64,000 nucleotides of DNA from Ulva prolifera (taxonomy: Eukaryota; Chlorophyta; Ulvophyceae; Ulvales; Ulvaceae): contig CM041199.1 of the NCBI GenBank assembly GCA_023078555.1, positions 558,001 to 622,000 on the forward strand. Reading direction: 5' to 3'. Position 1 is the first letter of the stretch, and each line of letters begins with the position of its first letter. Below are positions 1-64,000 of the stretch, piece after piece. A program made the position numbers and the translations under genes. Under the pieces are notes generated by a model. The model was not told where the DNA came from and did no database searches. It was given only the letters and a program-made list of their open reading frames with translations.

Positions 1-642
1 CCCCCTGAGTTGAGCAAGGCATTGGTAGCAGGCATCAGATAGGCCACGCTGACATGTGCAGCGCCTGCCAGAAGTCATGTTTCTGCTGACTGGTGCATGC
101 TGTCAAGCATGTCCCTTGTTTGATGCATTTGAGCTCGCCAAATCTTTTTCATCTCATAGTTGAAAGGAGCGGGTCTTGGGATGAATGTGATCACATGGGT
201 ACACCAAAGTGAACATTGGTCAAATCTGCGACAACAATCTACGTATCTTGCTGCGTGGAAATAGGGCTTCAAGTGCATGAGGTCGAATTGTCAGCATGTT
301 CTGTTTCGCAAGCTGGCTTGTGGTCTGTTGTTGTTTCGTGCCACAAGATTGAAGCCTGCTGATTCTTTGTGCTCTAAGCAGCCTGTGAGCTCAGAGAGGT
401 GCGTACTGTGTTGGCGCAACAGTCTCTGGCTGGTGAGCGATGTCCGCTGCAGGACTGTAGTAGCATTGGAGCTTGGGCACAGGCGGCTGACCATCAGTGC
501 CAGCACACATTGACACCACATGTTAGATCAAACTGAAATCATGTACTGAGACCGATCGACACAGTGAGACACAACATGTGCATGCTTGCCATGGTGCATT
601 TGGATTGGCGAGATGGCGTGATCCTGCTCAATGCTCTTGCAG
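1..642. other. no supported gene
   Basis: No reading frame here has recognisable domain content or convincing splice structure. The right end (about 565-642) is open in the frame entering the first recognisable exon of the next gene. It may hold that gene's 5' part, but I cannot place a start codon. Confidence 0.4.
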
Positions 643-3048
643 GTCCAACATTGGAGGGTGCCTCAACAGGGGATGACCCTCTGCTAGCTATGGGCGTCTG
701 TGCTCCTGCCGCTGCTGCCGCTGGAGCGCATGACAGCCCGGTGACAACACTGCGCCAGTTCACGGGCCGACAACCTGGCGAAGGCATCTGTGGTCCCTTG
801 CAGGGAGCCACACAGGTAGCGGACACACACGTCTCCGCTATCGCCATCGATGGGCCTGGACAGGTGGACAGCTCTCATGCAGGCGGCCAAGGACTGCCAA
901 TCCCCCCGAGAAGGTTGATGGACATGCGGATGCGGTGGCGGAGTCAAAGCATACAGGAGGTACTCCACTAGCTGAGTGATTGCCAAGCAATGGCCAGCAT
1001 CCGAGCTTCTGCCACACGTTTTTTTCTGTTTTGAGCTTTTATCCTTTGGCGCAGTGTGCGGCTGGGGCCATGGCACCAGGGTGTCCCAGGCATCAAACAG
1101 TCCGCTGCACAGGCACTGCACAGAGCATGAGTTATCTGCCACATGCCGCTAGACTTGATGCATGCAGCATTGACATTTGTTGCCTGTGCTGGCACTGTAG
1201 GTCCGCCAGAGATCGACGAGTCTACAGGAGTGCCAGCAAATCATTGTTACAGTGGAATGGATGCGATTGGTGCAGTCGCTCTTTCAAGACATCTTCACGC
1301 TGGCTCTTCAGGTGACTTCTTCTACTGCAAATGCCTGCCTGACTGGCACCTGTGGGGTCTGCATGTGACTCACGTTATTCAGTGAAGTGTTCTTCACACA
1401 GCAGACTCCAGACCATGTGTGCTGCACACAGGTCACAGCCCAGGGACGCTTCCTTGACCACCCTGGTGCAACACTCTGATGTAACATTCATTTATCGCAG
1501 CACGAGTGCGGCTGCCTGGTCTACTATCCCATGAATCTCTTGCACGCCGCGACGTGCAAGGGTCCGTGATGTGGTGGACATATCACAAATGTGCCAGAGC
1601 GCGTGCCCCTCTGCAGTGCCAGCAACCTTGAAGTCATCACTTGCCATTCGGTCTCATGCTCTGTTCAGCAGGCCATCATTGTGTGATGTTTGATGCAGAG
1701 GCAACGGAGCAACGATCCGCGTCCATGATCTCAGAACGTTCCTTTTTCAGCCAGGAGCAACCCTTGTACTGGATCCAGGTCAGGAGGGGCTTGTCTGCAG
1801 GTGTACATCATTGTCCTCGTGCGACAGCAGGACCTCTTGCGCTTCATTTCCATCGGCCTCGGATGCAGCTCTCTGGCCATCAATGTTGCTCTTATGTTTG
1901 GGGACAATCAGCCCAGTGCGATCCCCTGCCCCACAGCCAACGTGCCGCTTGCATCGTGTCCGCGAACAAATGTGCTTCAGGTGGCAACTGTTCCAGTCTT
2001 GGTGCGCCGCTTAGATGTCTCCCCTTGAGATTTACCATAGCACTGGAAGCTATTGTGGCAGAGGTGGACAACATTTCAAAGCTTCTGTGCAGTGCTCCGC
2101 AAGTTCGTGGTGTCTTTCCATGTTGCAGGCCAGATCTCCTGGCGGATGCTCGTGTTTGCATTCTTCTCGGTATCTCAGGCTGAGAAGGCGATCCCTGTGC
2201 TCCTCGTCCTGACCGGCACAGCACTGCTGTTCAGCATCTTCCTACACCGCAAGTCCGGCTGGGTCATCGCCGTTGTGTTCACCTTCCCGCTGTGGTTCCT
2301 CGCCTGGGATACCCAGAGCGTACACAAGAGCGACCTCTTCGGTTGGAAATACAGCTCCTCGACGGTGTGAACCTCCCTGAGCCCAACACAGCATGGATCG
2401 CCGGGCTTGTTCCTGGCACAATTGCGCCACAGTCTCTGGCAACGGGGGGGACCAAGCGTGATGAGAGGTGGCATGCGTATTCGACTCACGCCACCACCGC
2501 ACCGTGGAGCGCGAACGCCGTAGCTGGCAGCACGCCTCGTCCCCACAGGCACTCGTGCACGGCTCCGTAGCTGCAGCTCCCGTGACCTGTGGAGGCATCC
2601 CTGTAGGTACATGCGTCGATGCCGTTGATTTGAGATTTGCAGGTGCTCACGCGTGAGCAAGCATACGTCAGCTCTGAAGCATCCTGCTGCCGCTGCGTCG
2701 GCCGGCGACTGTTGGAAGTGCACGTGTAGAGGGCCGCAGCTGCAGCTACTGTGACGGGGCACGTGCATGCAGGACTTGAGGACGGTGTTCCTCAGGCTCG
2801 GTGTGTTGTGGCGCGCACTGGAGAACGTGGTCTGCTCTGCGCTCATCCTCTATCTGGCGCCGGTCAACCCGTGCACTGCAGCCACATCCGACATGCGGTA
2901 CTTGAACGACTACTGTATGACATGCTGCCGGGGCCCGATCTACAACGAGGAGTTCAGGAACGCGTCACTCATCTCAGCAGCGATGTACGTGGTATCTTGG
3001 ATCGCAGGCTGGGCCCTTGACAACTTCTACTTCAAGTCGGTTGAGTAG
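643..3048 (+). CDS. unrecognised multi-exon multipass membrane protein (exon model incomplete)
   Basis: I do not recognise this protein. Several segments look coding and are flanked by TGCAG or TGTAG acceptors and GT donors: 643-815, about 1202-1311, 1801-1980, about 2129-2360, and 2770-3048 ending in TAG. The first two encode Ser/Gly/Pro-rich extracellular-type sequence. The 1801-1980 exon encodes a hydrophobic stretch (ISIGLGCSSLAINVALMFG) followed by a Cys/Pro-rich loop. The 2129-2360 segment encodes two membrane spans around VLLVLTGTALLFSIF and GWVIAVVFTFPLWFLAW. The last exon encodes two more, with a Cys-rich loop (NDYCMTCC) between them. Phases do not all join, so at least one exon is missing from this model. 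The clear hydrophobic segments point to a plasma-membrane or endomembrane protein with a long N-terminal domain. Coding status of the 3' half is fairly secure; the start and the joins are not. Confidence 0.5.
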
Positions 3049-3243
3049 GGTGGGCATGGGGTGTGGCTCCACGTGGAGCTTAATCAGCACTGCACAATCT
3101 GGTGGACAGCTCAGAGTAACCCAACTGGCCATGCATATGTTGGAACTGGAGCTGCTGTGATGCATCTCTCATACACATGGACTACGCATGTGATGAGCTC
3201 GTAGTGATGGTCATGGACAGCCGAAAGTCGCGTATAAGGACAA

Positions 3244-3261
3244 GTGTGTGTGTGTGTGTGT
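3244..3261. repeat. TG dinucleotide microsatellite
   Basis: An uninterrupted TG run about 18 bases long lies just downstream of the membrane-protein gene. It is a simple repeat seen directly in the sequence. Confidence 0.9.
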
Positions 3262-4229
3262 TCTGTCTGGCAGTTTATCGTTGTTGATCATACTTCATAC
3301 ACAGACCAACCAGTAGTGCCCATACGTCAAAGCGCATGTATTCAAGGCTCCGGACGTAGAGGGCAGGCATGGGAGTATGCTCGAGATGGCTGCATGAGGC
3401 GGGTGGATGCACCCTGCGCTCGCTGTGTGCTGCACAGTTTGCCATGATGTCTATAGCCTGCACTGTGCCTGAGCTGGTCCTTGGAGGCATTTTCTGAATG
3501 ATGGCTACCTAGACCGATTCTAGTCCGGACCGAAGGGACTGGTGGCTTACAGCTGAGTGTAGAGTACCCACCAGCACCTCGGGCCTGATCAAACTGCGGC
3601 ACCTGCCGGCATGTGCGTCACAAGCGGACATTCTGCACAGCCGCAGCAACCATGATATTGTGATGAACACACTGCACTGAAGTCAAACGCACACAACCGG
3701 AACCGCAGCGCTAGCACAACCACGGGCGACGCACACAGGCAGGCACGTTTGGCGCGGAAGCATGCCATGCACAAACACCGTCCCCACGCGCAACGACACA
3801 CGTGCACACACGGCTTTGCAGCGCCCACGCCGGACGCCCGACACACAGTATCCACGGCCGCGCGTGCCCCACTCCCTCTCATTTACACGTCAGCCCCCAT
3901 ACTACGCACTGCACCCCACACACGGACGGCTGGGGCCAACCAGGTATGCAGCACACCACCATTCATGGCACCCCCGCCGGGCACAGCCAACAACCGGACC
4001 GTGGCTCTCCAGCTTCAACCCGGGCCGCAGCCTGTGCAGAGGCCGTCGTTGGGGCCCGCGTGGCGATCAGGCGGCTGGCCACATGCAAGTGCATTCACAT
4101 GGACCTGAATCTACGTGGCCGTATCCTTTTGGAACATTCGCAATTCCGGATGCGCGGGACTACATGTGCCTGGGTGCATGATCATTCCACGCCGCAGCCG
4201 GACGCACTGAAACCTGGCGACAGTCGCCT

Positions 4230-4253
4230 GGGGGGGGGGGGGGGGGGGGGGGG
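4230..4253. repeat. poly-G tract (24 G)
   Basis: Twenty-four consecutive G bases, which read as poly-C on the minus strand. No gene model covers it. Similar C-rich tracts sit just inside introns elsewhere in the window, so it could mark an unrecognised minus-strand intron, but no exon supports that. Confidence 0.9.
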
Positions 4254-5682
4254 CCTTAGCCAGCCGACCCGGCTTGCTGCGAAGTTCTACAAGGACACAG
4301 TCAGAGAGGCGGCTAGCACTGCAGGCATTGCAGGGTTCGTGCACCCCCTCGCAGCCGGCCATTCGCTTGTAGTTCAAGCAGCGTGCAACTGTGCAGTATG
4401 TGTACCACGCACCTCAGCCGTTCACCATGCCGCCCTCAAAGCCCCGCCTTAGCGTCGATGCCTTCCAGTCACGATTAGCACACTTCCATGAAGCAACACT
4501 CATCTCTGTACTGCATCACAGATTGATCGGTGCTCGGTCAATGAACTGCCACATGGCTCCACCTGTAGGCCCCTGTGGAGCCCTTGTTTGTCCCACACAC
4601 ACACACTTGCGCGCGGCATGTCTCACGGATGTCACTTCATCTATCTCCTCCAGAACCAGGGCCACTGCTCTGCTCAATGTGTCTACTGTACATGCCGGCG
4701 GCCCGGGCCAAGAGCCTTAGTGTTGCTGCATGAGAGGGTGGCAGTGACCCACAGCAGCCCCGCTGATCATCTTCGAGGGTTTCTGCGTCAGTGAAGCATG
4801 GGCTTGCTGCTAGCGTCGGCACCACGTGACCGGTGGCTCCTGGCTGTCCTGCTCGCGATGTTGTGGAGTCTACACTGTGGATGCTTCTGAGGTGTTGCGC
4901 AATGCATGCTGGGCAGCACCGTCCACTGTCATAGAATGCGGCTGTCCCAGATGTGAACATGTGGCAGCATGCAGCTTTCGGAAATAAACACCATAACAGG
5001 TCAACTGGTCACAAGACTGGTCCCAAGACACGTCACGCCTGTCAGGTCACTGCTGCATGCATGAATCCATACGTTTCTTACACAGTGGTGGCCTTGTTAA
5101 ACGGCCTACGTCCTGGGCGGGAATTGCCGTACAGTCTGTGGAAATGACATGCTCGGGGTCATCAAATAACGCTCAACCGCGGCGGCATAATTGTGCGTAC
5201 GTAGCGCTACAAATCGGGCTACTTGTAATACAGCACTGTAGTCCCACAGTGGCAGCCCTGGAAGATGCGGGTGGGCGCAGGTGGGTGCGCGGGCGATCAC
5301 CACCTGTCACAGCGATCGGCAGTCAACAAAAAAGACGGCAGACGCCGATGTGTCGGGCCCGTCAGTCGGCGTGCGGGCACGATCCTTTGTAAATCACCAG
5401 CCTCTCGCCCGCTGCATCCTCGTCGCCATGAACCAAACAACAGCAAGGATGCACGCGGCGGGTGCGACCCGGAGGGGCCTCGGCTGAAGCAGGCGGGCTC
5501 CAAAACGTGTCATTGTGTGCACCCAAAAACGTATTGGCCACAATGTCTGACCTGACCAGCAGTGCCGGCCCCGAACGCGGTCTCCGGCAGGGGTCGGCCT
5601 CTGCGTGCTGCCGTCCCCTCAACTCTACCCTGTCGAACCTGTAGAGACCCTATAGAACCTAATATAACATCATCGCCGCATG

Positions 5683-5913
5683 TTACGCAGCTATCATCTT
5701 GTGCTGCACAGCACTACCTTGTCCTGCGGAGCTGACGGCGGCGGCCGTCATGGCGGTGTATTGCGGAAGCGGCATCTGCCGCCTTGTCAATGACATGGCC
5801 ATCGCACCCATGTCCTTGAGAAAGCGCGCAAAGAACATGGCTCTGGGGCCCATGTGGGCATGTCCCTCGACACCATGCTCTGCTGCTCCCGCAACGGTGC
5901 TGTCATCCATCAT
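5683..5913 (-). CDS. possible small Met-rich protein, unrecognised
   Basis: A 76-codon frame starting at two adjacent ATGs (5913 and 5910) and ending at 5683. The predicted product is unusually Met-rich, with a central segment containing FFARFLKDMGAMAMSLTRRQ. There are no conserved motifs that I recognise. The frame continues open upstream, but that part is Arg-rich and does not look coding. No intron can be defined. This may be a chance frame in GC-rich DNA. Confidence 0.2.
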   Translation of the reverse strand: MMDDSTVAGAAEHGVEGHAHMGPRAMFFARFLKDMGAMAMSLTRRQMPLPQYTAMTAAAVSSAGQGSAVQHKMIAA

Positions 5914-6576
5914 ACTTTTCGTGCGCTCACTGCGTCGGCCGCCGGGGTGAGCGCCACAGTGCAGCCTAGATGCATGAGCCCGCGGCGGCACATCAGCGCC
6001 GCTGCGCCTTCTACACAATGGCCGCCCCCGGCGGTGCCGCCTGGACCTCTCTGTCCTTACCTTCTTTACTCCTTTACTTCTCTTCATTATGATTGCATTC
6101 TTCCTTGTCAGTGTGCAGTGCATCCATTTCACGGCGAGGCCCCCCGCGCTCTTCGAGAACGCCGTCCCGGTGGGGAGGGGGGTGGGTTTCGGCGCTGGGC
6201 GCTGCCGTGGGGCGCATGCATGCTGAGGCATTGCACCCGTGGCACACAGAGTGGTTTACTCCTTCAGCCGTCGCGCCGCTGCTTCTCGCATGGCTACGGG
6301 TGGGGGCTCATGTGGCCGACTGCGGTGGCTGCTACCTGCATCACGCACGCACAACTCGAGCAAAATTGTCCCTGAACGGTAACACATGCACCTCATGCAT
6401 GATGTTAACAGCAAGCACAGCGTCGCGTCTGCCATGAGGCACGACCACAGCAAACGCTCCTCACCTGTGCAGGCACTGAGCCGTGGACCAGTGGTGCCTG
6501 CTCACCCCAAAGCACCATAGATGACAGGGGCATCTTGCACACATGTGCTTACACCAACCACACACGCATCGAGGTT
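5914..6576. other. no supported gene; 3' flank of the MYB gene
   Basis: No convincing gene. Reading in the MYB gene's direction, a TGTAA (reverse complement at 6549-6553) occurs 24 bases past its stop codon. TGTAA is the usual polyadenylation signal in Chlamydomonas-type green algae, so this may be the transcript end, although the resulting 3' UTR would be very short. Confidence 0.4.
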
Positions 6577-9500
6577 TCAGGGGGGTGGGGGGCTCACCAC
6601 ATGAGGGGGTGTGGCGGAGGGGTTCTCCGGCGCGCCCGGACGCGCCTGTAGCTGCAGGAGGTCCAAGTTTGCGCTGACCGCCAGCATGCCCAGCGCGGAC
6701 CCCGACGCGATGTCAACCGCCGCGGTGGGCGCCTGCGGGGGGGCCTGCGGGGGCGGCACGTGAGGGTCGGTGTGGCCCCACAGTGGGGGCGCCTGCTGGG
6801 GCGCGGCAGCAGGGGTGGCAGCCGGGGGGCGACATGGGGCTGCGGAGGGGGGTGTGGAGACCACAGCATGTTTTACGGCCTGCGGCGGAGGGGCCGCCCC
6901 GGCGGGCCCGGCTGCGGCTGCAGAGCCAGCACCCTCGAGCATGCCGGTCGAAATGACTGCAGGCAGCGAAGACATCGCGCCGAACCAGCCTTGCAACGTG
7001 CTCGGGTCATATCCCAGTGGGGATACGGCGTAGCCGTGTGGTGGCCGCGGCTGTGGGGGGCACGCCACTGCCTTGGGGCACTGCAGCGACCCTTGCATGG
7101 GAGCCCACGGCGCAGCGTGGCCATGAGGGGCCTGCCTGGTGTCTCGGCCGCCGTGGTGCGGGGCGATGTGCAGGGTTTGCGGAGTACTTGCAGGGTACGG
7201 GAGGATCTCGGACGGTTGCATGTACTCGGGGCGCGAGGCCGCCTGGGGGGCCGCTGAGGCGACTCCAGGTGGGAGGCCCCACCCCTGCGCGCGCGGTGCG
7301 CTGCCTGCGCTGTGCGCGCTGTGCTCTTGCTCATGCGGGAGTCCGGCTCCACAGCTTGTGACGGGGGGGTGTGCATGCTGTGGCTGAAGGGGCATCACAG
7401 GGACCTGAGGCATCGCTGTCGGGGGACCGGTAGCCGCATGCATGCCGGGCATGTGAGGTGCTGCCATGTGCCCATTTGGCAGCTGGATGTCACCTGTAGA
7501 CACGGTGTACGGCATAGACACATACAGTGAGGGCGTCTCCGGCGCGGTATGGTGCGACATCGCAAGATGGGCGACTGGGATTGCTGGGCATGACGGTGAG
7601 CGTGCTACGCCATGCGCCGCCTCGTGTGCGCCGCTTGCCTGGTAGGTCGCGGCTAGAGGGGGCCCATGCGCCGGAGGCGGGCTGACCACAGGCGCCACGT
7701 GCATGGTCGCATCGGAAGTACGTGGCACGGCTGATGGCGCCAGCGGCGGAACCAGTGCAAATGGCATGCCGCAATGCGCGCCGCCACTCGCGGCCGCGGC
7801 GGGGGCCGCGTACGCGTCACGCATGGGGGGGCCAGGCGTAATGGACCGCGGAGGGGGCTGCCACGGCACCTGCACCCCAGCCGGCCCGGTGGCCGCGGCG
7901 GCCGGCGGCTGCAGCAGCAGCTGAAACGGCAGCCTGGCCGAGTGGCTTGTGTCCAGCGGCGCCGACGTCGCGCCGGTGTCGGGGGCGCAGAGTCCATACG
8001 GCAGCTGGGGGGCGCTGAAAGACCACGGCCGCAGGCAGGAGGCATCTGCCGAGACCGTCCCTTCGCTCGTGCCGCCGACGAGGCCGCCGCCAGGGTCTGA
8101 GATTGCCGTGAGGCCGGGGTGGGGGGCCTGCGGCATCTGCACCAGCCCCGGGCCCTCCGTCGGGCCAGGGTGCACGGGGAATGGCAGCGAACCCGGCGGG
8201 TGCTGCGGCGCTTGCTGCGGCGCCTGCTGGCCAAGCATCAGCGCGGGATTGAAAGCAGGCGCGCTGCGTGGCGCGTGCTGCGCGTCCGACGCCACGCTGC
8301 TGCTGCGGTGCATGTACATTGGAGCGGCGGCGGGGCGCTGCGGCATGAGGAGGCCGACCGGCAGCGAGGCGGGGGGCTGGGCCGCAGCGGACATCGGGTG
8401 GCTGCCGCATGAATGCGGTGCATGCATGTGCTTCTCTGGATTGTTGGTGGCATCGGCGTGGGCGCCGTTGATTGGGGGGGAGAGGCACACGGGTGCGTGG
8501 GGGGCTGGTAAGTATGCGCAAGGGAAGGTGCCAGAAGGCTGGGGCGCGCTGCGCGCTGCGTGCTGTGCCCCCTGAGTATCTTGGGCAATCTGCACAGTCA
8601 TTCGGTTCAGGTCAGGCTAGAACGCAGTGCCACCATGTGGAACACATCATAAGGACTCAGGCCATTGTGTGGCAGAACACCAAAATACTTCCAGGAACCG
8701 CAAACATCTGAAGCAACCACAGTGCACTTCTGTGCCGCTATATGAGACCACACGCCTGAAGGTGACATTCCAGTGGCACGCCAGTGGCACGCCGACTCAT
8801 GCATGCTCCATGCATGCAGCAGGCGCTTGGATACATCGCCGCCGCACCTGACTCGGAAGCAAGCCGGCCCGACCGGCATGGGCGCTCGCAGCGCCAAAGT
8901 TGCCCCTCTGAAGCTGCTCCAGCGCCTGAAGGTCCTGCATGCTGTTCACAGCACGTGCCCACGGCTGCTGCATGCCAGGACCCGCCGCGGCCGCGGCGTG
9001 GTGCCCAAAGTAGCCCCCGTCCGTCGCGATCGGCGCCAGAGCCGCATCGGAATGATCCGCAGCGCACCGCGCGGCCACGGCGGCGGCGCCGGTGCTCCCA
9101 GCGTCGCTGCCGCCCATGCACTGCACCTTGAACAGGCCCTCCAGCTGCTGCTGCAGGTCCATGCTGACGTGGTTCACACTGAGAACACTGTCGAGTGTCA
9201 GGGGTGGGGAATTCGACGGCTGCGGCAGCGCTGGCGACATGCGCCGGCCGCTCCGCAGCTGCGCGTGCTGCGCTGTGGCGCCTTGGCCGGGGTGGAGCGG
9301 CACAACGCCCGCCCGTGACGCCCCCTCGGAGTGGGGCCGGGCCCCCATGACAGCCCCCGTCGTAACCGTCTCCAGGGCAAGCGCGTGCGCGACGCCGGCG
9401 GCGTGCGATTGTGCGTCATGCATGTGTGCTGTGGCAGGGGCGGCGTCTGCGGGGGTGCGGTGTGTAAGGCTCAGGGCCTTGGTGGCCGAGCGGCTGGGGC

Positions 9501-12500
9501 CGGAGGCCGCAACGTTGCCGGAGGCCGTCTGAGCCTCGTGAACCCTGAGGGCGTGGAGGAGGGCCTTCTGCCGCGTCGCCGCCTCTGTGCACAGCTTGCC
9601 GCCGGCGCAGAGCTGGCTGATGTAGGCCGCGAGCGCAGACTCCTCATTGTCTTTGCGTCTCTGCACAGCACGCACAGCATCAGGGCCCCTGCCGTTGCAC
9701 AGATCCTAGCACGCCGCGGCCTGAGGATCCGTGGGCTATTAGCCATGTACCACCTTGATCACTTTCAAAGAACCAGACACACCCGATCCAATGACCCACC
9801 AACCACGCTAGCGACACCCAGTTACACCGAGTTACACCTGTGTCAACTCTGCCTTTGCCCTTGTGCACACAAAGTTAACTCGGAGTTGTCAATGTCCAAT
9901 AGGGTACGGCTCAGTAAATTCAGATTTACTTTACTTTACACACACCAAGCCTCTGAGACTCTCTCTTGGGAACACTGCAGCAGGAGGTCCCATTCCTTCG
10001 GAGTTGTCAATGTCCTTTTCAGGATATGGCTCGGTAAATCCAGGTTTACTTTACTTTACCATGGTGGGATGTGTTAATGATGCCAGATCAGGCGACCTCA
10101 CTCTTTGTTCTATCACATCCTACAAGGTAGGGTTCACAATCATGTCAATCATGTCAACCGAGCAAGGACAGGCTGAAGTATGTATGTATGCATGATAGAA
10201 GTGTACTGGGAAGAAGCCTGCCACATGCAGGGCAGGTACCCTCTGACACTGCAGCAAGCCAAGCTGGGCAGCGCAGAGACAGAGTTGATCGCATTTTGCA
10301 GACTTGCCTGTGTGCAACACAACAAGCAAGGGCAGCACAGGGCTGGCTGGGGCCCCATGGGGCCACATGTGGGGCTGCATGCTGTGCAACAAACTTCACC
10401 ATGTTTGGCATGCAGGGGCTACACATGTGGCAAAAGCATCAGGGTGCAACAAGAAGGTCATGACCTCGCAACCGGGGCCTGCAGCTACCGTCGCAGCACA
10501 TCCTCTGATGCCAGCATACGAGCCCAGCATATGAGCACAGGGGCCAGGGCTTTCCGGCGGTGGCGGAGATTGCCGCATCTGCACTGCGAGATTCTACAGC
10601 ATCCGGGCGAGTCGAAGCGCTAAGATCACGCGTGCGGCAAAGCCTAGATGGATCGAAGTAGTACGTGTAAAGTGTGTGCCGTCGCCGGCAATCTGTTGCA
10701 CGACGTGCACACGGCGCCCGAGCAAGCGGCAAGCGGCGGCGGCTATCCCCGCGGCTACAAATTTCCGCGAGGGCAAAACGTGCATGCAGGCATGTGGCCT
10801 CGAGTCATGTTTTTTCCTTTTAAAATAGTTTTATGAAGTAAAAATTTTAATGAGATGTGAGCGTCCGCAGTGGGACTACGCACGCACAGCACGCAGCGCA
10901 GGTCTTGTGTGATCGACCCTCGGCTGGTGTGAAAGTGATATTACGGCATGCCGTGGCACCCCTCGACAGCTCGAGGGCCCAGCCGCCACAACTTCGAAGC
11001 CCTGATCATATGCCGGAGGCGACCATGTGCGGGTATACCTGTTACGGGAACGACACCATTCTCGAGAATAATCAAGCGCATGGCGAGATCTCGCGATCGT
11101 GCAGTAGCTCGAGCATACGTACGGGTACCCTAGAGACTTGTCGCGGAAGAGTGAACAGGTGTAAACAGAGCTAGATAAGACGAACACAGCACGCGTACAA
11201 GAATCTCCGCCGGCGTTTACGACGCGTCCGAAGATCGCATGCAGCCACGATCACCGATGCGTATCGCTCTTGGAATAGCCGCTGTCCGAAGAACAGCGCG
11301 CTGTGCATGTGTACGTGCACGACGAAATCTGTTTCGTGGCAACGCGTGCAGGCGCCTTCAATTACAGGGGGCGCCGAGCTCACTACGAATATCCATGGGC
11401 ATGCATCATATGGGAGCATATATATGGCATCACATGCGGTGATGGCATTACAGGCGGTGGTGCACCACATGTCCCCGCGTGGCTGTCCAGAGGTCTCCCC
11501 GAGTCGGGCATGGTTGCGCAACAATCAGATTTACTTTACTTTTACTTTACAATGCAGCATCTGCGAGCGCTTCAAGGGGGGTGGATGTGGGGGGGGATGT
11601 ACCAGGGTGCCGTTGAACTTGTTTTTGCATGCGTTGGCCGGGCGGCCGGGGAGGTGCGGCGCGATGCGCGTCCACGCCTGGCCGAGGCGCGCGTGAGCCT
11701 CCACCAGCTGCAGCTCCTCCGCCGCCGACCACTCCCCGTGCTTCACCTCGGGGCTGCACAGCACGCAGCACGCCTCAGCACGGCCCCTGGCGATCGAGGG
11801 CTTGCCGGCACGTGTAGTACACACGTGCGCGCGGTGCGCATGCAAGGTGCACCATCGGGGCGCGGCTCTGTGTACGCAGCAGCAGGCCTGGAATTTCGTG
11901 GCCGTGCCACAGCACATCACAGGGCGCACCTCAGGACCTCCCGGTAGTGCTCCTTGCACTGCCGTGCCGAGCGCGTGCCGACGGCATCGGCGACACGCGC
12001 CCAGTCCGCCGTGCCGAGCGTCGTGACGGCCTTGTGAAGCTCCACCTCCTCTGGCGGGGTCCACCGTGATACCTCCCGCTTCCGCTTCCCCTGCGACCGT
12101 GGCCCTGCATGCATGCGTGGTCAGAGAACGCTCCTCCTGTGCCCGGGCAGCTGCCGCCCCACAGCACGCATGGCCTGCATGCCGTGAGACCACTACAGGG
12201 GAGAACATTGTACAGCAGTGAAGAAGGGACGGGGCGGGAGGTGGGGGGGGGATACATGTAGAGGCAGTGCTGCTTTGATACAGTTGCAGCGTGATACTGT
12301 GCGATGCCTGAGGTGCTGTCCGTCTCTCTGATATTTATCCTTGTCACACAGAACGCAGCCCTCCTTTTGAGCACAGCCCTGGTGCTGCTGACTGATGTCA
12401 TTGCAACGTATTCGGCCCGAATGGCGAAGCGGCACGCAAGCAATGGCTTGAGGGTCAGGCGAGACACAGGGGGCGGCAGAACTCACGGCGCGCACCGCTG

Positions 12501-13264
12501 AGCTCGTCTCCGCGCTGCGACTGCGCGCTCTGCTCCGCACCCTGAGAGCCGTCGCCGCCGTCATGGGTGGCAACGATCGACCCCGACATCGGCGCGCTGA
12601 AGCCCTGGCCACTACTCGCCTTCACGTCTCGCGGCGCGACGAGCGACGCGACGCGCCTTAGCGGCTGCTCCCACGCCATCTGGTGCGATCCGTCGCAGTC
12701 GCCGGACGTCGCGTCACGGCCCGAACACGCATGCATTCCCGCGACGGTGTGCGCATGCATGTTGCGCTTCGCCGGCGAGGAGCAGCGCGCCTCCGCCATG
12801 TCGGAGGCGGGGCTTGGGAGACCGGAGCGCGCGGGGCCAGGGTGCTGGCGCGGCTTGGCGGACGCGGGGCCGGGGGAGCAAGGGGAGGCGGTCGCGTGGG
12901 GGTTCTGTGACAGGGGCGCGGGGGGGTAGCCGCTGTTGAGGGCTGGGGGTGCGGTGGAGCTCGTGGAGTGCAGAGAGGCTGCTTGCGCGTAGGGGGAGGA
13001 GAGCGGGAGGGACGTGGGTTGTGCGGGGGCCATGCCGTAGGTGGGCCTGGCGCTATGCATGGTGGTGGTGTTGGTGGCGGAGAGAGGCGCGGTGAGTGCG
13101 GCGGCCGTGGGGGGGTCTGTGGCTGCTGCCCGCGCAGAGGAGTTGCCGTGACCTGCACGCAGCACGCAGCACGGCATCATGCTATGGCCTGTAGGTTGAG
13201 CACCCCGAGGGGCAATGGGATGGGGAGGGAGGGGCACCCGCAGGGGGGTGATCAGTGTGGCCAT
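6577..13264 (-). CDS. large two-repeat MYB/SANT-domain transcription regulator
   Basis: Five exons join in phase: 13264-12496, 12104-11930, 11753-11603, 9660-8848 and 8589-6577. They encode about 1,306 residues. The DNA-binding core spans exons 2-3. The first repeat begins SRWTPPEEVELHKAV and ends RQCKEHYREVL; the second begins KHGEWSAAEELQLVEAHARL and ends NACKNKFNGTL. Both match R2R3-type MYB repeats with the usual Trp spacing, the last Trp being replaced by Tyr or Phe. The join to exon 4 gives NGTL-RRKDNEESALAAY, a continuation typical of MYB proteins. MYB repeats bind DNA in the nucleus. Everything outside the core is Pro/Ala/Gln/His-rich and probably disordered, including the 670-residue last exon. 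The ATG at 13264 is the first in frame, but an earlier exon cannot be excluded. Intron 3 (9661-11602) is unusually long and holds interspersed repeats. The target genes are unknown. Confidence 0.85.
9881..9939 (+). repeat. TTTAC-tailed interspersed repeat, copy 1
   Basis: A segment of about 59 bp beginning CGGAGTTGTCAATGTCC, with a central GGCTCAGTAAATTCAG and a tail of TTTACTTTACTTTA. It shares most positions with the copies at 9999-10059 and, inverted, 13897-13957. It lies in MYB intron 3. The shared 3' tail of short direct repeats is what SINE or LINE 3' ends look like. No 5' boundary can be drawn, because similarity stops upstream of the CGGAG. Confidence 0.6.
9999..10059 (+). repeat. TTTAC-tailed interspersed repeat, copy 2
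   Basis: The same order of blocks as copy 1: CGGAGTTGTCAATGTCC, then GGATATGGCTCGGTAAAT, then the TTTACTTTACTTTA tail. It lies 118 bp downstream of copy 1 in the same orientation and the same intron. The DNA upstream differs from that before copy 1, which argues against a simple tandem duplication. Confidence 0.6.
11525..11550 (+). repeat. TTTAC-tail remnant of the same repeat family
   Basis: Only the end block is present here: CAGATTTACTTTACTTTTAC followed by TTTAC. It matches the last part of the 60-bp repeat. It lies near the 5' end of MYB intron 3 and could be a strongly truncated insertion. Confidence 0.4.
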
Positions 13265-13896
13265 GCATACAGTGTATTGATTTGCCAGTAAGATGTATGT
13301 TCAGGGTCAATAGTCGTCAGGTTTCATCTGTCCTGATGAGTCAGCACAGGCAGATCTGTGAACAACCCTTCCTTTGCAGGTGACTACACAGGGCCCCTTT
13401 GCAGCTGACTGAAGCAGGTTACAGGATACACTACATGCTTGTGGGTGGACCTAGGAATATGCGAAGGCCACCCACATTGGGAGCCACTGGTGGCCACCCA
13501 GCCTGACGCTGCTCATGGAGACAACTGCAGTGTTGACCATCTGAGACACAGCACGGTTGCAGACTTTGATCACAGCATCATAAGGTGTGCCGATACAGGC
13601 AGATGCATGCAGATGCATGCAGGCGCAGGGTTCCCACTGCTTCAGACCATGTGACAAACCACAAAGGTGAAAAAGCGACAGCATGGTAGGTGTGTAATAA
13701 AGTGTGCAGGGGCCTGCTTCAGGGTTCCAGGATCTGTGTGGGCTGCCCTCTGTGCCCTCTGTGCAAAGGCGCGTTGCTGTCTGCTGTCAATGGCCTGGGT
13801 GTCAGAGCTCCTGGACAGAGGGCTGTGCTGCGGCCGGCAGGATCTGCTGTGGCTGGGGGGTGGTGTGTCGGGGCAGTGCATGGGGCCGTCTATACA
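13265..13896. other. upstream flank of the MYB gene, no gene
   Basis: This should contain the MYB promoter and possibly 5' non-coding exons. I see no convincing TATA element or coding segment. ATGCATGC-type motifs occur near 13603-13622. Confidence 0.3.
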
Positions 13897-13957
13897 ATAA
13901 AGTAAAGCAAATCTGAGTTCACTGAGCCATATCCATTAGAGGACATTGACAGCTCCG
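13897..13957 (-). repeat. TTTAC-tailed interspersed repeat, copy 3 (inverted)
   Basis: Read on the minus strand, this begins CGGAGCTGTCAATGTCC, continues GGATATGGCTCAGTGAAC and ends with a CTTTACTTTA tail. It matches copies 1 and 2 at most positions. It lies outside the MYB gene in the opposite orientation, which shows that the unit is dispersed rather than part of the intron. Confidence 0.6.
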
Positions 13958-16900
13958 GATGAACAGGATGGCATGCCGATGTGGGCAGTTGCGGTGAGTG
14001 GAGGTGAGTGGAGGTGCTCGTTCGCAACTTTCTGGAAATACCCCCTGGCGAAGAGACGGCATGGGCACAACCCCCTGGCCAGCACACGGACCATGCTCCG
14101 ATGCCACACGCTGTCACGGCTCCCATGGAAACTGGTTTGGAGCTGATCACGGGGCAATGCTGTGGTTAAGCTTCGTGACACGGTGTTCAGAAGGCTGCAG
14201 ATCGGCACTGGTTGACGCACAGCGCGTGTGGGGAAGTCTCCAAGTGGTGGGGTCCACAGCCAGAGAGCACCCCGAGAGGCCAGAGAGGGGGAAGCGTTTG
14301 CGCTGTCTGGGAGCTTATATGATGTATGTGGACGAACGGATCGTTGGCTGCCTGTTGTGTGTGTTACAAGGACAAAGCAAGCCAGGCAGGTAGCACCACG
14401 GGCAAACAACCAGGGGAACCTCACACCCTGTACACCCTGCTGTGTGTGAGGCGAGCTGAGCTGAGCTGAGAGAGTTACGTACGAGGCAGGTAGCACCACA
14501 TGCGCCCAGCGTGATCACAAACCAGACCAGTCCCACGCACAATCACTGCAGGCGGCTGAAGCTGCGTGCGTCAGCAAGCTTTACCTGTTGTGCAGCTTGA
14601 CTTGAAGTTCAGTTGTGTGACCGCTGAACCACTGTGCACCATGGGCTTTCACAGCTGTGCACACGCCGTGGTACCCCGTGATATGACTGCAGTGGCAGTG
14701 AACTGCCATGGAGCGCAGCAGGTGGGCATCGAGGGGGCACGGCAGGGCATGGGCCGAGTGGGCACACCTGAGGAAGACATCAGTATCGCGGCCACACTTC
14801 CCGCTGATGCTAGTGGCACGGTCCGATTGTCTTCATACCGCATGCTGGTTGCCATGTACTGTGGTGTCTAGAAGGTGAGAAGTAGCCAGCTGGGCTGGGG
14901 CATGCGTGGACGAGAGACGGAGGCGTCGCCACTGTGGCTTCAATCACATCCCTTGAACTTGGAACACGTGGTGACGTGGCCGGCTGTGCTGTGAGATCAC
15001 CTGTGTAACAACGACGACGTCGGAGAGGCACGGAGCACTGCAGGTATTGCACAGACCCGTATCACATGGCCTGTTCACGGCAGCACTCCCCCGAGATGCA
15101 GCTGTGCCGTTGAAGCACCTGTGTGCCCTCTCGCCACGGGTACAGGCAAGCTCTTGAGGTCTTTAGATTTCGTGAGCATGCTTCTACGCGGCCAGCAACA
15201 AGGCAAATGCTCGAGGAGCTCACTTGTGCTTAGGTAGCGATGCGTGGCGGTCGCCAGCTGATGTGTCAACTCCCCACCGGCGCTCTGCCATGCGACGACG
15301 ACGCACGAGCGGGTGACCATCAAGCATGCGGGCGTGGCAGTGTCGCGACACGAACTCGGAAGAAACGGATGTATCTTTGACTGTCGAGACAAACCGGCAG
15401 TAGGAGAACAGCTGTGAGTGAGTGGACGCTCGACAGATGTGCAGCAAGATGGATGGCCATGGTCACGATGGTTGACAGCGCAATCGAATTGGACCGGCTA
15501 CGTGATAGATTGAAAGGGCGGCATGCACACAAAGTTGATGAAAGTGCCTCTGCGTGGAACTGTCGCTGCTGTCTAGGGCAGCTTTGGCGTAGCGTGAGTT
15601 GAAAAGCGACAAACAGTGTTGCTTAATCCGTCAAGTTTCGGGGGCAATGCGACAGCAGCTACGTTCAGAAACATACTAAATGAATTCAAGTCACTTGATG
15701 TACTGTCACAACGTTCTGGTGTCCTTGGGCCTGCTGCAGGTTTTCCGGCGCATGCACGAATAAACAAACATCCTGCGCAGTGAGTCAAGAATGGGTCCGC
15801 AGAACACAGTAGATATTACATAAAGCGTGGAAGCTCAAGTTTCGTCATGCCAGTTGTTCCTCTATCACACGATTGCGCTCCACACGGCGTGCAGTGCTGC
15901 GACGCTAGTGACAGGACTAAAAAATATGGTAGATCCCGTCACGGTCTCAGGCCGCCTCTGGCGACATCGAGATTTTCAAAAGTAAAATGCACAGCTCTGA
16001 AGAACTCCGCACCATTTTGCCGAGAGCAAACAACAGCTGTCTACAGTCGAGGTCGAATCTGCGCCGCGCAGACGGCAACGCTTGTGAATATGTTCCGCTG
16101 ATCCAACACAGGAGCGCCGGACGTAAAAATATTTTGCAAGATAAAGTGTAGAAGAGCTTTTTGACATTCACAAGATGGCCAACAGGTATCGATCCGATAA
16201 CTAGATAACTAGGAGCACGAAAGCTGCCTACAGGGCATGATTGCTGGCACACTGGACTGGCCTGGACAGCACGTTAACTACAGTCTGTTCCTCAGTTGCT
16301 CCCGTGACCGCTTAACTCAGAGATGAAAAAGTGCCACACATGTGAGGGCCACTACGGATGAACCTTGCACATGCGTGCGCAAAACAGACTCATGCCAAGA
16401 GGTTTTTGTTTCGCCGTACGCGGCCCCGGCTCGACGCGCTGCCAGCCCTCGTTCGCGCGAAACGCTACACCGGCCCGGACACATTGCCGCGGCGTTTGAG
16501 ATTCGTCCAACTGACCGTCGGTACAGCGCACGTCGTCCCCCGCATCCAGTGTGACAGCAGCACACGCCTCGTGCACGGGCATCAGCTTGCACACCGTGTG
16601 CACGACGCTCCGTGTGGCTGGAAGAGGAAATGGACTGAAGCTCACTTCAGTTCAGCTGAATCGCTGATCATCGATCATGAGCGGTTAGCCCCCACGTCAC
16701 TTCGTCGGCAGCCTGGGACAGTGCAACGGTACGGACCACACTCAGCGTCGATACCAAGAGCATGTGATAAAGTTCTCGTGCATATATCAAGAATAACGCA
16801 GGCACAAGAAAAACGCAGGCTCACGTGACGGGACAACTAACGCACATACATTACGATTGGATACCACTGTGGCTGGCTGTTGAGATATGACAGCTGCCGT

Positions 16901-18905
16901 CATATCTCAACAGCTGGTCAGCGCGTGGCTGCGGGGCCCTGACCTCGCGATCCAGGCCGCAATGCCCCACTGCTGCGGCCAGCAGGAGCAGACAGCAGCT
17001 TAAGGCTGCCAGTCAGAGATGACGGAACCAGTGGCATCTGCACTCTCCTGTATCAGTGTTTGTTGCGATTACAGCAGTCTTTGATGGTGGGGATTCACGC
17101 TGCATGATGTCGAATGCCGTCAACAGCACACCGCCCCGAAACCGTAAAGTCTGCAAGGCAGTTTCCCCTGCAGCAACAGCAGACAAGGCAGCCGTACACA
17201 GAGGTCAGGTTAAACCTGTCACGTACAGCAGGGCCAGTGCCGAAGAGGGCATCGAACTGTTGCGCATCGACGAATGTGGCATCGGTTCCGACAGTCCTTC
17301 CGGAGCGCTTGCTTCCGGTAGCCCGCAGAACTCGAAACCTTACACCATGCGGCACCAGGCTGGACCTATGACGACCGATTACATCTTCTGCATATTCAAG
17401 TGTCTGTTGGCGCGCTGTCGCAGATCGGATCGATGAGCGCCTGGCAGAGACCACGGAGTGGTCTCGGCCCCACGGGTAGGGCAAATGCTTACAGCTTACG
17501 TTAACGTCGAGATAATACCTGTAACGTTTATTTGCTGCGGGATATTATCTGGTGGTGGTCAGCGCTGATTGCGACAGGCATTTTTCTTCCAATGGTATCG
17601 TTGCATCAATGACCACGAGCGCACCAAAGCCACTTCTTCATCTGCCGTCATTACGTTAGGTTTATCGGGATTCCGTCGCGCTGGGCCCCGCTGGGGACTT
17701 CCCGGGGCCGGAAAAGCCGGCCCCGGGGCCCGCGGGGCTGAAGCCATGCGCATGGCGGCGGGTCAGGAACTGAGGCACTGCGCTCACAGCGCTGAGGCGG
17801 CTGTACATGCGCATGCTGTGCGCTGCCTGCTGTGTGCTACCTGCGCCTCCGACATTATCCGAGTTCGAAATTTAAGGCCTTGTGATACATTGTACATGTC
17901 AACGGCGCGCTTGTGTGGATCTGGGCGGATGCTCCGGATCCACGAGCTTGCTGAACTCTGCTTTGAGGCGCATGGGCATGCGTTTTGTTACACTGGCAAG
18001 GTTAAGCTTAAGCTTGCGGGCTCGGCCGTTGATTTAATTTCGCAGCAAACACTGCGGCAGCCCGCGGTATACGTACAAGGCATAATCCGGTGGGGGCGTG
18101 CGTCAGCAGGGGTTTCTGGTAGTTCGGACGGCAGACTGTAGCAGACTGATGACGCGGCGGTGCACGTTATGCATGACGGCACGAATCGCCGCGGCGTGAA
18201 TTACAAAAGGATACCGCGGTATACCGGAGGCCCGGACGCCACGCCGTAGGTTAACGTCAACATTGACCACTATCTCGAGATAAATATGGTTGGACCGCTC
18301 CCGGCCGGCACCGGGCCCCACAGCACGCGAGGGCATGCACGTGGTTGCCATGTTGCGCACCGCGCGGGCGGATGCGTAACGTAAACGTAGCGCTATAGCC
18401 TAGGTGGGAAAACGGCCGAGGTCGCGGGATCCCTCGATCGAGACCCGAGGAACTCTCTTAGGGACGCCTTCTGGGATTGTCCGATCGCGAGACCGGACAA
18501 TTCCTCTAGATGCGCAGGCCGGCACGCACACACAGGTGTGGCGAGTACGCCCTAGGCTTTTTTTCCAGCAGCATCTCGTGTCCCTCTGTTGTACATGTTA
18601 CGTTTGAGCACTGCTGGACACGGCGACGGCGAAGGTGTTGCACAACAGTGTGACCCGTGCGGCGGTTTCGACTCGGCACATCCGCCGGTTCATCTGCTGT
18701 ACACGACACGTGTACGGCCGGGCCAAGGTGGGCACGATCCCGTGCGATAACGGGGGAAGGCTGTGGGCTCATCTGACCCTGCATGCAGGGGCTGCATATG
18801 ATCATGCCTAATGGGACCTTGGGAGGGCTCTGAGACGTGAGAATTGAGCCCTGATGCCATCTCCACACGTGGTACCAAAACCCCAGGAGCATTGCGCCGC
18901 CTCAC
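13958..18905. other. gene-poor stretch, no supported gene
   Basis: About 5 kb without any frame that shows conserved domains or a consistent splice pattern. Small features seen: a near-direct repeat of GGCAGGTAGCACCAC at about 14387 and 14486, a 16-bp inverted repeat at 16876-16914, and a GC-rich hairpin at 17701-17727. The remainder looks like ordinary non-coding sequence. Confidence 0.45.
16876..16914. repeat. inverted repeat, 16-bp arms with a 7-base loop
   Basis: The left arm GCTGTTGAGATATGAC (16876-16891) is perfectly complementary to the right arm (16899-16914), with loop AGCTGCC. It stands alone in non-coding DNA. It could be a hairpin-forming RNA element or a small relic of an inverted-repeat element. 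Confidence 0.85.
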
Positions 18906-19491
18906 CTGCAAGCGCCCGCTGCAGGCGCGGCCACACTACGAAGATGTGGCGTGCACTGGCAGACGCGTTGCGCACAGGCAGCCTTGATCCTTGCAGCTCG
19001 GCGCCATTTGTACAGAACAGGAGTCCTGCAGCGCTTGCGGCAAACTCAGGGAGTATGATGGCGTACGGACGTCCACGTCTGTGTGGCCCGGCATCCGCCC
19101 AGTCCTGCAGTGCTGCGGCTGCGTAGGGATATCCGCCGTAGCAATCGTGGCCTGGGGTGACCTGTCCGCCTTCCTTTTGGCACGCTTGTGATCGTGTGCG
19201 GATCAGCATTCTGGTGAGTGCCTGAAGCGTAGACCGGCACAAGAGCAGGGGGGGGGGGGCAGCGTTGGCCGGCGATTGCTACAGCGTCTGTGCGCGGCAG
19301 CAGCAGCAGCGGCCAAAACAGCAGCTAGACACGCTGGCGAGATGGCCATCTTCCAGGGTGCCTCGCATCAGAGCGGCGTAGGCCCGGCAGGCGCGGCATG
19401 CATGCAGGATGCACCGTGCTGCGCGCTGCACGGCACCGCACGTGGCCAGTGGTAGCATGCACCGCGCGAGCTCCAGAGCACGCAGAGACAT
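18906..19491 (-). CDS. possible two-exon gene, unrecognised
   Basis: A candidate only. An ATG at 19491 opens a Cys/Ala-rich frame beginning MSLRALELARCMLPLATCG. A second segment, 19161-18906, is bounded by a GGACAG acceptor and a GCAG-GTGAGG donor and reads as fluent protein (GYPYAAAALQDWADAG, then RPYAIILPEFAASAAGLLFC, then ARHIFVVWPRLQRALA). Its codon use resembles the GC-rich genes of the window. I could not define the join between the two segments or any 3' exon, so the frame is incomplete. I do not recognise a family. Confidence 0.3.
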
Positions 19492-20733
19492 GGCGACTTC
19501 TGTGGGCTCTCCGCTGGCATGCTGTCATGATCTTACAAAGGCCCTGATCATGAACCAGGATGGTTCCAAGGCAGCTAGGCATTTGAGTGGCCTAGCTATA
19601 TAGACAACACAAGCTTATGAGTTCAAGTAATAGGGAGTAAGCTGAACTAACTGTCACCATGCGAATTGATGCAGTCTTAAGTGCTAATACAATGCCCTAA
19701 AGTACCTATGATAACGCCAGTCTTGCTTGATCTTGACTTGGTACTGCTTGACTTGAACTCGAATCTTGTATCTTGATATCTTTATTAGTTTGAATGCACC
19801 ATCTTACACTCCCTTTCAACACTGCTCCGCACCGACGCCTTTGCTTCTCCTTACATGCTCATAACACAGAGCACTGCCTATTCTTCACTGTCAGCTCGGC
19901 ACGTCACAACATAGAGGCCGTTCATCCCGATGTAATTGATAGTATTTTAATTTCGTTCTCAGCCCCAATCGGCCGAGCTTCCTCAAGGATGAGAAGGCTT
20001 ATGAGCACTGCAACTACACCAAGCAGTGCAGAGACAAGCGTGCATCAGAGCTGATGGCACGGCTGAGCACACAGTCGCGCATGCATGCATGTGCAGACGG
20101 ATGCATGCAGCGTGCGTGCATTTGCGCGCAGCTGCGCTGGCTCGGGAAATGCTAGCAACGAGCATGGCTCAGTTACATAGCTAGGCCACGACAATGCAGT
20201 GCTGTGATGCCGCCGCTTTTTGCAATCAGCCTGTCAGCTGCAGCGACGTTTGTGGCAGCAGTGCGTTCAACAGTACACAGTCGCTCAACGGGTGCCAGGC
20301 GACAACATATTTACAATGCTGTGGGCGCACGAGGTCGAGGTCGAAGATGAAGATCGGCATGCCGGCTGCGACGGCGAGGAGGACGGCGGGGGACAGGTGC
20401 ATTTTCGCAGATTGGGCGTGCCGCGAGCCTTGTGTGCGGCGGGGATGTCCACGTGCACATTGCAGCGGCCGCTTCCCGGAGAGCGCCCGGACAGCGCAGC
20501 ACGAGGGACACCCGGTCGCGGCCGGGGATCATGGCTTTGGCCACAACGGGAACGATCTGGCATTGGCAACTTTGAAACACGGGGGCGGTGAGGGCACTGT
20601 CGCCTGTGGCGGCGGCGGTGAGGGCACTGTCGCCTGTGGCGGCGCATGCAATCACCGCTTTGCGGATGATATCATATATATACGTGGGAGCGATGTGAAC
20701 AGCTTGTCAATGCCTTTGGATAAGACTCAGGAA
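19492..20733. other. no supported gene
   Basis: AT-richer DNA at about 19,600-19,800 and a GC-rich part after 20,190. The latter contains two head-to-tail copies of a 30-bp unit at 20581-20640. No coding exon can be supported. Confidence 0.4.
20581..20640. repeat. two tandem copies of a 30-bp unit
   Basis: Two adjacent 30-base units share the core GTGAGGGCACTGTCGCCTGT and differ at only two bases at the left end. Seen directly in the sequence. Confidence 0.9.
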
Positions 20734-20793
20734 GCATGCATGGATGGCGTTCCGCTTGGGTCATGACCCAAGCGGAACGCCATCCATGCATGC
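20734..20793. repeat. perfect 60-bp palindrome
   Basis: The left arm (20734-20763, beginning GCATGCATGGATGGCG) and the right arm (20764-20793) are exact reverse complements for all 30 bases, with no spacer. Symmetry breaks immediately outside (A at 20733, C at 20794). A 28-bp palindrome follows 27 bases downstream. Such sequences can extrude cruciforms and are usually unstable, so a perfect one suggests recent origin. An assembly fold-back artefact must be considered. Confidence 0.95.
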
Positions 20794-20820
20794 CTGCAGA
20801 GATGTATGGAGCTCGTCCCC

Positions 20821-20848
20821 TACAGCCCTCGAAGCTTCGAGGGCTGTA
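20821..20848. repeat. perfect 28-bp palindrome
   Basis: TACAGCCCTCGAAG is followed immediately by its exact reverse complement, with a HindIII-like AAGCTT at the centre. It lies 27 bases beyond the 60-bp palindrome and is unrelated to it in sequence. Confidence 0.95.
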
Positions 20849-22004
20849 TCATAATGATTTGGTAAAATCCACTTGCCGAGAACGAACAGCAAACCAGGCA
20901 GGAAATCGTGTACGTGCCTCCGGTGTTACGGGGAATTCTTCGAAGGCACGAAGCTGACCCACAGCTGAGGGCCCACCTGTGGCCGCCGAGCTACCGGCGC
21001 GCGGCCGCCGAGCAGGAATAATATTAATCCACCGCTGATCGCAGCCATCGTCTTTACTGTCAAAGACAACCAAAATCGACCATGTGTCTGGGGTCACGCT
21101 ACAGCTTGTGCGCATCGGCAGCCAGCGTCGTAACACTCACGAGTCGATCACTTTTGGCTCGCGTGCGACAGATCGCTGCGGACCGACCTTTGTGGCGAGC
21201 AGTGCTTTGCGAAACAGGGACTTGCGGGCTCCCGCACGAGATCATGTCAACGTCAATCGTAACAATCAGATCGTCAAAGCCTAGGACGCTCCACTGTTGC
21301 ATGGGCTCAACCTCAACGTTGCAGTCAGCCTAGCATGCAACCGGACTGTGTACATCAGGTCAACTGCGCACACGACGCATCGCAATTCCGAAATCTGCTG
21401 CTCTTCTTTGATGCTGGCTGTGTTCAAGTTGGCATTCACGGCACCCATGCGAACGCGGTATTGATGGCCCTGCCACATTCAACAGCATCGGCTTCGGGTC
21501 GAGACGTCCTGTATCTATGCGTGACACTTATCATATGAAGCCTTGCATGTGACCTGATGTTTATTATAAGATTTAGTACCGCTTGTTCGTCACCAGGCGA
21601 GCGCATTTCCGCCGTCTTGATCCCACGCTTGCGCTGCTTTGAGAAGTCTCCTAAGCCTGCGAGCGAGGTGAACCAAGCCCCTTGACAACTGGACTGACTG
21701 TCCTGAAATTTATCATGCCTGCACCCTCACTATGGGTGCTTGGTAGGTGCTTCGGTGCTGTGAGCCTCGTCTACTGGCATCACCGTGTGCCTGGTCAATC
21801 AAGGACCTGTTCAGGTTGGGAACCCGGAGCACTACACACCACCTTTGTCGAATTTCGTAGCCTGTGCTATACACAACGTGTAAAGTCAATGCTGTTTGTG
21901 AAGCACCATTTCGCACGATTCCACGATGGGTCTTCCCGGCACACATTCAGGCGAACTATCCCATGTTCTGCATTGCTTCAGTTTGGGCCCGTTGAACAGC
22001 ATTC
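20849..22004. other. no supported gene
   Basis: Short overlapping frames only. No domain, splice structure or RNA gene could be recognised. Confidence 0.4.
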
Positions 22005-22364
22005 TTATGTAGTCACGAACAACAGAGGCCGGGCATCGAGCCGTTGCTAGGAACCCACTCGCAAATCCACTTAGTCATGGCACTAGGCCGCGCACGAGCC
22101 CGCACCACAGCCCTGCCGATGATGCCAGCCAAAGATTGAAGCCCCACACGGAGCACAAGAGCATTCCCCTTGCACAACGCCACACTCAACCGGCGCAGAG
22201 CATTCGCCACAAACAAAGCACGGTTCAACGCACCACACCGAGACGCGACCTCCGCCAGCCAATTCAAGTGATTCATAGCAGGCTGTCCCAAGCGACCATG
22301 CGTCTCATGCGACAACGGCACAAAGCTATATGCATCAGGGTCGTGTAAGCGATAAGCATTGCTT
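22005..22364 (-). mobile_element. truncated 3' end of a non-LTR-type retroelement, copy A
   Basis: On the minus strand this encodes the block VPLSHETHGRLGQPAMNHLN, then ...RALFVANALRRLSVALCKGN and LQSLAGIIGRAV. It is about 92% identical in DNA to the larger copy immediately to its right. The Arg/Leu-rich C-terminal block is of the kind found at the end of reverse-transcriptase polyproteins of LINE-like elements in protists and algae. The family assignment is an inference from remembered similar sequences. The unit is cut off on its 5' side and ends at a TATGTAG-type tail. Confidence 0.5.
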
Positions 22365-22376
22365 GTGTTATGTATG

Positions 22377-22475
22377 TATGTAGTTACAAAGGACAGAGGC
22401 CGGGCATCGAGCCATCGCTAGGAATGGTATGTAGTTACAAAGGACAGAGGCCGGGCATCGAGCCATCGCTAGGAA
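22377..22475 (-). repeat. tandem duplication (51-bp period) of the retroelement 3' tail
   Basis: Two nearly identical units, 22377-22424 and 22428-22475, each start TATGTAGTTACAAAGGACAG and end GCTAGGAA. A third, diverged version closes copy A near 22010. Together they mark the 3' termini of the element. A TATG/ATAC microsatellite (22368-22380) abuts the left unit. Confidence 0.8.
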
Positions 22476-23422
22476 GTCACACGCATATCCACTCACGCAG
22501 TCATGGCACTAGGCCGGGCACGAGCACATACCACAGCCCTACCGGTGATGCCAGCCAAAGATTGAAGCCCCGCACGGAGCACAAGAGCATTCCCCTTGCA
22601 CAACGCCACACTCAACCGGCGCAGAGGACTCGTCACAAACAAAGCACGGTTCACCTTACCACACCGAGACGCAACCTCCGCCAGCCGATTCAAGTGATTC
22701 ATGGCAGGCCGTCCCAAGCGACCATGCGTCTCATGCGACAACGGCACAAAACTGTACGCATCAGGGTCGTACAAACGATAATCATCGCGTTTCTGCACGT
22801 CCCGTGTCTCCGCAGCACCCCCGTTCTCTCGGGCCGCACGGCCGCAATAGGAACCAGCACAGGGGTTCACAACCGACACATCTCCTATGCACAAAGGGTC
22901 ACCCAGCGGCATAAACATGATGTCCCCCAGCTTCTCCTGGGCCACTGCCCTGAACACCTGCGCCAGCGTCGTTGCCTGCGCGGCAGCGGCCCGCTCCCCA
23001 GGCCCCGCCGGGTCCTGGCCACCCGGCGCCGCTGCCGCCGCCAGGGCCGCAGCCTCCGCTGCCGCCGCCAGGGCCGCAGCCTGCGCTGCGTCTGGCGCGT
23101 GGCGCCCCGTCTGGGCGCTGTGTCCGGCATCGGCGTCGGCGGCCGGAGCAGTTGCAGGTGCCGGCGCCGCGTCCGCACGCACGACCGGCGGCGGCGGGGC
23201 TGTAGGTATCGGCTCCGCGGGCAAGGTCGCCCCGCGCGAAGGGCCCGCGACCTGGGAGGCGGGCTGGGGCGGAGCAGGGGGGGGCGGGCCCAACGGGCCA
23301 GCAGGAATGGTATGTATGTATGTATGCATGGTTCGTGATTGGCCTTGGCCTTCCAGACGTGGTCGGGCGGTGTCAGGCAAAGCCGGCTCGTCGAAACAGT
23401 AGCGTGCATGCACGTTATGCAT
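22476..23422 (-). mobile_element. longer 3' part of the same retroelement, copy B
   Basis: A 309-codon open frame on the minus strand. Its first half is Ala/Pro-rich, and the middle contains EKLGDIMFMPLGDPLCIGDV. The C-terminal half (DAYSFVPLSHETHGRLGRPA, then FVTSPLRRLSVALCKGNALV) is shared with copy A. The frame opens without a recognisable reverse-transcriptase core, so only the terminal part of the parent polyprotein is present. The element lies in gene-poor DNA and looks inactive. A virus-like or host origin of this domain cannot be excluded. Confidence 0.5.
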
Positions 23423-24299
23423 CCGGCTGGTGACAGATCTCGCCTAATTCTGCCGCTTGGCAGGCTTCACGATTTTACAGATGCGCCAAGGCTGCCCAAG
23501 ATCGTATCACCATTGTAGGTCAAACAGGCGCCCTCCAACCTGGCACAGTACACAGACTACTGGTCTGCACAGCTCTGGCACGCAGACTCTGCAGAGTTGA
23601 CACTCTCATGAGAGTGAGCTGCAGCATGCTCACGTTGTACACCAGGGCACAGCTCTGGCACTCGAGGCCCGTTTGTGTAGACATCAAGCAAGCTATGCAA
23701 CGATGACACTGGAGATGAAAAATGTAGGCAGGCCACGTATTACGCCTGAAGAGCCATTGCCTGCTTACACGCCAATGGGTGGCAGCAAAGTGTGTGCACT
23801 CCTGCTTCAGTTGTCGCGAGACACTTTGGCTGGTAGCTGATGCATTCTCTGGAGATGGCCGGACCTGGCCGGCAGAAGCTGTTCGCGTTGCACACTGCAG
23901 CCGTCTTTGGCAACGTGTTCTCTGATGCCGCGAGTGTTCACAGCACGCGACCTCTGCGACGCAGGCTTGGAAACAGCTGCACCTGTAGCCGCGCACAACA
24001 CGAGCGGGACAGCTGCGTGAGCTCGTACGAACGCATGTGTTGTAGAAGCCGCCGCGCGAGCCAGTTATTTTCAGCAAGCTGATACAATAGACCGCAAATG
24101 CAGGTTCTTTTGTTGGTCAATAAATCTGGCGTGGTCTCGCTTATCCCTGCGCTGTGCAGTGTTCAGGAGAGCATTAGGAGAAACCTCAGTAAACTTCAAT
24201 TCCTTCCTACGGCAAAACGCATATTTGCGTTCATTCCCCTTGTTTCTACGACGGAGCCTTCGCGAGACGTTTGAGGCAAGTGTCTCTAAAGCAAGCGCC
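23423..24299. other. upstream flank of the CysQ gene
   Basis: No separate gene. From about 24159 the frame of CysQ exon 1 is open without an ATG. It encodes an Arg/Ser/Leu-rich stretch (FLRQNAYLRSFPLFLRRSLR), which could be a leader if translation started upstream, or simply 5' UTR. Confidence 0.4.
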
Positions 24300-26645
24300 A
24301 TGGGAGCAGCAGAGTCCATTCCGAGGCCTGCCGCGCAGAATCCAGCTGAGCGCCGTACTATGGCCATGACTCACTCTGTGAAGGTGAGCCTTTGAAAATG
24401 CCGGCGTGAAGGTGATTGCGAGATCATGTCCAACGTAACGCCCATGCGAGCTCGTAAGCTGGCGCAGATGCGGGCGTTTCCTCGCTCCAGACTACGGCCC
24501 GGGCCCTTGGTCACCAAGACTTGCGTAGCTCTGCATGCCTACGCTCTGGAGCCTGTCGTCTTCCACGGGTTGCACGCATATCCCCATGACGCCCTGCGTG
24601 CTGCACTGGAACGCTGACTGCAGATAGAGCTGGATCTGGATGTAAACCGCCTGATAACCATCGCAGAGGAGGCTGGTAAAGCGATTATGAAGGTCTATGA
24701 GGGGGACAACTGGGACGTGGACCATAAGGCTGATGACAGTCCACTGACACGAGCTGACAAGGAAGCCAACCAGATCATCTGCGATGCGCTGATGGAATGG
24801 ACTCCCCATATCCCCATCATCTCAGAGGAAAACAAGCTCGTCCCGTACTCCATCCGCAAGGTCTGCCCGACTTCTCTCTCTCCTCAACACTGCATGTGAA
24901 GCCGCTTCGAGCACTGGAGGTCCGTGATTTGTGCATGAGCTATAGCTTTCATCGTGATTGTCTCACAACCACCTCAATATAATTCTGCGTGTCAGACCGT
25001 GCTGTCTGGTCACCATGACCATGTCACACTGCTGCATTCAGGGCAGCTTCTGTGCCTCAGCACATCTCAGCACTCTGGTCAGGTAGCACCCCTAGCCCAC
25101 CCCGAGCCATCCCTGAGCACCGAATGCTCTCAGTCGTCAAACCCAACAACGGCTCGACCATCCTGGTGCAGAAAGACGCACTCTCCGTTGCCGTCGAGGC
25201 ACATTGGCGCAAGCGTTTGATCCGTTGCCATGCCCTTCTCCCATCGTTCAGTGCATATGCATGGCCGCCTTGCTCCTGTACATCTGCAGCCTCTGTGCCA
25301 TGGCTGGGTGCCTCCTGTCAAAGGGTACATCATGCTGTCTGTCAATCGCTGGTGTCACAAAGATGAGTTTCCCAAGACGCTGCTTCCCCGACGTACCGTG
25401 TTACGGCACAACAGGCACGCGGTGCCCTCCTCTTGCCAGCACTGCCCTGCGGCTCCGTCTCGGTCCCTGACACGCGCTGCTGCGGCTGCAGAACTACGAG
25501 TTCTGCTGGATCGTGGACCCCCTCGACGGCACGAAGGAGTTCATCAAGCGCGTGCCGCACTTCACGGTGAACATCGCGCTCGTTCGTAAGAACGCGCCGG
25601 TGATGGGCGTCGTGTACACGCCCGCCGCCGACACCACCCACTTTGCGATCAAGGGCCGCGGCGCCTTTGTGCGGTGCGTTACCCCCCCCCCCCCCCCCCC
25701 AGCATGCATGCGCGGAGCCCTGCCTGCACCGCCCCTCCGGCCCGGCCGGGGCAGCCGATACGCACTCACCAGGCACACGGGCTGCCAGCTGCCGCCCTGT
25801 TGTCCTGCACGCGACCCCATGCTACGCACAGCATGCGGGCTGTGCATGGAGCAGGCGGCCAGCCCCCTCTGCCGCTGCTCGCCTGTGCGCTCGTGGCGTC
25901 TATGCGGCTGCCGACTGGCCTGAGGTGAGCGCAGGGGTGAGATGTGTGTGAGCATGCAGGACGCCGACAGGTGACGACCAGAAGGTGCGGTGCAAGAAGT
26001 ACGACCCGGCGGAGGACGGCATCACCGTCGTCGGCAGCGCCAGCCACATGAGCGCCCTCACCGAGCAGTTCCTCTCGCAGTACTCCAACCCCAGCCTCAC
26101 GCAGATCGGGTCCTCCCTCAAGTTCTTGCTGGTGCGTGCGACCTCTCAGCCACCACCACAGTGACCGTTCGTCTTCCGTTGCGGGTCATCTGTACCCCTG
26201 TAGCCACTGGACCAGCGCGGGGGAGGCGCTACCAGGCCCGCGTGGGGCAGCAGCGCGGATGTCAGTGTGGGGCGCGAGGGTGAGTGCGTGTGGAGTGCAG
26301 GTGGCGGAGGGGCTCGCGAGCTGCTACCCGCGCCTCGCGCCGACGTGCGAGTGGGACACGGCGGCGGCCCACATCATCGTCGAGGAGGCCGGGGGCTCCG
26401 TGATGCAGGCGGGCCGGTGCGACAACAAGGGCCAGGCGCTGGAGGACTGGAAGGAGGTGCTCCCGCAGGAGAAGGTGGTGGAGTACAACAAGGAGGACGT
26501 GCTCAATCCGTTCTTCGTCGTGTATGGCCGCCGCGGCGCCGACGAGCCTGCGGCGGTGCCAGCCGCCGACGCAGCGGCCGGGGCCGCGCCGCCGCCGGAG
26601 GCTGTGGCGGAGGACGCGGAGGACAAGCCACAGAACGGTGTATAG
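24300..26645 (+). CDS. cysQ: 3'(2'),5'-bisphosphate nucleotidase, CysQ type (inositol-monophosphatase superfamily)
   Basis: Five exons join in phase: 24300-24383, 24624-24860, 25492-25673, 25960-26131 and 26301-26645, giving about 339 residues. The enzyme removes the 3'-phosphate from adenosine 3',5'-bisphosphate (PAP), a by-product of sulfate assimilation and sulfotransferases, and depends on Mg2+. Family motifs are all present: KADDSPLTRADKEAN, IISEEN, WIVDPLDGTKEFI, QIGSSLKFLLVAEG and WDTAAAH. The DPLDGT and SEE residues are the metal ligands. The GSSLKF motif and the overall pattern match bacterial CysQ better than plant SAL1 as I remember them. Exon 1 encodes a short N-terminal extension, so a transit peptide is uncertain. 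The C-terminus carries an Ala/Pro-rich tail beyond the domain. Intron 3 begins with a 19-base poly-C run. The gene converges with SWR1. Confidence 0.92.
25682..25700 (+). repeat. poly-C tract (19 C) inside CysQ intron 3
   Basis: Nineteen C bases start eight bases after the 5' splice site (25674) of intron 3 and are followed directly by AG. A tract of this kind would normally be expected at the 3' end of an intron. The same placement recurs in other genes of the window. Confidence 0.95.
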
Positions 26646-27708
26646 GCGGGCACGCTGCCGCGGGTGTGAGAACAGCGGGGTACTTCTTGCTAGCTACCCC
26701 TGGTGCTGGCAGCGAGTGGACGCTGTGCACTGGTTGAAGGGACGGAGGGCTCAGCTCCGGCTCACCAGCGAATGTGGTTGGGCGGCGCGCACACATGCGT
26801 TGAGCTTTCCTGTGTCGAGTAGTATGCCGGGTGCGGCACATAGCCGGCATTCGGCTGACGTGACGTCGGCTAGCGGTGTGAGGTATCTCGGCGGCAGAGT
26901 GTGCACGGCAAGCAAGGATGAAGTGGCGGGTTGGCTTGATCGGCCGCACATGCATCTCAATTGCGTTGGGCTGCGATGTAGGCCATAGCTGGTCCACCCG
27001 TTCCACACCGTTCACACGGGCTTTCGTGTGGTGATGGCCTGACCGCCGACAAGGTGGTGACGGGCCGATGCGCCAGCAGCACTCAACAGTGCACTTGACA
27101 TCCTAGCACCGTACTGTACAGTAGCGGGCTGCACCGCTGCAAGATCGCTGATTCATGTAGTGTATGCTGTGCGATGCGGTGAGTTGTGCTGGACATGATG
27201 TACTGACAAGAATTAGACAGAGAGTGGCACTGTGTGACTGATGTCAGTGCAAACGGCACTGATCTGAAGATCAGGCATTCCAGAGGAAACCCCAATGCTT
27301 ACAGTTGAGACTGACCGAGGTTTCCAGCAGACAAGCATTGACAGCCTTCCTGCTGTTGTCATCCATAATTACACCTGCCATGATACATGCACGGGCATCC
27401 TACCTAACGACATTGACGCGCACAGGCGCCGCATGCACTCCCCGGTCCCAAGCAACATGACACAGCGGGCTCTGTCCACCTTGCACCTCGCCAAGCGGGC
27501 AGATTCTTCATTGTTCATGCACATCCCTGCTGAAGGGGAGGGAGATACCCGCACATGCTTCAGTAGACAGACAGCTCAAGGGACAGGAAATCCCCGTCGC
27601 CATCGCCCTCCGCACCACCAACCAGCGCCCCCATGCATGTTACCCACGTTGCCATCGCTTGGGTACATGTGCAATGCCGGCGGCAGCCAGCTCACGGCTT
27701 CAACACCC
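26646..27708. other. convergent intergenic region between CysQ and SWR1
   Basis: It holds the 3' ends of both genes. Open frames are short, and I see no third gene or clear terminator-like structure. Confidence 0.5.
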
Positions 27709-30700
27709 TCAGGAGCCTCCTGGGGGACCTTGTGTCGGGCCGCCGTGCTGACCGCCGCTTGTGTTGGCCCCCTGCCCTGGAATCTGAAAGGTCCCCTGCG
27801 GCGCAAGCATAGCACTTGGTGGCTGCCCCAGTGGGGCGGGGGCCTGCATGCCATGCATGCCGAACGGCGGCACAGCACCCGGCAGCGCACTGGGGAGCTG
27901 CCGCCCCGGCATCCCTGGACCGCCCGGCTGCTGCTGCATCATGCCCGGCTGCTGCTGCATCATGCCGGGCTGCTGCTGCATCATATGCAGCATCGCCGCC
28001 GGGTGTGCAGCCGTTCCAGGTAGCGACATCGCCCCGAGCGCTTGCGCCGGCACATACGTCGGCGCGCCTCCTAGCGGCGCGAACCCCAACGGCGCAGGAG
28101 CTCCCGCAGCGCCGGCATGGCCCATGCGCAACGGCGCATGCACCATCGCGGACACCGGCACGCCGCCCCCGGCCGCGGGCCGTACGAGCGGCTGCGCAGC
28201 ATTCACCATTGGGTACGCAGGCCGCGCATGCTGTGCGTGCTGCGCCGGCGGCGCGGCAGCGGCCGCGCCGCGGGGTGCGCCGTGCGCTCCCCCCTGCTGC
28301 TGCATGAGCATCGAGAGCGCGTTATTCGAGTCCCCGGGGTTCTGCAGCGCAGCAGACAGCATGGACTGCACAGCCGGGGGCAGCGTCGCCATGACTGCCG
28401 CTGTCGGTGCAGGCGGCGTGGCGGCGTGAGCAGGCGCTGCGGCACTGACGGCGGGGGGACGCGCGGTGGGGACCGCAGGGGCTGCGTGCTGCGTGGCTCC
28501 CAGGGGGACGGCGGCAGTGACCTGTGGCACGATGGGGGCGCCCCTCTGCAGTGCAGCTGCCGGCACGGCCGCTGATGCGTTCGTCGCTCCTGCACATCAG
28601 GTCGTGGGTGGCGCAGGTGCAGTGTACTGTCACGCCCCACATGCAGTACCAGAGAGACACGCAGGTGGATCGAGAGCGTCAAGGCATTCGATCTGCAGTG
28701 TATCGCAGTGGGCTTCAGTATGAAGCAACCAGATGGCATTGCACACGCTAGGAGTTCATACCACATCGCAAGCAGGCAGAAACCATCCACCCTGGCACAG
28801 TGCAACCGGCCGCAACAGTATACAGCATGTTTGGCTGCTGTCAAAGCACACCTGCGCCGCCAGAATTATCCATGCTTTGCAGACCATTCGCGAGCTCCGC
28901 AGGCGCCGCCAGGCCCGCACTACCATGCATGTCGCCCGCACCCATAACCGCGCTCACCGCACCGGGCGCCATGCCTGTGGCTGCTGCCGGCGCCGCGGAC
29001 TCCGGTGCGGCCGCCGCCGCCTGCTGCTGCTGCGGCGCCGCAGCACACGGGTCGTGTTGCACCACTGGCGGCGGCAGGCCGGCGATGCGTGCGTCAACGC
29101 AGCGCAACACCGCATCAAACGAGTCCGCGGTGACCGCCCGGAGGACCTGCCGGGAAGCTGACGCAGCCGTGACGCCAGGTTGCGCGGCCGCCTGCTCCAA
29201 GACTGCGGACACGGCGGAGCTGAGCCCTGCCCGCACGCCTGCGGGGGTCGCACCGAAGCGCCGGGGGTACAGCGTGTCTGCGGCCGACCCCGCGAGCGCG
29301 GTGGCCGTCTTGTCGCTGGAGAGCCGCGCCGCGATGCGTACTGCAAGCGCGGCTGTGAACATGTCCGCGCGCCCCTCGCCTTCGCCGCTGCTGACCCCGA
29401 CCAGCACGGCGGCCCGCTGCTGCGCGGCGCTGGCGTCGCGCACCCGCCCCGTGCCAGCCTTAGCCTCCACTGTCTCAGCAAGCGCCTCCCACGGCTTCAC
29501 CTTGGTAAGGTTTGCGTCCCCGCCGCGCAGCGCGGCAGCTGCAGCAGCGCACAGCGCGCGGTCCTCCACCGGCGTGAACGTCAGCGGTGGCTGCGCTGCG
29601 GCCGGCGGCAGCGCAGCAGCCGCCGGCGAGGCCGCGGCAGCGGCCGCCGGTGCGGCGGCCACGCCGCCCGCTGCGGCGACAGCCGCCTGCGCGGAGAGCT
29701 GTGCCTTACGGTCGGCGGCGGCCGCCGCCTCCGCCTGCATGCGCGCAGCGTCCGCCGCGGCGGCTTGCGTCGCCGCCCACTCGCGCGCGCGCCGCTCCTC
29801 CTCGGCCTGCCACGCCTCGAACTTCCGCTTGCGGTGCTCCTCCCGCCGCAGGTACTTCCAGAACAGCCGCCGCGCCTCGAGGGGGTCCCAGTCGGTGACG
29901 AGGTTCTCGTCAGGGTTATCATCGTCGACGTCCGCCGGCGGCGCAGCTGCCGCGGCGAGCATGGGGTTGTCAGGGTTGTCGAGCGCCGTGCGGCTGCCGC
30001 CCTGCTCGTTTGCGACCGCCTTGCCCTGCTCTAAAAGGGCATCAGCCATCGCCTCATAGTCCACATTGCCCATCTCCGCCTCACACACCTGCACCACTCC
30101 TTTCCCACTGAGTCCATGCATGCCGAAGCCCCCAGCCACACGCCTGCAGCTCCGCACCACCCGCGCCTGTGTGAAGAGCTTCAACTCAATCGTTGGTGGC
30201 ACCGTCTGCCCACAATGATGTAGCAGACCTGTTCAACGCGTTTCTGGATTACGCTCATGCACTTGCATCCATGTGCTCAGGGCCGCACCCGCACGGCGTA
30301 CTTCTCGATCGGCCGCAGCATCGTCTGCGCCTCGGCCGCGGTTGCCTTCAGCACCGCCGGCCCTGCTTCCAAGGCCTTCCCAGCCCCATCCCCCGCGCCT
30401 CCTGCCCCCTCCCCGGCGGCCTTTGCGGCTCCACCATCTGCCGCGTTCTCGTCAAAGTCCGCCGCGTTCTCCTGCGCCACCTCCGCCTCCGCCTCTGCCG
30501 CCGCAGCCACGTCCGCCGCGTCCTCCGCCTGCGCGATCGCCTTCTTATACTCCTCATCCGAAATCTTGTCGATTTTCTGGGGCACGACTCCCAACAAATC
30601 GTCCCCGAGCAGGTCCCGGACGTCGGATGTCGCGAGGCTCTTGGTGCCAGAGGCGGCCGCGGAGGTGGCGGCGGCGCTGCCGGAGAAGCCGCCGCTCTGG

Positions 30701-33700
30701 ATCGCGAGGTGGTCGAGGTGGCGCTTCTGGTTGCTCTTGCGCAGGATGTTCTCCTCGATCGTGTGCTCGGAGATGAGGCGGTAGATGTGCACCTCGCGGG
30801 TTTGCCCGATGCGGTGACATCGATCCTGCACCACACCGCTGACCTGCTCTACCCGTTTGCTGCAGACTAATGGACCTGAACCTTTTGTGACACCCGAGGG
30901 GGGCACGAGTGACCGGGCGCTCTGACGGGAGTTGATCTTTGTTGTGTGCATGAGTCGGACGCTTCAAATAGAATGCTGTCGGCTGCGTTGCGTAGTGGTA
31001 TGCTTTGGTCTGCTTCGCTGCTATGCAATGGCCCAGGCTCATGTAATGTGTGAGGGTATCGGTGACCACGCCTCTGCCAAAACTGAATCTGTGCTGTGCG
31101 GCGGGGGGGCAAGAGTGCGCCCCTGATTTGAGACTGCGTTCTCGCAGCACTCCACCGACCTCTTGGGTCTTGGGCCTACATTCTGGCGATCCGCCACGAG
31201 GCCTCGTTCGAGATCGGGCTGCTGTCGCAGCAAGGAACAGGAACAGACCGACAGGGTGTCCAACGCAGGCACTCACTGCATGCATGCAACTCCACAACAC
31301 CCGGCCCCCTCACCCACAACACCCGCCCAAGCTCTGCTGCACCCCACAACCAACAAACCAAATGCATGTGGGGCTTGCAGGGTCGTTGCTGCCAAGCTGT
31401 CGCAGCAAACCAGAGACGCAACCCTACAGAACCGCCAGCACAGCGGGCACAGCACAGCGGGCACAGCACGCACCTGTGCCTGCTGGTCCATTGCCGGGTT
31501 CCAGTCGGAGTCGTAGAAGATGACGCAGTTGGCGCCGGTGAGGTTGATGCCGACGCCCCCCGAGCGCGTCGAGAGGATGAAGGCGGTGTACCGGGGGTCG
31601 CTGTTGAAGCGCGTCATGAGGTCCTGCCGCTGCTGCGGCTTTGTGCTGCCGTCGAGGCGCATGTACGTCACGGAGTGGAGGTTGAGGAAGGCCTCGAGGA
31701 CGTCGAGCATCTTGGACATCTGCGTGAAGATGAGGCACCGGCTGCCGTCGGCCTTGAGGCGCCCGAGCAGCACCGCGAGCTGCTGCAGCTTTCCTGCACA
31801 CTGTTCCGCATGCATGTAGGTAATGCATGCGTGCATGTAAGGAGGTGCACGACGGGGTCGCGGCGCGGGGATGTAAGTACGGCAGAACCGCGGAGTCGTG
31901 GGGTGAGACGCGCTTGTGCATCATATGTTTGGTGCCGGTGGTGGCAACCTCCTTCAGTGACGGGAGTAATGATGGTGTTGGAGGGCGGCACTGGCAGCTG
32001 TGCTTGCTGGCGTCGGCTGATCGGAGGGTGCTGCGGGGTCGAGTGTGGTGCTGAGGTGGGGGTGCGCACCACAGTCAAACTGGATGAGGCGGCGGTCTGG
32101 GAAGTACAGCTTCTGCCTGATGATGGCAGCGTGGAATGGCGCAGACAGGCGACGTGCCTGCTGCAGCACGCCCGCCGCCGCGGCGGCTGCGGTCAGCGCC
32201 ATCGCGGCCGTCGGCCGCGACACCTCGACCGGTCGCGCCCGCACCGCCGGCACCACGCACGTGAACGCCCGCACCACGCCATCCACAGACACCAGCCGCT
32301 GCGCCGCCGTCAGCACCGCCGCAGCGAGCGCGCCCGCCGCAGTGCTGCCCGGCAGGTGCGCGTCCCGCGCCCGCACCTCGACGTGCACTGCGCAGCGCGC
32401 GTCCACGCCGACCAGCGGCCGCCCATGCGCGCATCGCAACGCGCTGATGCACGAGTTGCGCGCCGCGGCGGAGGCCGCCGCCGCGACACGGCGTGCCGCA
32501 TCCGTGGCGAGCGCCTCGCGCAGCGCTGTGACCGTTACCTCGGAGATGCCGGCGGCAGCGGCGGCGGCTGCCGCCGCGGCCGCCAGCCGCGCCTCCGCGG
32601 CGCCGGCCGCCGCCGCCGGCTCCAGCCGCGGCGCGGCCAGCGCCGCAGCACGGCCCTCGGCATACCGCCCGCGGCTCTCGAGCCACGCCGGCATCAGCCC
32701 CGCAGCGGCCCACCCCTCCCCCCGCCCACCCCACTCCCCCGTCGCCCCCGCGACCAGCCGCGGCACGCCGAGCCACAGCGGCGGCATGTCGTACGCAGAG
32801 ATGATCGGGCGGCCCTCGAAGAGGTCCGGGTGGTTGCAGACCTTGCGCAGCTGCATGAGGACGTTCATGATGGCGATGAAGCTGCCGGACGACATCGAGT
32901 CGCGGGTGGAGCGGGCCCCGAGGAAGTCATCGTAAAGGGTGCGCTGGCGCCGCGACAGGCGGCACATGATGACGTGCTCATGCTTCTGGGGCAGCTGCTT
33001 CTCCACCTCCTGCACACGCACACCCGCCGTGTGGTCCGCCTGCTGCATGCATGCATGCCTGTGCTTGTGCTGAAACTGGGATCATGCTCAGCAGAAGCCA
33101 CCAAGCAAACGTAGCCGCATGCATTCCGATATAATGCAGAAGTAGCGATACAACTGGAGGCGGCAGCACATGCAAGAGAGATGTGGGACCGTTTATCACG
33201 CCGGCCGCCAGAAGAGACGCGCCGACTAGCCAGAGCGGCTTACGACCTGGCCCATGCCCCGCCACTTCAGCAGCACCACCGCAGCACAAGCGCGCTGCAG
33301 CGGCCGCACAGAAGCTGAAGCACGGCTGTAGACTGAATAGAGTGTGCACGGCAGTGTCAGTTCGGCGCGCGCGATCACACAGAACCATTCCGAATATCTA
33401 GGTCTAATTTCTGGATGTCAGGCCCCCGAAAATGCTGCCAGACGACCCGGCCCGAGAGCGCAGGGGAGGCCGGCGGCGCACCTGCTTCATGCGGCGCAGC
33501 ACGAAGGGGCGCAGCACAGCATGCAGGCGGCCGACGAGCGCCGAGTTGACTGCGGACGCGCCCTCGACCATGCCCGTCAGGGGGTTGCTGAACCAGTCCT
33601 GGAAGGCGGCGTGGGAGTGGAAGATGTGGGGCATGAGGAAGTGCATCAGCGACCACAGCTCCATGAGGTCGTTCTGCAGCGGCGTGCCTGCACCACACAT

Positions 33701-36700
33701 CGGCAATCGAACGAGGACATTTGATCTGGTGTGACTGCGAAGAACTGCCCCTTCGCTGCCAGCAGCAGCTGCAGCTGACGTTGATCGTTTGTGAAACACA
33801 TAACAATGGTCCAAGGAACAAGAGCAAGTAGAGTAGGCTGCCTGTACGAGCGTTGTCCTGTACAGGATCTGGACGACTCCCGACGGCCGGGAACACACGC
33901 AGCAGCTTTGCTATTGTGCTTCTGCATATGTGCAGGGGCCATTGCGCGGCAGAACCCGGGGCAGGGATCAAAGAACATAAATCTGACAGTGCCAGCACTG
34001 AAAGCCAGCCAAACGCATGGGGCGCATGGGCGCATGGGAGGGGGGGGGGGGCACCGGTGATGAGGAGGCGGTGGCGCGCCGAGAAGTTGAGCAGCGCCTG
34101 CCAGCGCTGGCTCTTCCAGTTCTTGATCATGTGGGCCTCGTCCAGGATCAGGTACTGCCACCGCCGCCGCCTCAGGATCTTCACATCCTGCACCCCCCCA
34201 GCAGCGTGACATGCATGGAGCGATACCCTGTGCGTCCCGATGATGACACGCGTTGTGGCTACTGCATGGAAGAGCATCAAAGCAGACTTCACACGTTCAG
34301 GAACAGGAAAGCAAGAGACCAGCTGCGGGAGGGCACTCCTGTAACCTGATAACCACATGAGCTCGGTCCATTGCATGGCAGAGCGCCAGAACAGACTACA
34401 CGTCAGAAGTGAAACATCGAGATGGCAGATTTGCTTGACTGTACAGCCTCAGGGCACACCTGCAGCACGAGGTTGTAGCTGGTGATGCAGACGTGGAAGG
34501 CCCCCGGCTTGGACCAGCCCGTGCGCTTCGCCTTGCGCTCCCGCGGCGTGCCAAAGTACGTCAGGATCTTAAACGCCGGAGCAAACTTCTTGAACTCCAT
34601 CTCCCAGTTCAGCATCACCGACGTCGGCACGACGACGAGGTGGGGGCCCCACGACCCGCACTCCGCCGCGAGCCACGCCAGCAGCGAGATTGTCTGCAAT
34701 GCATGGCCTCCATGCGTGAACATTCTGTCTCGTGCCCGGCTGGGACGACCGCCGCCCGACTGGACACGCGCGAATGTTTCACAGGCACACCGCATCTCCT
34801 CGGCACAGCACACCGACGCGTGAATACATGCACCACACAGCCGCGGTGACGCGATGCGCGTGTAAGCACTGGAAAGGGGAACTGCCCACGTGTGCTGATG
34901 CGGCAGTAAAAGCACTGCTACTGCAAGGCGCATGCAGAGCCGACTGGGACACTCCGCTTCTGCAAAGAGGCGAGCTGCACCAGCTTCGGAAAATGCATGG
35001 CTGAGCGCCATACCACAATGCAGCAGAGGCGTTGTCCGTTGGACCAACGGACAACGCCTCCGATGCATGCATGTCCATGCACACGGCTAGCCGCCCACCT
35101 GTGTGACGGCTCACGACCTGGCATACAGCCACTGTTAAGGTCAGGCGCGTGTCCTAGGTGCACTGCACTGGCCCGTTCCAACCCTTCATTACCAGTTCCG
35201 CTGTTTGACCCGAAATTGCCTGGCAGTACTCTACGCAGCGACGTTCCTCCGAAAGGAACACGGAGTGGCGGGGGGGTCTCCGCACCTGCAGCGTTTTGCC
35301 GAGGCCCATCTCGTCCGCGAGGATGCCGTTGATGTTGCGCTTGCAGAGGTTCACGAGCCAGTCGAGGCCGGCGCGCTGGTAGCTGCGCATGTCGGCGCGC
35401 ACGAGGAACGGCACGCGCGTGAGCTCGCTGCCGTCGTCGCCGCCGCGGCCCATGATGCGGCTCTCGAGCGCCTCGTCGCCCGACATCGCCGCGTCGCAGT
35501 CGCTCCACGACTCGTCCGGCGCGGGCGTGCTGCCCCGGCTCGGCCCCTGCATGGACGTGATGCGTGTGGACCCTTGTTCACACCAGATGCATCTGTCCCC
35601 GGGGACAGCGCACTAGCGGTCGGCGAGGCGCTGAACCATGCACCTTGATGGTGAATACCCGTTGGGCAGCGTACACAGGTGGCGGACGTGCAGGACGTGG
35701 TGGGAACAGCCGCCCCTCCCGCCAGCGTCTGCCGCTGTCATCTTGAAAGTCTTGAAAGGCACCCCCGAGGAGCGTCTGAGACCCAGCAGCGTAGTTGGCA
35801 AGAGCTTCAGATGCCGGAAGCGCAGCCACTCACAGCGCCGCCTGATAACGACTCAACGATCACCATTTGGAGGCTCCATTCGAGCATGACGACAATCCCC
35901 TAGATATAATTGTCCCCCGGCGCGAATGCGGAATCCACAAGCATCAGCTCGAGCAGCCAAGCTGGGCGGAGACAGCCAAGTGCTCGGACCCAATTCGCGA
36001 ACACAGAATGGACACGCGCACCAGGCCATTCGTCGGCTTGAACTTGTCCTCTTTGCACACACGCCGCTGGACCTCCCGCTTGAGCTCCGCCTGCTCCTCC
36101 TGGATCTCCAGCAGATCCCGCACCTCCCGCTTCAGGAACCCCTTCGGCGCCTCCCCCCCCTCCACCCCGTCCTCCTGCTTCACCGCAGCCAGCAGCTCCT
36201 CGGGCCCGCTGTCCAGGGACGCAGACCGACGTGACCGCGTTCGCTTGCCCCCCTCTCCCGCCCTCGCCGGCGAGCTGTTCGGCAATGCTGCCGCGGCGGC
36301 CGTCCCTGCAGCGCTGTTCCCCCCTCTGCTGCCGGTGCTGCAGCGGGCGCGCTTGGCCAGGGGAGGGTCAGAGGCGTCGCGGGGGGGCGGGGGCGACGCC
36401 CCCGCTTCGGCAGCGGCGCTGTTGGGGGTCCCGGCGGCGGCAGCGCCGGCGGCGGTGGAGGAGGAGGAGGGGGGGACGCCAAGGAGCTGTTCGAGGGTGA
36501 TGCCCATGGAAGCGGCGACCTCCGCCAGTGACGCATCGCCATCCTTACCGAGCGTGTCGACCTCTGCTTGTGTGTCCTGCAGCGCGGCCGAGGCCATCAT
36601 TCGGGCCCCTCCGACTACTGCCGCCCAGTGCGGGCCACTTGTGGTGACAGGCGTGGCCATACCGTATGCTGCCGCAAACACGCAGCTGCCTGTTTGATCG

Positions 36701-39700
36701 CTGGAGGGCTCATGTGTGGTCAGCACCACACCCCTGCAGGGCTGTGCATGCATGCTGATGCAAACACTGCGTGCGGCACACGATCGATTAGCGGCAAAGC
36801 GAGCAGCAGTGGTCGGACGACCTCGTTGCCCCACAGCATCCAGTGCCGCGCACTATTTAAGGATATTATAAAGGTGTTATACACGATGTTGATGCCATGC
36901 ATGTGGACACAGCGCGCAGCATACCGCCCCCTCCGCACGCGCAAGCGCCTCCTCCTCCTCTAGAGTCTGCTCGTCATCCACAGCCTCCGCATTCTCCCAG
37001 TCCTCCTCATCCTCTTCTCCCCCCTCTCCACCAGCCGGCGCATCCCCGCCGCTCCGCCCCCCTCCAGCCTCCGCCGCCTCGTCCACGTCATCATCACTGT
37101 CAACATGCATATCCGGCAAGGCCGACGATGGGCCCGCCCCAGATGGGTCCCCCGCACCGCCCTGATCCGCCAGCTGTGCCGTCCACGCAGCGACGTGGTC
37201 GATCGCGCCGACCGGCGGCGCCGCAGCCACCGGCCGCCGCTGTCGCCGTGGCGGCGTCGCGGCCGCTCCGGCGCATGCGCTTGACGGCCCGGCACCCGCG
37301 GAAGCCGAGGTAACGCCTGCAGCTGCGATGGAGGAGGGGCCTGTGGCAGAGCTGGGGTGAGATGAGGTTCCGGCTTTGGCAGGTATACTGCCGGGGGTCC
37401 CGGCATCAGCGGCGGCGGCGGTGGAGGAGGGGGGGACGCCGAGGAGCTGCTCGAGGGTGATGCCCATGGAAGCAGCAACCTCCGCGAGTGACGCATCGCC
37501 TTCATTGCCCAGCTTGTCGATCTCCGCCTGTGTGTCCTGCACACCCACCGTCCACATTCACACAAGACCAAAACAACGCACACACACCCGACAGAACATG
37601 GCTTCGATCCAACGCACGAGCGCACGCAACGCCTCGCATCTCGCTCCGCCACCGCAAGAGGAGCTGCGGTGGGGCTGATAAACCAGTGGCTACAGGTGCA
37701 TTACCCGCAGCATGCATGTGGAGCAGATAAGCACACCGCTCCCTCTGCACGCGCTAGCGCCTCTTCAGCCTCGAGCGTCTCCTCATCATCCACCACCTCC
37801 GCATTTTCCCAGTCCTCCTCATCCTCCTCGTCGTCCTCTCCCCCCCCAGCCTCCACGTCGAGGCCCCCTGCGTCTGCCTGCCAGGACGGCCCAGCGCCGC
37901 TGCTCCCCCCGGCACCACCCGACGTCCCCGCACCAGTATCGCCCCGCCTCCGCACAGGCGCGGCACCAGCCGGCGCGTCGCCAGCCATCAAATCGCTTGC
38001 CCACGCCGCTGACCCGCCCCCACTGTCGCGGCGGCCATTGCTCGGGGCTACAGGTTCCTCCCCGTCGATGGGGCCGTCGTCATCGTCGCTGTCATGCATG
38101 AGCTCATCTTCGCCCCCCCCGGTACCACTGGGCCCGGCGCCGCTGGCCGCAACCGCGGCGGCGCCGGCGGCGGCTGGAGGAGCACCAGCGCCACCAGCGT
38201 ACTCTTGCAGACTGACACCGTAGGTGCGCTGCAGGAAGGCTGACAGGTCCTCGTCCACCTCAGCCGCCAGCTCAGCTGCAGCAACAGGTGCACAATCAGC
38301 CACATGCGCCAGTGAACACACTGCCATTGGCGCACAAACCAACAGGGGAAGCAAGGCCTCCTGCACACTCTACAGCAAGACAAGCCCTTTCCCCCCAGAC
38401 ACCGCTGGATTGCTGGAGTGATCACATACACTGTAACCTGTGCTCAGCACAGAGCTGCTCGTCTGCCTTCCACACGTCCGTAGGTACACTGCAGGTGCTC
38501 AGCACACCTGGCACTGCTGACGACGCCACAACCGCACAACTGTGCACACAGAAACAAAGCAGCAAGGAGTGGTGTATGTCTTGTGTGAGTCCAGCAGCGT
38601 CTTGATCTGTGGCTGCATGCATGCATGCACAGCGCCTGCCCAGGCCCAGAGCACGCCCTGCTGCCAGCATGACCGGACAACGGCAGCACAATATACAGCC
38701 TTCCGCAGCCAAGAGAGTCACACTACATCCAGCTGGCTCGCTCCTCACCGTAACAGCCGACGAGTTTTGAAATGATCCGAGATACAAATCCAAGACCCGG
38801 CTGTTATAACGCAGGATCATTCTTGACAGCAGATGTTATGCTGTAGCACTCCAAAGTATGGATATGTTCACATGATGTTGCAACTATGTCCGCGAAACAT
38901 TTGCTGGCAGGGTTACACATGCTGCACGTGACAGACGCGATCAGCTGTGCCAGGCAGTGGCCGCCGCACCTGCTTCCGCGTCACCGTTGCCATGCCCACC
39001 CTCGGCGCGTGCCAGCGCCTCTTCGGCCTCCAGCGTCTCCTCATCATCCACCTCCTCCACCCCGCCGCCGTCGCTCCCACTACCATCACCCACACACCAA
39101 TCACCGTCGCCATCAACCTCTCCAGCCGCCGCAGCGGAAGCCTCTGCGGCAGGCCCCCCCGCCGCGTCTGCCGGTCCGGCGTCGGGTGCGGCGACGTCGG
39201 CCACGGTGCTGGGGCTGTGGCCAGATGGGGCGCCAGTGCCGGCGTCTCCAGCGGGGGTCGGGGAGGAGCGCCCGGAGGGCGTCGGCGTCGCCTCCGGGCC
39301 ACCGATCCGCTGTACAAGCAGCTTCGAAAACCTGCATGCCACCGCGTGTGGTCTCGAGCATATGCATGCGTGCTGCTTCAGACATCAGCCTCTTGCGCAG
39401 CCTCTTCGACCTGAACAGTAGCTCTGATCATGTGGCTTCGGCAGTCGTGCCCGCGCACACCAGGCCATCCACATGAGGCATACCGCCCCTATCAACTTCA
39501 GAGCTCATCTCTTCGAATTATGTCAGTAAAAGATGGCTGTGAAGCCTGAACGGCTGAAGTCTGACTTCGGGTTTGTGACAACTGAGGCTCAGAACAAAAG
39601 GTGCCCATGGCGACTGCCGGAGTTTGAGCACCGGCATGGCTGCATGTAGTAGACTGCAGCTACCCCTGGAAGCGCAATCGTGCCCTGAATGAATGATGTG

Positions 39701-40990
39701 AAGCTGCGCACTTCTCGCTCTGCGCAACAAAGTCATTGAGCTCCTTGTCCAGCTTCCGCCGCTTGATGGCCTCGACCTGCTCCTGGACCGTGAAGTTGTG
39801 CACACTGCGCGCCTTTGACCAGAACTTCAGCACATCCCGGGCGATGCCGGACGCCCGCTTGACCAGCTTCTGCTGCTGCTCCTTTGCCCGCACCTGCATT
39901 CACAGGCCACGTTCAGCGAGCTCCAGGGCCCGCATGGATTCACGGCAGCTTGGCTGCGACACTGGGAATGTCAGCCCCGTGCTTGGTTGCTGCTGCTGTG
40001 CCAGGGGACATTCAGTTTATGCTTTTGCGGCGACGATTCAAAGTGTCTGTGCTATTACTGCTCATGCCTTTTTTGTTCAGTTATATCTGAGGTGCCTATG
40101 TGTGTTGGTGGCCTGCTTTGTAGGGAAGTTTATGGTGTCTTTAAGCAGCCTTGGGCAGGAGCGACCACAGGGGTCAGCAGCTAGCTGTGTCAGCGCAATT
40201 CAAAGGGCTGACAGCTGACATCCATGGACAGCGAGATTCGGTCCAAGGGCTCACCTCGCGCCGGCTGATCAGGTCCATCTTGCTCCGGGAGGCCTTGACC
40301 GCAGTCTGCTTGAGCTGTTTCAGCTTCGCCCTGCGCTCCTTTGAGAACTCATTCTGCATCCACTTCATCTCCTCCAGCAGGTAGTCCCAGTGGCACTTCT
40401 TTTTAGCTGGCTCCGGCTGCGGAGGCGGCACTCGCCCTGTGCGTTTGAACTTGGCCCGCGCAGCAGCCTGCATACAGCTATCCCTTGGTTCACACCGATG
40501 CAAACTTGTGCGGTCTTCGTTGCAAGAAGGTCAAGCAAAGCCTGTGCAATGAAGGAATCGTTGTATTCACGCATAAAAAGGACTACGAGGTGCGAAGGGA
40601 CTATGAATTGGACACAAAAGTGATGATGATCAGGCTCCAGTATGTTTTTGAAGGGTAGAACACACCACTGGTCAGCCCTAGACCGTCACAGGCTGCGATG
40701 GCATACGCTATACCAGATTATTATGCCCAGTTTGATCACAGCACGCATATTCAGGCTCGCAGGTGCAAGACCGGGTACAGAGATCAGCGCTCAAATAGTC
40801 CATGCTATGCTACGGACTCCATCAGGCACCAACGCAGCGATACCAGCCAGAGCACATCAAATTTGAGCCTCACCTTCAGAATTCCTTCCGCCTCAGGGCC
40901 GTAAGGCTCCATTTGATGGACGCCTGAATCCGCCAACACCTCAGCGAGCGCCAAGGAGGCCTCAGATTTGGATTTCGACTTTCGATCCAT
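27709..40990 (-). CDS. PIE1: SWR1/PIE1-type Snf2 chromatin-remodelling ATPase (H2A.Z deposition)
   Basis: Catalytic subunit of the nuclear SWR1 complex, which exchanges H2A for H2A.Z. Sixteen exons join in phase: 40990-40874, 40467-40255, 39893-39712, 39331-38970, 38275-37737, 37536-36925, 36576-36022, 35546-35286, 34693-34460, 34187-34055, 33687-33482, 33009-32070, 31793-31474, 30825-30289, 30205-28852 and 28589-27709; about 2,481 residues. Exons 2-3 encode the HSA domain ([31 protein letters not shown]). Exons 4-7 carry three acidic modules. Helicase motifs follow: ADEMGLGKT (Walker A), [20 protein letters not shown] (DEAH box), [87 protein letters not shown] and [18 protein letters not shown]. 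Exon 12 contains a long Ala-rich insertion splitting the two ATPase lobes, as in Swr1/INO80 proteins. The Pro/Gln/Met-rich tail contains MMQQQPG three times. A 72-base in-frame intron within exon 15 is possible. Confidence 0.95.
34040..34051 (-). repeat. poly-C tract next to the SWR1 intron 10 donor
   Basis: On the coding strand, intron 10 starts GTG at 34054 and continues directly into twelve C bases. It is the second example of a C-run immediately inside a 5' splice site. Confidence 0.9.
35026..35060. repeat. 17-bp inverted repeat with a 1-base loop in SWR1 intron 8
   Basis: GAGGCGTTGTCCGTTGG (35026-35042) and its exact reverse complement (35044-35060) are separated by a single A. The pair lies wholly inside the intron spanning 35285-34694. 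The transcript could form a long hairpin. Confidence 0.95.
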
Positions 40991-42390
40991 CTCCAGTAAT
41001 AATCAAAATATGACATTCGAGAGTGAATCGCCTTGGTGTTCGTGAATGATTGGCCGGCCACCTGGAGTATGCAGCCCTCGCATACTGGCTGTCACCAGGG
41101 TCCACAAAGTACTCACGAACTAATTCAATCTGTCAAAGGGTCTCTAAGCATTAGTTCTGTCAACGTGTTGCAGTACCCGCGAGCGATCGCGTTGCCAAAT
41201 GCACTACACAGCTGCACTCATCGCTGCCTCACGCTGCGCAGGAACCGATCATCGCGTCTACAGCAACGGATCCTGACGTCCACAACGCTTGAGGTCTGTG
41301 CCGATGCGCTGAACTGAGTCAGACGCGGCCATGGTCGCCACGTTACATGCTGTTTTTTCCCTGCAATGCATGCGCTCCCCATCTGCCCTTGCACTTGCCC
41401 AGAGGGTCCACCTCACGTCATGTGTTGCAACACAGCGCAAATGCATGTTAAGCATCCTGCTCCGGATTCGATCGATCGATGTCCCATCTGAGGCAGCCAC
41501 TGCAAGGAACAGCAGCGTCGAACAGAAGAGGCCTGACACTACTGCAGACCTGAACCATGCAGATGTGACTGGGGAACCGCCTGTGCACAGGTGCAAGCCT
41601 AGAGCTCTTGAATAACGCTACACTTCGCACAATCCTGCACTCAAAGAAGTGAGGTGTGGTCGCACTGCAGTACGTTCCAAGCTGGGCCCAGGGCTGCATG
41701 CGGGGCAGTGCATGCCCTGGATGCCAGCAGCCAACTGGCCCGTGCATTGCGATTGAGCATCAGCTAGGGACAGCCATGTATGCGGGCGCCTCAATCCACT
41801 CGAAAATTGCATACTGCGGGTAAAAATACAACTAGCTGTAGCTGTACAGCCTCATGGTGCGCATCGTGTGGCAGTATGGCGTGGCACCCGTTCTCATACC
41901 CCGAGACATGAGCATGATTGCACCTGGTCCAATTGTGTGAGGGAACGGGAGCCAGCACCACATGTCGCAGTCCAAGCTGCTGGCCTACATGTTTGCGCCT
42001 CTCTGCTTTTTCATTGAACCCAGCCGAAATGTGTAGTCTGGAAGCGATGTGCACAAGCCTGAAGCTCTGCCTGTGCAGGCACCAGTGGCCACAACATACC
42101 AAGTGGCGTGTGGTTTGACGTCTTCCGGCATGCCGCGGTGAGCAACACGAAACGGGAGAGGTTGTGTCGCTCAAGTGTGGCTACACTAATCACAAACGTC
42201 AAATCGGTCATTGCAGCTCCTGAACGCCCCTTCCTTGCATTTCGATCTGCGCCCGGAACCTGCCGGCCTCGTTGCATCGCCCCGAACGTACTTCAACTCG
42301 CTTGTTCAGGATCCAGGTCAGCTGAAGTGAGATCATCGCATCTGCTCATTGGGGGGACGATCAAAGCTCCCATTGGGTGCCACCGTCGTG
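40991..42390. other. divergent intergenic region between SWR1 and MAGO
   Basis: Both flanking genes start outward from this 1.4-kb stretch, so it should hold both promoters. No gene or clear TATA element was recognised. It is less GC-rich than the SWR1 exons. Confidence 0.5.
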
Positions 42391-43745
42391 ATGCCTGCTA
42401 AGGATTTCTACTGTAGATACTACGTCGGTCACAAAGGGAAATTCGGACATGAATTTCTAGAGTTTGAATTTCAAGCAGATGGAAAGGTGTGATATGCCTG
42501 ATCGGAGACGTAGCTGCTTCCGATGTAGAACCCAGTTTTGCAGCCGATCACGCCATGTCGCGATGGGCACATGGCCTTGGTATACACTACCACTGACAAT
42601 CAGCTCGGCTACAACTGACATCGTGAGCTGTGCCCACTCAGGTCCGCTATGCCAACAACAGCCATTACAAGAACGACACCATGATCAGAAAAGAAGTGTA
42701 CTGCTCACCAGCAATCATCGAGGAGCTGAAACGCATCATCACTGACGCCGAGATATTTCATGAGGATGACTCAAAATGGCCAGAGCCCGATAGGACTGGG
42801 CGGCAAGAGCTTGAGGTCATAATGGGGGACGAGCATATCAGTTTTGCAACCACAAAGCTTGGGTCAATGCTACAGGTACGTCTGCTTCTGCCTGCAAGTG
42901 TATGCTCATCCATCTTGAATGCCTTGCAATCGACCTTGCTAACCTTGCTCGCCAGTCTCGGAGGATCACAGTATCCGGGTTTACGTGCTGTATAGGCAAG
43001 TGCAACACCTGACATGACACATTCAAGATCGTATAGGCGTACGCATACATTGTCGACAGCTTCAGCCGGACGCTGACCAGATCTGACAGGAGCCCGCACT
43101 TTACGGGCGCATGTGCTGTACTCGTGCGAATCAGTGCATGGCTGTGTAGATGCTGTACAACTGGGCAGCCATACTGTATTTGCCATGGAGGGACATGTTC
43201 TGTGAAGCTACGACTGCATGTGCCGTTCCTGAAGTGGCCAGAATTCTGTCCCAACTTTGCTGCCACAGCTGCTGCATGGCATGGCACGCACGGTGGACCC
43301 CAGCTTGCAGGCAGTTCAGCTGGGACTCCTGGCATCTGCAGAAGCTGGGATTCCTGGCATCTGCAGTACCCGCGTCGACATATATACATGCTGCTGTGTG
43401 CTGCATGAGCTACGTGACATCCACATGTAATCCGTTCGACATAATGGATGTGCAGGAAGGGAAGTTGCCCTGCCAGCTTGCTTTGTCATTATGGTGTGCA
43501 GAAGGAGATCTGTGAGTCTTGCGCAGCTGTGTGCAGCAGCAATGACTGTACACCGTAATTCTGGATTCTTCGTGTGTCAATCAGGCACACTTTATCCACC
43601 TTCATGATCCCCCGTGGCCGTCCTGCAGGTTACAGAGAGCCGTGATCCGGATGGGCTTCGAGTATTCTACTACCTGGTTCAAGATCTGAAAACCTTCGCA
43701 ATATCCATCATGAATGCTCACTTCCGGATTCATCCGTACAGCTAG
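42391..43745 (+). CDS. MAGOH: Mago nashi, exon junction complex core subunit
   Basis: Complete gene of three exons, 42391-42486, 42642-42875 and 43629-43745, joining in phase to 148 residues, the normal size for this very conserved family (about 146-150). Mago binds Y14/RBM8A and, with eIF4A3, forms the core of the exon junction complex deposited on spliced mRNAs. The sequence follows the family throughout: [20 protein letters not shown], then [50 protein letters not shown] and [20 protein letters not shown], ending FRIHPYS. The ATG at 42391 fits the family N-terminus. Exons have a mixed third-base composition, unlike the GC-saturated SWR1 and reductase genes. No residue looks abnormal. Confidence 0.98.
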
Positions 43746-44388
43746 ACACAGCGGGCTTCCGGAATGGCCAGATGGTGCTTTTTGTGGCCGCTGACAATCA
43801 CATCCTGTGATGTCAGGTCTGTCATGCACAAGCTGGTGCGTGACAGGTCCACTCCGCTGCAGGGCGTAGCATGACGCCACGGCGCTAACTCAGTTGAATC
43901 GGTCCAGAACGTTCATTCTGAGCCCACCATGCATGTTACGTTCGCAGTTGGAGGCATGCAGATGTGCGCAGCCACATGGTTCTCCTCTGGCAACCTGTGT
44001 CAAGTTTGACAGGCGTGTCTGTCACTTTGTAACTTCATGTGTTGATCCTGCAACGTGATGCTGCAACCAGTTGACACGACGACATTGAGTAACATCCGGC
44101 TATCAAAGCGCCTACGTTTTTGCACGTCAGAGCTCAGTTGCATGTGCCCCTCAGAATGCATGACCTCAGGCAGCAACGTCCCAGGCAGTGCGTCAGTGCG
44201 CGGCAGTGGCACACAATCCAGTGGATCAATGAATAGGCTATTGAAAAGACGCACGATCTTTTGAACGTTGGCGAATGCGATGCACCCGGACTATGCACAG
44301 ATTAGAAGCTGACTTGACAATGCAAAATACCGTCAAACTTCGCCAGTAGATATCTTCTTTTCGTGTGCTCTACAGACGAATCGACGAC
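43746..44388. other. intergenic, MAGO to FAS1
   Basis: No coding exon was supported. The stretch presumably holds the MAGO 3' end and the promoter of the fasciclin gene. Confidence 0.5.
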
Positions 44389-45236
44389 ATGGCGATCCCG
44401 GCGTTGTGTGCAACACGCTGCTTGACGTACTGGATTTTCTGCAGCACCTGCCTGCAAGCAGGTGTGATTCAAAATGGTGGCGTTCAAGTCCAGGACATGA
44501 GGCCATGCAAGACAAGTTCCTGGGTCCATTGCAGGACTTTCCAATCTCGTTGGCGTGTATGGCCAGAATTCGCCTGCCGAAGCTCTTGTGTCAGATATGG
44601 CTCCAGGTCGAGATGCTGCTGGCAACGTTCTCGCCGAGCCTTTCGCGCATGATGCAGATGACGATATGCTTCAGGAGGGCACTGTGCAAGGTGGATCTCC
44701 CTGTCAGTCTATCCTGGAGGTCCTGTTATCAGAACGATTGGACACAACCAGGGCCGTACTACAGGTGAGCTATGCTTTGCCGCCCTACGACTTGGAACAA
44801 CAGAATCCTGGATATGCTAATTCTCTCGCTCTGCATTGTTTAGGCCGGCTTGGGCCGTGGATTTGGCATGGTCATATCTCCGTTTGCGGAACTGACACTG
44901 CTTGCTCCCAGTGAGGACTCATTTGCTACATCAGGCTACAATTCAACAAACTTGCCACCAGCAATGGTGGCAGCTGCTCTGGCGAACATATACCTCATAC
45001 AAAAAGCATATGATACAAAGATGGGCGAGTTGCAGCACACTGTCACCTCGATCGATGGTGAACATTTGACTTTCACACGGAACGGTGACAGGGTCGCTGT
45101 CAATCTCAATGGAACCTCCGCAAATATCACCAAACCAGACATACCCGCCTGTCGATCATATGTGCATGTCATGAATGGATCATTTCTGGAGCTTTGGGCG
45201 GGCGAGGGGAACGCCGGCGCCGCACTGACCCTTTAG
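44389..45236 (+). CDS. secreted fasciclin (FAS1) domain protein
   Basis: Three exons, 44389-44461, 44535-44764 and 44844-45236, join in phase to about 231 residues. FAS1 domains are extracellular adhesion modules, common in algal and plant wall or matrix proteins. The N-terminus (MAIPALCATRCLTYWIFCST) is hydrophobic and may be a signal peptide. The single FAS1 domain starts at SILEVLLSERLDTTRAVL, has the H1-like segment SPFAELTLLAPSEDSFA and ends with the H2-like segment SYVHVMNGSFLEL preceded by ITKPDIPA. Four N-glycosylation sequons (NST, NGT, NIT, NGS) support an extracellular location. The introns are short (73 and 79 bp). A short low-complexity tail follows the domain, and no GPI signal is obvious. 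A TGTAA lies about 110 bp past the stop. Confidence 0.85.
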
Positions 45237-48200
45237 AATGACATATGGGCACATAGCAGCAGGCTGATGTCCGCCCCTTTGCATATCGCCTGTGCATATT
45301 CTGCAGAATGCTTGGTACATGCTACTGGTGCATGAGGGCTGGTGCTGTAAGGCGCTTTGGTGGACGAGCATGTGCACGCGAATTCACAAGTTTTTTTACA
45401 TGTATTCGTGTGCGAATCTTTCCAATGACAGAACTGAATGTAGACTTATGGGCAGAGTGTTGCCTTGCCCCCAAACCAGGATCCAGTGGCTAGGATGCAT
45501 TTGTAGCATGTGAGTCAGTCGTGCTGCAACAGCAATGTTGAGATTTGCTGTATGTCCTTCTAATTGTAACACACAAGGACGTTATACTTCTGCCAGAAGG
45601 CAGTTGGCAATGAGCAGATCCAGTGAGCACTCACTGCTCCGCGCACTTGCCCTGGAATGTTCCGCTTGCTTGCCCTGGCACCTGAGGACCAAGCATTGCT
45701 GTCACCATGGCTGGAGATGTGGCAGACGCCACAAACGATGCAGGCCAGGTGCTTGCTACGCATGGCACAACATGCCAGCATGTAGCCAGGCGGCACATTT
45801 TTCTACAGTTGCTGCATCTGCCTACCTAGAGACTGTTTTGGGAGCAAGCTACATGGAATTTGGCAAGGGGTGCGAGACATCTGGAGCTGCAACGTCACCG
45901 ACAAACAGCTCTCGCAAGCCAGCACAGCTGTCACATCTGGTGCAACACAGCCATCAGGTCACAGTACATCTACGCCTGCAGCAGCATGGAAGTGTCATGC
46001 CTGACCTCGTGTTCTGGCTGCAGCAGCACTCTCCACCTGCCGCAGCACAATAGCAAATCACATGCGGCCGTAGTCTGGGGTTGATGCGTTGAGATAGCAT
46101 ATTGCTGACGCGTGACTTTGATGCCTTACAGCCACAAGGACATTGATATGGCTGTAGAGCCACATCTACAAGCGAGCAGGCATTACTCTAACAAACAGGA
46201 TGAGTAGAGGCAATGACCTAAGAAACGGCATGGCTGATCTGAATTTAAGCGTTTGTGGTTCGAAGGTGTAAGCTGGCACCCCGTTTGATATGAAACAGTA
46301 GCGTGATCCGGAGGCAGCAGGCCTGCACTGAGGGATCACAATTGTGAGCATTGCCAGGGGTTCGCTTTATCTGAAGCACAGCACGTAGCCTGCACACACT
46401 TACCTCACACCGTGTAGCCTCCTGACCTGCTCGTGTGAGTGGCCTGCCAATGCAGAGCTTGAGGTGTGCAGGCTTGCAGATTGGAATGGACCTGGCCTTG
46501 AGTCGTGTGGTGTGCACACGTTGGGTGTACTGATGACCTTGAAGGCCTGCTTCACACAAACATCACGACGAGCAGAAGCCAGGCTGGAAGCAAAGGAAGC
46601 GTCCGTGAGAGCACGAAGATGTCATGTCAACATGCATCGCCTTTGTGCGTTGCTGGTATTCTGCCAGCTCACTTCACGCTCATGTGTGACGGCAGATGAA
46701 GTCACACTGCTAGATGTTCTGACTGTAAAAACAGATCGGTGCACAATCCGAAAGGCGTGGTCGCAGCCTGAGACTCTCAGGGAATGAGACACAACGGCTG
46801 TGCATGGATGGCGCCCAATGCATCAACTGCGAAATAGATTACGACTGACCTGAGACAATGACAACAACAGCACTTGAACATTACCGTTGAATGAGCTCGA
46901 GGCCAGTATTGCCTGCGCTATTTCAGTTAGACAGCAGCGCCCCTCTGGCAGCCTTTGCCCATGCCGCGGAGTATTGCTTCAATTCAATAAGCGCCCTCTC
47001 AAAAAGCAGGTGTTGTTTACGCAGGTAAACCACTGCTGTTCCTGTGCGAGCAAGAAGCCGCGCCCATGTTCACTTGCTCTGAGATTGTTAATTGCCTCGC
47101 CGAAAGCCGTAGTCTCTGAGATGTAGCAGATGCCGTGAATCTGCGTCCTGCTCAAAGGGAATTCAGTGGCCAAGGTGCTTAAGACGTCTGCGTCTCCAAG
47201 CTGGCAGGAGTCATTGCAATACTGTGCAGTGCGATTCTGTGCTGTTCGTGCACCATAATCTGCACCGCTTCCCCCACGCCAAGCGTCTGCTGTCTGGTGC
47301 AATGCCAGACGCAGAGTAAAACGCACGCATCGCGATGGTGACGCCGTGTTCTATCTGAGGCAGAAAAGTGCACTGGTTGCGACGCCGTGGCCAGGGGCGT
47401 TGGACCGGCTGCCGGCCAGCATGCGTGTCCATCGATACAACGCGGTATTGAACTGCACTTCTGCATGTCGGGCCTCAAGGTGATGGCGAGCTGTACGGGA
47501 GCCATCGTATGTAAACATCAAACACGCAACTCAGGCTTGACTATCGATGTGAATTGGTGTGTCACGGATCATTTTGGTGCTTGCAGTAGCTCACACAAGA
47601 CGTTACGGCACCTGCTGCGCAGCTTTTTCAAGGGCCCGGGCGGTGCACGGGGCCAACTTTACGATGTCGAAATACGTGTTGTATTGATATATAACAACTG
47701 TTCAAAACATCTGGTGTGTTTATGGGCACGATGGCTTGCTCGCTGCCGGCTGGCTTACGGACGCCGTTGCAGTCAGGCTCCTTCGGCGCTGCTACGGCCC
47801 TAGCCAGATCTTTGAGCACTTCAAGCTCATGTAGCGAATCCTCTCATGCGGAGGTGTGTTACTCTACATACTGTAGCGTCTTTTTGAGCGAACCTGTGCG
47901 TACGTTTCAACGAAGCGAGCCGCACGCTCCGGATCGAGAACACGCGCGTGGAATCTGTCAGCTCGTCAAACAGAGTGTAGTGCGTGGTGAGCGATGCTGT
48001 TGATGATGAGTTGATTGGCGCAATCCTGGTGGTCACGCGGCACTCGTCGAGATGTGGCCAGACATGGCGAGGTCAAACTACCCCGTACTGTTCCAACACT
48101 TCAATGTGTACAGGTCCATATCCGAGGCTATGGCTCAACAGAGTCCACCGAGGTCGGCAGGCTAGGGAGGGAAGCGGTGCCGCGCCAATACGTCAAGCAT

Positions 48201-48591
48201 GCCCGGCAAAACAGCAGCATGCTCTCAAAGTACGCTTCATCGGGCACTTGACACACCGAGAGTTCATGACTCTGATGTTCGTGCACGGCTTGTGTATGTT
48301 CGATGGTGCTTCTTGAGCTGTGACTCTGGTTCTGGCATCATCGTGGCTCCGAGCTGCACGGAAGCATCCCCTCCATGAGCGGAATGTTTCATTCTGACGT
48401 TGCAAATCCTCCCGGTATACTCTGCGATAATAGCCGTTTGAATCTCGCTTAGGCGCGTGACAAGCACGCAGCGTGAGTAGGACGCCGTGCTGTGCTGTGC
48501 TTTTGACAGCACAGCCTTCCTCCCTGCTGCGACCGACCTTGCCCCATCCGGTGTTACAGCTGCGCACACAGCCCGCCAAACACAGAACGAG
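45237..48591. other. long stretch without a secure gene
   Basis: Mostly lower-GC DNA. The only coding-like segment is on the minus strand at about 46979-47200. It reads DADVLSTLATEFPLSRTQIH and later HGRGFLLAQEQQWFTCVNN before a stop at 46979. This is vaguely like the C-terminal half of Josephin-type deubiquitinases, but Gln stands where the catalytic His would be. No upstream exon could be joined, so I do not call a gene. Confidence 0.4.
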
Positions 48592-51500
48592 ATGGTATCA
48601 ACCACTGTGCATGTCAATGATGCAACTTGCATGCTGCTCAGAGTGCTGCTGGGGCCACCACCCGGCCACTTCCCCTCAGCGAGGGCCCCCACACCCGTCT
48701 CCGCCTGCAGTTTCCAGAAGTTCCCAGGGTCAGACTACCAGGCCTACATACACACCTCCAAGTACGCCAAGTGGCTCGACTCCGCAGGCAGGAGGGAATG
48801 CTGGAGCGAGACCGTCGAAAGGCGCGCCACCATGCCTCCCCATTTCGCGCAGCGCACACAGCGCACCAACTGCACCCCTCTGGCCACACCAAAGCTCCAC
48901 AAACCGTGCCATATCCCTCATGTACATGGGAATCGGCCCCACATGTGGTCTCGCCACGCGTCCCCTTGCGCACATCAGCCTGTCCGACACACCCCGATCC
49001 TCCCGGACGCCTCCACATTCCGTCATTGTGCCTCCCCCAGCCATTCTCACAGCCATACTCACAAGTGCAGAGCCGTCAGCTCGATGTGCAATGACACACA
49101 GCTCCCCACACTTCACCAGCAGACATGGCTTCGAGCTTGGCCCGCTGTGCGCCCCGCCCATGCCAGGCATGCCATCGCGGCGTGCCCCCCTGCAAGAGCA
49201 CCGGCCCGGGCCGTACTGCCAGCGGGCGCCCCTCCCCCCGCCCCCTGGAATCCCTTGCCCTCCGACATCCCAGCACGCCCCTGCTGCACACCCGCCAGCC
49301 ACGCACGCATGCAGCCCCGCGCACACGCATGCAATCCCACGCACACGCATGCAACCCCACGCACACGCATGCACCGCCACGCCGCCGCCTCCTGCGCCTG
49401 CGCTGGGTTGCACGCGCCCGGCCCCTCTGTGCTCGTGGCGCGCATATGCACGGTGCAGCAATCATGCACGAATTCACGCACATGTCTCCCTGCTTCCTAC
49501 GGGCGCTCGCTGGCGTGTATGCATGCGAGCCCGTCCCGCCGACGATTCCGCCGTGCGGTGGGTGTGCCGTTGAGTGTGGCACACTCCCGCTGTTGCTCAG
49601 AGCCACACCCCAACATTGGGCCGCGCGACCTGACTGACGCCACGGCCGCGGCCAGAGAGGCTCGGCAGCGCCACTCGCTGCATCCAGCCGCATGCGATCC
49701 CACAATCAGGTGGGGGAGGCGGTGCAGGTACTTTGACTTCATGGAGGAGCACCTGCGGAACCACCACGGCCACAGCGTGCCCGCCGAGCAGCGCGACCGC
49801 CTGTCACGCGCCGTGCTCTCCCTCGACGTCATGCCGTCCATGCGTGCGCTCATGACGGCCGGCCCCGCGCTGCGCAACAGCGGCATCGCCGCTTACAACT
49901 GCTCCTACCTCCCGATCGACGCCCCCGAGGCCTTCCATGAGATCCTCTACATCCTCATGCATGGCACCGGCGTCGGGTTCAGCGTCGAGCGGCAATTCAC
50001 CGGTGCGGCCCCTCCAACAAACACAACCGCCGTTGCTCGCTTGAGCTCTATCTCTCAATGGAGAGCCGTGGGCATGGCATGGCTATGTGCTGCTGTGTGG
50101 CAGGGCAGGCGAGGCCCATATGGGGATATGCATGGCAATATGCTCTGGCTCGAGTTTTCCGAGGGCTGTGGGCCAAAAACAGACGCGGTGGCGTGGGCAC
50201 TGTGGACGATGTGTGGCACTGTGGAGAACATACACGTGCGCGGAGTGATTGCGCAGATGAAGAGAACTTCTCTTGTGGAGGCCTGTGCTGTCCGCAGCCG
50301 GGCCTGTGACACGTTTCTACACGAGATTTCTGATGCGCAGCCGTCTCATCGGCCTCTCTGCTGTCTATGCATCGGCCGGCAGTCATTCCTCTAGTTCCGC
50401 TGCTCCACATCCGCAGACCCCTCAGTTCACACATCCCTGCATATTCTCCGTCGACACCCCTACACGGCAGCCTCGGCGCTGCGTGCCCATGCCGCTCCAG
50501 CCTGTGAACCGGCAAGACGCCCCTCATGCTGTGACACGAGCGCGCATCACAGCATGCACAGCACCCCATGCACCAGCGCGTGCAGGTGCGTGCGTATGCG
50601 TGACTCACCGGCCCGGCATGCTGCAGATCAGCTCCCGGTCATCGCCGCAGAGTTCACAGCGTCGCCGGAGGCGATATACGTCGCAGACTCGCGCGAAGGG
50701 TGGGCCTCCGCGCTACGCGCACTGGTAGCCGCGCTCTACCGGGGGGAGGTGCCGCAGCTGGACACACGGGATGTCAGGCCGGAGGGCAGCATCCTGCGCA
50801 CGTTCGGCGGCTTGGCGTCGGGGCCGCAGCCGCTGCATGAGCTGCATGAGTTCATGGTAGAACTGTTCCAGCGTGGCGCGGGCCGGCGGCTGACGCCACT
50901 GGAATGCCACGACCTGGTGTGCAAGATTGGGGAGATCGTGGTCGTGGGGGGTGTGCGGAGGTGTGTGGCCGGGGCGCATGGGCTCCATGCATGATGCTTG
51001 CTACTGTGCACCCCTCTTGTCTTGATTTCCACCCTTCGACCACGCATCGTGAGAGCCTGGATCGGCGTTGCGTGTCCGCCCGTCATCAGACGATCAGCGG
51101 CGCCATGCGTGCAGCCCATGCACTACATCGCTGCGCCGCCGTGCAGGTCCGCACTGATCTCGCTATCAGATCTCTCAGACGAGGGGATGCGCGACGCGAA
51201 GGCGGGCGCGTGGTGGGAGACGGCGCCGTGGCGCTACATGGCCAACATATCTGCGGTGTACGAGTCGCGGCCGTCGCGGCCAGAATTTGATGCGGAATGG
51301 GGGGCACTCGTCGCGAGCGGCAGCGGGGAGCGGGGGCTGTTCAGCCGCGTCGCAGCGGCGGCGCAGTGCCGCGCGAACCGCGGCCGGGCCGCCGACGGCA
51401 TCGCCTTCGGCACAAACCCCTGCTCCGAGATCATCCTGAGGCCGGGGCAGTTTTGCAACCTCTCAGAGGTGTGGCCTCAGCACTACGCGCCAATCATGGG

Positions 51501-53565
51501 GCCCATGTATTAGACGCCATCTTTCGCTCTTCCTTAGTGGCGTGCCTTCCCGTGGCTTGGCTGCTGCAGCCCCTGTTGTTGTAGCCCTGCATGCATGTCG
51601 GTAGACCGCCCTCTCGCCGTCCGTTCACACTTGGCTAAGAGGTCATGTTTGTCCGGCCCCGTGTCGCAGTGTGTGGCGCCATCCATCTCAGATCTAGTGG
51701 CCTGGATCACACCGTACATTCGCAGGCACGCAACCGCACAAACTCCATGCGAGCGGGCGTGGTGGTGCAGGTGGTGGTGCGGGCGGGGGACACGCTGGAG
51801 GACCTGCGGGGGAAGGTGCAGGCCGCGGCGGTCATCGGCACGTGGCAGAGCACGATGGCGCATTGGATCGAGGGCGGCCCGGGGCTGCGGCCGCACTGGC
51901 GCCGCAACACCCTCGAGGAGCGCCTCCTCGGCGTCTCCATGACCGGTGCGCCGCTACTCTAACAACAGTGGTTGGAGTTTGTGCGTTACTTTGTTTTGGG
52001 CCTTGGGACCGTGAAGTGGCTGTCGTCATGATTCAGTCCATCGTGCAGTCAGTCAAGTCTGGTCGAGCATCTGACCTCATCACTGGATGTCCTGGTCATG
52101 CGGTTAGCCTGCGTACACAAGGTTTTGTTACCCGAAACACATCACTTCCATGGCCTGCCTTGTCCGCCACTTACCATTGCTTGCTGCATGCCGTGTTGCG
52201 CAGCTGCAGACCGTTGTGTACATGTGCAGGGATCATGGACAACGCGATCACAAGCGGCCAGCATGGGGAGGCGGCGCTTGCAGAGTGTCTACAGGGGCTG
52301 CGGGAGTCCGCGGTTGCGGCAAACGCGAGGGAAGCGGCGGCTGTGGGTATCGCGCCGTCGGCCGCCGTGACGTGCGTCAAGCCGAGCGGCACCGTCAGCC
52401 AGCTCGTTGACTCGGCGTCCGGGATCCACGCGCGGCACTCGCGGTGGTACGTGCGGCGCGTGCGCGGCTCAAACACGGACCCGCTGACGCAGTTCATGGC
52501 CGCGCAGGGCGTGCCGCATGAGCCGTGCGCGTACAACAAGGGCTCCACGGTGCGCCCGCGCTCGTCCCGGCTGCTGGTCATGTCCATCTGCGGTGATCGG
52601 GTCGCAGTCTGCAAGCTCTTGACGTACGCATCGTCACGTGTCTGCTGTGTGTTGGGCCCCCCCGCTAGGCCTTCTCTCCACTAGGCTGCCAGCCCAAATG
52701 CATGAGAATCGTGTGCACGAGCTTGTACAGCCCCTCCGCTGGCCGCTCGAGAGGGTGCACACGATCCCTTCCAGGCACACGCGCATGGCGCCGTTCATCG
52801 CACCATCCATGGCACCACACATGCACATGCATGCTTGTAACACATGCACATGCATGCTGACCGCTGCGCACCGGTGCAGGTGTTCTCGTTCCCGATGGCG
52901 TCGCCACAGGGCGCGATCACGCGCGACGACACCGACGCCCTCTCCCACCTCAACCTCTGCCTTGCCTACCAGCGCCACTGGTGCGAGCACAAGACGTCAG
53001 TCACGATCTCCGTGAAAGAGGACGAGTGGGCGCCCGTCGGCGACTGGGTGTACGACCACTTTGACGACCTCGCAGGTGCGTGCTGCGCGTGCTGTGACGG
53101 TCACAGCACGCTCGCCGTCTTCCGTATCACGTGCTGCGCGTGCTGTGGCCAGGAGTGCCGGTCTGCCGCAAAACGTTGCGGCTGCAACCTGTCCCTGTGC
53201 GTCTGCTTGTGGCTGGAGTTGTGCCAGTCCTGCCATTCGGTCTGCATGTCAGCTCTGCTTGAGCGAGACGGAAGCATGTCCGTGACCGGCGTGCTGTGTG
53301 CTGTACAGGCGTGAGCTTCCTGCCGTACGACACGGGGACATACCAGCAGACGCCGTACGAGGCGATCGGGGAGGCGGAGTACGCGGCGCTGGCGGCGCGC
53401 ATGCCGGCGCACATAGACTGGGCGCGCTTCCAGGACGTCGAGCGGGGGTGGCGCGACCACAAGGTCGGGCGGGAGCTCGCCTGCAGCAGCGCACAGTGCG
53501 AGGCCGTCGGGGAGCCGCTCGCGCCGGGCGAAGACGGGGCGCCCGACGCGCGCGCGACCGCGTGA
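48592..53565 (+). CDS. rtpR: adenosylcobalamin-dependent ribonucleoside-triphosphate reductase (class II)
   Basis: Reduces ribonucleotides to deoxyribonucleotides using vitamin B12 as radical source. Eight exons join in phase: 48592-48821, 49728-50002, 50627-50960, 51147-51468, 51771-51945, 52230-52549, 52880-53075 and 53309-53565; about 702 residues against roughly 740 for bacterial RTPR. Conserved stretches include YNCSYLPI, HGTGVGFSVERQ, EGWASALRALV, GGLASGPQPL, GTNPCSEIIL, FCNLSEV, VKPSGTVSQLV and VSFLPYDTGTYQQ. The active-site cysteines fall at 49900, 51421 and 51454, with the glutamate in NPCSE. The C-terminal CSSAQC pair (53482 and 53497) matches the redox-active swinging arm. The start is uncertain: the ATG at 48592 gives a poorly conserved leader, and a TGCAG acceptor at 48710 could instead join an upstream exon. 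The first intron has a GC donor. Third codon positions are almost all G/C. Confidence 0.93.
49301..49380. repeat. four tandem 20-bp repeats in the first reductase intron
   Basis: Four consecutive 20-base units built on ACGCATGCA with a C-rich remainder (for example GCACACGCATGCAACCCCAC). The first unit is the most diverged. They lie within the intron 48822-49727. Confidence 0.85.
53087..53111. repeat. 12-bp inverted repeat with a 1-base loop in the last reductase intron
   Basis: GCGTGCTGTGAC (53087-53098) and its exact reverse complement (53100-53111) flank a single G, eleven bases after the 5' splice site at 53076. It resembles the hairpin in SWR1 intron 8 in design but not in sequence. Confidence 0.9.
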
Positions 53566-54497
53566 CGGGGGGACCCCCCCCGTCTTCCTCGGGCGGTCGA
53601 ACCGGCCGCGGCGGCGCCGCCGCTGGCACAAACGAGCCGTCCGCTGGTGCCGCGGCGAGCTGGACGCGTGGCGTGTGGTGATTGGGGCGGACTGGTGATT
53701 GATGTTGAGTGACGAGATGGGGATCGTCCAAGCATCGGGGAGGGCACCAGTGGAGCGAAGTACCTCGATGAGAGGTCCAAACAAACGCCCTGGGCGACGG
53801 TCCAGGCTGAAATGCATTCTGAATGTGGGGAAATGTTTATGCTCACATTGTATGTGTGACATGTATGAGAGTAACACACGCCTACACAGCATGTCCCAAT
53901 CGTGATGAAGCTGCTGCGGGGAGGACACGCGCGCATGAAACTTTTGAAATATTTTTTCGTTTTTGTCACGGTTTTAGGGACTGAATAGTGCTGCCGATGT
54001 GTGTTCTTTTCGCGTGATGTGAAGGCTCTGTTGGAGGCCTCACTGGCCGAGAAGGAGTAGTACATATGTCTTTGACCTGTAACATGTGGAGCCTGAAGAT
54101 CCGGCCAGTGTATCAAACAGTGCCAAAAGGATGCAACAGTGCACCAGGGACTTGCAGTGGCACGGGGTGTTCATGCAAGTGTTCACCAGTCAGTTCCCTC
54201 GCACTCAACCTAGCAGCACTTTGCATGCAGCACAGCATTCTGTTTTCTGGTGTACGTGTTCATGTTGCTTTTGTGACATGGCAGATATGGTCAGTGGTGC
54301 CTGAGCATTTGTCACTGCCTGAATGTTTGGTGGAAGGATGTTGTAGCTGCTTCTCGGATGACTGCCACACTCCAGGCACTGCTTCCAATCTGACTGTCAT
54401 ACTCTACAGTGCACATGGTCTCCTACTAGTAGGCAGCCGCACAGCCTAGCTGGCCATCAGATTGGATGTGTGGTACAGCATTCAGTTCTGACCCACG

Positions 54498-54499
<2 letters not shown>

Positions 54500-54531
<32 letters not shown>
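54500..54531 (+). repeat. poly-C tract (32 C)
   Basis: Thirty-two consecutive C bases, the longest homopolymer in the window. No gene model covers it. Confidence 0.95.
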
Positions 54532-54534
<3 letters not shown>

Positions 54535-55044
54535 CATGTCAAGGTTCCAAAGCGGCACCGCATGTGCCTGCAGATTGGCCTGCAGCTTTGCAGAGGAGCA
54601 GCAGCGTCGGCCGAAAGCCCAACTATTTGCACGTTTTTAGGGGACTTGATACGATAGGTAGATGTCGAGGCGGTCGTGCAGCCGTCCGCCCAACAGACTT
54701 TGTGCTTGACACACATCAAGTGCGCTCAGAGACGAACCAATCCCGCAGGTCCCACTCAGTACTATTTTTTGGAACATGACAAAGCAGCGCTCATTGTCCT
54801 ATTCATAGCGGGGTCGAATCATGCTAAGAACAAGCCTGATCAGTGAGTGGAGTGTCAAGATCGGAGCACAAATTGCCATAGCGGATTTTCATGGCAAGTT
54901 CTGGCCCAGAGCAGGCCTGCGTGTGTCAAACTTTTGTTTCTTGTGGCCATACATAAGGTGCGCCAGATGTCTATGCACACGCACGCGGCTGTGTGGTTCC
55001 CCTGGTTGTTGCTCGTGGTGCTACCTTCCTTTGTCATTGTAACA

Positions 55045-55045
<1 letters not shown>

Positions 55046-55081
<36 letters not shown>
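55046..55081. repeat. CA dinucleotide microsatellite
   Basis: About 18 uninterrupted AC units followed by a short CG run. Seen directly in the sequence. Confidence 0.95.
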
Positions 55082-55083
<2 letters not shown>

Positions 55084-55543
55084 GCGCACAGTGCTGTGGA
55101 ACTCAAACGTTGATGACATGTAGTCCAGCTACTACGACGTCGCTTGTGAGGCTACACGCAGCCTGAGTTGTGCTAGCTGTTGCAGATGTGAAACACAATG
55201 GACAGCAAGCATGAGCATGGCATGGACAGGAGACAGTGCTCAATGGGATGTTCCGCTGTGCACCATCACCATCATGGCATAACATGCTATCCAACTGCCT
55301 TGATCTCGTACAATGAAACACTGAACTCTCTACCATAGTCTCGCATGTATACAGCCCTCATATGGCATGCTGGGATCCTGCAGCTAGGGTCGCACAATCC
55401 TTCTACTCTACCCGCAGGTTCAGATTGCACATTGTACAACAGGCCTGCTTTATTTGTCCAACCACCAGCCCGAGGGCACAGTTGCAATACCCTGGATATT
55501 CTGCTCAAAGCAATGTGCATGCAAGTGCCTGCAATGCAGTCCA

Positions 55544-57280
55544 TCACTTTGCCGTGCGCTCGTGCATCTTCCTGAACGTCAGCATGTCGATAGCTGCGTT
55601 TCGCACACACTCGTCACGGCTGCGCGTCGTCGTGCTCACCAGCAGGGAGTTGACCACAGTCGCCCGTTCCCTGCATCCACCCAGGCAACAATCTCAGTGC
55701 TGAATACATGAAACTGCTAGCATGCGACTCATATAGGCTAAGTGGTTGAGGCAATGCTGATTGGCACACAAACTGCAATCACAGTTGCACTTTGCATGCA
55801 GACATCGCAACACTGCCAATTGACGCTCTTACCCACTTGCAGGCATCATTGTAGTGCCTGCATGCAGCCGAAAGCACACGGTATTGACACTACGATCGCT
55901 TGCCCCATACTTTCTCTTGCAAATGACAGTCGGGACACAGAGAAAGTGGGCAGCCTGATGTGGCCTTGGCAAAATTGATGAATGGGAGCGTCCAAGCATG
56001 CAACCAAGGCTGTGGTGAATGTTTTACTTTTGCAGTGCACTTTGGGCCGTGTTGCAACTGAACCACAGGGATTCAGATGCGCACAGCGGCGGCGCCAAGA
56101 TGCACACGCACACACACCTTGCATCGCGGATGGGCTCCTTCTGCTTTGAAATGAGCAAATGGTTGACCTCATCCATGAGGGTCTTCCAGTCCTCGTCGAG
56201 TTCCTCCTCATCATACTCGACGCTCGGGCCGACACTAGAGACTGCAGACACATTGCGTTCGTGGCCAGGTGCACCAGCGGCGCCGGCAATGCGGCTTCGC
56301 GACGCGGTCAGTGCTGCGGCCCCGTGGGCGGCTGCCGACGATGGGGCGCCACCGAGGTTGACGGTCGGGCCGCAGAGGTCACCAGCGCCGAGGTGGGCGG
56401 AAATTCTGCCGGAGTTGCCCATCGATGGGAGCGGGCCGGCGTGGGCGGCAGAGAGGCTGGACTTGCCTGTGGGGCTGTATACACCATCAGCGGAGCAGCC
56501 GGGGTCGGTCTCAGACACGGGGTGCAGGCCGTGGCCGTGGCGCCAGTGGGAGATAGAAACTGAATCAGCAATGTTGGTGGAATCTGCAGCAGCGCAGGGT
56601 CATCTGAGGATCAAATCAGAATGCCAACAGCTTATAGCCAGACACATTGCCAACGTGCAGGCAACATGGTGGCTTGTGAACTGCATGGTAGCCATTGTGA
56701 CCAATGCTGGTCCGCATGTATCGCTGAGTCGAAATAGGCATCGAATTTGAGCATCAGTATGTGCATTTACGCTCAATGGGGAGCTGGCGCCATGAAGTTG
56801 AGATGCTTTGGTGCAGAGACCAGGCAGAAATGCGGGCTGCAGTGGCTTCCATTGCGTGGTCCAGCGAATGCAAGAATGCTGACTGTACCGGAATCACAAC
56901 AGGATTTGATTTGAGAGCGTGAAGAGGGAGCACCTGCGATACTTCCAGTGAAGTGTTCAGTCTTCAGCCCCTCGGATTTGGACAGGCCGAGGTGTTCTGT
57001 AGCGCCAGGTGAACCAAGAGATGACTGTAACTGCAGAGACCAGATAGGAATAAGTACACTTCGCTTGCGTTCGATTACTTCTTGGACATACAGGTGAGGC
57101 GCGCGTACGCACCTGTCTGCTCGCCAAGTAAGCGCGAGACGGGGGATATGGACAACGAGTCGCCTGGACTTCACGTCGCCACCAGCAATTGAAAAGCATA
57201 ACTGTCAGCGCTCCCAGCAAAATTCCAGCCCCGAACCAGATGAGCGTCCATGCCCAGGCTGGGAGGCCTACGATCTCCGT
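55544..57280 (-). CDS. unrecognised single-pass membrane protein (5' exon not found)
   Basis: Four exons join in phase: 57280-57113, 57030-56934, 56583-56118 and 55670-55544, giving 285 residues. I do not recognise the family. The first exon encodes one strong membrane helix (WAWTLIWFGAGILLGALTVM) followed by WWRR, which suggests an N-out, C-in signal-anchor topology. A Ser/Gly/Ala-rich region follows (exons 2-3). Then come an acidic helix, EYDEEELDEDWKTLMDEVNH, and a basic C-terminus, NAAIDMLTFRKMHERTAK. A stop codon lies upstream of the first exon in this frame with no ATG between, and the exon begins after a TGCAG acceptor, so at least one 5' exon is missing. It would overlap the plus-strand gene at 57313. 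Splice joins are well supported by phase. Confidence 0.65.
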
Positions 57281-57312
57281 CTGCACCCATTGCCATTGTT
57301 ACCACGTTTCAC

Positions 57313-57750
57313 ATGTCCGAAGTTGCAATGACAATGAAGTCGTGCATATGTCAGCATCGCACATCTGAAAGTGATCTTGACATTTTCTACACGTTCAGTG
57401 AAGGAGCTGCAAAAGTTTCAGCTCTTCGGCCCCGGCTGGTAGAGGTGTGCACGACGAGTTTCGCTGACCTTCAATGTCTCACCCGCAGAGCTGCAGATAC
57501 TCCACAATGCAAAACAATTCTTATCGATCCTCAATTTGATCAGGTTTGTTGTTTGTTTGCTGAAGTTTATGACAAATTTATGACAAGCTAAATTATTTTG
57601 CGACAGCACGAAGTGCCAACTGGTGCGCTACAGCCAAGGATTATTCATGCCCTTTCCAGCATGCGTTCAGATGAGATAGATATTTATACATCATGTCCGA
57701 ATTCTGCGCGAGTAGCCAAGCTCATGTGTGCAGCGCTTGGTACGAAATGA
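57313..57750 (+). CDS. unrecognised small gene, 3' end ambiguous
   Basis: The ATG at 57313 opens an exon to 57543, then a 63-bp intron, then an exon from 57607 after GCGACAG. The joined frame reads ...KTILIDPQFDQ-HEVPTGALQPRIIHALS...EIDIYTSCPNSARVAKLM...ALGTK and stops at 57750 (124 residues). The text looks like genuine protein but matches no family that I know. Just past the ALG codons, a second fluent stretch (ASVLQLHDCSSVDGVDYKFP) continues in another frame from 57760. So the true exon structure may differ and the gene may extend to about 57,980. It faces away from the minus-strand membrane-protein gene and probably overlaps its missing 5' exon. Confidence 0.4.
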
Positions 57751-58277
57751 TGGCTACAGGTGCATCGGTTCTTCAGCTCCATGACTGCAGTTCCGTGGAT
57801 GGAGTAGACTACAAATTCCCTAGTGCGACAGACCCATGTCCAATGACCGCTGAGAATGATAAGTATGTGCACATTCTAATCGATGGTGCTGCTCCATTTT
57901 GTCCGGCGTCCTGTCTTCTATGAACACCAAGGCACATTCATTTTTCGAGCTGCAACGCAACACGTACGGTCACAAACCGGCTTGCCTGAGCGTTATTGAA
58001 ACAGGATTGCACCACAAGGCTGTTTGGGGAGCGTAGGGCAAGATTGTCTGACGCGATCGCATTATGGACGGTGAGAACCACCCCTCAGTGAGGCCCTCAC
58101 CAATCTGCAAGCTGACTGCGTTGTACATCTCAGTATGCGTTAGATACAAGTAGGAAGGCAATTTGGAAGCATACGAGTCGTTCAGTCCCTGGTAGTCCCC
58201 GAGCGTCTCGAGCCTTCCCAGGTGCACCTGAGTCGAGCCACGGCACCGCGCCACCGCAAACGCAGCTCCATTTGCAG

Positions 58278-59159
58278 ATGATGAGGCGCCACCCTCACTG
58301 GACGAGCTAGCTACGCAAGTGTCGGCTATCTCGTCGCTGAAGTCAGAGAATGAGGAGGTTGCAGAAATAACATTTTGTGGTGGTCGGAGACAGAACCAAC
58401 TTGAAGGCAAAAGTACTATACAGCGAGGATTTTTCAACAAGACAGCCACAAAGGTGAGCCAACTCTTATTGGATTTTTTGCGTTGTCGGAGCAAATGCAC
58501 TGCCACTGAATATCACACGTGTTCTGAGTTTCCATGCACAGTAAACTGCAGAAGGCAATGCAAAGATCAAAAAAGTCGAACGGTGTTGACATTCCCACCA
58601 TCAAAGCCAAGCATGGCTCGTCCACAGGTCCAGCGATCCCCGATTTCTTGATGGTGGAGCCAAGTGAAGCAGAGAAGCGCCTGCAAGCTGAGAAGATGAA
58701 GCTGCTTGACACACTAAAACCAACAGAGGAATCTGTCAACCAGGTATGATGCACCATTGCAGTACGTTTGCCTGCATGCTCCGAATCTTCTTGTTCTGTA
58801 AGATTGAGCCTGCTATGAGCTAGCACGTCCCTACAAGCCTCTGCCTGACTACCAGCTTCTTACACAGCCCTGTCTGAGATTGTTTTGGAGGTGAACGAAT
58901 GCACCGGTGATAGAGTAGTGTTGGCCACTGAGGCTTCTAGCACTCAGGTGTGTCTGTCCAGGCAATGCAAGCTCCTGATCTGGCCGCTGGCTTCGATGAT
59001 CCCGAGGTGATGAAGGCGGTGCAGGACATTGGGGGCAATCCCAGGCTCATGCAGACAAAGTATGCTAACAACAAAAAGGTGCAACGCTTCTATGCCGCGA
59101 TGGCTGCTCATGTCGGACAACGCCTGACTTCTGTCGAGGCCTCTGGAGAAGGCAAGTAG
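58278..59159 (+). CDS. STI1-like (DP-repeat) domain protein, 5' end missing
   Basis: Three exons join in phase: 58278-58453, 58552-58743 and 58962-59159, ending in TAG. The first encodes an acidic stretch (DEAPPSLDELATQVSAISSL) and QRGFFNKTATK. The second is lysine-rich, with PAIPDFLMVEPSEAEKRLQA. The third encodes PDLAAGFDDPEVMKAVQDIG and KYANNKKVQRFYAAMAAHVG. The Asp-Pro, Val-Met and Asn-Pro pattern of the third exon matches STI1/DP2 heat-shock-chaperonin-binding modules found in Hop/Sti1, Hip and ubiquilins, so a co-chaperone-like role is likely. No ATG lies in frame in the first exon, which starts after a TTTGCAG acceptor, so one or more 5' exons upstream are unresolved. Which STI1 protein this is cannot be decided. 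Confidence 0.6.
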
Positions 59160-61006
59160 CATCACCTGCAGTGTCGTTTTGGAGATCGGCCGCTCAGGAA
59201 GAGTGGCTAGCTTTAATTTGATGGTGAGCAAATTACGTCCTCAGATCATGCTCACTGCGGGTCTGCAATGGAAACAGTGCAGCCCCAAATCGACTCTAGC
59301 AAATAGAACATGGGGGCGGCCATGCATCAGCTGATGCCTGGATCGACGTTTTGGTTCGTGCCTGTCGAGTGACTGACAATTTGGATGCTCATTGTTGCAT
59401 GTTGGTCAGAGACCAGTCCCAGCCTGCTGTGAGGGGTGACCGTCTAAACAAATATGGACGCATCGGTAGTCATGGACAAGGTGGACTTGGCAAGTCAGGG
59501 CACACAGACTCAGCATTGCGGATCGTAGAGGTGCAATGGGAGGTGGAGTGTGGGTGATGTGCGCCTGGCTGTGCACGTCTCTGGTGCCCTGGCATGTTTT
59601 TCGACATCCCTACAAAAAGGCCCACCCGCAGAACTGAACAATAGCTTGTCGCACCCTAGCACGATCACTCCAGGATGGCCTTGAACGGAAACTATGAAGT
59701 TGCTGTACGATTAAGCATTGCAGCGCGTGTGGGCACAGGCAAGCACCAAAGATGGGCAGGGGTCAGCCCTTCTCACCCACAGTCCTTGGCAACCCAACAT
59801 CATCTTCAACATCGATGCATGACTGTATTTGTTCGTGACAGTGCAGGAACGGCCATGAAGTGGACAGCTATCTCGTCTTTGCCTGCGTGATCAAAATCAC
59901 ATACGCCCTGGTGAGTGTCAAAACAAACAGTGCCGCCACAAGCAATGCAAACATCCACACGATGCACATGGCGGGCGCCAGGTCTGTGTGTTATGCTGCT
60001 TCTGGTGCTCTCGGCCCCACATGTAGGGCTCTGGGCTTGGTTCCACTCATGAATTGGTATCGAAGTGCCATATGCACGTGCCTCGCTGCCTGTGTCCTGG
60101 TTCATAAAGATTTTTTTTTTCAAGCAGGAACTAGTTCACATGAAAGTATTTGAATCAATTCCATTGGGCCATGTTGGGCAGAAACGGCGCTATAAGATGA
60201 GACAGCGCATCAACGGACACAACGATGTCCATGCCATCCGCACTCATGCTTGAGCAAGTGCCAAAGCCACAGCGATCATCCGCCACATGTCCACCTGAGC
60301 ACCCAATCCTTCTGCATCCGTATGTCACACCTCAGACACTGCAAGTCCAGCAACAGCCCTCCATGCCGGCCAGCAAGCACACACTCACTGCCAGTCAACG
60401 AGATCTGCCCACACGGCTCGGTCTCAGCTTCGTCTCGAGAGTGCTCTTGACCGTTATGCTGCTTCGATGGCGCTGGCTGTGCCGTTGTTGAGTTTCCTGG
60501 AGAGCTAGCACCTGGTGGACACAGACTCTTCAACCCGCCTGCCTCTGTGAGCAGGAGGATGTGTCCCAGCTCTGGCGACGCCGCAGCATCGCCAGATTTT
60601 GCACTAACGTCACCGCCTGCACTCCATCTGTGAGTTTTCTTATGTGACTGCGGTACACGGTGATGAACGTTGTGGCCATTCCGCTGTTGAGTTTGTGGCA
60701 TGAAGCATGCACCTATCACTTTGCGAGTGTCAACACGAGCATGCCTGCGTGTTGACATCTCTGGTGCCCTTAAAGTGTCAGACTGCTACAGAAGTTGCTT
60801 TGTCCATGGTTGGCTGCTGTCCATGTGCTTTGTCCATAGTTGATTGCCGACGACGTCCCGGGATGTGATTGAGTTGACCACCTCATGACTCACTCTTTAT
60901 CACTGGATTGACCTTGCCATGAGTCAAGGTCCATGCTGACAATGTACGTGGTCAGAAATCAACCATGGACAAAGCACAATCCAGATATACTGGGCAGTGG
61001 TCCCAC
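59160..61006. other. no secure gene; probably holds the 3' end of the GH31 gene
   Basis: The GH31 model leaves exon 61186-61007 with an open splice donor (AAAG-GTGGGA), so at least one further exon must lie here on the minus strand. A frame entered after a GTGCAG acceptor near 60625 fits the phase (GGDVSAKSGDAAASPELGHI) but is not clearly homologous. No other gene is supported. Confidence 0.35.

Positions 61007-64000
<2,994 letters not shown>

What the first reader, a model, noticed from the sequence alone, without database searches (positions are those of the whole stretch)
48592..53565. Intron-rich eukaryotic vitamin B12-dependent (class II) ribonucleotide reductase
Seen: eight in-phase exons encode a bacterial-type RTPR with every catalytic cysteine (YNCSY, NPCSE, FCNLSE) and the C-terminal CxxxxC pair. 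Known: most eukaryotes use class I enzymes; class II is reported from only a few, Euglena being the classic case. Inference: an acquired bacterial gene that has been in the nucleus long enough to gain at least seven introns and the host's GC-rich codon use. Its owner would need cobalamin for DNA synthesis unless a class I enzyme is also present.
Basis: partly seen in the sequence, partly recalled or inferred. Interest (0 to 1): 0.72.

Follow-up and report, generated by a model that had tools for sequence, protein, structure and literature searches.

The report
Phage-like vitamin-B12 DNA-precursor enzyme in alga
A green alga carries, in its own nuclear chromosomes and split by seven introns, a vitamin-B12-dependent enzyme for making DNA building blocks whose nearest relatives found here are in viruses of bacteria, although the alga also has the ordinary B12-free enzyme.

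Summary
Eight exons at 48592-53565 (+) join, in frame at all seven junctions, into a 702-aa class II (adenosylcobalamin-dependent, RTPR-type) ribonucleotide reductase with every catalytic cysteine. It lies in an 11.2-Mb contig of an 88.9-Mb green-algal genome, beside other eukaryotic genes, and is single copy: a nuclear gene, not contamination. Both class I subunits, METE, METH and a cobalamin adenosyltransferase are present; methylmalonyl-CoA mutase was not found. So the owner should not depend on B12 for DNA, and RTPR is the only AdoCbl user found. The tree does not decide between a phage and a bacterial donor (AU p 0.41 and 0.09), and other eukaryotic class II sequences could not be compared. 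Class II enzymes in some green algae were reported in 2024 (PMC11439496). Verdict: a new member of a known kind, with an interesting, only partly resolved phage-type ancestry.

The parts
48592..48821 (+). Exon 1 (start uncertain; clear homology begins at 48721, residue FPGSDY); donor AAG|GCGCGC
48822..49727 (+). Intron 1, 906 bp, GC-AG, no in-frame stop, holds a 20-bp x 4 tandem repeat at 49304-49382
49728..50002 (+). Exon 2, holds catalytic C135 (codon 49900-49902, equivalent of L. leichmannii C119, number recalled)
50003..50626 (+). Intron 2, 624 bp, GT-AG
50627..50960 (+). Exon 3, holds the shortened class II insertion domain (PF21995, residues 186-241)
50961..51146 (+). Intron 3, 186 bp, GT-AG
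51147..51468 (+). Exon 4, NPCSE (thiyl-radical C372, codon 51421-51423) and FCNLSE (C383, codon 51454-51456)
51469..51770 (+). Intron 4, 302 bp, GT-AG
51771..51945 (+). Exon 5
51946..52229 (+). Intron 5, 284 bp, GT-AG
52230..52549 (+). Exon 6 (KPSGTVSQL motif)
52550..52879 (+). Intron 6, 330 bp, GT-AG
52880..53075 (+). Exon 7
53076..53308 (+). Intron 7, 233 bp, GT-AG, no in-frame stop
53309..53565 (+). Exon 8 with stop; C-terminal shuttle pair C676 (53482-53484) and C681 (53497-53499), then a tail of about 18 residues that is largely unaligned in the eight relatives

Best explanation
A probably functional, single-copy nuclear gene of a green alga for a monomer-type class II ribonucleotide reductase (RTPR). 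It was acquired horizontally from a carrier of the short-insert, phage-type RTPR: a bacteriophage, or a bacterium that held such a gene. It has since been taken over by the host: seven introns, GC-rich third positions, possibly an N-terminal targeting extension. Mechanism (inferred from conserved residues and the known chemistry of the L. leichmannii enzyme): AdoCbl homolysis makes a thiyl radical on C372; C135 and C383 reduce the ribonucleoside triphosphate; C676/C681 re-reduce them from thioredoxin or glutaredoxin. It needs no oxygen and no second subunit. The AdoCbl would be made by the genome's own adenosyltransferase from scavenged cobalamin. Because class I is also present, its likely role is a facultative second dNTP source (low oxygen, low iron, repair, or an organelle), not the essential one. 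Shown here: gene structure, residues, genome context, relatives. Inferred: splicing, activity, role, location.
For: Gene model and residues. Nuclear: 11.2-Mb contig; in the same window 3 of 10 scanned segments match Inositol_P, Helicase_C and HSA over their cut-offs, and GTGCG-type donors and TGCAG acceptors stand beside several such segments. Green alga: 38 exon-level chlorophyll a/b-binding matches; CP29 and LHCII match plant and green-algal chains in the PDB. Single copy: the eight matches in the genome all lie in C4:606721-611508. Relatives: 1183 phage records match at 1e-5, 192 at 1e-40, best Roseobacter phage CRP-403, 56.0% over 100%; viral contigs up to 57%; the 18 plasmid matches are 25.9-34.6%; a patescibacterial group 40-45%. 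Insert length: of 259 sequences, 148 could be measured and 144 of these have 25-27 residues between two landmarks, window 26. Co-factor supply: adenosyltransferase. Class I. METH, METE. No MCM match, 8 of 14 controls positive.
Against: No RNA evidence was available. Intron 1 is GC-AG and stop-free, so its removal rests on homology alone. The start codon is unsettled. The window scores 271.9 on the RTPR model TIGR02505, under its cut-off of 340, though five short-insert relatives also fail (286-315). 23 columns invariant in the eight relatives are changed, including the second N of an ANNS motif to I. The codon score is slightly negative, and only exons 2 and 7 stood out in the codon scan. Two light-harvesting genes show other donors, GTACGA and GTATGG, as read by eye. 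The short insert is not exclusive: two distant plasmid RTPRs (L094, L095) also measure 26. Placement inside the phage group is unresolved: AU p 0.41 for the window outside all phage-type rows, p 0.09 for window with Patescibacteria; its branch is long (1.25) and its composition deviates. An adenosyltransferase without MCM is not proof of RTPR use: liverworts keep CblB with uncertain function (PMC11439496, passages).
Confidence: 0.8

Rival explanations
1. Same identity, but the donor was a cellular bacterium (for example a Patescibacteria-like lineage or an unsampled bacterium) and phages took the gene from the same pool; 'phage-type' then describes the group, not the donor.
For: AU tests do not reject window plus Patescibacteria (p 0.091) nor the window outside all phage-type rows (p 0.41). 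Patescibacterial neighbours are mostly not phage genes (2 of 10 matched PHROGs). Two Solirubrobacter neighbours matched no PHROG (0 of 2). A 2024 survey inferred transfer from bacteria for Chlamydomonadales (PMC11439496, section 8 read).
Against: Identity is up to 56-57% to phage and viral sequences against 40-45% to the patescibacterial group. In the 69-row tree the window lies in a 56-row group (SH-aLRT 99) that excludes that group, though a 44-row tree with another root does not. Many 'genome' rows of the 56 sit beside phage-type replication genes.
Confidence: 0.45
2. The gene belongs to the already described eukaryotic class II clan (Euglena, Dictyostelium, oomycetes, haptophytes) and was passed between eukaryotes.
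For: Class II has moved between eukaryotes (PMC3019208, section 10 read); haptophytes and chlorarachniophytes share it with Euglena (PMC11439496, section 8 read). No such sequence could be compared here.
Against: That clan is described as sister to the L. leichmannii group (PMC3019208), whereas the window is 26-27% identical to lactobacillar RTPRs, 56% to phages, and has a shortened insert. The 2024 survey treats the Chlamydomonadales gene as an independent transfer.
Confidence: 0.12
3. Decaying or non-functional insert, or assembly artefact.
For: No transcript data; one non-canonical intron; 23 changes at otherwise invariant columns; slightly negative codon score.
Against: Eight exons free of stops and frameshifts, all catalytic cysteines kept, 191 of 214 invariant columns kept, GC3 0.87, eukaryotic neighbours.
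Confidence: 0.06

Closest known systems
Class II RTPR of marine roseophages (CRP-403, CRP-5, cobavirus vB_LenP_ICBM2) and Streptomyces phage Wofford
   Same: 54.8-56.0% identity over the whole 641-residue query; three of these four were run on TIGR02505 and fall under its cut-off as the window does; insert 25-26 residues in the same three
   Different: These phage genes are single open frames; the marine ones sit beside MazG and glutaredoxin, in CRP-403 also near a thymidylate synthase. The algal gene has seven introns and N- and C-terminal extensions, and no ThyX was found in the genome
Lactobacillus leichmannii RTPR (PDB 1L1L)
   Same: Reaction cysteines and monomer-type insertion domain recognisable
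   Different: Much lower identity; the first third of the insertion-domain profile is unmatched in the window
Class II RNR of Chlamydomonadales, and possibly Ignatius, reported in PMC11439496 (2024)
   Same: Green algae, B12-dependent RNR, inferred horizontal gain
Class II RNR of Euglena, Dictyostelium, Phytophthora and early-branching fungi
   Same: Eukaryotic, AdoCbl-dependent, monomer-type
   Different: Most are described as a clan next to the L. leichmannii group (PMC3019208); could not be aligned here

Membership tests
Class II ribonucleotide reductase (NrdJ), monomeric RTPR type | Thiyl-radical cysteine in NPCxE and redox pair equivalent to C119/C419 | tested here: met
   C372, C135, C383 align with the corresponding cysteines of 1L1L; residue numbers of 1L1L recalled
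Class II ribonucleotide reductase (NrdJ), monomeric RTPR type | C-terminal CxxxxC shuttle pair | tested here: met
   CSSAQC, C676/C681
Class II ribonucleotide reductase (NrdJ), monomeric RTPR type | Insertion domain that replaces the dimer interface | tested here: met
   PF21995 29.6 bits, cut-off 27, but only profile positions 38-99 of 107; three phage relatives are also partial (from 28 or 39), a lactobacillar control matches 1-107
NCBIfam TIGR02505 (RTPR equivalog) | Score at or above curated cut-off 340.05 | tested here: not met
   271.9 bits. Controls: five short-insert relatives 286-315, Sphingobium plasmid 222, Paenibacillus plasmid 396, lactobacillar plasmid 897. It works like RTPR but is not filed under this model
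Pfam PF17975 (RNR_Alpha) | Score at or above curated cut-off 26.4 | tested here: not met
   21.3 bits; three phage relatives 21.7-24.8, also under
Short-insert phage-type RTPR group | 25-27 residues between GxGVGFS and DSxEGW | tested here: met
   window 26; not exclusive, distant plasmid RTPRs L094 and L095 also 26
Short-insert phage-type RTPR group | Branches inside the phage sequences | tested here: inconclusive
Class II ribonucleotide reductase (NrdJ), monomeric RTPR type | AdoCbl-dependent reduction of NTPs | not testable with these tools
   needs enzyme assay
Eukaryotic class II clan (Euglena, Dictyostelium, oomycetes) | Common branch with those sequences | not testable with these tools
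   no eukaryotic sequence collection on hand

The most novel reading that the evidence does not exclude
A green alga captured a DNA-replication gene directly from a bacteriophage of its bacterial associates and made it a spliced nuclear gene: a phage enzyme working in a eukaryote, kept beside class I RNR and fed by the alga's own adenosyltransferase, possibly in an organelle.
Probability: 0.35. Interest if true: 0.65.

Novelty: new member of a known kind. Interest (0 to 1): 0.43.

Why it matters
It gives a full gene structure, in a multi-megabase contig, for a class II reductase in a green alga, where the survey section read here (PMC11439496) reports only presence. It ties the gene to a phage-dominated branch and so offers a concrete test of whether bacteriophages have donated working enzymes to eukaryotic nuclei. 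It also offers a reason for an alga without detectable methylmalonyl-CoA mutase to make adenosylcobalamin. The family cut-offs tested here (TIGR02505, PF17975) miss the window and the phage relatives that were run alike, so the spread of this type in algae may be under-counted.

Tried and rejected
Bacterial contamination: rejected (contig size, eukaryotic neighbours, introns). B12 dependence for DNA synthesis: rejected by gene content. A phage cassette brought along with the gene: ThyX searched and not found, 6 of 14 controls positive; no other phage gene was sought. Rubisco large subunit not found, so the plastid genome is probably not in the assembly. 18S rRNA search gave no usable answer twice. 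Telomere repeats: three motifs sought at 14 ends of 7 contigs, none seen. Owner identity beyond green alga, probably core chlorophyte, was not reached; Lhca3 did not resolve it. A guess at Ulva from genome size was tried in the literature and found no support. First genome-contig scan with the single protein found no relative; the second, with an alignment, did. tRNA and Rfam scans of the window: none. One script ended in an error after printing its first counts; the rest was rerun.
Full report
CHECK OF THE OBSERVATION. The exons were placed base by base: 48592-48821, 49728-50002, 50627-50960, 51147-51468, 51771-51945, 52230-52549, 52880-53075, 53309-53565, all on the + strand. Joined, they give 702 residues and a stop. 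Every junction is in phase and reproduces the peptide seen in relatives, for example ETVE-R-YFDFM, VVGGVR-R-SALISLSD, NLSE-VVVRAGDT, YNKGST-VFSFPMAS. Six introns are GT-AG; intron 1 is GC-AG (GCGCGC, one base from the GTGCGC used twice elsewhere in the gene). Reading through, five of seven introns meet stops in frame, introns 1 and 7 do not, so intron 1 rests on homology: the eight aligned phage/viral relatives show no insertion or deletion there. The start is open: residues 2-41 are unaligned in those relatives, exon 1 has the lowest GC3 of the eight (0.74 against 0.82-0.98), and a TGCAG acceptor-like site lies inside it. A few tblastn matches do reach back into this stretch (from residue 13).

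IDENTITY. NCBIfam names RTPR (TIGR02505, E 1e-80, 271.9 bits, under the cut-off of 340). Pfam: PF02867 and PF21995 over cut-off, PF17975 under it. In the PDB the only distinct sequence at E up to 0.001 is 1L1L, the L. leichmannii enzyme, E 6e-43. The cysteines of the reaction are all present. The low model score is shared: five short-insert relatives score 286-315 on the same model, while a lactobacillar control scores 897, and three phage relatives show a similarly clipped insertion domain.

WHOSE GENOME. The window is G000:C4:558001-622000 of an 88.9-Mb, 44-contig genome. It has 38 exon-level chlorophyll a/b-binding matches. For an LHCII sequence the top two PDB rows are multi-repeat LHCI chains of 9vfj, whose species I do not know; below them come green-algal and land-plant LHCII at nearly equal scores. 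CP29 scores highest (256-258 bits) with 9k7v, 9is4 and 6kac, ahead of 229 and less for the rest; 9k7v shares a chain named Bry-Lhcb2, and 6kac is, as I recall, Chlamydomonas. Lhca3 did not discriminate. I therefore call it a green alga, probably a core chlorophyte; class and species were not settled. In the same window 3 of 10 scanned segments match Pfam over cut-off: inositol monophosphatase family (25.5 kb), and Helicase_C and HSA of a chromatin-remodeller-like gene (31.5 and 40.3 kb, minus strand). GTGCG-type donors and TGCAG acceptors stand beside several of these segments; two light-harvesting genes show GTACGA and GTATGG instead, as read by eye, so donors vary in this genome. GC3 is 0.87, within the range of 11 other gene segments (0.47-0.91), but a codon score trained on them is slightly negative for the gene, and only exons 2 and 7 reached the threshold of the codon scan. 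The gene occurs once: eight matches, one per exon.

B12 CONTEXT. Class I large subunit on contig 6, small subunit on contig 4. METH, METE, and one adenosyltransferase (PF01923) full length in one open frame. Methylmalonyl-CoA mutase: no match, with 8 of 14 control genomes positive. In eukaryotes three B12 enzymes are known (PMC2667541, passages seen), so RTPR is the only AdoCbl client found here. The gene set predicts an alga that can use B12 but does not need it. Uptake proteins (CBA1) and CblC/CblD were not searched.

RELATIVES. Phages: 1183 of 50,697 records match at 1e-5, 192 at 1e-40; the best is Roseobacter phage CRP-403, 56.0% over the whole query. Viral contigs: 80 kept of 156, then 80 kept of 599, a capped list, up to 57%. 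Bacterial and archaeal genomes: 98 relatives, 80 kept. Many of those at 49-56% are short contigs of marine MAGs assigned to unrelated phyla. A patescibacterial group stands at 40-45%; two other contigs called patescibacterial, L125 (51%) and L127 (49%), branch elsewhere. I took the three largest neighbours of each of the 31 'genome' rows of the 56-row group (93 ORFs; one antisense ORF dropped, 92 scanned): 159 phage families matched, the commonest including DNA primase (8 of 92), DNA polymerase (7), primase/helicase (6), thymidylate synthase (5), Cas4 exonuclease (5). Only 25 of the 159 families were shown, and none of these is a capsid, tail or terminase family, so this points to phage-type replication modules without proving each contig a phage. 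For five long contigs 6 of 10 neighbours matched: three DNA polymerases, a resolvase, an RNA ligase/tail-fibre attachment protein, a glycosyltransferase; Solirubrobacter 0 of 2. Patescibacterial rows: 2 of 10 matched, one to tail-fibre families, so those look mainly cellular. Plasmids: 18 matches, 25.9-34.6%. Insert length: landmarks were found in 148 of 259 sequences; 144 measure 25-27 (window 26), four distant ones 44-59. Two distant plasmid RTPRs, L094 and L095, also measure 26, so the short insert is not exclusive to the phage-type group.

TREE. Of 259 loci, 258 gave a sequence (L310, a split phage gene, did not). 254 of at least 560 residues were thinned to 68 plus the window. Quick tree: the window is one of 56 rows with SH-aLRT 99 that leave out the six Patescibacteria; its exact place is open, and the tool warns of long outgroup branches. 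A careful tree of 44 rows (25 dropped by me: long or partial rows and thinning) roots differently, puts Patescibacteria among the phage rows, and has the window in a 35-row set at 94/98. AU tests: window with Patescibacteria p 0.091; the 37 phage-type rows as one side without the window p 0.41. The donor is therefore not settled. Phage is favoured by identity and by who owns the group, not by a supported nesting. No other eukaryotic class II sequence could be included, which is the main gap.

LITERATURE. PMC3019208 (section 10 and passages) puts most eukaryotic class II enzymes in a clan next to L. leichmannii. PMC8085122 (passages) adds fungi and oomycetes. PMC11439496 (passages and section 8) reports RNR-II in haptophytes, chlorarachniophytes and, by an independent transfer, Chlamydomonadales; its table lists Ignatius as possible. 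PMC6775973 (passages and section 29) says that earlier work placed phage class II RNRs next to chloroviruses and microalgae, so a phage-alga link in RNR trees has been noted before; that earlier paper (Sakowski 2014) is not held and was not read. PMC10547690 (passages) says cellular RTPRs emerge from viral clades and the reverse. PMC6557843 (passages) lists RNR II among algal B12 enzymes. None of ten searches listed, by title and start of abstract, a paper on a phage origin of a green-algal RNR; the library holds open-licence papers only.

VERDICT. Real, nuclear, probably functional, of a kind already reported in some green algae, with an unexpected and only partly resolved phage-type ancestry. 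On checking the calls I lowered the phage-capture reading from 0.38 to 0.35 and overall confidence from 0.82 to 0.80, because the short insert is not exclusive, the shown neighbour families hold no virion genes, and the codon score is slightly negative; for the last reason the odds of a decaying gene went from 0.05 to 0.06.

Noticed in passing
window 30409-40413 (-): Segments of a chromatin-remodeller-like gene, by motif SWR1/INO80-like (name recalled); HSA and Helicase_C over Pfam cut-off.
   Followed up: partly
window 24657-26546 (+): Gene in several coding segments of the inositol monophosphatase family, by motif a CysQ/SAL1-type nucleotidase (name recalled); one of the two segments scanned matched Pfam.
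   Followed up: partly
L199 (G000:C3:10565420-10565938): The cobalamin adenosyltransferase matches full length in one open frame and has the lowest GC3 (0.47) of the 11 gene segments compared; it might be a separate horizontal gain.
   Followed up: no
L310 (Rhizobium phage RHph_N3_13): A phage RNR of this group is annotated as two parts with another gene between them. Left as it is.
   Followed up: no
L309 and L095: Class II RNRs annotated as 'recombinase' in Vibrio phage VPs20 and a Variovorax plasmid, possibly misnamed.
   Followed up: no
L105, L126, L178: Contigs assigned to archaea carry RNRs that branch among phage sequences; perhaps phage contigs in those assemblies.
   Followed up: partly
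window 54500-54535 and 55042-55081: A run of 36 C and an (AC)20 repeat downstream of the gene.
   Followed up: no
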